Assembly (NCBI GenBank): GCA_948144175.1
Contig: CANXME010002127.1
Span: forward strand, 868,001 to 932,000
Source: Closterium sp. NIES-65
Taxonomy: Eukaryota > Streptophyta > Zygnematophyceae > Desmidiales > Closteriaceae
Reading direction: 5' to 3'
DNA: 64,000 bases
Shown here: positions 1 to 64,000 of the stretch, in pieces
Numbering within the stretch: the first letter of the stretch is position 1
Layout: every line of letters starts with the position of its first letter
The notes under the pieces: generated by a model
Databases searched by the model: none
Told to the model about the DNA's origin: nothing
Seen by the model: the letters and a program-made list of their open reading frames with translations, nothing else
Position numbers and translations under genes: made by a program

Positions 1-254
1 GGGAAGAAAAACTGCCGCACGCCACGGGGCGTGCGGCACAGAGAGTAGCAGTGGAAGTTGCAGCGGAAGCAACGAGGTGGTGAGCCCACCCACAGGATCG
101 ATCCAAGGGGATCGACCTGCTCTGATAGCATGTGAAAATTTAAAAGAAAGAAGAGGATTGCACTAGCAAGAATGAGGATACAAATAGCAAACCCTAGAAG
201 GGTTGTACTCGCTATAGAGCACCCCAATACAGGCTAGAGCATAATATTCTGACA
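1..254 (-). mobile_element. E0: 5' end of a small copia-type LTR element, cut by the window edge
   Basis: Read on the minus strand, an LTR (131-254) is followed by a PBS (TGCTATCAGAGCAGG, a one-base variant of the usual tRNA-iMet site) and then about 120 bp of leader. The leader contains a GC-rich palindromic stretch around 14-38 that also occurs in the leader of E3 near 17240. LTR and leader therefore place E0 in the same family as E3 and E6, which are short and non-coding. The rest lies to the left of the window, so coding content is unknown. It interrupts the old copia C0, whose surviving sequence starts at 255. Confidence 0.8.
131..254 (-). repeat. 5' LTR of E0
   Basis: On the minus strand it runs TGTCAGAAT...TTTTCACA, matching the E6 LTRs (35592-35768, 36961-37137) in both ends and core, though shortened in the middle. 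It is flanked by a PBS on the internal side. Confidence 0.85.
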
Positions 255-329
255 GATGTCACGGGCGGATTTCGTGGGGACCGAGCCTTCGCTTCGGCAG
301 CAGATGAAGCTGATTGGGATGAGCAGAAC

Positions 330-2211
330 GTGGACGGAGCTTCAGAGGAAGCCGGGCCTCTTCCATACTGCTCAATGGACATCCCCATGGACGGCGACAA
401 CCCTCGCGAAAGTGTCAACGCCGAAGTCTATTATGACTTCGCCGACAACGGTTACGTTACACCCCAACTAGTCGACACCAACGTCTCCGAACGCATAGGG
501 CCCAATTCCTTACCTGGTCTAGAAGCGGGAGATGAAGCAGCTTATCCCGAAGATGCAAATCTTCCCCGCTACATACAGAGTGGGCTGCAGATACTGGGAC
601 TCGTCACCGTTGTCTACGGAGCAGCGCCACTTAAGGAGCCTGCCACAGTTGAGCAGGCTCTGGGGGGGGAGCACAGGGAAAAATGGCGTGAAGCCATGGA
701 CAGAGAATTAAAAGCGCTGGAAGACCGCAACACCTGGAAAATCGTATCGGAGTGGCACGCAACAAAACCGTTCTCACCGGAGAATGGGTCTTCCGCGTGA
801 AAACGAAAGCCGGCGGAACCATCGACAAGTTCAAAGCACGCTGGGTCATACGCGGCTTCGATTAGGAGCACGGACGAGACTTCACCGAAACCTTCGCGCC
901 AGTTAGCGGACACACCTCCATTGCAAATTCTCCTCGCGATCGCCGCCATTAAGCGGAAGAAACTCCGCCAAATCGACGTCGCCGAAGCTTTTTTGTACGC
1001 TCCCGTCGACGCTGGGATCTTTGTCGAACAACTATGCAGCTCTAACGCAAACCCCAATCAAGTCTGTCAGCTGCTGAAATCAATGTATGGCATCAAGCAA
1101 GCCCCGAGGCTGCGGCAGCAGTATCGTCATGCCCGACTAATTCGCATCGGATTCTGCCAACTACCGCATGATCAAGGAATGTACCGACTCACTAAAGGGA
1201 CCGACTACATCTTGCTCATCGTTTACGTAGACGACCTACTCTACATCGGCTCAACTGACGACATCACAACTTAGTTTGAAAGGGAGCTGTAGCGGGACCT
1301 CATGCTCACAGTCTCGTCTATAGTGACTCAGTACCTCGGACTCAACATACAAGAAGGGGAGAACGCGATCTATCTCAGTGCCGCAAAATACGCCGACACC
1401 ATCACCAAGCGCTTCGGACTAACTCCAGCTACCATCACCACGGCATATCGCTACACCGACGGAAATCGCAAGGAAGCCTTAGCTCTGCTAAAACCCGCCG
1501 GTATTCGCGACTACCAACGAAAGCTAGGTTGTCTACTCTACGCAGCCGTTACTTGCCGTCTGGACCTATCTTACTCAGCTAGCCAACTCGCCACCTACCT
1601 CAAGAAGCCTGAAGCAGATCACATGGCCGAACTGACAGCGCCCTCCACTACCTTGTCAGCACCCCGACAATCGGCTTGACCTACCACAAAAGCGGAACTA
1701 CGATGCCCAAGCTAATCGGCTATGTGGATGCTGATCACGCCGGCAATTCTAACAATAGGCGATTGCGCACCGGCTACATCTACCAACTTGAGCCTATCGG
1801 CCCTATCTCATGGCAGTCGAGCAAACAAGAATTAATCGCTCTCTCCTTAGCTCAAGCAAAATATATCGCACTCTACTCAGCCACCGAGGAAGGATTGTAC
1901 CTTCGCGAACTACTGGAAGAAGCGAAGTTGGCTCAGTTACCCAGCTTCTCCGTGTTCTGCGACAATCAATAAGCCATTCGCATAGCGAACAAGAACGGGT
2001 TTGCAAATCGAACAAAGCACATCGCCCTCTGGTACTTCTTCGTGAAAGACGAAATCGAGAAGGGGAGACTCGAGCTATCTTACTGTCCTACATCCGAAAT
2101 GGCAGCCGATTACTTGACCAAGAAACTCGGAAAGCAGAAGTTCGAGTACTGCATGCTGTTGACTGGACAAAGCCAAGTCATTAGCAGCGACACTCCAGAA
2201 GTGAAGGGGAG
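330..2211 (+). pseudogene. C0 pol remnant: copia reverse transcriptase and RNase H, broken
   Basis: Reverse transcriptase (RVT_2-type) copies element RNA to DNA and RNase H removes the RNA strand; here both are decayed. Visible in order: an RT N-terminal block with EKWREAMDRELKALE near 675-720; a WVIRGFD block followed by a stop near 862; an RT palm with the catalytic YVDD near 1222-1233; then a stop and frameshift near 1270-1300. The RNase H part has GYVDADHAG near 1715-1745, an EL..LSLAQA block, a stop after FCDNQ near 1970, and ADYLTKKLG near 2105-2130. The reading frame changes at least three times. It differs strongly in sequence from the GC-rich copia family of the rest of the window. 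Confidence 0.85.
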
Positions 2212-2333
2212 TGTAGGAAACAAATAATTTAAACGCTCATCTGTCGAAACAATAGACTCCAAACGAGTCAAATCTAGCGAAGCAACAGCGAGTACACCGA
2301 GGAGGTTGACAGAAAGTAACAGCTAGAGGTTAC
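2212..2333 (+). repeat. C0 3' LTR, left part
   Basis: Begins TGTAGGAAACAAATAA directly after a purine-rich tract and the end of the RNase H frame. It is interrupted by E1, and the E1 target duplication GTTAC is at 2329-2333. Confidence 0.65.
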
Positions 2334-2458
2334 AGTGAAGAATGAGGAATGAATGAACTAGCAAGCAGGTGGGTACAAGTAGGAAAACCTAGAAATGTTG
2401 TACCCCATATAGTCTACCCCACTACAGCCTACACAGACTATAGCATATAAGTTTGACA
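2334..2458 (-). repeat. E1 3' LTR
   Basis: Matches 11543-11667. Followed on its inner side by the polypurine tract (ATGGGGGTG on the minus strand). Flanked by GTTAC. Confidence 0.9.
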
Positions 2459-2689
2459 CACCCCCATAGGCAAAGTGGGGGAGAACAAGAGGTCACAAGA
2501 CCAGTCAAGCAAAGCAAAGCAAGCTCAGGGTGGATCACAACGTCACCACACAATCCGAGCACAAGAGCAAGGCCAAAAGGCCAGTTCACATGCAAGATCA
2601 TATATAAAGGTAAACAAGCAAGTGCAGGTATAGAAAGATCACAGTACAAGCAAGGTCAAGAAGTGAGCAAGTGAGGCCAAGTAGGCACA

Positions 2690-3946
2690 AGACCTAGCAT
2701 CGTACAGAAGCACCAGGCGGAAGTGCCTTGGTAAAGATATCAGCAGTGTTGGCCTCAGAGGTCACCTAAGCAAGGCGCAGCTGACCACGCTGCTGCAGCT
2801 CACGAGCAAGGAAGTAGCGAAGAGCAATGTGCTTTGTTCTGTGCTCTAGACTGTGCTCCCGACACAAGGCCAGCATGGCCTTGTTGTCTACGTACAGAAC
2901 TGGAGGAGAACGAGGCGGCTCTCCTAGGTCAGTCAGCAGATAGGTGAGCCAGCGTAGCTCCTGTGCAGCCATGGCCCCCGCGTAGATCTCAGCCTCACAG
3001 CTGGAGCCGAGGACAGAAGACGAGCAGGTTGACCGCCACAAAACAGAGCCGGAGCCAAGGCTGAAGGTGTAACCCTGTGACAACCGCTGCGTAGCCTGGT
3101 CGTAAGCCCAAGAAGCGTCTGCGTGACCTGTGAGGACCACTCAACGTCGCCCTCCAAGCACTAGCCCCATGCCCGACGTACTGCACAAGTAGCGCAACAC
3201 CCTCTTTGCTGCAGCCATGTGCTCTGGTCGGTGTCTCCCAGGAGCAACATAGCGTGCCAATATGCTGAGAGGGTATGCAAGGTCAGGTCGTGTGCAGGTC
3301 ATCAGGTACATGAGGCAGCCAACAAGCTCTGGGTACGGGCCACTCGGCTGTACGGACTCATCCAAAGGCAGAGCTGAGAGCGAGTGGCGAGTAGACAGAG
3401 GAGTGGCCTGAGGGTGAGGAGTACGTGAAGTCGAAGTGCTTAAGGACCTGCTGCACCATGTGTGACTGACTCAGGGTAATGGTGCGCTGTGCTCTGTCCC
3501 GGGTGATCTGCAAGCCAAGGTAGCTGCGCAGTTCACCCAGGTCTGTGCACGTGTGTCTCTTCTGCAGCTCGGACTTCACGTGGGCTAGTCCAGCAGTGTC
3601 AGCAGTGGCAAAGACCAAGTCGTCGACATACACGAGGATGTAGAACGGCGGCAAAGAGGTGTCAGTGCGCAGAAACAACGACGGGTCGGCAGTAGAAGGA
3701 GCAAACCCAAGAGCCGCAAGTGTAGTCCTCAGTGTGTCGTGCCACTCACGGGGCGCCTGGCGGAGGCCGTAGACTGGCCGCCGGAGGCTCCACTGGGTAC
3801 CAGGGGGAAACGACCCAGTGAAGCCAGGTGGGTGGCGTAGCTAGATCTCCTCGTACACGCTGCCCTGCAGGAAAGCTGTGCTGAAGTCAAGAGAGTGAAG
3901 CTCGTAGTCGCGCTGAGCGGCTATCTGCAGCAGCACCCAAAGAGTG
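2690..3946 (-). pseudogene. E1 pol, 3' part: RT palm and RNase H, broken
   Basis: Minus-strand remnant that continues from 8142 once E2 is removed. Reading 3946 to 2690: the RT block HSLDFSTAFLQGS near 3890, a stop in the next block near 3841, then WSLRRPVYGLRQAPREWHD near 3790-3735. The catalytic YVDDLVFAT lies near 3625-3600, and LGELRSYLGLQITRD near 3540-3500. A frameshift occurs near 3400, then the RNase H blocks TGHADASWA near 3130-3105, SSCEAEIYA near 3000-2975 and YVDNKAMLAL near 2895-2865. The last part (from about 2766) has a stop where other copies read through into VASEANTADVFTKAL. It is about 90% similar by eye to E2 and E8. Confidence 0.85.
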
Positions 3947-4075
3947 TGTGGAGAAAGGAAAACAGGAATCAAATGACTAAGGAAAGATTGGGTACAAATA
4001 CAACCCTAGAAACCCTGTACCCCATATGTGCTACCCCACTATAGCCTACAGCAACTATGTCATATAAATCTGACA
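3947..4075 (-). repeat. E2 3' LTR
   Basis: TGTGGAGAAAGG...AATCTGACA on the plus strand, identical by eye to 8013-8141. Left TSD GAGTG. Confidence 0.93.
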
Positions 4076-4281
4076 CACCCCCATAGGCAAAGTGGGGGAG
4101 AACAAGGGGTCACAAGACCAGTCAAGCAAAGCAAAGCAAGCTCAGGGTGGATCACAAAGTCACCACACAGTCCGAGCACAAGAGTAGGGCCAGAGGCCAG
4201 TTCACATGCAGGAGTACAGACATATATATAAAACTAGACAAGCAATAGCAGGCATATATATATGTCACAGTACAAGTGAAG

Positions 4282-7200
4282 TCAAGAGGAGAGCAAGTGA
4301 GGCAAGACAGGCACAAGACCCAGCTGGGTGCAAAAGCGCTGATGGTCACAAGGCGCGAGTGCCTTGGTGAACACATCAGCAGTGTTGGCCTCAGAGGCCA
4401 CGTACGCAAGTCGCAGCTGACCACGCTGCTGCAGCTCACGAGCAAGGAAGTAGCGGAGAGCAATGTGCTTCGTTCTGTGCTCCAAGCGCTGCTCTCGACA
4501 CAAGGCCAGCATGGCCTTGTTGTCTACGTACAGCACTGGAGGAGAACGAGGCGGCTCTCCAAGGTCAGTCAGCAGGTAGGTGAGCCAGCGAAGCTCCTGT
4601 GCAGCCATGGCCCCGGCGTAGATCTCAGCCTCACAACTGGAGCCAAGAACCGAAGACGAGCGAGTAGACCGCCACAAGACAGAGCCGGAACCAAGGCTGA
4701 AGGTGTAACCCTGTGACGACCGCTGCGTAGCCTGGTCGTCAGCCCAAGAAGCGTCCGCGTGGCCGGTAAGGACCACTGGACTCCGCCCTCCAAGCACTAG
4801 CCCCATGCCCGACGTGCTGCACAGGTAGCGCAATACCCTCTTCGCTGCAGCCATGTGCTCCGGTCTGTGTCTCCCAGGAGCAACATAGCGAGCAAGAATG
4901 CTCAGAGGGTATGCAAGGTCAGGTCGTGTGCAGGTCATCAGGTACATGAGGCAGCCAACAAGCTCTGCATACGGACCACTCGACTCTACGGACTCATCCG
5001 AAGGCAGAGCTGAGAGTGAGTGGCAAGTAGGCAGAGGAGTGGCCTGAGGCGAGGAGTACGTGAAGCCGAAGCGCTGAAGGACCTGCTGCACCATGTGTGA
5101 CTGAGTCAAGGTAATGGTGCGACGTGCTCTGTCCCGAGTGATCTGCAAGCCAAGGTAGCTGCGCAGTTCACCCAGGTCTGTGCACGTGTGTCTCTTCAAC
5201 AGCTCGGACTTCACGTAGGCAAGTCCAGCAGTGTCTGCTGTGGCAAAGACCAAGTCGTCGACGTACACGAGGATGTAGAACGGCGGCAGGGAAGTGTCGG
5301 TGCGAAGAAACAGCGACGGGTCAGCAGTAGAAGGAGCAAACCCAAGAGCCGCAAGCGTAGTCCTCAGTGTGTCGTGCCACTCACGCGGTGCCTGGCGGAG
5401 ACCGTAGACTGGCCGTCGGAGGCTCCACTGGGTGCCAGGAGGGAAAGTCCCAGTGAAGCCAGGTGGACGGCGAAGCCAGATCTCCTCGTGCAGGCTACCC
5501 TGCAAGAACGCAGTGCTGAAGTCGAGAGAGTGAAGCTCGTAGTCGCGCTGAGCGGCTATGTGCAGCAGCACCCGAAGAGTAGTCATCTTCGGGGTGGGAG
5601 AGAAGGTCTAAAAGTAGTCAACTCCCTGCCGCTGATTGAAGCCACGAGCAACGTACCGTGCCTTGAAGACAGGTGGAGAGCCGGGCGGCCGCTTCACCCT
5701 GAAGATCCACATGCCACTGACGATGTTCGCCCCAGGAGGGGGAACCGCGTCAACGTAGGTGCCTGTGGACTTCCAGGAAGCCATCTCTGCATCCATAGCT
5801 GCCTGCCACTGAGAGGAGTAGGGACCCTCTACGGCCTCCGCGTAAGAACGCGGAGTCGGGATGTCTAGTGCATCCGGGTCTCCCTCAGGGGCAAGCAGTA
5901 CAGACGCGAGATGAGGTGAAGCAGCCACTAGACACTGTAACTCCTCCTGCCTGTCCTCTAGGACGTCCGTGCCAAGAGCACACTCACCCCCGACGGACGG
6001 AGGACAGACAGACGCAGACTCAGCAACAAGACTAGCAGCGTAGTCGAGACGACAGCGAGCAGCAAAGTCGACGAGCTCAGCGACTAGAGCAGACGCAGCA
6101 GTGGACTCAAAAGAGGGGTCAGTGACGACACTAGCAAGCAGACGCGTGACAGTAGGACTGGCAGCACGAAGAGAGTCCGACTCAGGGTCGGCAAGCGCAG
6201 GAAGAGAGGACTCAGGAGGAGAAGGCAAAGGGGCACGCAGAGGAGCAGTGGACGGACGCAAAGACATCCGGTGCGTGCCAGGGACAGGAGGAGGACGTTG
6301 ACGCGAACTGCGACCACTAGCGCGAGCAGTGCGAACAGGCGACGTGGGACGAGACGCAGGCTCACGACGCTCAGTAAGACCTCCAGTAGGACCAGTGTAA
6401 GGAGAGGGAGCAGGCAGTGGAGAGGAGGGCTCCAGCAGGGACTGCGACTGGACAGGCGGTGGACCCTCTACTGGAGGAGAAAGACCAAAAACCTGCTGTA
6501 GGAGCGGAACGAAGTACGGCCGAGGCCGCGCGGCAGCTCCAGACGCAGCAGGGACAGCACCAGCACCCTCAGCGACAGCACCAGCGCCACCCACACCTCC
6601 AGCGGCAGGACCAACAGCAGTAGGCTCAGCACCAGCGCCCTCAGCAACTCCAGCACCAGGAGGACCCGCAGGTCCAGCAGCTCCGGGACCGGCAGCACCC
6701 GCACCCTCGAAGGTCGAAGAAGCTCCAGCTCCAGCTCCAGCAGCACCTCCAGACTCAGCAGCACGCCTCCAGCGGCGAGCGAACCACTCGCGCAGCTCCT
6801 GTGGAGAGAGGGGCTCCTGGCGAGACGCAGCAGCAGGAGAAACCCCATGCTCAGCAGCTCCAGACGCAGCACCCCCAGGCTCAGCAGCTCCCAGCTCAGC
6901 ACCCCCAGGCTCAGCAGCTCCCGACCCAGCACCCCCAGACCCAGCACCTCCAGGCACAGCACCCCCCGGCTCAGCACCCCCAGGCTCCGCACCCTCCGCA
7001 GTAGCACCCTCAGGCCCAGCACCCCCAGCAGTAGCACCCCCAGGCTCAGCACCCCCGCGCACAGCACCCCCAGAGTCAGCACCCCCAGGCTCAGCACTCG
7101 TGGCAGCACCAGAGTCACCAGTAACCTCGACCGGGTCAACGGCGTCTACCTGGGACACACCTGAGGGGGCAGGAACCTGAGGGGGGAGGGGGTCTACCGG

Positions 7201-7375
7201 GGGGGGAACCGGCACAAGGAAGTCCGGGGGAGGGGGGAGGGAAGGATTGCGGTAGGGGAAGAGACAGTAGAAGGGGACTGACTCGTCGAACGTGACGTCC
7301 TGGGAGGACAGAACACGACGAGAGGAGGGGTGGTAAAACTGCCACCCAGGGGCGTCAGTGGGGAAGCCAAGGAAG
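4282..7375 (-). pseudogene. E2 pol: integrase C-end, linker, RT and RNase H, one in-frame stop
   Basis: One continuous minus-strand frame from near 7215 to the stop at 4282, with a single TAG (5608-5610) where other copies have Gln in VDYFQTFSPTPK. In order: integrase tail (SSQDVTFDESVPFY near 7310-7270, just out of frame), minisatellite linker (GAEPG units, 7105-6860), and REWFARRWRRAAE near 6795-6755. RT N-terminal blocks follow (GMWIFRVKRPPGSP near 5715-5675), then after the stop FSTAFLQGSLHEEIWLRRPP, catalytic YVDDLVFAT near 5260-5235, and RNase H with TGHADASWADDQATQ, SSCEAEIYA, YVDNKAMLAL and NTADVFTKAL. With the single stop the RT/RNase H is the least damaged minus-strand copy in the window. 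Confidence 0.88.
6860..7105 (-). repeat. 15-bp coding minisatellite in E2 linker
   Basis: About 16 units of a CAGGCTCAGCACCCC-type repeat (plus strand), encoding GAEPG/GAELG-type pentapeptides on the minus strand. Confidence 0.85.
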
Positions 7376-8000
7376 GCAGCAGCGGGGGTGGTGGTGGTGG
7401 TGGCAGCAGTGGCGGAGACGGTGGTGGTGGTGCCAGCGGTGGTGGTGGAGGCAGCGGCGGTGGTGGAGGCGGCGGAGGTGGAGGCGGTGGAGGCGGCAGC
7501 GGAGGAGGCGGTGGTGGTGGAGGAGGTGGAGCTGGTTGAGGTGGTACCCAGCAGCGTAGCGGCGGTGGTGGTGGCCAGCGCTCGCAGCGGCAGCAGCAGC
7601 AGCGCTCGCGGGACATCCCTCCGCCTCAGCAGCTTCGTGAGTGGTACGCTGGGCGTCAGAGGGGTGGGGGCACTGGTCCCTGCACCTACGTTCTTCGTTC
7701 TGGCGACCGCGCGGGTGAGCAGTGTGGGGGTGCCCTCGCCACCCAGCGCTGCTTTGGCTGCCTGACAGACGCTTGGCGTCAGCAGTTCCCTGGGGCTAGT
7801 TAGATCCCTCGCTGGGATGAGCTTCTCAGGGCTGGTGTAGCGATCTTTGATCTTGATTTTGATGCTATCCTTGCTGCTATGTATGTTGTGGATTATAGTG
7901 AGGAGAATGAGGGTTACCGTTGTTTCCAGCCCGACCCGGGCATTGGTACTGCTGCGCTAGGTGCTTGTGAGGCTGCTGCTCTAGGTGCCAGTGCGTTTGT
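7376..8000 (+). pseudogene. Inverted gag C-terminus and protease start inside E2
   Basis: Plus-strand sequence within the minus-strand E2. It starts in the glycine-rich gag tail (GGTGGTGGTGG-type codons, 7380-7545), then RDIPPPQQLREWYAGR near 7610-7650. The zinc motif follows (CTYVLRSGDRAGEQC, then H/C spacing degraded by GALATQRC in place of the His), then LTDAWRQQFPGAS and a TAG near 7801. It continues through FDLDFDAILAAMY to PDPGIGTAALGA near 7930-7965, the spacer before the protease. It closely matches E8 43090-43530. It ends in GTGCTCT, which is also the end of the PBS complement, so gag and PBS share a 7-bp overlap at the junction. Confidence 0.88.
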
Positions 8001-8012
8001 GCTCTGATACCA

Positions 8013-8141
8013 TGTGGAGAAAGGAAAACAGGAATCAAATGACTAAGGAAAGATTGGGTACAAATACAACCCTAGAAACCCTGTACCCCATATGTGCTAC
8101 CCCACTATAGCCTACAGCAACTATGTCATATAAATCTGACA
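8013..8141 (-). repeat. E2 5' LTR
   Basis: Preceded by GCTCTGATACCA, the complement of the PBS, and followed by TSD GAGTG. Confidence 0.93.
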
Positions 8142-10731
8142 GAGTGATCATCTTCGGGGTGGGAGAGAAGGTATGAAAGTAGTCAACTCTCTGCCGCTGA
8201 CTGAAGCCTCGAGCCACGTAACGCGCCTTGAAGACAGGCGGAGAACCCGGCGGCCGCTTCACCCTAAAAATCCACATGCCACTGACGATGTTCGCCCCAG
8301 GTGGGGGAACCTCGTCGACGTAGGTGCCTGTGGACTTCCAGGAAGCCATCTCTGCGTCCATGGCTGACTGCCACTTTGAGGAGTAGGGACCCTCGATCGC
8401 CTCAGCGTACGATCGAGGAGTTGGGATGTCTTGTGCATCCGGGTCTCCCTCAGGGGCAATCAGCGTGGACACGACATGAGGCAAAGCAGCAGCAAAACAC
8501 TGGAACTCCTCCTGCCTGTCCTCAAGGACGTCCGTGCTAAGAGCACAGTCACCCCCGACGGACAGAGGACAGACAGACTCAGACTCAACAATAAGACTAG
8601 TAGCGTAGTCTAGACGACAGCGAGCAGCAAAGTCGACAAGCCCAGCAACCAAGGCAGACGCAGCAGTGGACTCAAAGGAAGGGTCAGTGTCAACAGTAGC
8701 CAGGAGACGCGTCACAGTAGGACTGGTAGCACGAAGAGAGTCAGACTCTGGGTCAGCAAGGACTGGAAGAGAGGACTCTGGAGGAGACGGCAACAGGACA
8801 CGCAGAGGAGCAGTTGAAGGACGCAGTGCCATCTGGTGTGTGCCTGGGACCGCAGGAGGACGCGGACGTGAAGCACGACCACTTGTGCAAGCAGCACGAA
8901 TAGGCGACGCAGGACGAGACACAGGCTCATGACGCTCAGCAAGATCTCCAGTAGGACCAGTGTAGGGAGAAGGAGTAGGTAGGGGGGAGGCGGGCTGTAA
9001 CTGTGACCGCGACTGGACAGGCTGTGGACACGCTAAGGGAGGAGCAGGACCAGTAGAGGGCGGGAGACCAAGAACCTGCTCAAGGAGCGGAACGAAGTAT
9101 GGCCTCGGCCACGCAGCGCCTCCAGAACCAGCAGGGACAGCAACAGTACCCCCAGCGGCAGCACCAGCGCCAGCAGCACCTCCAGCTCCAACAGCGCCAA
9201 CTCCAGCACCCTCAGACGCACCAGCGCCAGCAGAACCACCAGCGCCAACACCCCCAGCAGCTCCAGCTCCAGCAGCTTTAGCAGCACCAACTCCAGTAGG
9301 ACCGGCAGCTCCAGTATCGCCAGCAGCTCCAGCAGTACCTCCAGCAAGACTAACTCCAGCAGCCCCAGCAGCACCCCCAGTCCCAGCAGCTCCAGTACCG
9401 CCAATACGAGCACCTCCGGGACCAGCAGCAAAAGTAGTACCTCCAGCTTCAGCAGCACGGCTCTAGTGCCAGGCAAACCACTCGCGCAGCTCTTGCCGAG
9501 AGAGTAGCTCCCGCCTCGACGAAGCACCGCGAGAGACCACACGAGCAGACCCAGCACCCCCAGGCTCCACACCCCCAGGCTCAGCGCCCCCAGGCTCAGC
9601 ACCCCCAGGCTCAGCACCCCCAGGCTCAGCACCCCTAGACTCAGCACCCCCAGGCTCCGCACCCCCAGGCTCAGCACCTCCAGACCCGGCACCCGCAGGC
9701 TCAGCACCTCTAGCAGCACCATAGTGAACAGCTACCTCGACTGGCTCGACAGCGTCTACGTGGGACACACCTGAAGGGGCAGGACCCTGAGGGGGGAGGG
9801 GGTCTAACGTGGGAGGACCTGGCGCAAGGAAGAGCGGCGGCGGGGGGACGGGCGCAGTGCGGTAGGGGAAGAGACGGTAGTTAGGCACCGCCTCGTCAAA
9901 GGTGACATCCTGGGAGGACAGAACACGGCGCGAGGTGGGGTGGTAAAACTGTCACCCAGGCGCGTCAGGGGGGGAAGCCAAGGAAGACGCAGGGAACAGC
10001 ACGGGGGGACAGCTTGTCCGCAGACAAGTCGCGGACAAACGCCCGAGATCCCCAGACCTGAAACGCAGACGCATCGCCAACCTTCCCTGTCCACCGCAAG
10101 GTGGGTGAGGTCTCCGGCAAGGAGACCCGTGGCTGAAGGTTGAGCTGATGCGCTGCGTACTGAACCGCAAACGGCCACAAAAAATGGGGAGCAGCCGCAT
10201 GGATCATGGACATACGAGCAACGTCCATGACCATGCCAATGCGGCGCTCAGCAGTCCCATTTTGCTGTGGAGAGGCCGGAAGCGTGAAGATCTGGCGGAT
10301 GCCCTGTGCACGACAGAAGGCTCCCAGACGGGCAGAGGAAAACTCCCCGCCTCTATCAGAGTGCAAATGCAGAACAAGAAAGTCTGAGCCGAAACTCTCT
10401 CCGAGCTGGAGACGAGCGGCACGGATCCAGTCGATCAACACCTCAGTGACGTCACCCTTGCTGCGCAAGGGGAACACCGTGGTTTAACGCGAGTAGTCGT
10501 CAACCACCAACAGGAAGTAACGCTCGTGACCCTGGCCACGGACGCGGGGAGGGCTCCACACGTCCATGTGAAGAGTCTGCAGCGGAGCCTCTGTCGGAGG
10601 AAACTCGGAGGAGTGAGGGGCGGCGCACTGCCCTATCGTACTGTAGGAACTGCTGGAGGTCATCGACCCAGACCTCAAAGTCGAACAGCACGACCCTCAG
10701 CATCAAAGGTGAGGACACTGGGGGTAGCCGT
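8142..10731 (-). pseudogene. E1 gag-start/integrase/linker/RT N-terminus, with internal deletion
   Basis: From the right: a gag start region whose ATG has become ACG (10729-10731), then about 30 gag residues ending DDLQQFLQYDRA near 10630. This is joined directly to integrase sequence (HMDVWSPP near 10560). The junction shares AGGGC with both parents, so gag, protease and GAG-pre-integrase are missing. Integrase keeps the second Asp (LHSDRGGEF near 10360-10330) and the Glu (QNGTAERRIG near 10260-10230). A stop lies where VDDYSRYTTVF is expected (near 10486). Next come the 15-bp minisatellite linker (9545-9712) and the RT N-terminal blocks WQSAMDAEMASWKS and GMWIFRVKRPPGSP (about 8380-8240), up to the E2 insertion point. 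Confidence 0.85.
9545..9712 (-). repeat. 15-bp coding minisatellite in E1 integrase-RT linker
   Basis: Tandem copies of a 15-mer (plus strand CAGGCTCAGCACCCC) encode GAEPG units on the minus strand. The same array occurs in the same place in E2, E4, E5, E8, E9 and E10 with different copy number. Confidence 0.85.
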
Positions 10732-10740
10732 GACTGCAGT

Positions 10741-11542
10741 GGTCTAGCAAGGAGTGATCTCACCAGTCCGAGTAAGTAGAGCCGGGGCGCGCCGGTAGGA
10801 ATAGTAGCGGCTCGACGGCAGGGTGGCTCGGCGGCTCGGCTGCTGGGCGGCTTGGCAGCTTGGCTGTTGGGCGGCTCGGCTGGTGGGCGGCTCGAGTGCT
10901 GGGCGGCTTTGCGGCTCGGCGGCTCAGCTGCTGGGCGGCTGAGCTGTGAAGGGGCCGGTAGAGGCGGCGACGGGGCCGGTAGAGGCGGCGATGGGGCCGC
11001 GAAGGGCGGCGACGGGGCCGATAGAGGCGGCGACGGGGCCGCGAAGGCGGCGACGGAGCCGCTAGAGGCGGCGACAGGGCCGCGAAGAGCGGCGACGGGG
11101 CCGCTAGGGGCGGCGACGGGGCCACGAAGGGCGGCGAGGTGGTCGCGACGGGCGGCGTCGGGGCCTCCAGGGGCGACGACGGGGCCGTTAGGGGCAGCGA
11201 CGGGGCCGCAGAGGGGCCGTAAGGGGCCTAGAGGGGCGGCGACGGGGCCTAGAGGGGCGGCGACGAGGCCGCAAAGGGGTCGTAAGGGGCCTAGAGGGGC
11301 GGCGACGGGGCCGCTAGGAGCGGCGACGGGGCCGCGAAGGGGCCGCGAGGGGCCTAGAGGGCCGGCGACGGGGCCGCAAAGGATGGCGACGGGGCCACTA
11401 AGGGTGGCGCGAGGGGCCGTGAGAGGGGCCGCTAAGAGAGCGCGACGTGAGGGCGGTCTACGGGGCGCGCCTCGGGTAGGAAAAATCGAGTTAGGTGGTG
11501 GGCCCTGAGAAGCGTTCCCACGAGGGAACCTACTCTATACCA
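10741..11542 (-). repeat. E1 GC-rich leader with tandem repeats
   Basis: Lies between PBS and gag start. It is made of degenerate repeats of GGGGCCGCTAGGGGCGGCGA type on the plus strand. No coding support: long frames here are a product of the composition. A CTGGTGAG sequence near 10757-10765 (minus strand) lies just upstream of gag and resembles a splice donor shared with E4, E8 and E9. Confidence 0.6.
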
Positions 11543-11667
11543 TGTGAAGAATGAGGAATGAATGAACTAGCAAGCAGGTGGGTACAAGTAGGAAAACCTA
11601 GAAATGTTGTACCCCATATAGTCTACCCCAGTACAGCCTACACAGACTATAGCATATAAGTTTGACA
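11543..11667 (-). repeat. E1 5' LTR
   Basis: TGTGAAGAATG...TTTGACA on the plus strand. The PBS complement CTATACCA ends at 11542, and the TSD GTTAC follows at 11668-11672. Confidence 0.9.
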
Positions 11668-11672
11668 GTTAC

Positions 11673-11945
11673 GCGAAGATCAAAGGTCAGCAACCTTTGA
11701 CTCAACAAAATACAGAGCGACAGCAAGGACAAACAACTGACTCGGTATTGAGCAGTTGCCCGAGTCGTCATTGTATCAAACCGCAACAGCAAAACAGTTA
11801 GATGCACCCTTTCATATTCATTGTAATCTTATAAAAGCCTTTGTATTACTTGCTATAATCAATCTCTTGCTCTCACACACTAGTGCAAGTTGGTTCAACA
11901 AGTTCACTGAGAACGCTTTCGCAACTACAACATTCCTACCCAGGG
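11673..11945 (+). repeat. C0 3' LTR, right part
   Basis: Continuation of the LTR from 2333 after removal of E1 and one copy of GTTAC. It carries TATAAAA at 11830-11836. It is AT-rich in the R/U5-like part. The right boundary is approximate because the 5' LTR is not in the window. Confidence 0.5.
11830..11836 (+). promoter_or_regulatory. TATA box in C0 LTR
   Basis: TATAAAA lies well inside the LTR and downstream of U3-like sequence, as expected for the LTR promoter. Inferred from position only. Confidence 0.4.
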
Positions 11946-12177
11946 TCTTAGCCTTGAAAGATCCTAAAGGCTTTTCTCAGCCCAACACTATTCACCCGGA
12001 ACTCCGCGCCTCCTGGTTGCTTGGAGACCCCTTCCGCCCCCCTTAGTCCTTCCTTTTTTTTTAGCCGTGCCGGTGGTTATCCTTGGGATATGGAAATAAC
12101 GTGTTTCCTATGTACGCCGTTGAGCTGTTGGTTTGTGTAAACCATATTTCTAGCTGCTCTATGCTATGCTGTACATG
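11946..12177. other. Undetermined sequence between C0 and the hAT element
   Basis: Mixed-composition sequence with a T-run near 12051-12062. No open frame or repeat family was recognised. It may be the C0 LTR end plus flanking host DNA. It continues on the far side of the hAT element at 14099-14193. Confidence 0.4.
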
Positions 12178-12185
12178 GTCTCGAC

Positions 12186-12198
12186 CAGGCCCTCAGAT
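12186..12198 (+). repeat. hAT terminal inverted repeat, left
   Basis: CAGGCCCTCAGAT, repeated in inverted form at 14078-14090. The TSD GTCTCGAC precedes it. Confidence 0.9.
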
Positions 12199-12381
12199 TG
12201 GTTTGAGGGTATGCTGATGGATCAGCGTGCCCCTGCCAACCAGGTGTCCAAATCAGCGTTGGTGGTTTTCAATATACTGATCCTGTCAGGGTAAAATTTT
12301 CCACTGTACTGATCCTTCAGTGTAAAAAAGTCCAAAATAAATATACCTAACCTAACCTACCTAACTAGTACTACTAGAGAA

Positions 12382-12932
12382 CTAGCTCATGTCATCATCT
12401 GAAGAAGAAACGCTACTGCTACTGCTGCCACCATCATCACTCTCACTGTCATCGCCTGTAGAACCACTCATGCCCTCATCTAGCTCCTCCTCCACCTGCA
12501 CCAGCCGGCGGCCACTCCCCTTAACAAACTTGGCCTTTGCCCGCTCCTTCTCTGGCGCAGCTTGCTCCTTGCGCTTGCTGGGGCGCCTGTTCCTGGTACT
12601 CCGCCAGATGTCCACCACCTTGTCCCAGTCCATGTCGTAGTCGAGCAGCGACATCGCCATCAAATCTCCCAGCTTGGCGTTGCAGAGACTCGTCCGGCGC
12701 CACGACTTTATCACATTCTGGCGGGAAAACCCGCGCTCGCACTCGACTGTGCTGAGCGGCAGTACAGCGACGGCAGCCCACAGACGGACTAGGTTGGGGT
12801 AGCTGGTTTGCCAGTCGCTGGTCTGCAAAATGGCCTTCAAGCCTGCGTGAAAGGGCTGCTCTTCCTTGGGCACAGTGGAGAGCACCGACAGGAACGTGCG
12901 CAGCTCCGCTCGAGCTGCACGCTTCTGGACAC
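12382..12932 (-). CDS. hAT transposase C-terminal fragment (hAT dimerisation domain), last exon
   Basis: Open frame of about 183 codons ending in TAG at 12382-12384. The middle part has the hAT C-terminal signature: LWAAVAVLPLSTVECERGF, then SRQNVIKSWRRTSL and LGDLMAMSLLD, known in the family for dimerisation and part of the active site. The last 70 residues are a basic stretch (RNRRPSKRKEQ, KAKFVKGSGRR) and an acidic Ser/Asp tail (SSSSSVSSSDDDMS). The frame is open further upstream to a Met at 12993, but a good splice acceptor (CCTGTTTGGCAG, minus strand) ends at 12933. The acceptor pairs with a donor at 13048, so the frame before 12932 is more likely intron. Complete hAT transposases are much longer; this is only the C-terminal end. 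Confidence 0.75.
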
Positions 12933-13048
12933 CTGCCAAACAGGAGAGCACAACCGGGTAGAAAGTCAAGCTCTCAACATGGCAATAACGCAACCACGGA
13001 AACGACTACGCATGCACGCAGAGCATAGGGGTTCCGTCTCTAGCTCAC

Positions 13049-13178
13049 CTGGCAGCGTCAGGTTGACGGTTCCGTGTGGGTTCGGGAGCGGCAGGTGTAG
13101 ATCCGACAGCGTCAGGAGTTGATGCGGCAGCGAAAGGCATTGATGCGGCAGCGACAGGCGTTGATGCGGCAGCGACAC
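13049..13178 (-). CDS. Tentative upstream exon of the hAT transposase fragment
   Basis: On the minus strand CTGCCAG followed by GTGAGCTAG is a strong splice donor at 13049/13048. Splicing to 12932 removes a 116-bp intron and keeps the phase of the downstream frame (a Gly codon is completed across the junction). The exon itself is mostly an 18-to-21-bp tandem repeat that is open in more than one frame. A 124-codon frame with VAAAST-type repeats over 13045-13419 is the alternative reading. The start codon is therefore not settled. Confidence 0.35.
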
Positions 13179-14077
13179 GAGTTGATGCAGCAGCGACAGG
13201 AGGTGAAGCGGCAGCGCCTACATGCGTCGAACACTCGCCCTGCGTCCAGATGGTAGGTGCCTCGGGGCCAGTGGAAGGGAACGGCACGGCTTGAGCTGAC
13301 GGCGGGACTAACGCGGGAGCAGCGTGAACGCGTCGTAAAAAGTCTAAGCCAGTAATAGCGGCTGGCCTCGTGCCTGCGACGGGCGGAGGGCCGTCACCTG
13401 CGGGCGTCGAAACCGCCATGGCTGCTCAGCACTGCAGAGCATGCCGAGCTTGAGGGAGAAGCTACTCCTGCTTCAGCTCGAACATCACTTCCTGCAGGGG
13501 TTCACGAGGAGTGCAGGAACAGAATGAGGGAGCAGATGGGGGTACCCTCTCTCCCGAGCTGCGATGACGAGGGATCTTGGTCCAGGCCAGGGTTTCCGTC
13601 TTCCCAGGCAAGATGACAACACCCCCACTCCACTCTGCCATCCCTGGCGTGTTGGCGTGGACCCTGCCACCAGTGGTGTGTTGTCTGTGTTCTCATTGGG
13701 CAGTTGCGAACTAGGTTAGCCGTTCTCTGGTATTCTGGCTTCCAGCGCGGCAAAACGGTTCGGCGCGCACTTGCTGTAAATACAGCGCATGTGAGAAGAT
13801 TCCAAGTGTGTGTGGGGTTTCGTGAATCACGCGAAGGAACAGCCTGTACACGCGTCGCCCCCCCCCCTTTCCCCCGGCCGGTCAAATCCGTTTCAGGGTG
13901 ACGCACTGAAGTATACTGATTCCTCAGTGTAACTCGTTCAGAAACACACAAAACCGTCAGTGTGGCAAACTCACATTTACTGAAATTTCAGCCCAAAATG
14001 GAAGCATTTACTGATTTTCCAGGGAAAACGAAATTCAGAGCTACAAAATCAGCGTAATCAGCGTGTTTTACGCTGAC

Positions 14078-14090
14078 ATCTGAGGGCCTG
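14078..14090 (-). repeat. hAT terminal inverted repeat, right
   Basis: Inverted copy of the left terminus, followed by the second GTCTCGAC. Confidence 0.9.
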
Positions 14091-14098
14091 GTCTCGAC

Positions 14099-14193
14099 CT
14101 TATATAACCTTAATCGTCGCGATTTGTACCCTGTTTTGTCGCGAGCCCAAAAGGAGCTTGAACATAACCGTGTTAGCAACCCCAAGGTAGGCC
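14099..14193. other. Undetermined sequence between hAT and EL
   Basis: Right-hand continuation of 11946-12177 after removal of the hAT element. No gene or repeat recognised. Confidence 0.35.
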
Positions 14194-14465
14194 TGTTATG
14201 AATGAACTTGCAGAGTGCGCGGTTAAACGAATAACGAGAATGGTTGACTACTGAATGACGATACAATAAGAATGGCACGACTAAATTGGGGAAGTCATAG
14301 CGAGGCGAGGAGGTCGGGCGAGGATGGCTCGGTGATGATTGCGATTGGTGCGGAGGCGACTCGGGAGTGGTTCGGTGCGACGAAATAGGAAGAACAGGTT
14401 CGTCGCGTGACCCTCAGAATGGCCTCACTAACGAGTGCCTCAGTAAGGATTTGTAAATCCTTACA
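14194..14465 (-). repeat. EL left LTR
   Basis: TGTTATGAATG...ATCCTTACA on the plus strand. Its outer 87 bp match 19279-19365. It is followed by the complement of a polypurine tract, CTCCCACCTT. Confidence 0.6.
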
Positions 14466-15523
14466 CTCCCACCTTCTAAATAAGGCAGCCTTGTACTGAA
14501 AACATACCCCACACTAGCAAGGATTCCGTAGATCTCCTCTTTAGCTGAATCCGACGGCTGAGATGTCTTCGATAATAGTTTTGAAAAGGTTGGAATGTCA
14601 GCCGTTGATGAAGCTAGATATCAATCTGACAGTCGACGATGAACCGGTCCAAATGAATTGAAAGTTGGAATGTGGGCCGTAGATCGAATTCGATGTTGAT
14701 CTGACGGTCGAAGGTGACGCGAGAAGGGAGGGAACTGCTGACGCGAAATTCAATCGCGATGTAGCAGAAACCGTTGATCGTGTCGGTGTGATCGCGATCG
14801 TCCGTCGTACTGACGCATCCTGACAAAGTCAAAATGGACCGAGGAAAACGCCAAGGAAAGAACAGTGCGAAGCACTTTCTCCCCCCCTCCAAGAAAACAC
14901 ACCAAAATGTTTCCCGCAGCTGCGCCGAAAATAAAAATCAGCAAAACTGGGTGTGAAGTCCCATTGATAAAACGAGTATAGTAAGAAGGCCAGGTGAAAT
15001 TGCGTCGGTGTGGAAACTTGATGATGAATCCGGGTATTACGTGCCCCAAACATCTTCTAGGGTGAATCCTTAGATGTAGACCGAAAACCGCAGCGGAAAA
15101 TCCATGTTACTTGAGCTGAACATTTTTGTCTTCACGTTGCCAGAATCAGCCGATATCTTCAACAGTTGCCTGGCAGCACCTGACGTGGCGAGTGCAAAAT
15201 CGTTTGTCGTGGGCGGGTCGAGCTGGGCGACTTGTCGCTAGAAGAGTTGGAAGTCCCGTCCCGATATCCTCTGGCCGTGAAATCGGGGAAGGCGAAATGT
15301 CGTCGATGAAGGCGAGAAGTAGCGAGTTGATTGTCGAGGGTCGGCGATGGTCGTTGAAATTGTAACAAAAATCGAATAGCACTCCGAAAATGTTGGCGAA
15401 CGCGATCCACGGTCAGATGATGTCAGCACCTTCGGCGGCCTTGTCCAGACTCGCCGAGAATTTTGTCGTAATGGGCCGAGGGCTCCTGGGCAGAGATGAA
15501 AAATTGCAGTTGTCTCTCCCCGC

Positions 15524-15555
<32 letters not shown>

Positions 15556-16990
15556 ACTGTTGCTGCCGCCTTCTTCAGTTCGTCGTAAGTCGTTCGTACC
15601 CCTTGAAAACTCCGTATAGTTCCCGCAGTGTTGCCCCACGTGAATGTCGCGCGCGTTTAGCTAAACGCAGAATTCTCCTCCGAAATTGATGGCGCTCCTT
15701 GCTGAAAAACCTTACTTAAACACTCCGATATTGCCGCTCGGATCAAATCCCGTAAATCCGCAGTTGCAGTTGCAGTTCGCCTCCAAAAATCTCGGACGTA
15801 CTAGAGCCGCCCACTCGGTCACCATCAGTTTCCGTCGGTTACCCGACCCCAGCATGTGGGTTCAATCGAGAACCGGGGACTGCCCGTGGGTTATTTCGAG
15901 ACCGAATTTCACGGAACCTAGTAGCATCAACGCCGTTGACTCCGTCATCGAAACTGCTCCCGCCGATGCTGCTTAACAAAATACCACGTTTCTCCCACCA
16001 GCGCTTTGCAGATGTTTCACCGCATCGCTCGTCGCCGGTCGATAAGTTCCCGAAGCTACGACTGCTCCCACGCTCCCTTTTTTCTGAAGAATTTCCCGAG
16101 GTGTGCGTTTAAACACCGGGGGTCCTTTGTATCCTTGCTGCTATGTTTCTTGCCAGGCAACTTTGAAAAGTGCTTTTCAGGCGAGTCCCACAACGACTCA
16201 ACCGCACTCCAAGAAGCGAAGAAATACCCACAACTTCATAATTTTTGGTCGTTCACTCCCCGTCAATTTCGCTTCCCGCCGTTCACCCAGCGTCCGCTTT
16301 TGTCGGATGGGGTATAGTCGGTGTTGCCCGCGCGAATCCGTCTACGGTGGAGGGGCAAAAACAATCGGAGTCGGGGACCCTTATTCAAAAGGAACTGTCG
16401 CCCAACCGTTTTGCAGCCCACCGCAAACGTCGCGCCACTAAACTCCACAGCTTCCCGGTCCCTGCTTCGCCGCTGCGACGTCACCTCGTGTAAACGCCCG
16501 AGTCAGGAGAAACCAGCGAACTGCACCAATGTTGTCCGTGCGGAGCCCCGATTTTTTCGCATGGTGTTTCACCCAGCCCGCTTTTGTCGGAGCAGAACAG
16601 TGCCGCAACTCCTACTTTGTTGTGTCTTTCCTGTACAGCTGTAGAACGGACACCAAAGCAGGTGCTTTTAACCAGTACAGGATAGGCTCGTGTTCACCCC
16701 CGTTATTCATCCGAATAAGGTCGATTGCATGAGTCAGAACCAGTAATCGGTGGGGATGGTGAGGTTCGGGCGAAGTAGGGCCGCATATCGGTTCCACCCG
16801 CTTTTATCTACTCCCCACGACGTTCTTCAACCCCCGCTTAGCCGCTGGGCAGTCTCTTTTCGCGTGTCCCGGCGGCCTGCACCACACTCCGAAATTGTCG
16901 GGGTAGCACCTTGAACCCCGTTCAATCGTGGGCTGCTGCGGCTGTCGCCGAAAACGGCTTCCTTGAACGGGGAAACCGATCTCGAAACTG
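14466..16990. other. EL interior, left part, no gene seen
   Basis: About 2.5 kb with no convincing coding frame: frames are short, overlap on both strands and match no retroelement domain. It contains a 30-base C tract (15523-15552) and recurrent short words such as CTTTTGTCGGA and GTTGATCTGACGGTCG-like units near 14600-14720. Confidence 0.4.
15523..15552 (+). repeat. Poly-C homopolymer tract, 30 bases
   Basis: Uninterrupted C run. It may form i-motif/G-quadruplex structure and is a likely site of sequencing length error. Confidence 0.9.
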
Positions 16991-16995
16991 TCGAA

Positions 16996-17173
16996 TGTCA
17001 GATTATAATGCTTGTCTAGCCTGCAGTGGGGTACTCTGTAGTGAGTACGGCCCCTTAGGGTTTCCTACTTGTATCTAAACTTTTGCTAGTCAATCCTCTC
17101 CTTTGTTCATTTCTCTCTTGCCTAGCTAGCTAAACCCTAGCTATGGCTCCTTACTGTGCTCACTCTTGTGACA
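16996..17173 (+). repeat. E3 5' LTR
   Basis: TGTCAGATTATAATG...CTCTTGTGACA. TSD TCGAA on its left. Confidence 0.88.
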
Positions 17174-18306
17174 TGGTTTCAGTGCATTTACGCTCCTGGC
17201 CTGTGGGCCCACCTAACTGCTTCCGCTGCTACTCTGTGTGTTGCACGCCCCGTGGCGTGCGACGGATTTTTCGTCCCGCTGCGCGCTCGGAGCGTGCGGC
17301 GGTTTTCTGCCCGCCGTGCGCCCCGAGGCGCGCGGCGCTTTCTGCCCGCCGTGCGCCCCGGGGCGTGCAGCGGTTCTCTGCCCGCCGTGCGCCCCGAGGC
17401 GCGCGGCGGCTTTCTGCCCCGTCGGTCCGCGCGTCGCCCCCGGCGGGCGCTTCGACGGGCGACGGGGACCAGCCCGTCGTCCCCGGTCGCCCGTCCCGGC
17501 CAGCGCGGGCTGCGCTAGTCCCGAGCGCGGCCCGTACGGGCTGCGCCAGGCCCGCGCGCGGCCCGTATGGGCTGCGCCAGGCCCGCGCGCGGACCGTACG
17601 GGCTGCGCTAGGCCCGCGCGCGGCTCGGGCCGCCTGCGCGCGGTTCGTCTGGCTGTCCCAGGCCCGTGGGCGGCCCGTTCTTCTCTGCCCCTGAGCTGCC
17701 CGCTGTCCCCCGTGCTTCTGACGGCGCCCCACCCCTGCTGCTGCCCGTTCTCCTGAATTAGGGTTTGGGGGTGGGGGGTATGGGGGTGCAGTTTCTGTGC
17801 GCCGTTCCACTACTCCTCCTCCTCCTTCATCTCCCACTGCTGCAGCTGCCGCTCAGGTGGGTGGGTGTGTGGGAGCCGAAGGAGTGGTGCTAGGGGGGTG
17901 TCGTGGGAGTGGAGCTAGGGGTGCAGCAGAGGGTGTGTGATAAGGGCGTGGCGCAGCTGGGGGAGGTTGAGTGGAGGCAGTCGTCGTGTCGTCAGCAGCG
18001 CCAGTAGTCCGGAGGCTACAATCTCCTGATGTGGCCAGTCGCCTGTGGGTCAGTTGCTCCAGTAAGGAGGCTACAATCTCCGCGGAGCCAGTTACTCCTG
18101 TAGTCCGGGCCCTTGCTTCGGTAGCCACTGAGCCATCAGCTCCTGTGTGTCTGCAGCTTCAGCAGTCGCCTCCCATCTTCACGCCCCAACAGTCTCTCCT
18201 CCTCCTCACTTGCCCTCTGTGATAGCCTCTAGCTTTGCTTGTGCTTGTGAACCTGCTCTAGGACTGCTTGCTGTACTGATGATAACCCACTTTGACTATG
18301 GGGGTG

Positions 18307-18484
18307 TGTCAGATTATAGTGCTTGTCTAGCCTGCAGTGGGGTACTCTGTAGTGAGTACGGCCCCTTAGGGTTTCCTACTTGTATCCATACTATTGCTAG
18401 TCAATCCTCTCCTTTGTTCATTTCTCTCTTGCCTAGCTAGCTATACCCTAGCTATGGCTCCTCACTGTGCTCACTCCTGTGACA
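18307..18484 (+). repeat. E3 3' LTR
   Basis: About 96% identical by eye to 16996-17173. TSD TCGAA on its right. Confidence 0.88.
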
Positions 18485-18489
18485 TCGAA

Positions 18490-19278
18490 CAGCTGGTAAA
18501 CAGCTCCAGGCTCGCAGTGTCGAACGAGTGTTTTTCGGGTGTTCAGTACCGATATGCCCTCGCGCTTGCGCCCCACTCCCGCTAAGTGCAATTCAGCCAC
18601 GTCGTTGTCTGTTGCAGCCCATAAGTGTCGGCGGGTCCAAAGTTCCCGTCTGTCCACAAGCACTTTTGCCGAAAATCGTCGACGACTCGCCTGCCAGTAC
18701 GGTAAGCGCCGTACTATCCGGTCGGACGGGATGATACTCAACCGCCACATAAGCCGGGCGGCTTGAGCGTCTACCTCTCCCAGCCGTCGGGATCCTCTGA
18801 CGCAAAACTCCATTTGCGCCTGGCGAATTCATCGAGCTGCCCTTTTCTTCATAGTAGAAACCTCCGAAAATCTTGCGCGCACGTTGACGAACAACCACGC
18901 CAACTGCTGCACCAGACGACGACTCCGAAATTTTCGTGCAGATGCCGACGTAGGACCGCTGACGCCCGCTGCCACACAAACTTCTGAAATCGTTGGTAAA
19001 TCGCAGCGAAATAGTAACTCACGTTTAACGTCGCGACAGCTACTGCTGCCCGTTGCTCAGGGGGGAGGGAGGCCACGGTCGATCGCGACCGTTTGAGGTA
19101 AGGATCTGGCGGTGCTGAGGAGTGCACGATAAAACCATGGCCGCGAAGAGCAACTAACCCGTTCTCTTGGCCGGCCTACGCAACTCCTGGACCCCAAGGC
19201 ATCCTTCCTCGTCCCCCCACCGAGGGGTATTACACTCTAAAAAGCGGGGTGAGCTAGGAAAGTAGCTCTGATACCAGG
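18490..19278. other. EL interior, right part (leader side), no gene seen
   Basis: Starts (in minus orientation) at the PBS next to the right LTR. Frames of 92 and 128 codons exist on the minus strand (18849-19127, 18593-18979) but carry no recognised domain and overlap each other, so they are not called as genes. Confidence 0.4.
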
Positions 19279-19675
19279 TGTTATGAATGAACTTGCAGAG
19301 TGCGCAGTAAAACGAATAACGAGAATGGTTGACTACTGAATGACGATACAATGAGAATGGCACATCTCAATAATGGGGGCCCCCGAAAAGTATGGTTTCG
19401 AGGGGTTGGTCTGAAGTAACAAGTTGAGCTGAGTGGGAAACCTTACATTCGACGCGTCGCGTCGAAACGAAATCGGCCCAAGCAGGGTCAGAACTCTCGA
19501 AATTGCTTGGGCAGACAGGTTTGCAGCTTCGGAAATCACTCGAGTGGTTGAGCAACTCTCACGGTGGCAGCTTCGGCCTTCAGGGAACCCCAGAACAAGG
19601 CTCTCGTGTCCTATTGGCTCTGGGTCTTGTCAGAAATTGCTGTGTTGGCATCGGATAAAATGGAATAATCTTACA
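19279..19675 (-). repeat. EL right LTR
   Basis: TGTTATGAATG...AATCTTACA on the plus strand. PBS complement GCTCTGATACCA lies two bases to its left. Only its first 87 bp match the left LTR. Confidence 0.6.
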
Positions 19676-20002
19676 CTGTCTGGAAACATTGACTGAAAAG
19701 CATGCATTTCATACTATAACTGTGCTCTAATGTTGGTATGATGATTAGTGAATGTTATACCTGTTTAGGGATATATTTTACGTCTGATTCCATTATCTTG
19801 ATGTATAAACTCCAGGTTTTGTTCATTAAGAATTATTGCTTAGCTTTCCTTCCATTAACATGATCAAACATATAATATACGTTTCATTAATGAACTGGCA
19901 CCACATTTTTCTGACATACTAACAATATTGTGATTGACCCAATAATAAAAAAAACATGTGCTTTTCAAAAGGCAACATTATATTGAAACGACATATCTTT
20001 GC
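19676..20002. other. AT-rich flanking DNA, no gene seen
   Basis: Strongly AT-rich sequence unlike the surrounding elements. No open frame of note. It grades into the 181-bp repeat at about 20003, so it is probably native chromosomal DNA next to the array. Confidence 0.4.
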
Positions 20003-20146
20003 ATGGCCTCGCTTGTCATCTCAGCCGGTTTAATGCCCTGTTGATAAATTTTACTCATGTTTCTTTTTTCCAATAGCGTCAACGATGTATCTATGTTCAG
20101 CCGCCCATTTTTTGAGATGATTTGCAGTTGTTTTGGATAGGCAAAT
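20003..20146 (+). repeat. 181-bp tandem repeat, block S1 (diverged edge monomer)
   Basis: Aligns to the monomer of 34862-35591 (TTTAATGCCCTGTT..., CCAATAGCGTC..., TTTTGGATAGGCAAAT) with many changes. It is joined to block S2 when E4 and one CAAAT are removed. Confidence 0.75.
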
Positions 20147-20276
20147 TGTCAGAATGAACAAGAGTGAATGCACTAGGAAAGTGTTGGGTACAAGTAGCAA
20201 ACCCTAAACTTACTGTGCCCCATAGTAACTACCCCACTACAGCCTAAACAAACTATAGTAGATATAACATTTGACA
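20147..20276 (-). repeat. E4 3' LTR
   Basis: TGTCAGAATGAAC...ACATTTGACA on the plus strand. TSD CAAAT on its left. Confidence 0.9.
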
Positions 20277-20775
20277 CACCCCCGTAGGCAAAGTGGGGGG
20301 GAGCAAGGGGTTACAAGACCAGTCAAGAAAGGCAAAGCAAGCTCAGGGTGGATCACAACGTCACCACACACTCTGAGCACAAGCAAAGGGCCGCAAGGCC
20401 AATTCACATGCAGAGGCATATATGCAACACAAACAGCACAGTGATCTCTACCGAGCAAGGCAAGCATGCAGGTATATATATAGATCACAGTACAAGCAAA
20501 GCGTACAGCAAGTGAGGAAAAGTGGGCACAAGCCATAGCACAGTGCAGAAACACTGATGATCACCAGACTGAAGTGCCTTGGTGAATATATCAGCAGTGT
20601 TGGCCCAAGTGGCCACGTAACGCAGACGAAGCTGACCACGCTGCTACAACTCTCGAGCCAGGAAGTAATGCATAGTGATGTGCTTTGTTATGTGCTCCAG
20701 TCTATGCTCCTCACACAAGGCAATGGCAGCCTTGTTGTTGACGTACAGCAGTGGAGGAGAACAAGGCCGCTCTCC

Positions 20776-23580
20776 CTAGACAGTCAGCAGGTAGGTGAGC
20801 CAGCGTAACTCCTGTGCAGCCATGGCTGTGGCGTAGATCTCAGCCTCACAACTCGCGCTGAGAACTGAAGACGAGTGTGTAGAACGCCAAGAGACAGAGC
20901 CAGAGCCAAGACTGAAGGTGTAACCCTGTGACGACCGCTGAGTAGCCTGGTTGTCAACCCAAGAAGCGTCTGAGTGCCTAGGGAGGACAACTGACCTCCT
21001 TCCTCCAAGCACGAGCCCCATGCATGATGTACTGCACAAGTAGCGGAGTACCCTCTTAGCAGCATCCCAGTGAACCTTTCGGTGCCGACCAGGAGCCACG
21101 TAGCGAGCCAGAAGGCCAAGAGGGTACGCGAGGTCAGGACGAGTGCAGGTCATCAGGTACATGAGGCAGCCAACTAGCTCTGGGTAAGGACCACTCGGCT
21201 CTACGGACTCGTCCGAAGGTGGAGCTGAGAGCGAGTGACCTATAGCTAGAGGAGTGGCCTGTGCCGAGGACCAGGTGAAGCTGAAGCGCCGAAGGACCTG
21301 CTGTACCATGTGTGACTGAGTCAGTGTGATGGTGCGGCGTGCTCTGTCCCGGGTGATCTGCAAGCCAAGATAGCTGCGCAGCTCACCCAGGTCTGTGCAC
21401 GTGTGTCTCTTCTGCAGCTCCGACTTCATCAAGGTGAGAGCCTCAGTGTCAGCAGTGGCAAAGACCAAATCCTCGACGTACACGAGGATGTAGAACGTTG
21501 ACAGCGAAGTGTCGGTGCGCAGAAACAGCGACGGGTCAGCAGTAGTGGGCGCGAACCCAAGAGCCGCAAGTGTAGTCCTCAGTGTGTCGTGCCACTCACG
21601 TGGCACCTGGCGGAGATCGTACACTGGCTGCTGGAGGCTCCACTGGGTACCAGGAGGAAAAGACCCAGTGAAGTCAGGAGGGCTGCGCAGCAAGATCTCC
21701 TCGTGCAGGCTGCCCTGCAAGAAAGCTATGCTGAAGTCAAGAGAGTGAAGCTCGTAGTCACGCTGAGCGGCAACATGCAGTAGCACCCAAAGAGTGGTCA
21801 TCTTCGGTGTGGGGGAGAAGGTCTCGAACAAGTCTACTCCCTCTCGCTGACTAAAGCCTCGAGCAACGTAACAAGCCTTGAAGACATGCGGAGAACCTGA
21901 CGGCCGCTTCACCCTGAAAATCCACATGCCACTAACGATGTTCACCCCAGGAGGGGGAACCTCATCGACGTAAGTGCCAGTGGACTTCCAAGATGCCATC
22001 TCTGCATCCATGGCTGACTGCCACTGAGAGTAGTACTCACCCACGATGGCCTCAGCGTAAGAGCGCGGGGTCGGGATGTCTGGTGCATCCGGGTCTCCCT
22101 CAGGTGCAATCAGCATGGACACGAGATGAGGTACAGCAGCGGCAAAGCACTCAAACTCCTCTTGCCTGTCCTCAAGGACGTCCATGCCAAGAGCACACTT
22201 ACCCTCGACGGACAGAGGACAGACAGACTCAGACTCAGCAACAAGACTTGCAGCGTAGTCGAGACACCAGTGAGCAGCAAAGTCGACAAGCTCAGCAACT
22301 AAGGCAGACGCAGCAGCAGACTCAATGGAAGGGTCAGCGGCTGCCGTGGCCAGGAGACGCGTGACAGTAGGACTAGTAGCACGAAGAGAGTCAGACTCTG
22401 GGTCAGCAAGGGCAGGAAGAGAGGACGCAGGAGGAAAAGGTAGAGGGACATGCTGTGGAGCAGTGGAAGGATGAAGCGTCATCTGGTGAGTGCCTGGGAC
22501 AGCAGGAGGACACTGACGCTGGACACGACGACCAGTGCGAGCAGCACGAACATGTGACGCTGAACGAGACTCGGGCGACACAGGGCAAGACGCAGGCTCA
22601 CGACGCTCCGTAAGACCTCCTGTCGGACTAGTGTAGGGAGAAGGACCAAGGAAGGGCGAGGCGGGCTGTAACTGTAACTGTGACTGGACAGGCTGAGGAC
22701 ACTCTAAGGAGGGAGCAGGACAAAGAGGAGGCGGCTGGCCAAGAACCTGCTGAAGGACCGGAACGAAGTACGGCTGCGGCCGTGAAGCGCCCCAAGAACC
22801 AGCAGAGACAGCACCAGAACCCCCAGCAGCAGCTCCAACTCCTGCAGCACCACCTGCAGCTCCAGTGGTGCCAACTCCAGTACCCCCAGCAGCACCAGCT
22901 CCAGCCGCACCGTCGGCTCCAGCACCTGCAGGAGGATGAGTGTCAGCACCCCCAGCGCCAGCCCCTGCAACACCAACGCCAAGGTCAGGAGCTAGACCAA
23001 CTCCAGTAGGCCCAGCGGCCTCAGCTCCACCGGCAGCTCCAGCAGCTCCAGCACCTCCAGCTCCAACTCCAGCACCAGCAGCACCTCCAGCAGCTCCAGC
23101 ACCAGCAGCACCTCTAGTAGCACCAGCTCTAGCAGCTCCAGCTCTAGTAGAACCCCCAGTCCCAGCAGCTCCAGGACTGCCTGTACGAGCACCTCCAGGA
23201 CCAGAGGCTCCAGTACCTCCAGCACCACCAGGGCCTCCAGCGGGCGGCACCCCTGTGCTAGGAGCGCCGCTACGGAGACTGCAACGTCGAGCGTACCACT
23301 CACGCAGCCACTCGGGAGGGAGGCTCCGGCCGCGACACAGCACCCGCAGCACCACCAACTCCAATTCCGGCAGAACCCCCAGCTCCAGCAGCCCCACGCT
23401 GGAGGCTGCAACACTGAGAGTACCACTCAAGCAGCTGCTGTGAAGAGGGAGCGCCACCAGGCGCAGCACGGTCAGTCTCAGCACCCCCAGGCTCAGCACC
23501 CCCAGTCTCAGCACCCCCAGACTCAGCACCCCCACAGTCAGCACCCCCAGACGCAGTACCTCGCGCAGGACCAGAGTCAA
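20776..23580 (-). pseudogene. E4 pol: integrase-RT linker, RT and most of RNase H (long open frame)
   Basis: A 934-codon minus-strand frame. It begins in the minisatellite in the alternative frame and enters the pol frame after an indel near 23380. The linker follows, with LREWYARRCSLRSG near 23310-23270 and a long Gly/Ala-rich stretch (23260-22790). Next are the RT N-terminal blocks WQSAMDAEMASWKS near 22010 and GMWIFRVKRPSGSP near 21920. In the palm the catalytic motif is YVEDLVFAT (21485-21460): the first Asp of YVDD is replaced by Glu. RNase H blocks PRHSDASW, SASCEAEIYA follow. The frame stops at 20776-20778 (TAG) where LTDLGE is expected, and RNase H C-terminal sequence continues to about 20520. 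The YVED change suggests an inactive polymerase. Confidence 0.85.
23470..23570 (-). repeat. 15-bp coding minisatellite in E4 linker
   Basis: Short array of CAGACTCAGCACCCC-type units (plus strand), the shortest among the full-length copies here. Confidence 0.8.
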
Positions 23581-23583
23581 CAG

Positions 23584-25068
23584 CTACCTTGACGGGTCTA
23601 CCTGGGAAACACCTGAGGGAGCAGGGCCCTGGGGAGGGCGGGGGTCTACCGAAGCAGCACCTGGCGTGAGGAAGAGCGGCGGAGGGGGGAGCGGGGCAGT
23701 GCGGTAGGGGAAGAGACGGTAAAAGGGGACCGACTCGTCAAACGTGACATCCTGAGAGGGCAGGACACGGCGCGAGGTGGGGTGGTAAAACTGCCAGCCA
23801 GGTGCGTCAGGGACAAAGCCAAGGAAGACACAGGGAACGGCACGGGAGGAGAGCTTGTCCGCGGACGTATCGCGGACAAAGGCTCGACATCCCCAGACCC
23901 GGAACACCGACGCATCGCCAACCTTCCCCGTTCAACGCAGTGTGGGCGAGGTCTCCGGAGCAGAGACACGGGGCCAAAGGTTGAGCTGATGCGCAGCGTA
24001 CTACACTGCAAACGGCCACAGGGAATGGGGGGCAGCCGCATGGATCATGGAGGTACGAGCGACCTCCATGACTAAGCCAATGCGGCACTCAGCAACCCCA
24101 TTCTGCTGTGGAGAGGCCGGAAGTGTGAACGTCTGGCGGATGCCATGCTCCGCACAGTAGGCTGCCAAGAGGTCGGAGGAAAACTCACCACCTTTGTCCG
24201 AGTGCAGACGCAGGACGGGAAAGTCTGAGTGGAACCGCTCGCGGAGCTGGATACGTGCAGCGCCGATCCAAGGGATTAAAACATCAGCAACCTCACCCTT
24301 GGTGCGCAAGGGGAAGACCGTGGTGTAGCGCGTGTAGTCGTCGACAAACAGAAGGAAGTACCGCTCATGGCCCTGTCCACGGACGCGGGCTGGGCCCCAC
24401 ACGTCCAGGTGGAGAGTCTGCAGGGGACCTTCTGTGGGAGGGAACGAGGAGGAGTGAGGAGTGGCGCACTGCCGCCCCTCGACACAGGGAAGACAGGGAG
24501 GAGCAGGCGAGGGTGGGAGGGGAGGGAGAACCCAGGGAAGACCAGAGACAAGGTACCGGGAGTGCATGCCACGAAGGCGCTGCACTGAGGGGTGACCAAG
24601 GCGGTGGTGCCAGAGGTTGGTCTGGTGCGACAGGGTGCGACATGAGCAGGGGGCGGACAACTGACCTGACGTAGACGCAGACGCCGCTACCTGAGGGGAC
24701 TTAGTGGTCAGTGTGTACAAGTCCGACCCCGGCTGCCGAGTGAAGGTAGCCAGGTGACGACTCGTCTGGGCACACGTGCAGTGTGTCACATGCTCGTAGG
24801 CAGGGGTGAACTGGTGAACACCCGCGTCCTGGAGCGCAGAACCCGCCACCAAGTTTGTAGAGAATGAGGGGAGGTAAAGGCCCGACAGTGTGCCGGAGGG
24901 GTCAGCCAGGGAGACAGCAACCGGTCTAGGGAGCTGCTCTAGGGCAGTGCGGTCGCGAAAGAAACAGCGGGAAGCACCTGAGTCCAGTGTGAAGGTGTGC
25001 AGTGCCTTTGTAGACGCAGTCAGTACCTGAAGGCGCAGACTCACAAGCACCTGAAGCAGCACACTCAC
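23584..25068 (-). pseudogene. E4 protease, GAG-pre-integrase and integrase, frameshifted
   Basis: A 355-codon minus-strand frame (25068-24001) carries the aspartic protease motif LDSGASRCFFRD near 24985-24950. Next is the GAG-pre-integrase zinc-binding part HHRLGHPS near 24610-24585 with CLPCVEG near 24485. The integrase core has HLDVWGPA near 24415, LHSDKGGEF near 24215-24190 and QNGVAECRIG near 24100-24070. The D,D-35-E triad is kept. The frame ends at 24001 (TAG), then shifts through 24041-23646 and 23907-23584, which carry the conserved WGCRAFVRDTSADKLSSRA and SQDVTFDESVPFY blocks. The protease lacks the segment PVIATSSTVLP... present in E5 and E10, so it has a small in-frame deletion. 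Confidence 0.83.
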
Positions 25069-25673
25069 GAGCGCCTAGAGCAGCAGCCTCACCAGCACCT
25101 GGAGTAGGAGACGCACGAGCACCTAGAGCAGCAGTCTCACCGGCACCTGGAGCAGCAGACTGGATACCGGGGTCAGGCGGCACACACAGGTGACAGACTC
25201 CCTCGGCACTAGTAGACAATGCATACATTGTAGTGAGAATAGCATCATAGTCAAGAGCAAAGATATCTACCCTCTGCCTAAGCAGCTCCACCCAGTCGGG
25301 GAGCTCAGCGTCGTTCGCCAAACTCTGTACGCCAAGCGTCGCTTAGACTGGCGAAGCAGCGAGACTCTGTGTGACCAGGCATCCCGCAAGGCTGACCAGT
25401 CCGGACACCTGTGCTAATAAGGTATGGGCAGCTTATTAGCAGTACTCAGCGACCCTCTACTCTGAGCGTACCACTCACGAAGCTGCTGGGGTGAACGAGT
25501 CTCGCGGAGACGACGCTACTGCTGCACCGGGCCACTACAAGAAACTCCCAAACTACCCACTCCACGATGACTCCCACTTCTGCCACCCCGACAGCCCTAA
25601 CTGACGTACCACTAACGAAGCTGCTAGGGCGTGAGGGACACACGCAGACGGCCCTGGAGTTGCATCTGGCCAT
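24926..25673 (-). pseudogene. E4 gag remnant: start codon, REW motifs and zinc knuckle only
   Basis: The gag ATG is at 25671-25673 but only MAR follows before the sequence jumps into the C-terminal region, so the whole gag N-terminal domain (about 200 residues in E5) is deleted. The remaining part carries two degenerate copies of the (Q)QL(R)EWY motif near 25620 and 25480. A zinc knuckle CGMPGHTESRC lies near 25370-25400 with the classic C-X4-H-X4-C spacing. DELPDWVELLRQRVDIFAL-type sequence and the PDPGIQSAAPGA spacer before the protease follow. A frameshift separates the knuckle from the downstream frame starting at 25321. Confidence 0.7.
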
Positions 25674-26880
25674 GTCAGGAGCAGCAGTAGAAGCAGTTGC
25701 AGCAGGAGCAATAGTAGCAGCAGTAACAGCAGTAGCAGTACGGGTAGGGCAGTGCTCACCAGTGGTGGGAAGGGCAGGCGCACGACGGAGGCGACTGCGG
25801 GGCCGCTTCAGCGGCACGGCGGGGCCGCGACCGCGGCACGGAGCTCCGCGGCGGTTGCCGCAGGGCGGGATCGGGCCGCGACGGCAGCTGCTGCAAGGGC
25901 AGCTGCTCCAGGGGCCAGAGGCGGCTGCTGCAGTGGCGGCTGCTCCAGGGGCAGCTGCTCCAGGGGTGGCTGCTCCAGGGGCCAGGGGCGGCTCCTGCAG
26001 TGGCGGCTGCTCTAGTGGCCAGACGCGGGGTAGGGCAGGGCGACGCGGCGGGCAGGGGAGACAACGTGGGCAGGGGGGACGCGGCGGGCAGGGCGACGCG
26101 GCGAGCATGGGCGACGCCGCGGGCAGGGGCGACGTGGCTGGCAGGGGACGACGACGCGTCAGCAGCTGGGCGCGGCCGCGTCAGTAGCAGGGCGCGGCCG
26201 CGTCAGCAAAAGGGCGCGGCCGCGTCAGCAGTAGGGCACGGCCGCGTCAGCTGCAGGGCTGGCGGGGCCGCGTCACGGTAGGGCGGGGCCGCGTCCGCGT
26301 CGGCGATAGGGCTGGGCCGCGACCGCGGCAAGGTGGGGCCGCGTCAGTGACAAGACGGGGCCGCGACTGCGGCTTGACGGGACCGCGACAGCGACCTGAC
26401 GGGGTCGCGCGCTGGCCTGACGGGCCTGTAGAGGTTGCGCGTGGGCGGCGAGGGCCTGCAGGGGCGGCGTGCGGTCGGGCAGAGGCTGCGCGCGGGCGGT
26501 GAGGGCCTGACGGGCCTGCAGAGGCGGCTCGGGGGCATGACACGCCTGCAGGGGCGGCTCGGGGGCCTGATGGGCCTGCAGAGGCGACTCGAGGGCCTGA
26601 CGGGCCTGCAGGGGCGGCTCGAGGGCCTTACTAGCTTGCAGGGGCAGCGCACTGGCCTAGGGCAGCAGGAGGCAGCGCGAGGGTTGCAAGACGGCGCGCA
26701 GGCAGAACGAAGGGCGGGGCGCGCGAGGGCGCACTAGCAGAAAAAGGTGCACGAGGGCGCACGAGCATTGAAAGGTGCACGAGGGCGCACGTAAGGTAGG
26801 GCGCACGAGGGCGCTTCTAGCGGAATAGTGGGCCCGTAGTAGTAAGCGGTCCTAGGTGGCAACCTAGGCTCGTGATACCA
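25674..26880 (-). repeat. E4 GC-rich leader, first copy
   Basis: Between PBS and gag start. It consists of degenerate GC-rich repeats: GGGGCCGCGTCAG-type units (26170-26400), CTGCAGGGGCGGCTCGGGGG-type units (26500-26640), and GCACGAGGGCGC units near the PBS. No coding support. CTGGTGAGCACTG (minus strand, near 25758) resembles a splice donor just upstream of gag. Confidence 0.7.
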
Positions 26881-26947
26881 TGTCAGAATGAACAAGAATG
26901 AATGCACTATGAAAGTGTTGGGTACAAGTAGCAAACCCTAGACTTAC
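26881..26947 (-). repeat. Truncated E4-type 5' LTR at the E5 junction
   Basis: Same start as 34732 (TGTCAGAATGAACAAG) and same PBS on the left, but broken after CTTACTG, where the E5 LTR begins. The overlap at the break is only TG/TGTG, so the join looks like microhomology. Confidence 0.88.
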
Positions 26948-27081
26948 TGTGTCAAACATTATATATGTTGTGCTTGCTTAGGCTACAGTGGGTTAGCCTA
27001 TAGGGGGTACACAATTCTAGGGTTAGGTACTTGTACTGATTTCACTGTTAGTTCAATCATTCCTGTTCGTTCATTTCAACA
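26948..27081 (+). repeat. E5 5' LTR
   Basis: TGTCAAACATTATATATG...CATTTCAACA, followed at once by the PBS. Confidence 0.9.
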
Positions 27082-27119
27082 TGGTATAGAGCAGGTCCTT
27101 CGCTAGGACCGTTTTTTTT

Positions 27120-27864
27120 TTAGGGCCCACCACTACCTACCTACCTACCTACCTAACTCCGCCCTAGGGCGCCTCGTTCTTCACGGCCCCCTAAGGCCCC
27201 GCGACCCGCGACCCGCCCCTTAGCGACCTGCGCGCCGCCCCTTAAGGCCCCGTCGGCCCACGCGCTCGCCCCTTACGGCCCCGCGCTCGCCCCTTAGCGA
27301 CCCCGTCGGCCCCGCGATCGCCTCTAACGGCCCCGTCGGCCCCGCGCTCACCTCCCTAGAGGCCCCCGACGGCCCCGCACTCGCCCCTAGAGGCCCTTTA
27401 CGGCCCCGCGCTCGCCCCTAGAGGCCCCGAACGGCCCTGCGATTGCCCCTAGAGGCCCTTTACGGCCCCGCGCTCACCCCTAGAGGCCCCGAACGGCCCC
27501 CACGCTCGCCCCTAGCGGCCCCTTACGGCCCCGCGCTCGCCCCTACAGGCCCCGAACGGCCCCGCGCTCGCCCTTAGCGGCCCCTTACAGCCCCGCGCTC
27601 GCACCATAGAGGCCCCGAACGGCCCCGCGCTCGCCCCTAGAGGCCCCGAACGGCCCGTGACCGCCACAGCCCCTCCACGACCGAGCCGAGCCGCGCGACC
27701 CGAACCGAGCCGCCCAGTCCGAGCCGAGCCGCGCGACCCGAACCGAACCGCGCCGCCCTACCCGAGCCGCGCCGCCCTACCTGAACTGAACCGCGCCGTG
27801 CGTACTGTCCGAGCCGCCCTACCTGTCTCACCCTCCTACTCCTACTGCTGCTCCTACTGCTCCT
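27120..27864 (+). repeat. E5 GC-rich leader repeats
   Basis: From 27170 to 27660 a tandem array with a unit of roughly 35-38 bp built of GGCCCC, GCGCTCGCCCCTAGAGG and CCCGAACGG. It is followed by a GAGCCGCGC-type array (27680-27790) and a TACTCCTACTGCTG run just before the gag start at 27865. No coding support. Confidence 0.75.
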
Positions 27865-29124
27865 ATGGCTAGCCCACCTGTGCTAGCTTTCGATGCTGAG
27901 GGCCGCCCAGTGAAGTTTGACACCTGGCTAGATGACCTGCACCTCTATCTACAGCTCACTACCAAGGACGACATCTCACTGTACGACCACGCCCTAGGCC
28001 ATGTCACTGCCCCTGCTGCTACTGCTGACAGCACTGCTCGCTCACAGTGGCAGACTCGTGACGCCCACACTCGCTTTGCTATTCGCAACTCCCTGCCGAT
28101 AGATGAGCGCGAGCACTATGGGCAGCACAAGACTGCACAGGCACTGTACACTGCTGTCGTTGCCCGCTACTCCTCACCAGCCTCTGCCGCACTAGGCCGT
28201 CTCTCTCTTCCCTACCTGTTCCCCGACTTAGCCTCTTTCCACACAGTTGCTGACCTCATTACGCACCTCCGCACTAGTGAGGCTTGCTTCCGCGCCGCTA
28301 TGCCTGATGAGTTCCTTGCCAAGAACCCACCCCCGCTCTGGCTCACTCTCTACCACCTAGTCACCCGCCTCCCTGACACTCTGCGCTCAGTCAGGGACCA
28401 CTTCCTAGCTTGCTGCCCCACTGAGCTCACCATTGCCCTCCTCGAGAAGGAACTCCTTGCAGCTGAGGCTAGCATAGTCGCTGTAGGTGCCTCTCGTGGC
28501 GACCCCCGTACCCCGTTCTTTGAGGGGTGTTCTCCTTCCCCCCTTCTTCCCTCTGTCGCCTCTGCTGCTACTGTCGACCTCCTTGGTGCTGAGAAGGTCA
28601 GGACTGCGTCTGCTTCGAGCGGGCGCCGCAGCGGCAAGGGCAAAGGGGGCAAGGGCGGTGGCGGTGACGGCGGGGGAGGCGGTGGTGGGGGCGGTGGCGG
28701 CGGTGGGGGTGGTGGCGCGATTAGAGGGGCTAGTGGTAGCGGTGGGGGTGGTGGCGGCAGCGGCGGGGGAGGTGGCAGGGGCGGAGGCGGTGGTGGGGGT
28801 GGCGGTGGACGCGGCGGCAGCAGAGGTTGGGGTGGTCGAGGAGGTGGCGGCGGCGGTGGTGGTCGTGGAGGCGCTGGCGGTGGCCAGGGCCAGCAGCACA
28901 CTCCGTCGCCCCAGGAGGTCTGTGAGTGGTACTCTAAGCACGGGGGGGGGGGGGGGGGGGGGGGGGTGGCTTTAGCTGCACGTACGTCATTCGCACTGGT
29001 GACCGCACTGGTCAGCCGTGTGGGGGACCGCACGCCACACAGCGCTGCTTTGCTCGTCTCAACGACGCTTGGCGTGTTCAGTTCCCTCAGGCCACTGAGC
29101 TGCCCCGCTGGGTTGATCTCATGA
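27865..29124 (+). CDS. E5 gag (copia-type nucleocapsid precursor), 3' end out of frame
   Basis: Structural protein that packages element RNA in virus-like particles. ATG at 27865 in MASPPVLAFDAEGRPVKFD, conserved in E8, E9 and E10. Residues 1-235 are the copia gag domain: WLDDLHLYLQL, then TRFAIRNSLP, YTAVVARYSSPASAALGRL, LPYLFPDLASF, LITHLRTSEACFRAAMP, and the late block FFEGCSPSPLLPSVASA. Residues about 250-350 are a glycine tract replacing the usual basic tail, with a short GKGKGGKG. Then SPQEVCEWY. A run of about 25 G at 28942-28966 throws the frame; the zinc motif CTYVIRT...CGGPHATQRCF is read in another frame (28976-29050). The called frame ends at 29124, overlapping the next frame by ATGA. 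Confidence 0.85.
   Translation: MASPPVLAFDAEGRPVKFDTWLDDLHLYLQLTTKDDISLYDHALGHVTAPAATADSTARSQWQTRDAHTRFAIRNSLPIDEREHYGQHKTAQALYTAVVARYSSPASAALGRLSLPYLFPDLASFHTVADLITHLRTSEACFRAAMPDEFLAKNPPPLWLTLYHLVTRLPDTLRSVRDHFLACCPTELTIALLEKELLAAEASIVAVGASRGDPRTPFFEGCSPSPLLPSVASAATVDLLGAEKVRTASASSGRRSGKGKGGKGGGGDGGGGGGGGGGGGGGGGAIRGASGSGGGGGGSGGGGGRGGGGGGGGGGRGGSRGWGGRGGGGGGGGRGGAGGGQGQQHTPSPQEVCEWYSKHGGGGGGGGVALAARTSFALVTALVSRVGDRTPHSAALLVSTTLGVFSSLRPLSCPAGLIS
28942..28966 (+). repeat. Poly-G tract, about 25 bases, in E5 gag
   Basis: Homopolymer at the end of the glycine tract. It moves the zinc-motif region out of the gag frame. Length may be unreliable. Confidence 0.85.
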
Positions 29125-30050
29125 AGAAGGGGATTGATATCTATGCTCTAGACTTTGATGCTATTCTCACTGCTATGTATGTGATGTCTACTAGTGGAGA
29201 GGGTGCTGAGTACCTGTGTGTGCCGCCCGACCCGGGCATTAGGACTAGTGCGTCTGCCGCTCCAGGTACTCGCGTGTCTGCTACCCCAGGTGCTGGTGAG
29301 GCAGCTGCTCTAGGTGCTTATGCGTCTGCCACCCCTGGTACTGAGTCGACTGCAGCACTGCACACCTTCACACTGGACTCAGGTGCTTCTCGCTGCTTCT
29401 TTCGTGACCGCACTGCCCTTGAGCCGCTTGCTCGGCCAGTTGCTGTCTACCTCGCTGACCCCTCTGGGGGTCCGGTCATTGCGACCTCCTCCACTGTCCT
29501 CCCCTATCGTGCGGTCCGGTCGGGCACACTGTCAGGTCTCCACCTCCCCTCGTTCTCTACGAACCTGGTGGCAGGATGTGCGCTCCAGGACGGGGGTGTT
29601 CACCAGTTCACCCCTGCCTACGAGCGAGTGACACATTGCACGTGTGCTCGTACGGGCCGTCACTTGGCTACCTTCACTCGGCAGCCGGGGTCGGACCTGT
29701 ACACACTGACCACTGAGTCCCCGCAGGTCGTTGCGTCTGCGTTTACGTCAGGTCAGCTGTCGGCCCCCTGCTCGTGTCGCTCTCTGGCACACGAGACTGT
29801 CCTCTGGCACCACCGCCTTGGCCACCCGTCTGTGCAGCGGCTTCGTGCCATGCACTCCCGATACCTTGTCTCTGGCCTTCCCAGGGTCCTTCCTCCCCTC
29901 CCTCCCTCACCTGCTCCTCCCTGTCTTCCTTGTGTTGAGGGGCAACAGCGCGCCGCTCCTCACTCCTCCTCGTTTCCCCCGACGACTACTCCCTTGCAGA
30001 CGCTCCACATGGACGTGTGGGGCCCAGCCCGCGTCCGTGGTCAGTGTTAG
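29121..30050 (+). CDS. E5 gag C-end, protease, GAG-pre-integrase and start of integrase
   Basis: Frame of 309 codons, the continuation of gag after the poly-G shift. It starts with KKGIDIYALDFDAILTAMY, a conserved block between the zinc motif and the protease, and then a PGAGEAAALGA spacer. The aspartic protease motif is LDSGASRCFFRD (29374-29410). GAG-pre-integrase follows: SGTLSGLHLPSFSTNLV, the zinc ligands HHRLGHPS (about 29810) and CLPCVEG (about 29930). Integrase begins with LHMDVWGPARVRG (about 30003-30040), containing the first catalytic Asp. TAG at 30048-30050 interrupts it; the frame resumes directly after. Confidence 0.88.
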   Translation: MKKGIDIYALDFDAILTAMYVMSTSGEGAEYLCVPPDPGIRTSASAAPGTRVSATPGAGEAAALGAYASATPGTESTAALHTFTLDSGASRCFFRDRTALEPLARPVAVYLADPSGGPVIATSSTVLPYRAVRSGTLSGLHLPSFSTNLVAGCALQDGGVHQFTPAYERVTHCTCARTGRHLATFTRQPGSDLYTLTTESPQVVASAFTSGQLSAPCSCRSLAHETVLWHHRLGHPSVQRLRAMHSRYLVSGLPRVLPPLPPSPAPPCLPCVEGQQRAAPHSSSFPPTTTPLQTLHMDVWGPARVRGQC

Positions 30051-30740
30051 GAGAGGTACTTCCTGATGGTTGTTGACGTCTACTCGCGCTACACCACGGT
30101 CATCCCCTTGCGCACCAAGGGTGAGGTCCCTGATGTCTTGATCCCTTGGATCTGCAGAGCCCGTCTCCAGCTCAGCGAGCGTTTCCACTCGGACTTTCCT
30201 GTCCTACGCTTGCACTCTGACAGAGGTGGTGAGTTCTCCTCCGACCTCTTAGCAGCCTACTGTGCCGAGCACGGCATTGAGCAGACGTTCACGCTTCCGG
30301 CCTGTCCACAACAAAATGGGATTGCGGAGCGCCTCATTGGCCTGGTCATGGAGGTCGCCTGTACCTCCTTGATCCATGCGGCTGCCCCCCACTTTCTGTG
30401 GCCGTTTGCGGTCTGGTATGCTGCGCATCAGCTCAACCTCTGGCCCCGTGTCTCCTTGCCGGAGACCTCGCCCACACTGCTGTGGACGGGGGAGGTTGGC
30501 GATGCGTCGCGTTTCCGGGTCTGGGGATCTCGTGCTTTTGTCCGCGATACGTCTGCGGACAAGCTCTCCTCCCGTGCTGTTCCCTGCGTCTTCCTCGGCT
30601 TTGTCCCGGACGCGCCTGGTTGGCAGTTTTACCACGCCACCTCGCGCCGAGTCTTGCCCTCTCAGGACGTCACTTTTGACGAGTCCGTCCCCTACTACCG
30701 CCTCTTCCCCTACCGCACTGCCCCGCTCCCCCCCCCCCCC
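30051..30740 (+). pseudogene. E5 integrase core, continuation
   Basis: In frame with the upstream part after the TAG. VVDVYSRYTTVIPLR replaces VVDDYSRYTTVFPLR of E8/E10 (second Asp of DD lost to Val). The catalytic Asp in LHSDRGGEF (about 30210-30235) and Glu in QNGIAERLIG (about 30310-30340) are kept. Integrase C-part follows: HFLWPFAVWYAAHQLNLWP, WGSRAFVRDTSADKLSSRA, CVFLGFVPDAPGWQFYH, SQDVTFDESVPYYRLFPY. The frame is broken by a run of 11 C at about 30730-30740. Confidence 0.87.
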
Positions 30741-31803
30741 GCCTCTCTTCCTCGCGCCAGGTGCTGCTGTCCTAGACCCCCTCCCCCCTCAGGGTGCCGC
30801 TCCCTCAGGTGTGTCTCAGGTAGACCCGATTGAGCCTGTAGAGGTAGCTGTCGACTCTCGTCCTGCTGCGGGTGCGGAGCCTAGGGGTGCGGAGCCTGGG
30901 GGTGCGGAGCCTCGGGGTGCTGAGCCAGGGGGTGCGGAGCCTGGGGGTGCGGAGCCTGGGGGTGCTGAGCCTGGGGGTACTGAGCCTGGGGGTGCTGAGC
31001 CTGGGGGTGCTGAGCCGCAGAGTCCAGAGTCTGGAGGTTCTGAGTCTGGAGGTGCTGAGCGTGGGAGTCCTACACTTGGAGGAGCCCTCTACTCGGAGCA
31101 GCTGCGTGAGTGGTACTTACATTACTGCAGCCTCAGGAGAGGTACCTCTGGAACCAGGCGTACTACTGGGATTGGTGCTAGTGCTTCTCCTCCTAGTCGA
31201 GAGCTCCCCTCCCGTGAGCGGATCCGTGAGTGGTACGAGCGGCGCTGCAATCTTCGGAGTGACGTGCCTGGTGTCGTGGACCCCGCTGCTGCTGGTGGTG
31301 CTGCTGGTGCTGGAGACTCTACTGGTGCTGCTGGTGCTGCGGCCCCAGAGGTTGGAGCTGCTTCTGGTGCTGCGGACCCGGGCGTTGGAGCTACGGCTGG
31401 TGCTGAGGACCCGGGCGCTAGTGCTGCTGCTGGTGCTGAGGACCCGGGCGTTGGAGTTGCTGCTGTTGCTGAGGACCCGGGCGTTGGAGCTGCTGCTGGT
31501 GCTGAGGACCCGGGCGTTGGAGCTCCTGCTGGTGCTGCGGACCCGGGCGTTGGAGCTGCTGCTGGTGCTAAGGACCCTGACGCTGGTGCTGCTGCTGGTG
31601 CTGCTGCTGGTGCTATGGAGTCGGGCGTTGGAGCTGCTGCTGGGTTGAGGACCCGGGAGTTGGAGCTGCTGCTGGTGCTGAGGACCCTGGCGCTGGTGTC
31701 TCTCCTGGTTCTAGAGTCGCTGCACGGCCGCGACCGTACTTCATTCCGCTCCTTTAGCAGGTTCTTGGTCAGCTCCCTCCTCCTTGTCCTCCTCCCTACT
31801 TAG
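30741..31803 (+). pseudogene. E5 integrase-RT linker
   Basis: Frame running from the poly-C shift to 31803. It holds the GAEPG minisatellite, two copies of the REW motif (EQLREWYLHYCSLRRG near 31095-31140 and ERIREWYERRCNLRS near 31215-31260), and an Ala/Gly-rich repeat with DPGVGAAAGAE units (31370-31600). The frame then shifts, so the conserved ARPRPYFVPLLQQVLG block is out of frame here. This segment is not part of a named domain. It separates integrase from RT in all copies and varies most in length. Confidence 0.7.
30868..31065 (+). repeat. 15-bp coding minisatellite in E5 linker
   Basis: About 13 units of GGTGCGGAGCCTGGG type, encoding GAEPG repeats. Confidence 0.85.
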
Positions 31804-32371
31804 GGTGTCCTCCGTCTGTTCAGCTGCAGTCGCAGCTACCGTCTGCCTCCTCTCTCCCTTGTCCTGCTCCTTACACTGGTCCGACTGGAGGTCTTACTGA
31901 GCGTCGTGAGCCTGAGTCTCGTCCTGCGTCGCGTGAGTCTCGTCGTGCGTCACCTGTCCGTGCTGCTCTCACTGGTAGTTGTGTCCCGCGTCAGCGTCTT
32001 CCTGCTGTCCCAGGCACTCACCGGATGGCACTTCGTCCTTCCACTACTCCACAGCTTGTCCCACTGCCGTCTCCTCCTGCGTCCTCTCTTCCTGCTCTTG
32101 CTGACCCGGAGTCAGACTCCCTTCGTGCTGCAAGTCCTACTGTCACGCGTCTCTTGGCTACTGTTGTCACTGACCCTTCCTTTGAGTCCGCTGCTGCGTC
32201 TGCCTTGTTGCTGAGCTTGTCGACTTTGCTGCCACTTGTCGTCTAGACTACGTCGCTAGCCTAGTTGCTGAGTCTGAGTCTGTCTGTCCTCCGTCCGTCG
32301 GGGGTGAGTGTGCTCTTGGCTTTGACGTCCTTGAGGACAGGCAGGAGGAGTTTGAGTGCTTTGCTGCCGCT

Positions 32372-34009
32372 TTGCCCCATCTCGTGTCCATGCTTGTTGC
32401 CCCTGAGGGAGACCCGGATGCACCAGACATCCCGACCCCACGCTCTTACGCAGAGGCGATGGCCGGTCCCTACTCCTCTCAGTGGCACACAGCCATGGAC
32501 ACAGAGATAGCTTCCTGGAAGTCCACAAGCACCTACGGCGACGAGGTTCCCCCGCCTGGGGCGAACATCGTCAGTGGCATGTGGATTTTCAGGGTGAAGC
32601 GGCCGCCGGGCTCTCCGCCTGTCTTCAAGGCGCGTTACGTTGCACGAGGCTTCAGTCAGCGAGAGGGAGTTGACTTCTTCCAAACCTTCTCCCCGACCCC
32701 GAAGATGACCACTCTTCGGGTTCTGCTGCACGTCGCCGCTCAGCGTGACTACGAGCTCCACTCTCTTGAATTCAGCACTGCTTTCCTACAGGGCAGCCTG
32801 CACGAGGAGATCTGGCTGCGCCGCCCACCTGGCTTCACTGGGTTGTTCCCTCCTGGTACCCAGTGGAGCCTCCGATGGCCAGTCTACGGTCTCCGCCAGG
32901 CGCCACGTGAGTGGCAGGACACACTGAGGACTACACTTGCGGCTCTTGGGTTCGCGCCTTCTACTGCTGACCCGTCGCTGTTTCTACGCACCGACACCTC
33001 ACTGCTGCCGTTCTACATCCTCGTGTACGTCGACGACTTGGTCTTTGCCACAACTGATACTGCGGCACTCGCCCACGTGAAGTCGGAGCTGCAGAAGAGA
33101 CACACGTGCACAGACCTGGTTGAACTGACAAGCTATCTTGGCTTGCGGATCACCCGGGACAGAGCACGCCGCACAATCACCTTGACTCAGTCACACATGG
33201 TGCAGCAGGTCCTTCTGCGCTTCCGCTTCACGTACTCCTCGCCTCAGTCCACTCCTCTGCGTACCGGTCACTCGCTCTCAGCTCTGCCTTCGGATGAGTC
33301 CGTAGAGCCGAGTGGCCCGTATCCAGAGCTTGTGGGTTGCCTCATGTACCTGATGACCTGCACTCGACCAGACCTTGCATACCCTCTTAGCATTCTTGCA
33401 CGCTATGTCGCTCCCGGCCGTCACCGGAAGGAGCACATGGATGCAGCTAAGAGGGTGTTGCGCTACTTGTGCAGTACGTCGGGCATGGGGCTAGTGCTTG
33501 GAGGGCGAGACCCAGTTGTTCTCACTGGGCACTCAGACGCTTCTTGGGCAGACAATCAGGCTACTCAGCGGTCGTCTCAGGGTTACACCTTCAGTCTTGG
33601 CTCTGGTTCAGTTTCTTGGCGTTCTACTCGCTCTTCTTCTGTTCTCAGCTCCAGTTGTGAGGCTGAGATCTACGCCACAGCCATGGCGGCCCAGGAGCTA
33701 CGCTGGCTCACCTACTTGCTGACCGACCTTGGAGAGCAGCCTCGTTCTCCTCCAGTGCTGTACGTCGACAACAAGGCAGCCATTGCCTTGTGTGAGGAGC
33801 ACAGACTGGAGCACAGAACGAAGCACATTGCTCTGCGCTACTTCCTTGCTCGAGAGCTGCAGCAGCGTGGTCAGCTTCCTCTGCGTTACGTGGCCTCTGA
33901 GGGCAACACTGCTGATGTGTTCACCAAGGCGCTTCAGCGTTGTGACCATCAGCGCTTTTGCACTCTTCTAGGCCTTGTGCCTACTGGACCTCACTTGCTT
34001 ACTTCTTGA
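32372..34009 (+). CDS. E5 reverse transcriptase and RNase H, intact
   Basis: 545 codons to TGA at 34007-34009 with no interruption. RT (RVT_2 type): WHTAMDTEIASWKS, GMWIFRVKRPPGSP, FQTFSPTPKMTTLR, FSTAFLQGSLHEEIWLRRPP, VYGLRQAPREW, catalytic YVDDLVFAT at about 33026-33052, LTSYLGLRITRDRARRT, LMYLMTCTRPDLAYPLS. RNase H (Ty1/copia type): the acidic residues lie in TGHSDASWADNQ, SSSCEAEIYATA and YVDNKAAIALCEEH, followed by HRTKHIALRYFL and NTADVFTKAL. All expected catalytic residues are present. The first Met at 32372 is internal to the polyprotein; homologous sequence continues upstream in shifted frames. Confidence 0.93.
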   Translation: MPHLVSMLVAPEGDPDAPDIPTPRSYAEAMAGPYSSQWHTAMDTEIASWKSTSTYGDEVPPPGANIVSGMWIFRVKRPPGSPPVFKARYVARGFSQREGVDFFQTFSPTPKMTTLRVLLHVAAQRDYELHSLEFSTAFLQGSLHEEIWLRRPPGFTGLFPPGTQWSLRWPVYGLRQAPREWQDTLRTTLAALGFAPSTADPSLFLRTDTSLLPFYILVYVDDLVFATTDTAALAHVKSELQKRHTCTDLVELTSYLGLRITRDRARRTITLTQSHMVQQVLLRFRFTYSSPQSTPLRTGHSLSALPSDESVEPSGPYPELVGCLMYLMTCTRPDLAYPLSILARYVAPGRHRKEHMDAAKRVLRYLCSTSGMGLVLGGRDPVVLTGHSDASWADNQATQRSSQGYTFSLGSGSVSWRSTRSSSVLSSSCEAEIYATAMAAQELRWLTYLLTDLGEQPRSPPVLYVDNKAAIALCEEHRLEHRTKHIALRYFLARELQQRGQLPLRYVASEGNTADVFTKALQRCDHQRFCTLLGLVPTGPHLLTS

Positions 34010-34244
34010 GTCTGTTTGTACTGTGATCTCTTTATATATATACCTGCATGTTTACTCTTGCTAGGTTGTGATCTTTGTACCTCTTGTTCTATTATAAACC
34101 TGCATGTGAACTGGTCTTGTGACCACTTGCTTGTGCTCGGAATTTGTGTGGTATCCTTGAGATCCACCCTGAGCTTGTTTTGCCTTGCTTTGCCTTGAGT
34201 GGTCTTGTGACCCCTAGTTCTCCCCCACTTCGCCTATGGGGGTG
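34010..34244 (+). other. E5 3' UTR with hairpin polypurine tract
   Basis: 235 bp shared with E8, E9 and E10 at high similarity: TATATATA stretches, GATCCACCCTGAGCTTG, a TTTGC-repeat and GGTCTTGTGACCCCT. The end is a small inverted repeat, CCCCCA (34222-34227) and TGGGGG (34237-34242), directly before the 3' LTR. The TGGGGGTG part is the plus-strand primer site. Confidence 0.75.
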
Positions 34245-34360
34245 TGTCAAACATTATATATGTTGTGCTTGTTTAGGCTACAGTGGGTTAGCCTATAGGG
34301 GGTACACAATTCTAGGGTAAGGTACTTGTACTGATTTCACTGTTAGTTCAATCATTCCTG
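34245..34360 (+). repeat. E5 3' LTR, truncated
   Basis: Matches the first 116 bp of 26948-27081 with two changes, then switches to E4-type leader at a shared CCTG. Confidence 0.88.
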
Positions 34361-34731
34361 ACGGGCCTGCAGAGGCGGCTCGGGGGCCTAACGGGCCTGC
34401 AGGGGCAGCTCGGGGGCCTGATGGGCCTGCAGAGGTGGCTCGGGGGCCTGACGAGCCTGAAGGGGCGGCTCGAGGGCCTTACTAGCTTGCAGGGGCAGCG
34501 CACTGGCCTAGGGCAGCAGGAGGCAGCGCGAGGGCTGCAAGACGGCGCGCAGGCAGAACGAAGGGCGGGGCGCGCGAGGGCGCACTAGCAGAAAAAGGTG
34601 CATGAGGGCGCACGAGCAGAGAAAGGTGCACGAGGGCGCACGTAAGGTAGGGCGCACGAGGGCGCTTCTAGCGGAATAGTGGGCCCGTAGTAGTAAGCGG
34701 TCCTAGGTGGCAACCTAGGCTCGTGATACCA
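34361..34731 (-). repeat. E4 leader, second partial copy
   Basis: About 97% similar by eye to 26510-26880, including GCACGAGGGCGC units and the PBS. It starts right after the truncated E5 3' LTR; both sides share CCTG at the join (34357-34360). Confidence 0.85.
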
Positions 34732-34861
34732 TGTCAGAATGAACAAGAGTGAATGCACTAGGAAAGTGTTGGGTACAAGTAGCAAACCCTAAACATACTG
34801 TACCCCATAGTAACTACCCCACTACAGCCTAAACAAACTGTAGCAGATATAACATTTGACA
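34732..34861 (-). repeat. E4 5' LTR (complete copy)
   Basis: About 97% identical by eye to 20147-20276. PBS complement CGTGATACCA precedes it and TSD CAAAT follows. Confidence 0.9.
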
Positions 34862-35591
34862 CAAATAAGCGTCTGTGCGCAAGACGGATTAAATATATTC
34901 AAGGATAGCAAGTCGTGTCACTATCAGCCGTTTAGTGCCATGTTTGTGATTTTAACTCCTGTTTCTTTCTACCAATAGCCTCTACCATGTATCTATGTGA
35001 CACTGCCCACTTTCAAGATCATCTGCAGCTTCTTTGGATAGGTAAACAAGTGTATGTACACAAGACGGGTCAAATCCGTTCAAGGATAGCCAGGCATATC
35101 TCTATCAGCAGTTTAGTGCCCTGTTTGTGATTTAAACTCCTGTTTCTTTCTACCAATAGCCTCTGCCATGTATCTAGGTGCTCGTGTTCGCTTTTGAGAT
35201 GATTCGCAGCTTATTTGGATAGGTAAACAAGTATACATACGCAAGACGGGTCAAATTTGTTCAAGGATAGTCAGGCATGTCACTATCAGCAGTTTAGTGT
35301 CCTGTTTATGTTCTTTACTCCTGTTTCTTTCTACCAATAGCCTCTACCATGTATCTAGGTGCCACTATGCGCTTTTGAGATCATTTGCAGCTTATTTGGA
35401 TAGGTGAGCAAGTGTACGTATGCAAGACGGGTCAAATCTGTTCAAGGATAGCCAGGCATGTCACTATCAGCAGTTTAGTGCCCTATTTATGTTTTTTACT
35501 CCTGTTTCTTTCTACCAATAGCCTCTACCATGTATCTAGGTACCACTGTCCGCTTTTGAGATCATTCACAACTTATTTGGATAGGTAAGCA
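34862..35591 (+). repeat. 181-bp tandem repeat, block S2 (about four monomers)
   Basis: Successive TTTGGATAGGTAA(A/G)CAAG sites at 35036, 35217, 35398 and 35579 (position of GGATA) are exactly 181 bp apart. Monomers are roughly 85-93% similar by eye. Each contains TTTCTTTCTACCAATAG and, 63 bp later, GGATAG followed by GTAA. E4 is inserted at its left and E6 at its right. Confidence 0.9.
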
Positions 35592-35768
35592 TGTCAGAAT
35601 GTTATGCTCTAGCCTGTAGTGGGGTGCTCTATAGCGAGTACAACCCTTCTAGGGTTTGCTATTTGTATCCTCATTCCTGCTAGTGAACATCCTCTTTTGC
35701 CTAAACTGTTTCTTGCCTAGCTAGGGCTTTCCTAGCTATGGCGCCTTCTTCTACTGCTTATTTTCACA
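35592..35768 (+). repeat. E6 5' LTR
   Basis: TGTCAGAATGTTATGC...TATTTTCACA, followed by the PBS. TSD AAGCA precedes it. Confidence 0.92.
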
Positions 35769-36960
35769 TGGTATTAGAGCGATATGCTCCTGACCTGTGG
35801 GCCCCACCTCACTGCTTCCGCTGCTACTGCTACTCCCTGTCCGCCGCGCGCCCCGTGGTGCGCGGCGTCGAAATTAGGGTTTTCAGCCCGCCGTGCGCCC
35901 CGAGGCGCGCGGCGGTTTTCAGCCCGCCGTGCGCCCCGAGGCGCGCGGCGGTTTTCTGCCCGCCGTGCGTCCCGAGGCGCGCGACGGGTTTCTGCCCCGT
36001 CACTCGGCGCGTCGCCTCCAGGAGGCGCTGCGACGGGCGACGGGGACCCGCGCGTCGCCCTCCGTCGCCCGTCGTGGCCTGCGCGCGGCCCGTACGGGCT
36101 GCGCCAGGCCCGCGCGCGGCCCGTACGGGCTGCGCCAGGCCCGCGCGCGGCCCGTAAGGGCTGCGCCAGGCCCGCGCGCGGCTCGGGCTGCCTGCGCGCA
36201 GTTCGGGCGGCTGTGCCAGGCCCGTGGGCGGCCCGTTCCTCGCTGCCCCTGCACTGCCCGCTGTCCCCCGTGCCTCTGATGGCGCCCCACCCCTGCTACT
36301 GCTTGTGCTCCTGCATTAGGGTTTGGGGGTGGAGCGTGTGGGGGTATGGGGGCGCAGTTTCTCAGCGGCGTCCCCTGCTCCTCCTCCTCCTCCGTCTCCC
36401 GCTACTGCAGCTGCCGCTCAGGGGGGTGGGTGTGTGGGAGCCGAAGGAGTGGTGCTAGGGGGGTGACGTGGGAGTGGAGCTAGCGGTGGAGCAGGGGGTG
36501 CGTGTCAGGGGGGGTGGGATTGTTTGGGGAAGTTGAACGGAGGTTGCTGTCGTGTCGCCAGCAGCACATGTAGTCCGGGGAGTTGCTCCGGTAGCCCTGT
36601 CGCAGCCACCTGTGCCAGTCACCCGTGGGTCCGTTGCTCGTCTGCCGCTACTTTTAGCCGCGGGGCCAGTTACTCCAGTAGTCCGGAGCGTTGTTCCGGT
36701 AGCCGCTGTGCCAGTGTGCCTCCTGTTGCCCGTGTGTCTGCAGCTTCAGTCGTCGCCTCCTATCTCCTCTCCTCTTACAGTCTCGCATCCTCCTCCTCAC
36801 TTGCCCTCTGCGATAGCCTCTAGCTTTGCTTACACTTGTGAACTTTAAACTGTTGCTTCTTGAACTTGTGCTCAGAATGTGTGGTGACATTGTGATCCAC
36901 CCTGAGCTTGTTCTGCTTTGCTTGCTCTGCTGATTACACCCCACTTTGGCTATGGGGGTG

Positions 36961-37137
36961 TGTCAGAATGTTATGCTCTAGCCTGTAGTGGGGTGCTCTA
37001 TAGCGAGTACAACCCTTCTAGGGTTTGCTATTTGTATCCTCATTCCTGCTAGTGAACATCCTCTTTTGCCTAAACTGTTTCTTGCCTAGCTGGGGCTTTC
37101 CTAGCTATGGCGCCCTCTTCTACTGCTTATTTTCACA
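36961..37137 (+). repeat. E6 3' LTR
   Basis: Two differences from 35592-35768. TSD AAGCA follows. Confidence 0.92.
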
Positions 37138-37815
37138 AAGCAAGTGTACGTATGCAAGACGGGTCAAATCTGTTCAAGGATAGCCAGGCATGTCACTATC
37201 AGCAGTTTATGCCCTGTTTATGTTTTTTACTCCTGTTTCTTTCAACCAATAGCCTCTACCATGTATCCAGGTGCCACTTTCCGCTTTTGAGATCCTTCAC
37301 AGCTTATTTGGATAGGTAAACAAGTGTACGTTCGCAAGGCGGGCCAAATCTGTTCAAGGATAGCGAGGCATGTCACTCTCAGCAGCTTAGTGCCCTCTTT
37401 ATATATTTTATTCCTGTTTCTTTCTACCAATAGCCTCTACCATGTATCTAGGTGCCACTGTCCGCTTTTGAGATCATTCGCAGCTTATTTGGATAGGTAA
37501 GCAAGTCTACGTACACAAGACGGGTCAAATCTGTTCAAGGATAGCCAGGCATGTCACTATCAGCAGTTTATGCCCTGTTTATGTCTTTTATTCCTGTTTC
37601 TTTCTACCAATAGCGTCTACCATGTATGTGGGTGCCATTGTCCGCTTTTGAGATCATTCGCAGCTTATTTGGATAGGTAAACAAGCGTATGTACGCAATG
37701 CGGATTGAATCTATTCAAGGATAGCCAGGCATGTCACTATCAGCAGTTTAGCGCCCTCTCTAAGTTTTTTATTCTTGTTTCTTTCTACCAATAGCCTCCA
37801 TTATATATCTAGGTA
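37138..37815 (+). repeat. 181-bp tandem repeat, block S3 (about 3.7 monomers)
   Basis: Continuation of S2 after E6. GGATAGGTAA sites at 37310, 37491 and 37671. The last monomer decays after 37800. Confidence 0.9.
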
Positions 37816-38508
37816 AGGCTATCAGGATCTGAGACCATTCGCCACTGATTTGCATTGTTTAATTCTGTATCTATCATTGCATAGTTTTTCCTGCTCAATC
37901 GTTTGAAAAACCACAATCTCTAACCTCGTGGACGGAATGGCACCAGTTCTGTCAAAGACGCTTGCAATATATTTTTTGTCTGAATTATTAAAAGAAACGC
38001 TGTTGAAAACCAATACAGTACGTCAAAACGACACCACGCGTCACCCATCTATATCCTTCCGCAATTTTCTCTCGTCAAGTATTTGGAACGATATATCCTC
38101 TAACCACGTTGTCTGAAAAGCTCAACAATGTCCAACACGTTTGCAATGTAGTCAATGTTGGACGTTGAAACGATAACATGCGTCGCTCATGCGTATACGT
38201 GTATAGTTGTACCTTGGTCCCATATAGTCTTCCAACCTGTAGCTGCGAATGACAACATATTTGTATAGATTGCTAGGAAAAACAATGATTCACTCATTAA
38301 TAATCAGAAACCGTGCCCGGAAAAAAGAGGACTTTGCTATATATTTATTACGCGTTGAATCTTGAGCATGCAGAATGAAAATTATATTGTAATTTGATGG
38401 ATGATTGGTTGAAATTTGCGTTTCATGTGTCTTGTTTGCAGAAACTTCGTACAATGTAGCTGTAAACCTCACCATCCATAGGCTTCTTGTTGCCTTTGGT
38501 CAGTTATC
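37816..38508. other. AT-rich DNA flanking the satellite, no gene seen
   Basis: Sequence without recognised repeats or genes; the longest frames are about 60 codons and carry no domain. The first 60 bp still resemble a degenerate monomer. It is repeated at 63343-64000. Confidence 0.5.
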
Positions 38509-38638
38509 TGTCAAATGTCATATCTGCTTCAGTTTGTTTAGGCTGCAGTGGGGTAGTTACTATGGGGTACCGTAAGTTTAGAGTTTCCTACTTGTACTCA
38601 ACTCTTTCCTAGTTCAATCACTCTTGTTGATTTTGACA
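38509..38638 (+). repeat. E7 5' LTR
   Basis: TGTCAAATGTCATATCTG...GATTTTGACA, followed at once by the PBS. Confidence 0.82.
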
Positions 38639-38993
38639 TGGTATTACGAGCCTAGGTTAGAAACCTAGGACCGCTTAGTCCTAAGGGCCCACCATTCCGC
38701 TAGAAGCGCCCTCGAGCGCCCTACCGCCTTCGCGCCCTCGTGCGCCTCTCTGATAGTGCGCCCTCGCGCGCCTCTCTCTCTCACGCTGCCCATTTTTAGC
38801 GCGTGCAGCCCGCTAGCCGCCCGCGTGCGGCCCGTTTCTAGCGCGCGTATGCCGTTAGCCGCCCACACACGACCAGCACCGCCCGCGCGCAGCTTGCGCC
38901 TTCCTCGTGCGGCCCCGCGCGCAACTGCAACCCGCGCGCAGCCGCGGCCCTTACGGAACAACAGCCTACGCGCAGGCCCACCGTGTCAGAACT
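38509..38993 (+). mobile_element. E7: 5' end of a copia element (LTR and leader only)
   Basis: LTR 38509-38638 (130 bp) is close to the E4 LTR. PBS TGGTATTACGAGCC follows, then a GC-rich leader with GCGCCCTCG- and GCCCGCGCGCAG-type words. At about 38994 the sequence changes abruptly. The rest of E7 is not seen. The left flanking 5-mer is TTATC. Confidence 0.75.
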
Positions 38994-39115
38994 TATATTT
39001 GTAACTGCCTGTAGGTGTAGTTAGTGTAGTTATTATAAACTTTGTTTGGTGGTGCACCTTATTTGTTTCCTTTGCTATATGTTCTTCGAAACCTATAGTG
39101 AAACCTGTAAGAACA
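38994..39115. other. Unassigned sequence starting TGTCAGAACTTATA
   Basis: An AT-rich stretch between the E7 leader and an LTR fragment. Its first bases resemble an LTR start but the rest matches no LTR in the window. Confidence 0.3.
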
Positions 39116-39168
39116 TTATAGCTTATGCTATTGTGTAGGCTATAGTGGGGTATCCCATAGGGGGTACG
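39116..39168 (+). repeat. Fragment of an E8-type copia LTR, interrupted by the gypsy element
   Basis: TGTAAGAACATTATAGC through CCATAGGGGGTAC aligns with the first half of the E8 LTR (40927). It breaks at 39168, where the gypsy LTR begins. The second half should lie beyond the gypsy 3' end, which is missing from the window. Confidence 0.7.
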
Positions 39169-39541
39169 TGTGAGAGTACGACGGCTTATGCCAGCTATGC
39201 TTGCTTGCCTTTACTTTATCATGCTATTTCTAGCATAGGATAATCATATGCATGCATGAATTGCTTGATTTCCTAGGCTAGGTGCTTTCCTATATTTTAT
39301 TATAGTTATAGCACCGAGCTAGGTTGCGTGCACCGAATTCTGGCTTTTCGGTTGCCACCGAATTGCCTTCTACCGAATTCGGTAAGGATCTGTTCGGGAC
39401 GCTTCGTGACCCGCGGAACCTTCGCGTAACACCTGGTTACGGGGCCTTGTGTGGAGCCTATATATAGCCTCGTGTTGTACCCAGGTGATCATTCAATTCA
39501 ATTTGAATCATCTTTTCTGAGCTAGATCCCAGATCCTCACA
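39169..39541 (+). repeat. Gypsy 5' LTR (373 bp)
   Basis: TGTGAGAGTACGACGG...CAGATCCTCACA with TG...CA ends, followed by a PBS. It contains CTATATATAG near 39458-39467 and CACCGAATTC-type short repeats near 39331-39380. Confidence 0.82.
39459..39466 (+). promoter_or_regulatory. TATA box in gypsy LTR
   Basis: TATATATA about 80 bp before the LTR end, in the position expected for the LTR promoter. Confidence 0.6.
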
Positions 39542-39971
39542 CTTGGTAATCAGAGCGGGTTTACACGCGAGGTCTTCAACCGCTTAGTTCCGGCCTTTAA
39601 AAACCGCGGGGGCGACGACGAAAGCGCCGATACGGGTATGTAAAACCAGTTCCGCGCAATTTTTCTAAGTCCCCCTCGATTCGGTTTTCGAACACCCCTC
39701 AGATTTACTGGTGGAAAGGTTGGAGTTTCGACCGTTCGATCGAGTTTCATCTCAACGGCCCAGAGAATTTCGCTAAAAAAAGTTGGAATTTGGAGCGTCG
39801 GATCGATTTTCTCCTCAACGGCCAAGATCGGACGCGAATTTCGCCTAAGGGTGATTTACGCAACCTACAGAATTCGCGCTCGTCGATTCTACAGTCAATT
39901 TGACTCGCAGTAAGTCGACCAGCACCTAGAATTTGATTATTTTCGTCGCGCATCTTCCTGTAAATCACCAA

Positions 39972-40926
39972 ATGGAGGGAAAAGGAGATATTTCAGTACA
40001 GAAAATTGCGGAGTTACGTGCTGAGCATAAGCAAATACGTGCAGCGCTCCCACGACTCGAAAAACTCCTTGCGAACCAGTCGGCAACTGCCACAGCAGCA
40101 GCGACAACAGTAGCAGCAGCAGCAGCGGCTACACCGACAATTCTACATGCAACAACGGCGGCAGCTACAGTTAACCTCGAAGCAGTGAAGCTGAGGCTAC
40201 CGGAGGCGTTCGATCCTACAGTAAAAAGGAACGATGTTCGTCGATTCGTAGCTGAACTCGAAATTTACTTCGAAGCCGTTAGATGCACGACCCCGACAAA
40301 AGACGCAATGCGCATACGGCTCGCAGCAACACTGTTACGAGGCCCAGCTCTAGAGTGGATCAACAACAGAATAGTCCAAGGCGAGGGGACGTGGGCGCAG
40401 GTTCCTGCAGCACTGATCGAACAGTTCGACACGTTGAACAGTAGCTACTACGGAACACGAAGCAACAAGCCAACTAGTGGCATGGGGCGATTGGCACCAC
40501 CCACGACTGCCGACCCAATGGAGAACGACGAGGGCGATGTGGAGCAGCGGCTAGCAAATAATGAGACGTGCAAATTTTGCGGCGCTACAGGACATCGTAT
40601 CTTGGCGTGTTGGAAAATGAAGAGAAGGTGTGCGGAGCTGAAGGACAAGAACAGTGCGGCACCCCCGAAGCAGAAAACGGACAACGTGGCAACTTCGGAG
40701 AGGGCGAAAAAAGGAGAATATGGTGGCGCAAATTTAAAACGTCACGACCAGCCGGCACCAGGGGAAATCGCCGAGACTAATGGAGGATCCGCGAAACAAG
40801 ACCCTGCACCGACCGGGAAACTCCAGCCGTATACCCCGACAAGTAAGAATATTACTTCTCGTGGGTTTCAAGCCTTTATTAAGGGAGAGTCAGAAATTAA
40901 ACCGGTACCGGGTATTATGGGGACCC
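39972..40926 (+). pseudogene. Gypsy gag (capsid and zinc knuckle), interrupted by E8
   Basis: Likely start at ATG 39972 (MEGKGDISVQKIAEL); the frame is open from an upstream Met at 39933, but that lies in the 5' UTR. After a coiled-coil-like N-terminus and an Ala/Thr tract comes the retrotransposon gag domain: LRLPEAFDPTVKRNDVRRF, LEIYFEAV, AATLLRGPALEWINN, WAQVPAALIEQFDTLN (about residues 75-165). A zinc knuckle follows, CKFCGATGHRILAC (C-X2-C-X4-H-X4-C) near 40570-40610. The retropepsin domain lies beyond E8. The frame is intact up to the insertion at 40926. Confidence 0.85.
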
Positions 40927-41060
40927 TGTCAGAACATATATAGCTTATGCTGTTGTGTAGGCCATAGTGGGGTATCCCATAGGGGGTACAACCCAATTAG
41001 GGTTTGCTATTTGTACTCACTTCACTCATAGTTCATTCATTCCTCGATTAGTTCTTCTCA
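40927..41060 (+). repeat. E8 5' LTR
   Basis: TGTCAGAACATATATAGC...TTCTTCTCA. TSD GACCC precedes it, PBS follows. Confidence 0.93.
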
Positions 41061-41199
41061 TGGTATCGAGCAGGTTCCCCTGTGGGAACTGCGCCTAAGG
41101 CCCACCACTCGAAATTATTTTTTCTGCCCGAAGCGCTCTCATCCCGAGTCGCGCCTCGGGCCACTCTTTCACCGAGCCGCCCTGGCGGCCGGCCTTACC

Positions 41200-42060
41200 C
41201 TAGCGGCCCCGCTGCCCCGTGAACGCGGCCCCGCCGCCTCTTCTCTCGTGGCCTCGCCCCCCTTGCTCACGCGGCCCCGCCGCTCCTGATCGTGCGGCCC
41301 CGCCGCCTCTCCTCGTGCGGCCCCGCCGCTCCCTGATCGCGGCCTCGCCGCCCCTGCTCCAGCGGCCCCGCCGCCCCTTCTCTTGCGGCCTCGCCGCCCC
41401 TGCTCGCGGCCTCGCCGCCTCTGATCTCGCGGCCCCGCCGCCCCTTATCTCGAGGCCCCGCCGCCCCTGAGCTCACGGGCGCGCCGCCCCTGCTTCTGCG
41501 GCCCCGTCGCCCCTGCTCCAGCGGCCCCGCCGCCCCTGATCTTGCGGCCCTGCCGCCCTTGAACTCGCGGCCCCGCCGCCCCAGCGCTCACGGCCCCGCC
41601 GCCCCTGCATCGCGGCCCCGCCGCCCCAGCGCTCACGGCCCCGCCGCCCCAGCGCTCACGGCCCCGCCGCCCCTGCATTGCGGCCTCGCCGCCCCTGCAT
41701 TGCGGCCCAGCCGCCCCTGATCTAGAGGCCTCGCCGCCCCAGCGCTCCCGGCCCCGCCGCACCTGATCTTACGGCCCCGCCATCCCTGATCTCGCGGCCC
41801 TGCCGCCCCAGCAACTGCAACAGCCGAGCCGCCCGACTGCAGCAGCCGAGCCGCCCCGTTGCCGAGCCGCCCAGCAGCAGCCGAGCCGCCCAGCAGCAGC
41901 CGAGCCGCCCAGCAGCAGCCGAGCCGCCCAGCAGCAGCCGAGCCGTCTGGGAGCAGCCAAGCCGCCCCGCAGCAGCCGGACCGCCCGACCTGCCCTTTCT
42001 GGTGAGCACGGCACTGCCCCACTGCTACTGCGTGACCTTCCCCACTGCTTGCACTGCTAG
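41200..42060 (+). repeat. E8 GC-rich leader repeats
   Basis: 41210-41810: an array built of GCGGCCCCGCCGCCCCTG-type units with period about 25-30. 41820-41985: units of GCCGAGCCGCCCAGCAGCA (17-19 bp). CTGGTGAGCACGG at 41999-42011 lies about 65 bp before gag and resembles a splice donor. No coding support. Confidence 0.75.
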
Positions 42061-42072
42061 TCTGTCGCCGTC

Positions 42073-43604
42073 ATGGCTACCCCCAGTGTCCTCACTTTTG
42101 ACGCTGAGGGTCGAGCCATTGACTTTGAGGTCTGGGTCGACGACCTGCAGTTGTTTTTACAGTGCGATAGGGCGGACGGTCTCTCTCTCTTTGACCTCAC
42201 CTCTGGCGCCTCTCTTGCCCCTACTGCTGATGCTGACCCCACTGTTCGCTCTCAGTAGGCCACCCGCGATGCTGCTGCACGTCTTGCTGTGCATCGCCAC
42301 CTCCCTACCACTGAGCGCGCGCACTTTAGTCAGTACAAGAGTGCTCAGACCTTGTACGACGCTGTAGTTGCGCGCTACTCTTCCCCTGCCACTGCTGCAC
42401 TGAGCCGTCTCATGCTTCCGTACCTCTTTCCTGACCTCACTGCCTTTCCCACTGTCGCTGACCTCATCACGCACCTCCGCACTAGTGACACTCGCTACCG
42501 CGCCGCCGTTCCTGCTGAGTTCTGCGCCAAGAACCCCCCCCCCCATGTACATCACTCTCTACTACGTAGTAGCGCGCCTCCCTGACTCCCTTCGCGTAGT
42601 CAGGGACCACTTTCTCTCAGTCTGTCCCACCACCCTCACTGTCGACCTCCTCGAGAAGGCCCTCCTAGCGGCGAAGAATAGCATCGTCGCTGTAGGAGCT
42701 TCTCGGGGTGACCCTCGCACCCCCATCTTTGAGGGGTGCTCTCCTTCCCCCCTGCTGCCCTCTGTTGCCTCTGCTGCTGCTGCCGACCTGCTTGGTCTTG
42801 AGTCGGTCGGCGCGGCGTCTGCCCCTAGTGGGAGACGCCGCTCTGGCAAGGGCAAGGGGGGCAAGGGCGCGGGTGGAGCTGGAGGGGGCGGTGGAGGTGG
42901 CGGTGGAGGCGGCGGAGGGAGTGGGGGTGGCGGCGGGAGTGGTGGCGGGGGTGGTGGTGGTGGTGGCAGCGGCGGAGGAGGCGGCGGTGGTGGCGGCAGC
43001 GGTGGAGGTGGAGGCGGCGGAGGAGGCGGAGGAGGAGGCGGTGGTGGAGGAGGGGGTGGAGCTGGTCGAGGTGGTACCCCGCAGCGGAGCGGCTCTGGTA
43101 GTGGTCAGCGCCAGCAGCAGCAGCAGCAGCGTTCGCGGGACATCCCTCCGCCCCAGCAGCTCTGTGAGTGGTACACGCAGCGTCAGCGGGGTGGGGGTAC
43201 TGGTCCGTGCACCTACGTCCTTCGGTCCGGCGACCGTGCGGGTGACCAGTGTGGGGAGGCCCACCCCACCCAGCGCTGCTTTGGCCGCCTGACGGACGCT
43301 TGGCGTCAGCAGTTCCCCGAGGCTAGTGAGATCCCCCGCTGGGGAGAGCTGTCTAGGGCTGGTGTAGCTATCTTTGATCTTGACTTTGATGCTATCCTTG
43401 CTGCTATGTATGCTTTGACTATTAGTGAGGAGGGTGACTGTTACCGGTGTTTCCCGCGCGACCCGGGCATTGGTACTGCTGCGCTAGGTGCCTGTGAGAC
43501 TGCTGCTCTAGGTGCCAGTGCGTCTGTGCTCTCAGGTACTGGTGAGGCTGCGCTCTCAGGTACTAGTGAGGCTGCGCTCTCAGGTACTGCGTCGGCTTCG
43601 GCCT
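42073..43604 (+). pseudogene. E8 gag, stop and poly-C frameshift
   Basis: Starts MATPSVLTFDAEGRAIDFE at 42073. TAG at 42256-42258 replaces Trp in a block read as VWATRDAA in E9. The frame shifts at a run of C at 42533-42544, after LPAEFCAKN-type sequence. The second part reads YYVVARLPDSLRVVRDHFL, SIVAVGASRGDPRTPIFEG, then a glycine tract of about 80 residues (42870-43065). RDIPPPQQLCEWY and the zinc motif CTYVLRSGDRAGDQC...CGEAHPTQRCF (43205-43275) follow, then LTDAWRQQF, FDLDFDAILAAMYAL and the PDPGIGTAALGA spacer leading into the protease. Confidence 0.87.
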
Positions 43605-43749
43605 CCCTCACTTTCACACTTGACTCCGGAGCTTCTCGCTCCTTCTTTCGAGACCGCACCATACTCACGCCGCTTGGTTGGCCGGTTGTAGTCTCCCTGG
43701 TTAACCCCTCTGGGGGTCCTGTCCTCGGGCACCCTGTCTGGTCTGTACC
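43605..43749 (+). pseudogene. E8 protease start, interrupted by E10
   Basis: Aspartic protease motif LDSGASRSFFRD (43618-43655) followed by LVNPSGGPVLG, which matches LADPSGGPVIA of E5/E10. Interrupted by E10 at GTACC. Confidence 0.85.
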
Positions 43750-43881
43750 TGCCAGAATGAGAAACAGGAATGAAATGTGACTAGCAGGAACAAAAGTACA
43801 AATATGAAACCCTAATCTGGTGTACCCCGTATGGTGTGACCCACTACAGCCTAGAACCACACAAACATATAATGTTTGACA
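43750..43881 (-). repeat. E10 3' LTR
   Basis: TGCCAGAATGAGAAAC...AATGTTTGACA on the plus strand. The terminal TGTC has become TGCC. TSD GTACC on the left. Confidence 0.92.
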
Positions 43882-44115
43882 CACCCCCATAGGCAAAGTG
43901 GGGGAGACCTAGGGGTCACAAGACCAGTCAAGGCAAAGCAAGGCAAACAAGCTCAGGGTGGATCTCGAGGATTCCACACAAATTCCGAGCACAAGCAAGT
44001 GGTCACAAGACCAGTTCACATGCAGTTTTATAATAGAGCAAGAGGTACAATGATCACAACCTAGCAAGGGCAAACATGTAGGTATATATATATAATGATC
44101 ACAGTACAGCCAAAG

Positions 44116-45753
44116 TCAAGAAGTAAGCAAGTGAGGAACAGTCGGCACAAGGCCTAGAAGAGTGCAAAAACGCTGATGGTCAACAGGCGGAAGCGCCATG
44201 GTGAACACATCAGGAGTGTTGGCCTCAGTGGCCACGTAAAGCAGAAGAAGCTGACCACGCTGCTGTAGCTCTCGAGCTAGAAAGTAACGCAGAGCAATGT
44301 GCTTCGTCCTGTGCTCCAGTCTGTGCTCCTAACACAAGGCTATGGTTGCCTTGTTGTCGACGTACAGCACTGGAGGAGAACGAGGCTGCTCTCCAAGGTC
44401 AGTCAGCAGGTAGGTGAGCCAGCGAAGCTCCTGGGCAGCCATGGCCGTGGCGTAGATCTCAGCCTCACAGCTGGAGCTGAGAACAGAAGAAGAACGAGTA
44501 GAATGCCAAGAGACAGAGCCAGAGCCAAGACTGAAGGTGTAACCCTGAGACGACCGCTGAGTAGCCTGGTCGTCTGCCCAAGAAGCGTCTGAGTGCCCAG
44601 TGAGAACAGGCCGGTCTCGCCCTCCAAGCACTAGCCCCATGCCCGACGTACTGCACAAGTAGCGCAACACCCTCTTAGCTGCATCCATGTGCTCCTTCCG
44701 GTGACGGCCGGGAGCGACATAGCGTGCTAAGATGCTGAGAGGGTATGCAAGGTCAGGTCGAGTGCAGGTCATCAAGTACATGAGGCAGCCCACAAGCTCT
44801 GGATACGGACCACTCGGCTCTACGGACTCATCCGAAGGCAGAGCTGAGAGCGAGTGTCCCGTAGGCAGAGGAGTGGACTGAGGCGAGGAGTACGTGAAGC
44901 CGAAGCGCTGAAGGACCTGCTGCACCATGTGTGACTGAGTCAAGGTGATGGTGCGCCGTGCTCTGTCCCGGGTGATCCGCAAGCCAAGATAGCTTGTCAG
45001 TTCACCCAGGTCTGTGCACGTGTGTCTCTTCTGCAGCTCGGACTTCACGTGAGCGAGACCAGCTGTGTCAGAAGTGGCAAAGACCAAGTCGTCGACGTAC
45101 ACGAGGATGTAGAACAGCGGCAGTGAGGGGTCGGTGCGTAGAAACAGCGACGGGTCAGCAGTAGAAGGAGCGAACCCAAGAGCCGCAAGTGTAGTCCTCA
45201 GTGTGACGTGCCACTCACGTGGCGCCTGGCGGAGACCGTAGACTGGCCGCCGGAGGCTCCACTGGGTACCAGGAGGGAACGACCTAGTGAAGCAAGGTGG
45301 GCGGCGCAGCCAGATCTCCTCGTGCAGGCTGCCCTGTAAGAAAGCTGTGCTGAAGTCAAGAGAGTGGAGCTCGTAGTCACGCTGAGCGGCGACGTGTAGC
45401 AGAACCCGAAGAGTGGTCATCTTCGGGGTCGGGGAGAAGGTCTGGAAGAACTCAACTCCCTCTCGCTGACTGAAGCCTCGTGCAACGTAACGCGCCTTGA
45501 AGACAGGCGGAGAGCCCGGCGGCCGCTTCACCCTGAAAATCCACATGCCACTGACGATGGTCGCCCCAGGTGGGGGAACCTCGTCGACGTAGGTGCCTGT
45601 GGACTTCCAGGAAGCCATCTCTGTGTCCATGGCTGACTGCCACTGAGAGGAGTAGGGACCGGCCATCGCCTCTGCGTAAGAGCGTGGGGTCGGGATGTCT
45701 GGTGCATCCGGGTCTCCCTCAGGGGCAACAAGCATGGACACGAGATGGGGCAA
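44116..45753 (-). pseudogene. E10 reverse transcriptase and RNase H, one stop
   Basis: 474 open codons (45753-44329) with RT blocks WQSAMDTEMASWKS, GMWIFRVKRPPGSP, FFQTFSPTPKMTTLR, FSTAFLQGSLHEEIWLRRPP, catalytic YVDDLVFAT near 45100-45075 and LTSYLGLRITRDRARRT. RNase H follows: TGHSDASWADDQATQ, SSSCEAEIYATA, YVDNKATIALC. TAG at 44329-44331 replaces a Glu codon; the rest of RNase H then continues (HRTKHIALRYFL, then damaged) to a TGA at 44116. The catalytic residues are kept. Confidence 0.9.
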
Positions 45754-46296
45754 AGCAGCGGCAAGGCAACCAAACTCCTCCTGCCTCTCCTCAAGAACGT
45801 CCGTGCTAAGAGCACACTCACCCTCGACGGACGGAGGACAGACAGACTCAGACTCAGCAACAAGACTCGCAGCGTAGTCTAGACGACACGCAGCTGCAAA
45901 GTCGACAAGCTCAGTGACTAAGGCAGACGCAGCAGCGGACTCAAAGGAAGGGTCAGTGACAACCGTAGCCAGGAGACGTGTGACAGTAGGACTGGCAGCG
46001 CGAAGGGTGTCTCACTCCGGGTCAGCAAGAGCAGGAAGAGAGGACGCAGGAGGCGACGGGAGAGCGACACGCTGCGGAGCAGTGGACTGACGAAGCGCCA
46101 TCTGGTGAGTGCTTGGGAGAGCAGGAGGACGCTGACGCTGGACACGACTACCAGTGGTAGCAGCACGAACAGGCGACGCTCAACAAGACGCAGGTGACAC
46201 AGGACGTGACGCAGGCTCACGTCTCTCAGCAAGACCTCCAGTCGGACCAGTGTAAGGAGTAGGCACAGGGAGTGGGGAGGCAGGCGGTAACTGTGG

Positions 46297-47529
46297 CTAT
46301 GACTGGACAGACGGCGGACACTCTAAGGCGAGAGGAGGACAAGGAGGAGGAGGCTGACCAAGAACCTGCTGAAGGAGCGGAACGAAGTACGGCCGTAGCC
46401 GTGCAGCAACTCCCGAACCAGCAGAGACACCAGCGGCAGGGTCCTCAGCACCAGCAGAAGCTCCACCCTCCGGGTCCTCCACTCCAGCAGCAGCAGCAGC
46501 AGCACCTCCAGCAGCAGCAGCACCTCCAGCACCAGGGTCCGCAGCACCCGCAGCAGCTCCAACGCCCGGGTCCTCAGTACGAGTAGCACCTCCAGCAGCA
46601 CCGCCAGCAGCAGCAGCACCTCCAGCACCAGGGTCCGCAGCACCCGCAGCAGCGTCAACTCCGGGGACCCCAGCACCAGCAGCTCCACTCCGGAGACTGA
46701 TGTGCCGAGCGTACCACTCTCGAAGCTGTGGGGAAGAGGGCGGCTCCCGCCGTGGTGGGGAAACACGAGTACCAACTCCAGTAGCACAACGCGCCCGAGA
46801 CGCACCCCGCCGGAGGCTGCAGTACCGTGAGTACCACTCACGTAGCTGCTGCAAAGAGGGAGGTCCTCCAGGCGCCTCACAGTCAACTGCAACACCACCA
46901 GGCTCAGCACCCCCAGACTCAGCAACGCCAGGCTCAGTACCCCCAGACCCAGCATCCCCAGGCTCAGCACCCCCAGTCTCAGCACCCCCAGACTCAGCAC
47001 CCTCAGGCTCCACCCGCTCAGGCTTCGCACGCTCAGGCTCCGTACGCTCAGGCTCAGCACCTCTAGCAGGACGCGAGTCGACAGCTACCTCGGCAGGCTC
47101 AACCGGGTCTACCTGAGAGACACTTGAGGGAGCGGCACCCTGAGGGGGAAGGGGGTCTACCACTGCAGCACCTGGCGCGAGGAAGAGAGGTGGGGGAGGG
47201 AGCGGGGCAGTGCGGTAGGGGAAGAGGCAGTAGAAGGGCACGGACTCGTCAAAAGTAACGTCCTGAGAGGGGAAGACGCGGTGCGAGGCGGGGTGGTAAA
47301 ACTGCCAGCCAGACGCATCCGGGACAAAGCCAAGAAAGACACAGGGAGCAGTGCGGGAGGAGAGCTTGTCCGCAGACGTGTCGCGAACAAAAGCTCGGGA
47401 TCCCCAGACACGGAAGCGTGACGCATCGCCAACCTCCCTCGTCCACAGCAGTGTGGGCGAGGTCTCCGGAGCGGAGACACAAGCCAGAGGTTGAGCTGAT
47501 GCGCAGTGTACCGGACCGCAAACGGCCAC
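46297..47529 (-). pseudogene. E10 integrase C-part and integrase-RT linker
   Basis: 410-codon minus-strand frame: WGSRAFVRDTSADKLSSRT, CVFLGFVPDASGWQFYH, SQDVTFDESVPFYCLFPY, then a degenerate minisatellite (46890-47065). Two REW motifs follow (QQLREWYSRYCSLRRG near 46850-46800 and PQLREWYARHISLRSG near 46725-46680), then an Ala/Gly-rich region with DPGAGGAAAAGGA units and RPYFVPLLQQVLGQPPPP. Ends in TAG (46297-46299) where Gln is expected. Confidence 0.85.
46890..47065 (-). repeat. 15-bp coding minisatellite in E10 linker
   Basis: About 11 diverged units of the CAGGCTCAGCACCCC type (plus strand). Confidence 0.8.
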
Positions 47530-48960
47530 AGAAAGTGGGGGGCAGCCGCGTGGACTAAGGAGGTACGAGCGACCTCCATGACCAAGCCAATGCGGCGCTC
47601 AGCAACCCTATTCTGCAGTGGAGAGGCCGGAAGCGTGAACGACTGGCGAATGCCGTGCTCGGCACAGTAGGCTGCCAAGAGGTCAGAGGAGAACTCGCCA
47701 CCTCTGTCAGAGTGCAAGCGCAGGACAGGAAACTCCGAGCGAAAACGCTCTCGCAGCTGAAGACGTGCTATGCTGATCCAAGGGATCAGGACATCAGGGA
47801 CTTCACCCTTGGTGCGCAAGGGGAAGACCGTGGTGTAGCGCGAGTAGTCGTCAACGACGATCAAGAAGTACCTCTCCTGGCCCTGACCACGGACGCGGGC
47901 TGGGCCCCACACGTCCATGTGGAGCGTCTGCAAAGGAGCAGTCGTCGGGGGGAACGAGGAGGAGTGAGGGGCAACGCGCTGCGGCCCCTCGACACAGGGA
48001 AGACAAGGAGGAGCAAGGGAGGGTGGGAGGGGAGGGAGTACCCGAGGAAGACCAGAGACAAGGTACCGGAAGTGCATGCCCCGAAGGCGCTGCACTGACG
48101 GGTGACCAAGTCGGTGGTGCCAGAGGACAGTCTTGTGCGCTAGAGAGCAACACGAGCAGGGGGCAAACAGCTGACCTGACGCAAACGCAGACGCAGACAC
48201 CGCTACCTGAGGGGACTCAGTGGTCAGTGTGTACAGGTCCGACCCCGGCTGCCGAGTGAAGGTAGCCAGGTGACGGCCCGTCCGAGCACACGTGCAGGGT
48301 GTCACGCGCTCGTAGGCAGGGGTAAACTGGTGAACACCCCCATCCTGAAGCGCACAACCCGCCACCAAGTTCGTAGAGAACGAGGGGAGGTGGAGACCTG
48401 AAAGTGTGCCCGACGGGACAGCAGGACAAGGAAGGACAGTGGAGGAGGTCGCAATGACCGGACCCCCAGAGGGGTCAGCGAGCGAGACAGCGACTGGTCG
48501 AGCAAGGGGCTCAAGAGCAGTGCGGTCACGAAAGAAACAGCGCGAAGCGCCTGAGTCTAGAGTGAAGGTGTGCAGTGCCTCAGTGGACTCAGTAGTACCT
48601 GGGGTGGCGGACACACAAGCACCTAGAGCAGTAGCCGCACTAGCACCTGGGGCAGCAGACACGCAAGCACCTAGGGCGGCAGCCTCACTCGTGCGGATGC
48701 CTGGGTCAGGCGGAACACACAGGTACTGGTCCTCCTCTCCACTAATAGTCAATGTATACATGGCTTTGAGAATAACATCAAAATCAAGAGCATAGATATC
48801 GATATCCTTCTTGAGGAGATCAGCCCACTGAGGGAGCTCAGGAGCGTCAGGAAACTGAGCACGCCACGCGTCATCTAGGCGAGAGAAGCAGCGCTGCGCA
48901 GTGTGTGCCGTCCCGCACGTCTGTGCCTTGCGGCGACCAGTGCGGATGACGTACGTGCAG
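47157..48960 (-). pseudogene. E10 gag zinc motif, protease, GAG-pre-integrase and integrase core
   Basis: One minus-strand frame from the glycine-tract shift to 47157. Zinc motif CTYVIRTGRRKAQTC...CGTAHTAQRCF near 48960-48890, then LDDAWRAQFPDAPELPQW, IDIYALDFDVILKAMY. Protease LDSGASRCFFRD near 48565-48530 followed by LADPSGGPVIATSSTVLP. GAG-pre-integrase HHRLGHPS near 48120-48095, CLPCVEG near 48005-47985. Integrase: HMDVWGPARVRGQGQ, VVDDYSRYTTVFPLR, LHSDRGGEF near 47715-47690, and LQNRVAERRIG (Gly of QNG changed to Arg) near 47610-47580. The frame shifts after YTAHQLNLW near 47490. The catalytic D, D and E are kept. Confidence 0.9.
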
Positions 48961-50058
48961 CTAAGGCTCCCCCCCCCCACCCCCGTGCTGTAAGTACCAC
49001 TCACGAAGCTCCTGGGAGGACTGAGGGTGCTGCGCGCTCTGGCCAGTGCCAGAGCCTCCACGACCACCACCGCCGCCTCCACCATGACCACCACCGCCCC
49101 TGCCGCCTCCACGTCCACTGCCGCCACCACCACCGCCCCCACCCCGGCCACCGCCGCCGCCGCTGCCTCCACCACCCCCACCGCTGCCACTAGCCCCTCC
49201 AGCCCCGCCACCACCCCCACCGCCGCCACCACCCCCACCACCGCCTCCCCCGCCGTCACCCCCACCGCCCTTGCCTCCCCTGCCCTTGCCGCTGCGGCGC
49301 CCGCTGGGAGCGGACGCAGAGCCGACCTGCTCAGCACCAAGGAGGTCGACAGCATCAGCAGAGGCGACAGAGGGGAGCAGGGGGGAGGGGGAACACCCCT
49401 CGAAGAAAGGGGTGCGGGGGTCGCCACGAGAGGTACCTACAGCTACAATACTCTTCTCAGCTGCAAGTAGTTCCTTCTCTAGGGCGGTAATGGTGAGCTC
49501 AGTGGGGCAGCGAGCTAGGAAGTGGTCCCTGACTGTACGCAGAGTGTCAGGGAGGCGGGTGACTAGGTGGTAGAGAGTGAGCCAGAGCGGGGGAGGGTTG
49601 GAGGCAGGAAACTCAGCGGGCATGGCTGCACGGAAGCGGGCATCACTAGTGCGGAGGTGAGTGATGAGGTCAGCGACTGTCTGGAAGGCGGACAGGTCGG
49701 GGAACAGGTAGGGAAGCGAGAGGCGGCCTAGTGCAGCTGAGGCCGGGGAGGAGTAGCGCGCAACTACAGCAGTGTACAGGGCCTGCGCAGTCTGATGCTG
49801 GCCAAAGTGCTCGCGCTCGTCTACTCGCAGGGAGTTGCGGATAGCAAAGCGGGCGTGGGCATCGCGAGTCTGCCACTGTGAGCGAGCAGTAGCAGCAGCA
49901 GTAGTAGCAGGAGGAGGGACTGTGCCTAGTGCGTGATCGTACAGCGAGATATCCTCTCTGGCAGTGAGCTGGAGGAACAGATGCAGATCATCGAGCCAGG
50001 TCTCAAACTTAATCGGGCGGCCCTCAGTATCGAACGAGAGAACTGGAGGGCTAGCCAT
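48961..50058 (-). CDS. E10 gag, glycine-rich tail, truncated by a homopolymer frameshift
   Basis: ATG at 50056-50058, MASPPVLSFDTEGRPIKFE, as in E5. 365 codons: gag domain (WLDDLHLFLQLTAREDISLYD, TRDAHARFAIRNSLRVDE, YTAVVARYSSPASAALGRL, LITHLRTSDARFRAAMP, WLTLYHLVTRLPDTLR) over about residues 1-200, SIVAVGTSRGDPRTPFFEG, then GKGRGGKGGGG and about 80 residues of almost pure Gly. QELREWYLQHGGGG follows. The frame ends after a C run (48971-48980 on the plus strand), just before the zinc motif, which follows in another frame. The uninterrupted N-terminal domain makes this the cleanest gag in the window together with E5. Confidence 0.87.
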   Translation of the reverse strand: MASPPVLSFDTEGRPIKFETWLDDLHLFLQLTAREDISLYDHALGTVPPPATTAAATARSQWQTRDAHARFAIRNSLRVDEREHFGQHQTAQALYTAVVARYSSPASAALGRLSLPYLFPDLSAFQTVADLITHLRTSDARFRAAMPAEFPASNPPPLWLTLYHLVTRLPDTLRTVRDHFLARCPTELTITALEKELLAAEKSIVAVGTSRGDPRTPFFEGCSPSPLLPSVASADAVDLLGAEQVGSASAPSGRRSGKGRGGKGGGGDGGGGGGGGGGGGGGGGGAGGASGSGGGGGGSGGGGGRGGGGGGGGSGRGGGRGGGGHGGGGGGGRGGSGTGQSAQHPQSSQELREWYLQHGGGGGEP

Positions 50059-50650
50059 AGCTGAAGTAGCAGTAGCAGAAGTAGCAGTAGCAGTAGAAGT
50101 AGCAGTAGTAGTAGCAGTTCAGTACTGGTGCTGCTGCTCAGGTAAGGAGGGCGCGGCTCGGCTAGGACGGCGCGGCTCGGCTAGGGCGGCGCGGCTCGGC
50201 TAGGGCGGCGCGGCTCGGCTAGGGCAGCGCGGTTCGGGTCGGGTCGCGCAGCGCGGCTCGGCCGTAGAGGGGCGAGCGCGGGAGGGGCCGTGAGAGGCAA
50301 GCGCGGGGGCCACACGGGGCCGTTCGAGGCTAAAGCGGGGCCAATCGGGGCCGTAGGAGGCTAGCGCGGGGCCGTAGGTGGGCCGTGGGAGGCTAGCGCG
50401 GGGCTACACGGGGCCGTTCGGGGCTAGCGCGGGGCCGTAGGGGGCCGTGAGAGGCTAGCGCGGGGCCGACGCGGGGCCTTAAGGGGCTAGCGCGGGGTCT
50501 TAAGACGGGGCCGTGAGAGGCCGTAAGGGGCGACGCGAGAGAACGAGGCGCACGAGGGCGCTAGGAAAAGGCGGCGCACGAGGGCGCGGCTAGCGGAAAC
50601 GGTGGGCCCTAACGTTCCGGTCCTAGGTGGAACCTAGGCTCGTAATACCA
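50059..50650 (-). repeat. E10 GC-rich leader repeats
   Basis: Between PBS and gag. On the plus strand, GCGGCTCGGCTAGGGCG units at 50150-50225 (17 bp), then GGGGCCGTTCGGGGCTAGCGC-type units (50270-50520). A short TAGTAGCAG run directly precedes the gag ATG. No coding support. Confidence 0.75.
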
Positions 50651-50782
50651 TGTCAGAATGAGAAACAGGAATGAAATGTGACTAGCAGGAACAACAGTAC
50701 AAATATGAAACCCTAATCTGGTGTACCCCCTATGGTGTGACCCACTACAGCCTAGAACCACCAAAACATATAATGTTTGACA
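50651..50782 (-). repeat. E10 5' LTR
   Basis: About 96% identical by eye to the left LTR. PBS complement CGTAATACCA precedes it, TSD GTACC follows. Confidence 0.92.
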
Positions 50783-53087
50783 GTACCTTCCCTCGTTCTC
50801 GACAAACTTGGTGAGTGGTGCGGACCCGCAGGATGCGGGGGTTCACCAGTTCACTCCTGCGAGTCAGCGGGTGACCCACTGCACGGACGCACGCACAGGC
50901 CGGCACCTGGCCACGTTCTCTTGCCGGCCGGGGTCGAGCCTCTACACCCTGACCACTAAGTCTCCTCCTGTCCCTGCGTCTGGTCAGGTAGCTGCGTCAG
51001 GTCAGGTGTTTGCTGCTGCGTCCCGGTCTGGCCTTGAGTCTGCCCCCTCTTCGTGTCGCCTCCTGTCTCACGAGACTCTCCTGTGGCACCACCGTCTTGG
51101 CCACCCCTCCTTGCCCCGTCTTCGGGGCATGGCTTCCCGTGTCCTTGTCTCTGGTCTTCCCCAGTCTCTCCCTCCCCTTCCTTCGGGACCAGGACCTTCC
51201 TGTGTCCCCTGTGTCGAGGGGCGCCTCAGGGCTGCTCCTCACTCCTCCCAGTTTCCCCCGACAGAGGCTCCTCTGTAGACACTTCACATGGACGTGTGGG
51301 GCCCGGCCCCCGTCCGTGGGCAGGGTCACGAGCGCTACTTCCTGTTGGTGGTTGACGACTACTCGCGTTACACCACAGTCTTCCCCTTGCGCAGCAAGGG
51401 TGCTGTCACTGAGGTGCTGATCGACTGGATCCGCGAGGCTCGTCTCCAGCTCAGGAGGAGCTTCGGCTCGGACTTTCCTGTTCTGCGTCTGCACTCTGAC
51501 CGAGGTGGGGAGTTCTTCTCTCGCCTCTTGCGATACTACTGTCGTGCACGGGGGATCCGCCAGACCTTTACGCTTCCGGACTCTCCACAGCAAAATGGGA
51601 TTGCTGAGCGCCGCATTGGCATGGTCATGGATGTCGCTCGTACGTCCATGATGCATGCGGCTGCCCCCCATTTTCTGTGGCCGTTTGCGGTTCGGTACGC
51701 GGCGCATCAGCTCAACCTTCACCCCAGGGTCTCTCGGCCCGCGATGTCCCCAGTCTTGCTGTGGACGGGGAAGGTCGGCGATGCGTCTGCGTTCCGTGTC
51801 TGGGGATCTCGGGCGTTTGTCCGCGACTTGTCTGCGGACAAGCTGTCCCCCCGTGCCTCTCCCTGTGTCTTCCTTGGCTTCCCCCGTGACGCTCCAGGGT
51901 GGCAGTTCTACCACCCCTCCTCTCGTCGTGTTCTGTCCTCCCAGGACGTCACGTTCGACGAGTCAGTCCCCTTCTACCGCCTCTTCCCCTACCGCACTCC
52001 TTCCCTCCCCCCGCCACCGGACTTCCTTGTGCCGGTTCCCCCCCCGGTAGACCCCCTCCCCCATCAGGTTCCTGCCCCCTCAGGTGTGTCCCAGGTAGAC
52101 GCCATTGACCCGGTCGAGGTTACTGGTGACTCTGGTGCTGCTGCGGGTGCTGAGCCTGGGGGTGCTGACTCTGGGGGTGTTGTGCGCGGGGGTGCTGAGC
52201 CTGGGGGTGCCGAGCCTGGAGGTGCTGCTACTGGGGGTGCTGAGCCTGGGGGTGCTACTGCTGAGGGTGCTGAGCCTGGGGGTGCTGAGCCGGGGGGTGC
52301 TGTACCTGGAGCTGCTGAGCTAGGGGGTGCTGAGTCTGGGGGTGCTGAGTCTGGAGCTGCTGAGCGTAGGGGTGCTACGTCTGGAGCTGCTGAGCCCGGA
52401 GGTGCTGAGTCTGGGGGTCCTGCGCCTGGAGCTGCTGAGCCTAGGGTTTCTCCTGGTGCTCTGTCTCGGCGGGAGCCCCTCTCTCCACAGGAGGTGCGCG
52501 AGTGGTTTGCTCGCCGCTGGAGGCGTACTGCTGGAGCTGGAGCTTCTACGACCGCCGAGGGTGCTGGTGCCGCCGGTCCCGGAGCTGCTACTCCTGCGGG
52601 TCCTCCTGGAGCTGGAGCTGCTGAGGGTGTTGGTGCTGAGACTACTGCTGTCTGTCCTGGCGGTGGTCCTGCTGCTGGTGCTGCTGGAGGTCCTGCCGCT
52701 GGAGGTGTTGGTGGTGCTGGTGCTGCCGCTGCGGGTGCTGGTGCTCTCCCTGCTGAGTCTGGAGTTGCCGCGCCGCCTCGGCCGTACTTCGTTCCGCTCC
52801 TACAGCAGGTTCTTGGTCTTTCTCCTCCTGTAGAGTGTCCACAGCCTGTCCAGTCGCAGTCACTGTTGGAGCCTACCTCCCCACTGCCTGCTCCCTCTCC
52901 TTACACTGGTCCTACTGGGGGTCTTGCTGAGCGTCGTGAGCCTGCGTCTCGTCCCGCGTCGCCTGTTCGTGCTGCTCGCGCTAGTGGTCGCGGTTCGCGT
53001 CAGCGTCCTCCTCCTGTCCCTGGCACGCACCGGATGTCTTTGCGTCCGTCCACTGCTCCTCCTGTCCCCTTTGCCTTCTCCTCCTGA
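50783..53087 (+). pseudogene. E8 GAG-pre-integrase, integrase and linker
   Basis: Resumes after E10 with LPSFSTNLVSGADPQDAG (shifted start), then GAG-pre-integrase HHRLGHPS near 51090 and CVPCVEG near 51210. TAG at 51277-51279 replaces Gln just before LHMDVWGPA. Integrase core (51288 on): first Asp in HMDVWGP, VVDDYSRYTTVFPLR, LHSDRGGEF near 51495, and Glu in QNGIAERRIG near 51595, so the D,D-35-E triad is complete. Then WGSRAFVRDLSADKLSPRA, SQDVTFDESVPFYRLFPY, the GAEPG minisatellite, one REW motif (QEVREWFARRWRR near 52490-52530), an Ala/Gly-rich part and RPYFVPLLQQVLGLSPP. Frame lost near 53060. Confidence 0.9.
52139..52450 (+). repeat. 15-bp coding minisatellite in E8 linker
   Basis: About 20 units of GGTGCTGAGCCTGGG type, encoding GAEPG/GAESG; the largest array on the plus strand apart from E9. 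Confidence 0.85.
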
Positions 53088-53090
53088 GTC

Positions 53091-55017
53091 CTCCCTTCCT
53101 GTGCTTGCCGACCCAGAGTCGGACTCCCTTCGTGCTGCCAGTCCTACTGTCACGCGTCTGCTTGCTACTGTCGTCACTCACCCCTCCTTTGAGTCCGCTG
53201 CTGCGTCTGCTCTTGTCGCTGAGCTCGTCGACTTTGCTGCTCGCTGTCGTCTAGACTACGCTGCCAGTCTTGTTGCTGAGTCTGCGTCTGTCTGTCCTCC
53301 GTCCGTCGGGGGTGAGTGTGCTCTTGGCACGGACGTCCTTGAGGACACGCAGGAGGAGTTCCAGTGTCTGGCTGCTGCTTCACCTCATCTCGCGTCTGTA
53401 CTGCTTGCTCCCGAGGGAGACCCGGATGCACTAGACATCCCGACTCCGCGCTCTTACGCGGAGGCCGTAGAGGGTCCCTACTCCTCTTAGTGGCAGGCAG
53501 CTATGGATGGAGAGATGGCTTCTTGGAAGTCCACAGGCACCTACATTGACGCGGTTCCCCCTCCTGGGGCGAACATCGTCAGTGGCATGTGGATCTTCAG
53601 GGTGAAGCGGCCGCCGGGCTCTCCACCTGTCTTCAAGGCGCGGTACGTCGCTCGTGGCTTCAGTCAGCGGCAGGGAGTTGACTACTTTCAGACCTTCTCT
53701 CCCACCCCGAAGATGACCACTCTTCGGGTGCTGCTGCACATAGCCGCTCAGCGCGACTACGAGCTTCACTCTCTCGACTTCAGCACTGCGTTCTTGCAGG
53801 GTAGCCTGCACGAGGAGATCTGGCTGCGTCGTCCACCTGGCTTCACTGGGACTTTCCCTCCTGGCACCCAGTGGAGCCTCCGACGGCCAGTCTACGGTCT
53901 CCGCCAGGCACCGCGTGAGTGGCACGACACACTGAGGACTACGCTTGCGGCTCTTGGGTTTGCTCCTTCTACTGCTTACCCGTCGCTGTTTCTGCGCACC
54001 GACACTTCTCTGCCGCCGTTCTACATCCTCGTGTACGTCGACGACTTGGTCTTTGCCACAGCGGACACTGCTGGACTCGCCTACGTGAAGTCCGAGCTGC
54101 TGAAGAGACACACGTGCACAGACCTGGGTGAACTGCGCAGCTATCTTGGCTTGCAGATCACTCGGGACAGAGCACGCCGCACCATTACGTTGACTCAGTC
54201 ACACATGGTGCAGCAGGTCCTTCAGCGCTTCGGCTTCACGTACTCCTCGCCTCAGGCCACTCCTCTGTCTACTCGCCACTCGCTCTCAGCTCTGCCTTCG
54301 GATGAGTCCGTAGAGTCGAGTGGCCTGTACCCAGAGCTTGTTGGCTGCCTCATGTACCTGATGACCTGCACACGGCCTGACCTTGCATACCCTCTTAGCA
54401 TTCTTGCACGCTATGTTGCTCCTGGGAGACACCGACCAGAGCACATGGCTGCAGCGAAGAGGGTGTTGCGCTACCTGTGCAGTACTTCGGGCATGGGGCT
54501 AGTGCTTGGAGGGCGGAGTCCAGTGGTCCTTACGGGACACGCAGACGCTTCTTGGGCTGACGACCAGGCTACGCAGCGGCCGTCACAGGGTTACACTTTC
54601 AGCCTTGGTTCCGGCTCTGTCTCGTGGCGGGCTACTCGCTCGTCTTCGGTTCTCAGCTCCAGTTGTGAGGCTGAGATCTACGCAGGGGCCATGGCTGCAC
54701 AGGAGCTTCGCTGGCTCACCTACCTGGTGACTGACCTTGGAGAGCCGCCTCGTTCTCCTCCAGTGCTGTACGTAGACAACAAGGCCATGCTGGCCTTGTG
54801 TCGAGAGCAGCGTCTGGAGCACAGAACGAAGCATATTGCTCTTCAATACTTCCTTGCTCGTGAGCTACAGCGGCGTGGACAGTTGCGGCTTGCGTACGTG
54901 GCCTCTGAGGCCAACACTGCTGATGTGTTCACCAAGGCACTCGCGCCTTGTGACCATCAGCGCTTCTGCACCCAGCTGGGTCTTGTACCTGTCTTGCCTC
55001 ACTTGCTCTCCTCTTGA
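53091..55017 (+). pseudogene. E8 reverse transcriptase and RNase H, one stop
   Basis: In one frame from about 53091 (LPVLADPESDSLRAASPTVT) to TGA at 55015-55017, with a single TAG at 53488-53490 in YSS*WQAAMDGEM, where Gln is expected. RT blocks: GMWIFRVKRPPGSP, FQTFSPTPKMTTLR, FSTAFLQGSLHEEI, catalytic YVDDLVFAT near 54034-54060, LGELRSYLGLQITRD. RNase H: TGHADASWADDQATQ, SSSCEAEIYAGA, YVDNKAMLALCREQ, HRTKHIALQYFLARE, NTADVFTKALAPCDH. The part after the stop (504 codons) is uninterrupted. Very close to E2. Confidence 0.92.
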
Positions 55018-55227
55018 CCTTATTTGTACTGTCACATACATATACCTGCTCTTGCTTGTCTAGCTTTATATATATATGTGTGTGTACTCCTGCATGTGAA
55101 CTGGCCTTGTGGCCTTGCCCTTGTGCTCGGACTGTGTGGTGACTTTGTGATCCACCCTGAGCTTTGCTTTGCTTTGCTTGACTGGTCTTGTGACCCCTTG
55201 TTCTCCCCCACTTTGCCTATGGGGGTG
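55018..55227 (+). other. E8 3' UTR with hairpin polypurine tract
   Basis: Same 3' UTR as E5/E9. Inverted repeat CCCCCA (55205-55210) and TGGGGG (55220-55225), just before the LTR. Confidence 0.75.
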
Positions 55228-55361
55228 TGTCAGAACATATATAGCTTATGCTGTTGTGTAGGCCATAGTGGGGTATCCCATAGGGGGTACAACCCAATTA
55301 GGGTTTGATATTTGTACTCACTTCACTCATAGTTCATTCATTCCTCGTTTAGTTCTTCTCA
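55228..55361 (+). repeat. E8 3' LTR
   Basis: Two differences from 40927-41060. TSD GACCC follows. Confidence 0.93.
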
Positions 55362-55366
55362 GACCC

Positions 55367-56402
55367 TACTCCAAAGCGCTAATACGGGTCGAGCGTTCCG
55401 AGGAGTTAATATTCTCTCCCAGCAGCACTGTTTAAAGGCTCCCTGTTCCCCACAGATGAAGCCTACACAGCTGCAAAGGCTTAGTGGAAGGTTCCAGGCC
55501 CAAGAGAAGCCGAATCGTCCTCGGATAAATCCTTCTAACCTTTCTCAGTTGAGAACTGACACTAAAGCTGCATCTTTGAGCGCAGGACCTAGGGATAACA
55601 TATTCGACGTACCCTACGATCCTATAAGCGATACCATCTACGGATACTCGGAGCAGCAGCAACCACTAGTACTCGAGGTGATCTGCAACGGGCGTCGCCT
55701 CCAGGCCCTGGTGGACAGTGGTGCGTCCCACTCGGTGTGCGACCGCGGGACTTTAGAGAAAATTGGAGAATCCTAAGAAGAAACCCAGTTTACAGCAACG
55801 ATGGTGGACGGTACGAAGCTTCCCATCCACGGAAAGTCAACACTGCAGCTGCAGATAGGGGCGTTGAGGTGGAAGCCGACGTTGCCGATCACGAACATCA
55901 AGGGATTAGATTTCACCTTGGGGCAAGATTTTCTGAAGCGGTTCAACCCCAAGATCGATTGGGTCAACCGGAAAACGTGCATCTACAACAACGGGAAACG
56001 AGTGGAGCTGCGAAGCTTGACGGATACAGGGAGCGTTCCTGAAACGACACTGGCACGGTTCGAACGGACAGTGAACGAGAGTAACACGGGTTACTTAGCA
56101 CTGGTTATAGCAGCAGCAGAGGAGGAGGTCTTGGAGCAGTACAAGGATATAATGCCCGAGGACCTACCCACAGGCGTATCTCCAGCACGCACCCACGAGC
56201 ACTAGATCGTGGAGGAACCAGGTGCGAAACCCGTCTAACGTGCACCATACCGACTGAGTCCAACTGAACTGACAGACATGAAAAACAGATAGAGTATCTA
56301 CTAGACAGACAACTGATCCGCCCATCCACCTCTCCCTACGGTGCACCAGTTCTCTTCACTCTAAAGCCAGACGGTAGTTTACGGATGTGCACTGATCCGC
56401 CC
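55367..56402 (+). pseudogene. Gypsy protease and start of reverse transcriptase, truncated
   Basis: Continuation of the gypsy element after E8. Retropepsin motif ALVDSGASHSVCD at about 55708-55745. TAA at 55774-55776, with the same frame continuing (TMVDGTKLPIHGKSTLQLQ, LDFTLGQDFLKRFNPKIDW) to TAG at about 56203. RT-leading sequence follows in broken form: [28 protein letters not shown], and [18 protein letters not shown]-type blocks to 56395. The region ends at the MC(I/T)D RT motif, where the duplicated E6 fragment begins at 56403. Confidence 0.82.
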
Positions 56403-57258
56403 GCGCCCCACCCCTGCTACTGCTTGTGCTCCTGCATTAGGGTTTGGGGGTGGAGCGTGTGGGGGTATGGGGGTGCAGTTTCTCAGCGGCGTCCCCTGCT
56501 CCTCCTCCTCCTCCGTCTCCCGCTACTGCAGCTGCCGCTCAGGGGGGTGGGTGTGTGGGAGCCGAAGGAGTGGTGCTAGGGGGGTGACGTGGGAGTGGAG
56601 CTAGGGGTGAAGCAGGGGGTGCGTGTCAGGGGGGGTGGGTCTGTTTGGGGAAGTTGAACGGAGGTTGCTGTCGTGTCGCCAGCAGCACCTGTAGTCCGGG
56701 GAGTTGCTCCGGTAGCCCTGTCGCAGCCACCTGTGCCAGTCACCCGTGGGTCCGTTGCTCGTCTGCCGCTACTTTTAGCCGCGGGGCCAGTTACTCCAGT
56801 AGTCCGGAGCGTTGTTCCGGTAGCCGCTGTGCCAGTGTGCCTCCTGTTGCCCGTGTGTCTGCAGCTTCAGTCGTCGCCTTCTATCTCCTCTCCTCTTACA
56901 GTCTCGCATCCTCCTCCTCACTTGCCCTCTGCGATAGCCTCTAGCTTTGCTTACACTTGTGAACTTTAAACTGTTGCTTCTTGAACTTGTGCTCAGAATG
57001 TGTGGTGACATTGTGATCCACCCTGAGCTTGTTCTGCTTTGCTTGCTCTGCTGATTACACCCCACTTTGGCTATGGGGGTGTGTCAGAATGTTATGCTCT
57101 AGCCTGTAGTGGGGTGCTCTATAGCGAGTACAACCCTTCTAGGGTTTGCTATTTGTATCCTCATTCCTGCTAGTGAACATCCTCTTTTGCCTAAACTGTT
57201 TCTTGCCTAGCTGGGGCTTTCCTAGCTATGGCGCCTTCTTCTACTGCTTATTTTCACA
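56403..57258 (+). mobile_element. Duplicated 3' part of E6 (interior and 3' LTR)
   Basis: Matches 36282-37137 with a few substitutions. The 3' LTR is 57082-57258, followed by AAGCA (57259-57263) as in the left copy. The 5' LTR and GC-rich leader are absent, so this is not a separate insertion. Confidence 0.9.
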
Positions 57259-57692
57259 AAGCAAGTGTACGTATGCAAGACGGGTCAAATCTGTTCAAGG
57301 ATAGCCAGGCATGTCACTATCAGCAGTTTATGCCCTGTTTATGTTTTTTACTCCTGTTTCTTTCGACCAATAGCCTCTACCATGTATCCAGGTGCCACTT
57401 TCCGCTTTTGAGATCCTTCATAGCTTATTTGGATAGGTAAACAAGTGTACGTTCGCAAGGCGGGCCAAATCTGTTCAAGGATAGCGAGGCATGTCACTAT
57501 CAGCAGCTTAGTGCCCTCTTTATATATTTTATTCCTGTTTCTTTCTACCAATAGCCTCTACCATGTATCTAGGTGCCACTGTCCGCTTTTGAGATCATTC
57601 GCAGCTTATTTGGATAGGTAAGCAAGTCTACGTACGCAAGACGGGTCAAATCTGTTAAAGGATAGCCAGGCATGTCACTATCAGCAGTTTAT
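57259..57692 (+). repeat. 181-bp tandem repeat, block S4
   Basis: Duplicate of 37138-37571. Interrupted at 57692 by E9, whose TSD is TTTAT. Confidence 0.9.
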
Positions 57693-57827
57693 TGTCAGAT
57701 GATTATATTACTGATGCATATATCTAGGCTGTAGTGGGGTAGCCCATAGGGGGTACAACCCAGTTAGGGTTGGTACTTGTACTTGTTTCATTTCATAGTG
57801 CACCCATTCCTTGCGTCTATCTCAACA
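57693..57827 (+). repeat. E9 5' LTR
   Basis: TGTCAGATGATTATATT...TATCTCAACA. TSD TTTAT precedes it, PBS follows. Confidence 0.93.
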
Positions 57828-57889
57828 TGGTATCGAGCAGGTTCCCTAGTGGGAACTGTTCCTAGGGCCCACCTACTATTCCGTCCTGC

Positions 57890-58760
57890 CCGGAGCGCGC
57901 TCTGCCCTAGCCCGAGTCGCGCTGGGCCTTTTTTTTCCTTTGGCGGCCCGATCGCGTCGAGCCGCCCGCGAATTTTTTACGCGCCACCTACGCGGCCTCA
58001 TCGCGCCGCCCCTAGACGGCCGCGCCGCGTCGCGCGTGCCGCCCTCCAGTCGCGCGCCGCCCCCCTCTGACCCTCGCGACGCCGGCGCCGTCTCTGACGG
58101 CCCCGCTATCGCCTGCGACGGCCCCCCCGTCCCCTCTACCGGCCCCTCCGCTGTGCTTGACGGCCCCGCCGTCTCCTCTGCCGGCCCCGCAGCTGCGCTT
58201 GACGGCCCCGCCGTCCCCTCTGCCGGCCCCGCCGCTGCACCCGACGGCCCCGCTGTCCCCTCTGCCGGCCCCGCCGCTGCTTCAGACGGCCCCGCCGCTG
58301 CACGTGACGGCCCCGCCGCTGCACCTAACGGCCCCGCCGTCCCCTCTGACGGCCCCACCACTGCACCTACCGGCCCCGCCGCTACCCCTGACGGCCCCGC
58401 TGCTGCATCTGCAGGCCCCGCCGTCTCACCTGCCGGCCCCGCTGCTGTACCTGACGGCCCCGCCGCTTCACCTACCGGCCCCGCCACTACCCCTAACGGC
58501 CCAGCAGCTGCATCTCCCGGCCCCGCCGCCCCAGCAACTGCGCCGCCCCAGCAGCCGAGCCGCCCCAGCAGCCGAGCCGCCCCAGCAGCCGAGCCGCCCC
58601 AGCAGCTGAGCCGCCCGAGCCGCCCGAGCCGCCGAGCCGCCCGAGCCGCCCAGCAGCCGACCCGCCGAGCCGCCCGAGCCGCCCGAGCCGCCCGAGCCGC
58701 CCGAGCCGCCTGCACTGCCCTGTCTGGTGAGCACTGAGCTTTACTCTGCGCACTGCCCTC
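57890..58760 (+). repeat. E9 GC-rich leader repeats
   Basis: 58085-58525: about 20 units of CGGCCCCGCCGCTGCACCTGA type (21-24 bp). 58545-58710: GAGCCGCCC units (8-9 bp). CTGGTGAGCACTG at 58725-58737 lies about 40 bp before the gag ATG and resembles a splice donor. Confidence 0.75.
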
Positions 58761-58773
58761 ACCCTACTGCTGT

Positions 58774-59625
58774 CATGGCTACCCCCAGTGTCCTCACCTT
58801 CGACGCTGAGGGCAGAGCCATATACTTTGACGTGTGGGTAGACGACCTGCTGCTTTTCCTACAGTGCGACAGAGCTGACGGCCTCTCTCTCTTTGATCTC
58901 ACTTCTGGTGCCTCTCCCGCCCCTGCTGCTACTGAGGATGCCACTGTTCGCTCAGTGTGGGCCACACGCGATGCTGCTGCACGTCTTGCTGTGCGTCGCC
59001 ACCTCCCTCCCTCTGAGCGTGCACACTTTGGGTCGTACAAGAGTGCTCAGACCTTGTACGACGCCGTTATTGCACGCTACTCCACCCCTGCCACTGCTGC
59101 ACTGAGCCGCCTCATGCTACCGTACCTCTTTCCCGACCTTGCTTCTTTTGCCACAGTCGCCAACCTCATTACCCACCTGCGCACTAGTGACGCTCGCTTC
59201 CGCGCTGCGCTTCCTGCTGAGTTCTGCGCCAAGAACCCCCCCCCCCAGGTACTTCACTCTCTACTACATTGTCACCCGCCTCCCTGACTCCCTCCGCGGA
59301 GTCAGGGACGACTTACTCTCAGTCTGCCCCACCACTCTCACTCTTAACATCCTCGAGAAGTCCCTCCTAGCAGCCAAGAAGAGCATTCTCGCTGTAGGGG
59401 CCTCTCGTGGTGACCCGCGCACCCCCATCTTTGAGGGGTGTTCTCCCTCCCCCCTCCTGCCCTCTGTCGCCTCTGCTGCTACGGCGTCTGCCCCAAGTGA
59501 AAGACGTCGCTCTGGCAAGGGCAAAGGGGGCAGGAGCGGTGGTGGAGGCGGCGGGGGCGGTGGGAGCGGCGGTGGAGGCAGCGGAGGAGGTGGGAGTGGT
59601 AGCGGGAGTGGTGTCGGGAGTGGTT
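58774..59625 (+). pseudogene. E9 gag N-terminal domain and glycine tract, poly-C frameshift
   Basis: Start at ATG 58774 (MATPSVLTFDAEGRAIYFD), as in E8; an in-frame Met at 58727 lies in the leader and is not conserved. Gag domain blocks WATRDAAARLAVRRHLPP, LYDAVIARYSTPATAALSRL, LITHLRTSDARFRAALP. The frame shifts at a run of about 9 C near 59237-59246, at the same place as in E8. It continues YYIVTRLPDSLRGVRDDLL, SILAVGASRGDPRTPIFEG and a glycine/serine tract that ends at the deletion junction (59622). No zinc motif. Confidence 0.87.
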
Positions 59626-61401
59626 CCCTTCTACCGGCTCTTCCCCTACCGCACTCCGTCCCTCCCCCCCCCGCCCCTCTTCCTGGTCCCAGGTCCCCCC
59701 CCGGTAGACCCCCTCCCCCCTCAGGGTCATGCCCCTTCAGGTGTGTCTCAGGTAGACGCGGTCGAGCCTGTTGAGGTCACTGGTGACTCTGGTGCTGCTG
59801 CGGGTGCGGAGCCTCGGGGTGCTGAGACTGGGGGTGCTGAGAATGGGGGTGCTGAGACTGGGGGTGCTGAGACTGGGGGTGCTGAGACTGGGGGTGCTGA
59901 GACTGGGGGTGCTGAGCCTGGGGGTACTGAGCCTGGGGGTGCTGAGCCTGGGGGTGCTGAGCCTGGGGGTACTGAGCCTGGGGGTGCTGTGACTGGGGGT
60001 GCTGAGCCTGGGGGTGCTGAGCCTGGGGGTGCTGTGCCTGGGGGTGCTGAGCCCGGGGGTTCTGCGTCTGGGAGTGCTGCGCCTGCTGCTTCTGTTCCTG
60101 GTGGTTCTCCAGACCGTTCTTCGCGCCGCGAGCCGCTCTCTCCTTTGGAGCTGCGTGAGTGGTTTGCCCGGCGCTGGAGGCGGGTTGCTGGAGCCGGGGG
60201 TACTGCGGGTGCTGGAGGTTCCGTTGCTGCCGAGGGAGCTGGTACCACGGGTCCCGGAGGTGCTCGTACTGAGGGAAACGGAGCTGCCGGGCCCGGGGGT
60301 GCCTCTGGAGCTGGAGCTGCTGCGGGTGCTGGCGCTGAGGCTACGACTGTCGGTCCTACTGCGGGTACTTCTGCAGCTGCTGGTGGTGCTGGAGTTGGAG
60401 CTGCTACTGGTGCTGGTGCTGCCTCTGGAGGTGTTGGTCCTGTCCCTGCTGTCTCTGGCAGTGCTGCGCGGCCTCGGCCGTACTTCGTTCCGCCCCTTCA
60501 GCAGGTTCTTGGTCTCCCGCCTTCCACTGGTCCTTCTCCTCCCGTAGAGTGTCCGCAGCCTGTCCCGTCACGGTCACAGTTACAGCCCGCCTCTCCTCTG
60601 CCTTCTCCTTCTCCCTACGCTGGTCCTACTGGAGGTCTTGCTGAGCGTCGTGAGCCTGCGTCCCGCCCTGTGTCGCCAGACCGAGCTGCTCGCCCTAGTG
60701 GTCGCGGTTCGCGTCAGCGTCCTCCTCCTGTCCCTGGCACGCACCAGATGTCTCTGCGTCCGTCCACTGCTCCTCTGGGTGCCCCTTTGCCTTCTCCTCC
60801 TCAGTCTTCTCTTCCTACTCTTGCCGACCCGGAGTCGGACTCTCACCGTGCTGCCAGTCCTACTGTCACGCGTCTTCTTGCTACTCTTGTCACTGACCCT
60901 TCCTTTGAGTCCGCTGCTGCGTCTGCCCTAGTTGCTCAGCTGGTCGACTTTGCTGCTGCATGTCGTCTGGACTACGCTGCCAGTCTTGTTGCTGAGTCTG
61001 CGTCTGCTGCGTCTGCGTCTGCTTGTCCTCCGTCCGTCGGGGGTGATTGTGCTCTTGGCACGGACGTCCTTGAGGACAGGCAGGAGGAGTTCCAGTGCTT
61101 TGCCGCCGCTTTGCCCCATCTCGTGTCCATGCTTGTTGCCCCTGAGGGAGACCCGGATGCTCTAGACATCCCGACCCCACGCTCTTACGCAGAGGCGATG
61201 GCCGGTCCCTACTCCTCTCAGTGGCAGTCAGCCATGGACGCAGAGATGGCTTCCTGGAAGTCCACAGGCACCTACGTTGACGCTGTTCCCCCTCCTGGGG
61301 CAAACATTGTCAGTGGCATGTGGATCTTCAGGGTGAAGCGGTCGCCGGGTTCTCCGCCTGTCTTCAAGGCGCGCTACGTGGCTCGTGGCTTCAGTCAGTG
61401 A
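59626..61401 (+). pseudogene. E9 integrase tail, linker and RT N-terminus
   Basis: Open frame from the deletion junction (VPFYRLFPYRTPSLPPPP) to TGA at 61399-61401. GAEPG/GAETG minisatellite 59800-60075, one REW motif (LELREWFARRWRRVAG near 60150-60190), Gly/Ala-rich part, RPYFVPPLQQVLGLPP near 60475-60520. The conserved serine/proline segment with SLRPSTAPLGAPLPSPP and LADPESDSHRAASPTVTRLL follows, then the RT start blocks WQSAMDAEMASWKS and GMWIFRVKRSPGSP. The stop replaces Arg/Gln of GFSQRQGVDFF (CGA/CAG to TGA). Confidence 0.9.
59800..60075 (+). repeat. 15-bp coding minisatellite in E9 linker
   Basis: About 18 units of GGTGCTGAGACTGGG / GGTGCTGAGCCTGGG, encoding GAETG then GAEPG; two block types suggest local expansion. 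Confidence 0.88.
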
Positions 61402-62748
61402 CAGGGAGTTGACTTCTTTCAGACCTTCTCCCCGACCCCGAAGATGACCACTCTTCGGGTTGTACTGCACGTCGGTGCTCAGCGTGACTACGAGCTACAC
61501 TCTCTTGACTTCAGCACTGCTTTCCTGCAGGGCCGCCTGCACGAGGAGATCTGGCTGCGCCGCCCTCCTGGCTTCACTGGGTCGTTCCCTCCTGGTACCC
61601 AGTGGAGCCTCCGGCGGCCAGTCTACGGTCTCCGCCAGGGGCCGCGTGAGTGGCACGACACACTGAGGACTACACTTGCGGCTCTTGGATTTGCTCCTTC
61701 TACTGCTGACCCGTCGCTGTTTCTGCGCACCGACACCTCGCTGCCGCCGTTCTACATCCTTGTGTACGTCGACGACTTGGTCTTTGCCACTGCGGACACT
61801 GCCGCACTCGCCCACGTGAAGTCCGAGCTGCAGAAGAGACACACGTGCACAGACCTAGGTGAACTGACAAGCTATCTTGGCTTGCGGATCACCCGGGACA
61901 GAGCACGCCGCACCATTACCCTGACTCAGTCACACATGGTGCAGCAGGTCCTTCAGCGCTTCGACTTCACGTACTCCTCGCCTCAGTCCACTCCTCTGCC
62001 TACGGGACACTCGCTCTCAGCTCTGCCTTCGGATGAGTCCGTAGAGTCGAGTGGTCCGTATCGAGAGCTTGTGGGCTGCCTCATGTACCTGATGACTTGC
62101 ACTCGACCTGACCTCGCATACCCTCTCAGCATCTTAGCACGCTATGTTGCTCTCGGCCGTCACCGGAAGGAGCACGTGGATGCAGCTAAGAGGGTGTTGC
62201 GCTACTTGTGCAGTACGTCGGGCATGGGGCTAGTGCTTGGAGGGCGTGAGCGGCCTGTGCTCACTGGGCACTCAGACGCTTCTTGGGCTGACGACCAGGC
62301 TACTCAGAGGTCGTCTCAGGGTTACACCTTCAGTCTTGGCTCTGGCTCTGTCTCTTGGCGCTCTACTCGCTCTTCTTCGGTTCTCAGCTCCAGCTGTGAG
62401 GCTGAGATCTACGCCACGGCCATGGCTGCCCAGGAGCTTCGCCGGCTCACCTACCTGCTGACTGACCTTGGAGAGCGGCCTCGTTCTCCTCCAGTGCTGT
62501 ACGTCGACAACAAGGCAACCATTGCCTTGTGTGAGGAGCACAGACTGGAGCACAGGACGAAGCACATTGCTCTGCGCTACTTCCTTGCTCGAGAGCTGCA
62601 GCAGCGTGGTCAGCTTTGCCTGCGTTTCGTGGCCACTGAGGCCAACACTGCTGATGTGTTCACCAAGGCACTTCCGCCTCGTGACCATCAGCGCTTTTGC
62701 ACTTTTCTAGGCCTTGTGCCCACTGGGCCTCACTTGCTTACCTCTTGA
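61402..62748 (+). CDS. E9 reverse transcriptase and RNase H after the single stop
   Basis: In the same frame as 59626-61401, open to TGA at 62746-62748. RT: FFQTFSPTPKMTTLR, FSTAFLQGRLHEEIWLRRPP, VYGLRQGPREWHD, catalytic YVDDLVFAT near 61765-61790, LTSYLGLRITRDRARRT. RNase H: TGHSDASWADDQATQ, SSSCEAEIYATA, YVDNKATIALCEEH, HRTKHIALRYFLARE, NTADVFTKAL. All catalytic acidic residues are present. Only the TGA at 61399 separates this from an uninterrupted linker-RT-RNase H frame. Confidence 0.92.
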   Translation, partial: QGVDFFQTFSPTPKMTTLRVVLHVGAQRDYELHSLDFSTAFLQGRLHEEIWLRRPPGFTGSFPPGTQWSLRRPVYGLRQGPREWHDTLRTTLAALGFAPSTADPSLFLRTDTSLPPFYILVYVDDLVFATADTAALAHVKSELQKRHTCTDLGELTSYLGLRITRDRARRTITLTQSHMVQQVLQRFDFTYSSPQSTPLPTGHSLSALPSDESVESSGPYRELVGCLMYLMTCTRPDLAYPLSILARYVALGRHRKEHVDAAKRVLRYLCSTSGMGLVLGGRERPVLTGHSDASWADDQATQRSSQGYTFSLGSGSVSWRSTRSSSVLSSSCEAEIYATAMAAQELRRLTYLLTDLGERPRSPPVLYVDNKATIALCEEHRLEHRTKHIALRYFLARELQQRGQLCLRFVATEANTADVFTKALPPRDHQRFCTFLGLVPTGPHLLTS

Positions 62749-62958
62749 CCTTGCTTGTACTGCTGCATATATATATCCTTGCTCTTGCTTGTTTAGCACT
62801 GTTATATATATATGCTCTGCTGCATGTGAACTGGCCTTGTGGCCTTGACCTTGTGCTCGGAATTTGTGTGGTATCCTTGAGATCCACCCTGAGCTTGCTT
62901 TGCTTTGCTTGACTGGTCTTGTGACCCCTTGCTCTCCCCCACTTTGCCTATGGGGGTG
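62749..62958 (+). other. E9 3' UTR with hairpin polypurine tract
   Basis: As in E5/E8. CCCCCA (62936-62941) and TGGGGG (62951-62956) form an inverted repeat before the LTR. Confidence 0.75.
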
Positions 62959-63093
62959 TGTCAGATGATTATATTACTGATGCATATATCTAGGCTGTAG
63001 TGGGGTAGCCCATAGGGGGTACAACCCAATTAGGGTTGGTACTTGTACTTGTTTCATTTCATAGTGCACCCATTCCTTGCCTCTATCTCAACA
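62959..63093 (+). repeat. E9 3' LTR
   Basis: Two differences from 57693-57827. TSD TTTAT follows. Confidence 0.93.
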
Positions 63094-63342
63094 TTTATGC
63101 CCTGTTTATGTTTTTTATTCCTGTTTCTTTCTACCAATAGCGTCTACCATGTATGTGGGTGCCATTGTCTGCTTTTGAGATCATTCGCAGCTTATTTGGA
63201 TAGGTAAACAAGCGTATGTACGCAATGCGGATTGAATCTATTCAAGGATAGCCAGGCATGTCACTATCAGCAGTTTAGCGCCCTCTCTAAGTTTTTTATT
63301 CTTGTTTCTTTCTACGAATAGCCTCCATTATATATCTAGGTA
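63094..63342 (+). repeat. 181-bp tandem repeat, block S5
   Basis: Continuation of S4 after E9; duplicate of 37567-37815. Confidence 0.9.
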
Positions 63343-64000
63343 AGGCTATCAGGATTTGAGACCATTCGCCACTGATTTGCATTGTTTAATTCTGTATCTA
63401 TCATTGCATAGTTTTTCCTGCTCAATCGTTTGAAAAACCACAATCTCTAACCTCGTGGACGGAATGGCACCAGTTCTGTCAAAGACGCTTGCAATATATT
63501 TTTTGTCTGAATTATTAAAAGAAACGCTGTTGAAAACCAATACAGTACGTCAAAACGACACCACGCGTCACCCATCTATATCCTTCCGCAATTTTCTCTC
63601 GTCAAGTATTTGGAACGATATATCCTCTAACCACGTTGTCTGAAAAGCTCAACAATGTCCAACACGTTTGCAATGTAGTCAATGTTGGACGTTGAAACGA
63701 TAACATGCGTCGCTCATGCGTATACGTGTATAGTTGTACCTTGGTCCCATATAGTCTTCCAACCTGTAGCTGCGAATGACAACGTATTTGTATAGATTGC
63801 TAGGAAAAACAATGATTCACTCATTAATAATCAGAAACCGTGCCCGGAAAAAAGAGGACTTTGCTATATATTTATTACGCGTTGAATCTTGAGCATGCAG
63901 AATGAAAATTATATTGTAATTTGATGGATGATTGGTTGAAATTTGCGTTTCATGTGTCTTGTTTGCAGAAACTTCGTACAATGTAGCTGTAAACCTCACC
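63343..64000. other. AT-rich DNA flanking the satellite, duplicate copy
   Basis: Matches 37816-38473 nearly base for base. No gene seen; longest frames are about 60 codons without a domain. Confidence 0.5.

Follow-up and report, generated by a model that had tools for sequence, protein, structure and literature searches.

The window, a 64,000-nucleotide stretch of a Closterium sp. NIES-65 contig, contains a Ty1/copia-type element on the minus strand, designated E2. It lies inside E1 (2335-11667), a relative of the same kind that is also on the minus strand. The LTRs of E1, near 2335-2458 and 11544-11667, are 99% alike, and E1 has its own drifted primer binding site (PBS), TGGTATAGAGT. The features of E2 are listed below.

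3947-8141, minus strand: E2, Ty1/copia-type element
3942-3946: target site duplication (TSD) GAGTG, left copy, read from the flank
3947-4075, minus strand: 3' LTR of E2, 129 bp, identical to 8013-8141
4282-7375, minus strand: integrase tail, spacer and reverse transcriptase (RT) part of pol in element sense orientation (RVT_2, SH3_retrovirus)
7371-7383: inner joint, CTTCC of integrase (7371-7375), then a GCAGCAGC stretch, then gag; found in E2 only
7376-8005, plus strand: inverted end of gag, approximately 1937-2560 of the unrearranged copy in L020, from comparison with unrearranged copies
8001-8005: GCTCT common to gag, the PBS complement and the host initiator tRNA
8001-8012, minus strand: PBS TGGTATCAGAGC, a perfect 12-nt copy of the 3' end of the host initiator tRNA (CCA added)
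8013-8141, minus strand: 5' LTR of E2, 129 bp, identical to 3947-4075
8142-8146: TSD GAGTG, right copy, read from the flank

Anatomy of E2 and its two joints

Comparison with Pfam located RVT_2 at 4285-5607 on the minus strand (E 4.8e-39) and, upstream of it in element sense, the SH3-like domain of integrase (SH3_retrovirus, E 4.8e-06) with a score of 26.8, just under the curated cut-off of 27; E2 retains the integrase tail alone. The RVT_2 domain, integrase before RT, the LTRs, the 5-bp TSD and the initiator-tRNA PBS identify E2 as a whole as a Ty1/copia LTR retrotransposon. The minus-strand pol, the LTRs identical over 129 bp and GAGTG on both sides agree with the original prediction. E2 has two LTRs only, and a third internal LTR is absent.

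The inverted end of gag that had been proposed between PBS and integrase was confirmed by its match in opposite orientation to the gags of unrearranged copies, in which this stretch is oriented like pol. Over 446 bp the identity was 96.6% to L009 and 96.2% to L020, both of them unrearranged copies compared at one gag end. The E2 piece contains two in-frame stops (7537-7539 and 7801-7803). It ends before the protease motif (DSG, downstream in L030) and thus lacks the protease start originally assigned to it. The zinc motif likewise found no backing, as no Pfam family was detected in the two stretches searched, 7540-7800 and 7804-8007, and no zinc knuckle was recognised.

At the outer joint, all 11 comparable unrearranged loci pass from GCTCT into CAGGT.. 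(CAGGTACT), where E2 has GATACCA, the PBS complement. The homology is therefore GCTCT, 5 bp, or CGCTCT, 6 bp, in some gag alleles. The 7-bp overlap GTGCTCT/AGAGCAC first read here is too long by two bases, the extra GT/AC being gag's own; a tRNA with GUGCUCU, which would give 7 shared bp, was refuted by the initiator tRNA gene sequences. Long homology at the joint was rejected on the same 5 bp, and a DNA hairpin there on a z-score of +1.5.

At the inner joint, 11 unrearranged loci diverge from E2 directly upstream of CTTCC (7371-7375), which places the predicted junction with integrase near 7375 where it had been expected. In a 12th locus, L014 (C1039), the similarity extends a few bases beyond the joint, so that the integrase donor of E2 may have carried the L014 variant. 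The bases past the joint that this more distant relative has in common with E2 are CTGCTGCCTTCC. A query spanning the inner joint matched at full length in E2 alone among the best 40 of 1190 candidates scored; C1039 matched 79 of its 121 bases at 89% and is an ordinary relative. A genome pattern search allowing up to 3 mismatches returned no place besides E2. Reversed-pattern controls for the outer and inner joints gave no matches, which makes chance a poor explanation of the joints.

Recurrence of the outer joint and diversity of the inner ends

The genome search for the two junctions gave different answers for each: the outer joint recurred at 18 places within 2 mismatches, and the inner joint of E2 was found once. 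Thirteen of the 18 are exact: E2 itself, a single insertion present in triplicate (C1223, C1902 and C2285) and nine more. Opening of the outer-joint places, a set that leaves out C595 and C1819, identified 13 separate insertions at the main gag site (E2, C1755 and C2061 included), whose LTRs are of several types and whose gags represent several alleles. A 100-base query of the outer joint was scored at 39 places besides E2, of which 10 covered at least 86 bases at 82-90%; in the eight of these that were examined the joint was identical and the LTRs of several types. C1755 has GCGCTCT at the joint, and C1759 uses a second GCTCT site 24 bp downstream. The three places of the C1223 insertion (L022-L024) have both joints and approximately 1.4 kb of flank in common at 97.8-99.1% identity; since the flanks are the same, L022-L024 represent one insertion copied with its surroundings, and their independent spread was rejected.

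The inner ends were read in L020 coordinates for 12 insertions (C1755 and C1759 are outside this set), with X as the position down to which the inverted part extends from 2560, and Y as the start of the sense part:

E2: X 1937, Y 3873
C718: X 163 or slightly less, Y 6664
C1903: X 130, Y 4434
C947: X 1681, Y 5693
C1223: X 2388, Y 5933
C1652: X 130, Y 6155
C520: X 2280, Y 6702
C1724: X 1095, Y 4771
C2293: X about 131, Y 3920
C1674: X 2122, Y 5303
C1739: X 1124, Y 2543
C2061: X 2243, Y 2929 (from a 47-bp match of 79%)

All 12 are distinct, and none is common to two separate insertions. In C1903 and C1652 the limit of the inverted part coincides to the base with the end of the PBS belonging to the element itself, and in C2293, judged by eye, it lies within approximately 1 base of that end. 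If ends were evenly spread, the chance of three of 12 falling so close to the PBS would be approximately 2e-6, a figure computed after the data had been seen.

Since the outer joint falls on one and the same base in separate insertions and the inner ends read all differ, the inverted gag at the PBS is a recurrent replication error with a hotspot and not a propagating family. Of the original alternatives, a propagating family or a one-off product, neither therefore describes the case precisely, as the outer joint is found in 13 insertions and 12 of 12 inner joints differ. For E2, an inverted-module family sharing both joints at different target sites was rejected because its inner joint was found once within 3 mismatches.

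In the five copies read at both ends the TSDs are 5 bp (GAGTG, GTTCG, GGCCT, GCAGT and CTTAT) and the LTRs 99.2-100% identical. The LTRs of L024, a duplicate of the C1223 insertion, are 94.9% alike over 118 bp, indicating that the rearranged copies are not all young. These results bear on an origin by chromosomal inversion and deletion after insertion, through break repair. Two breakpoints with short homology, as also seen in end joining, would suit such an origin; against it, the outer base is identical and always at the PBS in separate insertions with different LTRs, the LTRs and TSDs of the five copies are intact, and L022-L024 show duplication of a finished copy rather than an origin of the inversion. 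Break repair is therefore hardly credible, in line with the first assessment that a post-insertion inversion was unlikely. Misassembly is similarly far-fetched: the analysis drew on the assembly alone, which is the point in its favour, but the same joint is present on many contigs with different neighbours and that of E2 lies inside a 3.07-Mb contig.

The history of the inverted gags was addressed with trees that left out L022-L024, for which the gag piece is short, and duplicate extractions of the same locus. In a tree of 29 gag ends, 6 of them inverted, supported branches forced at least 3 label changes, and in a tree of 36, with 13 inverted, at least 4. The inverted label was nevertheless clustered, with 3 (29-row tree) and 1 (36-row tree) of 500 shuffles as low, since eight of the inverted gags are close relatives; this clustering leaves room for a shared origin inside one group. 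The gags of E2 and C1755 group with normal gags, and that of E2 differs from normal L030 and normal L036 at 6 of 440 positions each. An identity near 0.44 for L022 and hundreds of differences for L035 are probably shifts of an ungapped comparison and were not used. The inverted gag of C718 is identical over the 320 bases compared to that of the normal element hosting the C718 insertion. Furthermore, the gag/protease border of the C718 group (L041:6087-6266) is identical over 180 bp in all of the best 40 of 707 candidates, which suggests a very recent burst of the C718 subfamily. The inverted copies are accordingly read as rare by-products of active subfamilies.

The C718 copy (L041:1227-4852) has an antisense gag open frame of 790 aa ending at a TGA formed by the PBS joint. 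A functional antisense gag was considered and rejected for this copy, since a fresh copy would be open anyway and the frame is no evidence of function.

An inverted-gag founder could also have arisen once and spread, with later internal deletions giving each copy its own inner joint. The constancy of the outer joint to the base, the eight inverted copies with closely related gags, the clustered label and the open C718 frame ending at the PBS are in keeping with such a founder, and all inner ends would fit nested deletions if it had X of 130 or less and Y of 2543 or less. Opposed to it are the E2 and C1755 gags that sit with normal gags, the second GCTCT site of C1759 and the GCGCTCT of C1755, the abundance in normal form of the subfamily to which the eight belong (the 40 of 40 scored borders above), the use of other acceptors in pol, and the absence of any inner joint common to separate insertions among the 12 read. 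A single founder is thus unlikely in general, and a founder with later internal deletions within the C718 subfamily is the less likely explanation there.

The PBS at the joint and the host initiator tRNA

The host initiator tRNA gene ends ..GATCGAAACC..GCTCTGATA (+CCA) in all 23 places found with a pattern fixed on CTCTGATA, other endings being outside the search. The bases before CTCTGATA are TCG in 14 places, TGG in 6, TTG in 2 and CCG in 1, and tRNA-Met was called by ARAGORN in 6 of 6 loci scanned. The last 12 nt of the initiator tRNA with CCA copy exactly to TGGTATCAGAGC, the PBS at E2 and at the joints. The native PBS of the fetched copies is TGGTATAGAGC in 9 of the 11 where it was readable; L011 carries the tRNA-perfect form. 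Genome-wide, PBSs with ..CATGTG (first base other than A required) numbered 6601 in native form versus 846 in tRNA-perfect form. The family is thus abundant although, in most copies counted, the PBS has lost a base or carries a substitution when compared with the initiator tRNA.

A genome pattern search for the gag joint combined with the most frequent native form of the PBS gave no place, and the other native form, GATTCCA, was at none of the 18 outer-joint places, though it was within reach of the pattern that found them. Rows with tRNA-perfect PBSs were classed by comparing 19 letters with four references, at most 4 mismatches being allowed. Among the first 100 of the 846, internal gag or pol follows the PBS in 11, inverted in 5 of these and direct in 6; a further 40 are without a reference match and the remainder are UTR-like. 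The six direct rows are short matches only, and four of them are paired on two contigs, where the members of a pair may be mutual copies. The first 100 of the 6601 native rows, examined by eye, contained no rearranged case and one row of unknown origin. The extra C in the PBS was rejected as proof of tRNA copying by itself, being weakened by the 846 places with the tRNA-perfect form, and because of these places the comparison was moved within one LTR subfamily.

The subfamily, defined by the LTR end TGTGNAANCAAAG, contains 58 tRNA-perfect PBSs, of which 48 lead into an ordinary UTR or a close variant. The other 10 comprise five with the gag joint, two with a pol site (one opened as L068) and three with other sequence (C1977, C2005 and C2052), so that seven of the 10 lead into identified inverted gag or pol. 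The native form, TGGAATCAGAGC, occurs at 677 places of the subfamily, and no rearranged native PBS was present among the first 100 of these. A filter excluding UTRs, which passes 8 of the 10 known non-UTR tRNA-perfect rows, returned for the native form across the genome two places, both resembling UTRs with one changed base. Rearranged places under this filter were 8 of 58 for the tRNA-perfect form versus 0 of 677 for the native form (Fisher p 9e-10). Within a single element, C1652 and C1903 keep their own RNA-type PBS, in native form, at the inner end, and the outer PBS hence differs from that of the RNA. The PBS at the joint is thus a copy of the tRNA and not the RNA's own PBS, the evidence being statistical, and direct within C1652 and C1903.

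If the PBS of the element RNA had been TGGTATCAGAGC to begin with, a template switch from that RNA would produce the same joint without copying of tRNA. Templates of this kind exist: the tRNA-perfect form occurs with ..CATGTG at the 846 places and is also present in L011, and since 48 of the 58 tRNA-perfect PBSs in the subfamily lead into an ordinary UTR, the parent of E2 may have had such a PBS. The form is, however, carried by only 48 of about 725 ordinary places in the subfamily; no native-form rearranged joint was seen either in the first 100 of the 677 or with the filter that passes 8 of 10 known rows; and C1652 and C1903 retain a native, different PBS at the inner end. This origin is consequently very unlikely.

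The main gag site was not the only acceptor. Four further tRNA-perfect PBSs lead into inverted pol or gag, near 5056, 5007 and 3060 and at the second gag site. For each of the three pol acceptors, one or more references share GCTC or GCTCT with the tRNA copy, a comparison in which only L066-L068 were informative, E2 and L069/L070 having matched the wrong place. In a fifth place, L070, approximately 16-20 nt of inverted gag are followed by sense pol. The tRNA copy extends beyond nt 12 in none of the opened inverted joints at which acceptor and tRNA differ; the patterns required 12 nt, so shorter copies are not covered by this count. The gag/protease border was the most used acceptor among the sites opened. 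Pairing energy was rejected as the cause of this hotspot: in RNA-RNA calculations on L020 the used gag site ranks tenth, below a better site 23 bp upstream, indicating that pairing alone does not explain it.

At C27:49471, C50:97682, C160:2039317 and other places a tRNA-perfect PBS is followed by internal sequence in normal orientation, as judged from short matches only. These direct-orientation cases are probably the direct-deletion counterparts of the inverted copies.

A proposed origin in plus-strand transfer

The results make it likely that E2 is the integrated product of a mis-primed plus-strand transfer. Reverse transcriptase would make plus-strand strong-stop DNA (U3-R-U5) and continue for 12 nt into the primer tRNA, so that the strand finishes in ...TGGTATCAGAGC at its 3' end. 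The last 4-5 nt of this end would anneal to GCTCT at the gag/protease border of the sense RNA instead of to the PBS complement of the minus strand. Gag would then be copied backwards from the sense RNA to yield antisense gag. By switching once more, this time to the integrase part of minus-strand cDNA, and extending to the 3' LTR, the strand would become a product with two good LTRs able to integrate normally. Sense RNA as the wrong template would give inversions and minus-strand cDNA direct deletions. In three copies the inner end lies at the PBS of the RNA itself, which fits an RNA template trimmed to the PBS with R-U5 removed. We infer the order of steps, RNA as template and the first, 'dead end', strong-stop DNA as primer from the anatomy of the copies, and the need for two successive jumps was counted against the mechanism. 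The original suggestion that strands were switched at the PBS while the element was being reverse transcribed, ahead of its integration, is thereby supported, and the folding of the product back on itself is unnecessary.

Internal inversions with intact ends are known from inverted or deleted retroviral proviruses and autointegration products, and autointegration joins an LTR end to an internal site. E2 resembles the inverted proviruses in its internal inversion and intact ends; autointegration was rejected since it is the PBS and not an LTR end that is joined internally. TR-GAG and other non-autonomous LTR elements are short and have kept gag without full pol. The E2-type copies are similarly short with gag and without full pol, but unlike TR-GAG their gag is antisense and they have no shared inner structure. 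Complex insertions in Triticeae, identified from their TSDs and the similarity of their outer LTRs, have been ascribed to reverse transcription with aberrant template switching (PMC1950507). The copies described here are alike in template switching, TSDs and similar outer LTRs; in the Triticeae cases as presented in that source two elements are fused around a third internal LTR, whereas E2 has one module inverted at the PBS with a joint recurring at one base.

The scheme for Ty1 and Ty3 is outlined in PMC5371799, which cites the original strong-stop papers by Lauermann and Boeke. Plus-strand strong-stop DNA made first stops after 12 nt of the priming tRNA and is then displaced, a dead end, so the PBS does not inherit tRNA sequence. 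Consistent with this scheme (PMC5371799), the PBS of most copies here has drifted from the tRNA and the rearranged joints have an exact 12-nt copy. In contrast to it, the tRNA-bearing product in Closterium sits in integrated, rearranged copies, where mis-priming is the probable cause, and some ordinary copies keep the tRNA form (the 48 of about 725 in the one subfamily). The rearranged copies may even be fossils of this dead-end DNA, a plus-strand strong stop tagged with tRNA that mis-primed on internal sites; on that reading we are evenly divided. Ribosyl-phosphate on A64 or G64 is described in eukaryotic initiator tRNA (PMC7694415). In our own numbering base 64 of the Closterium tRNA is C in 15, G in 6 and T in 2 of 23 gene copies; a purine modification at this position was rejected as the cause of the 12-nt stop since it does not suit most gene copies, the base being mostly C, and the base at position 64 slightly weakens the fossil reading.

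Among the matches listed in a literature search by title and abstract opening, in which subscription journals were thinly covered, no description was found of a recurrent inverted gag joined to the PBS or of antisense gag in LTR retrotransposons, which speaks weakly for novelty. What is understood of plus-strand transfer in LTR retrotransposons comes largely from yeast. A tRNA-perfect PBS is a natural tag that separates strands made on tRNA from those made on element RNA, and it discriminates because most resident PBSs have drifted; the old question of whether tRNA-bearing strong-stop DNA is ever used can thereby be addressed by counts in any genome with drifted PBSs. The mechanism would also account for a class of elements with inverted, antisense gag, which might otherwise be annotated wrongly as odd families. 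If the fossil reading is correct, this genome would record the stop of the tRNA copy, the frequency with which the tag is inherited in ordinary copies and the hot acceptor sites, and would provide a genome-wide test of the Ty1/Ty3 model outside yeast.
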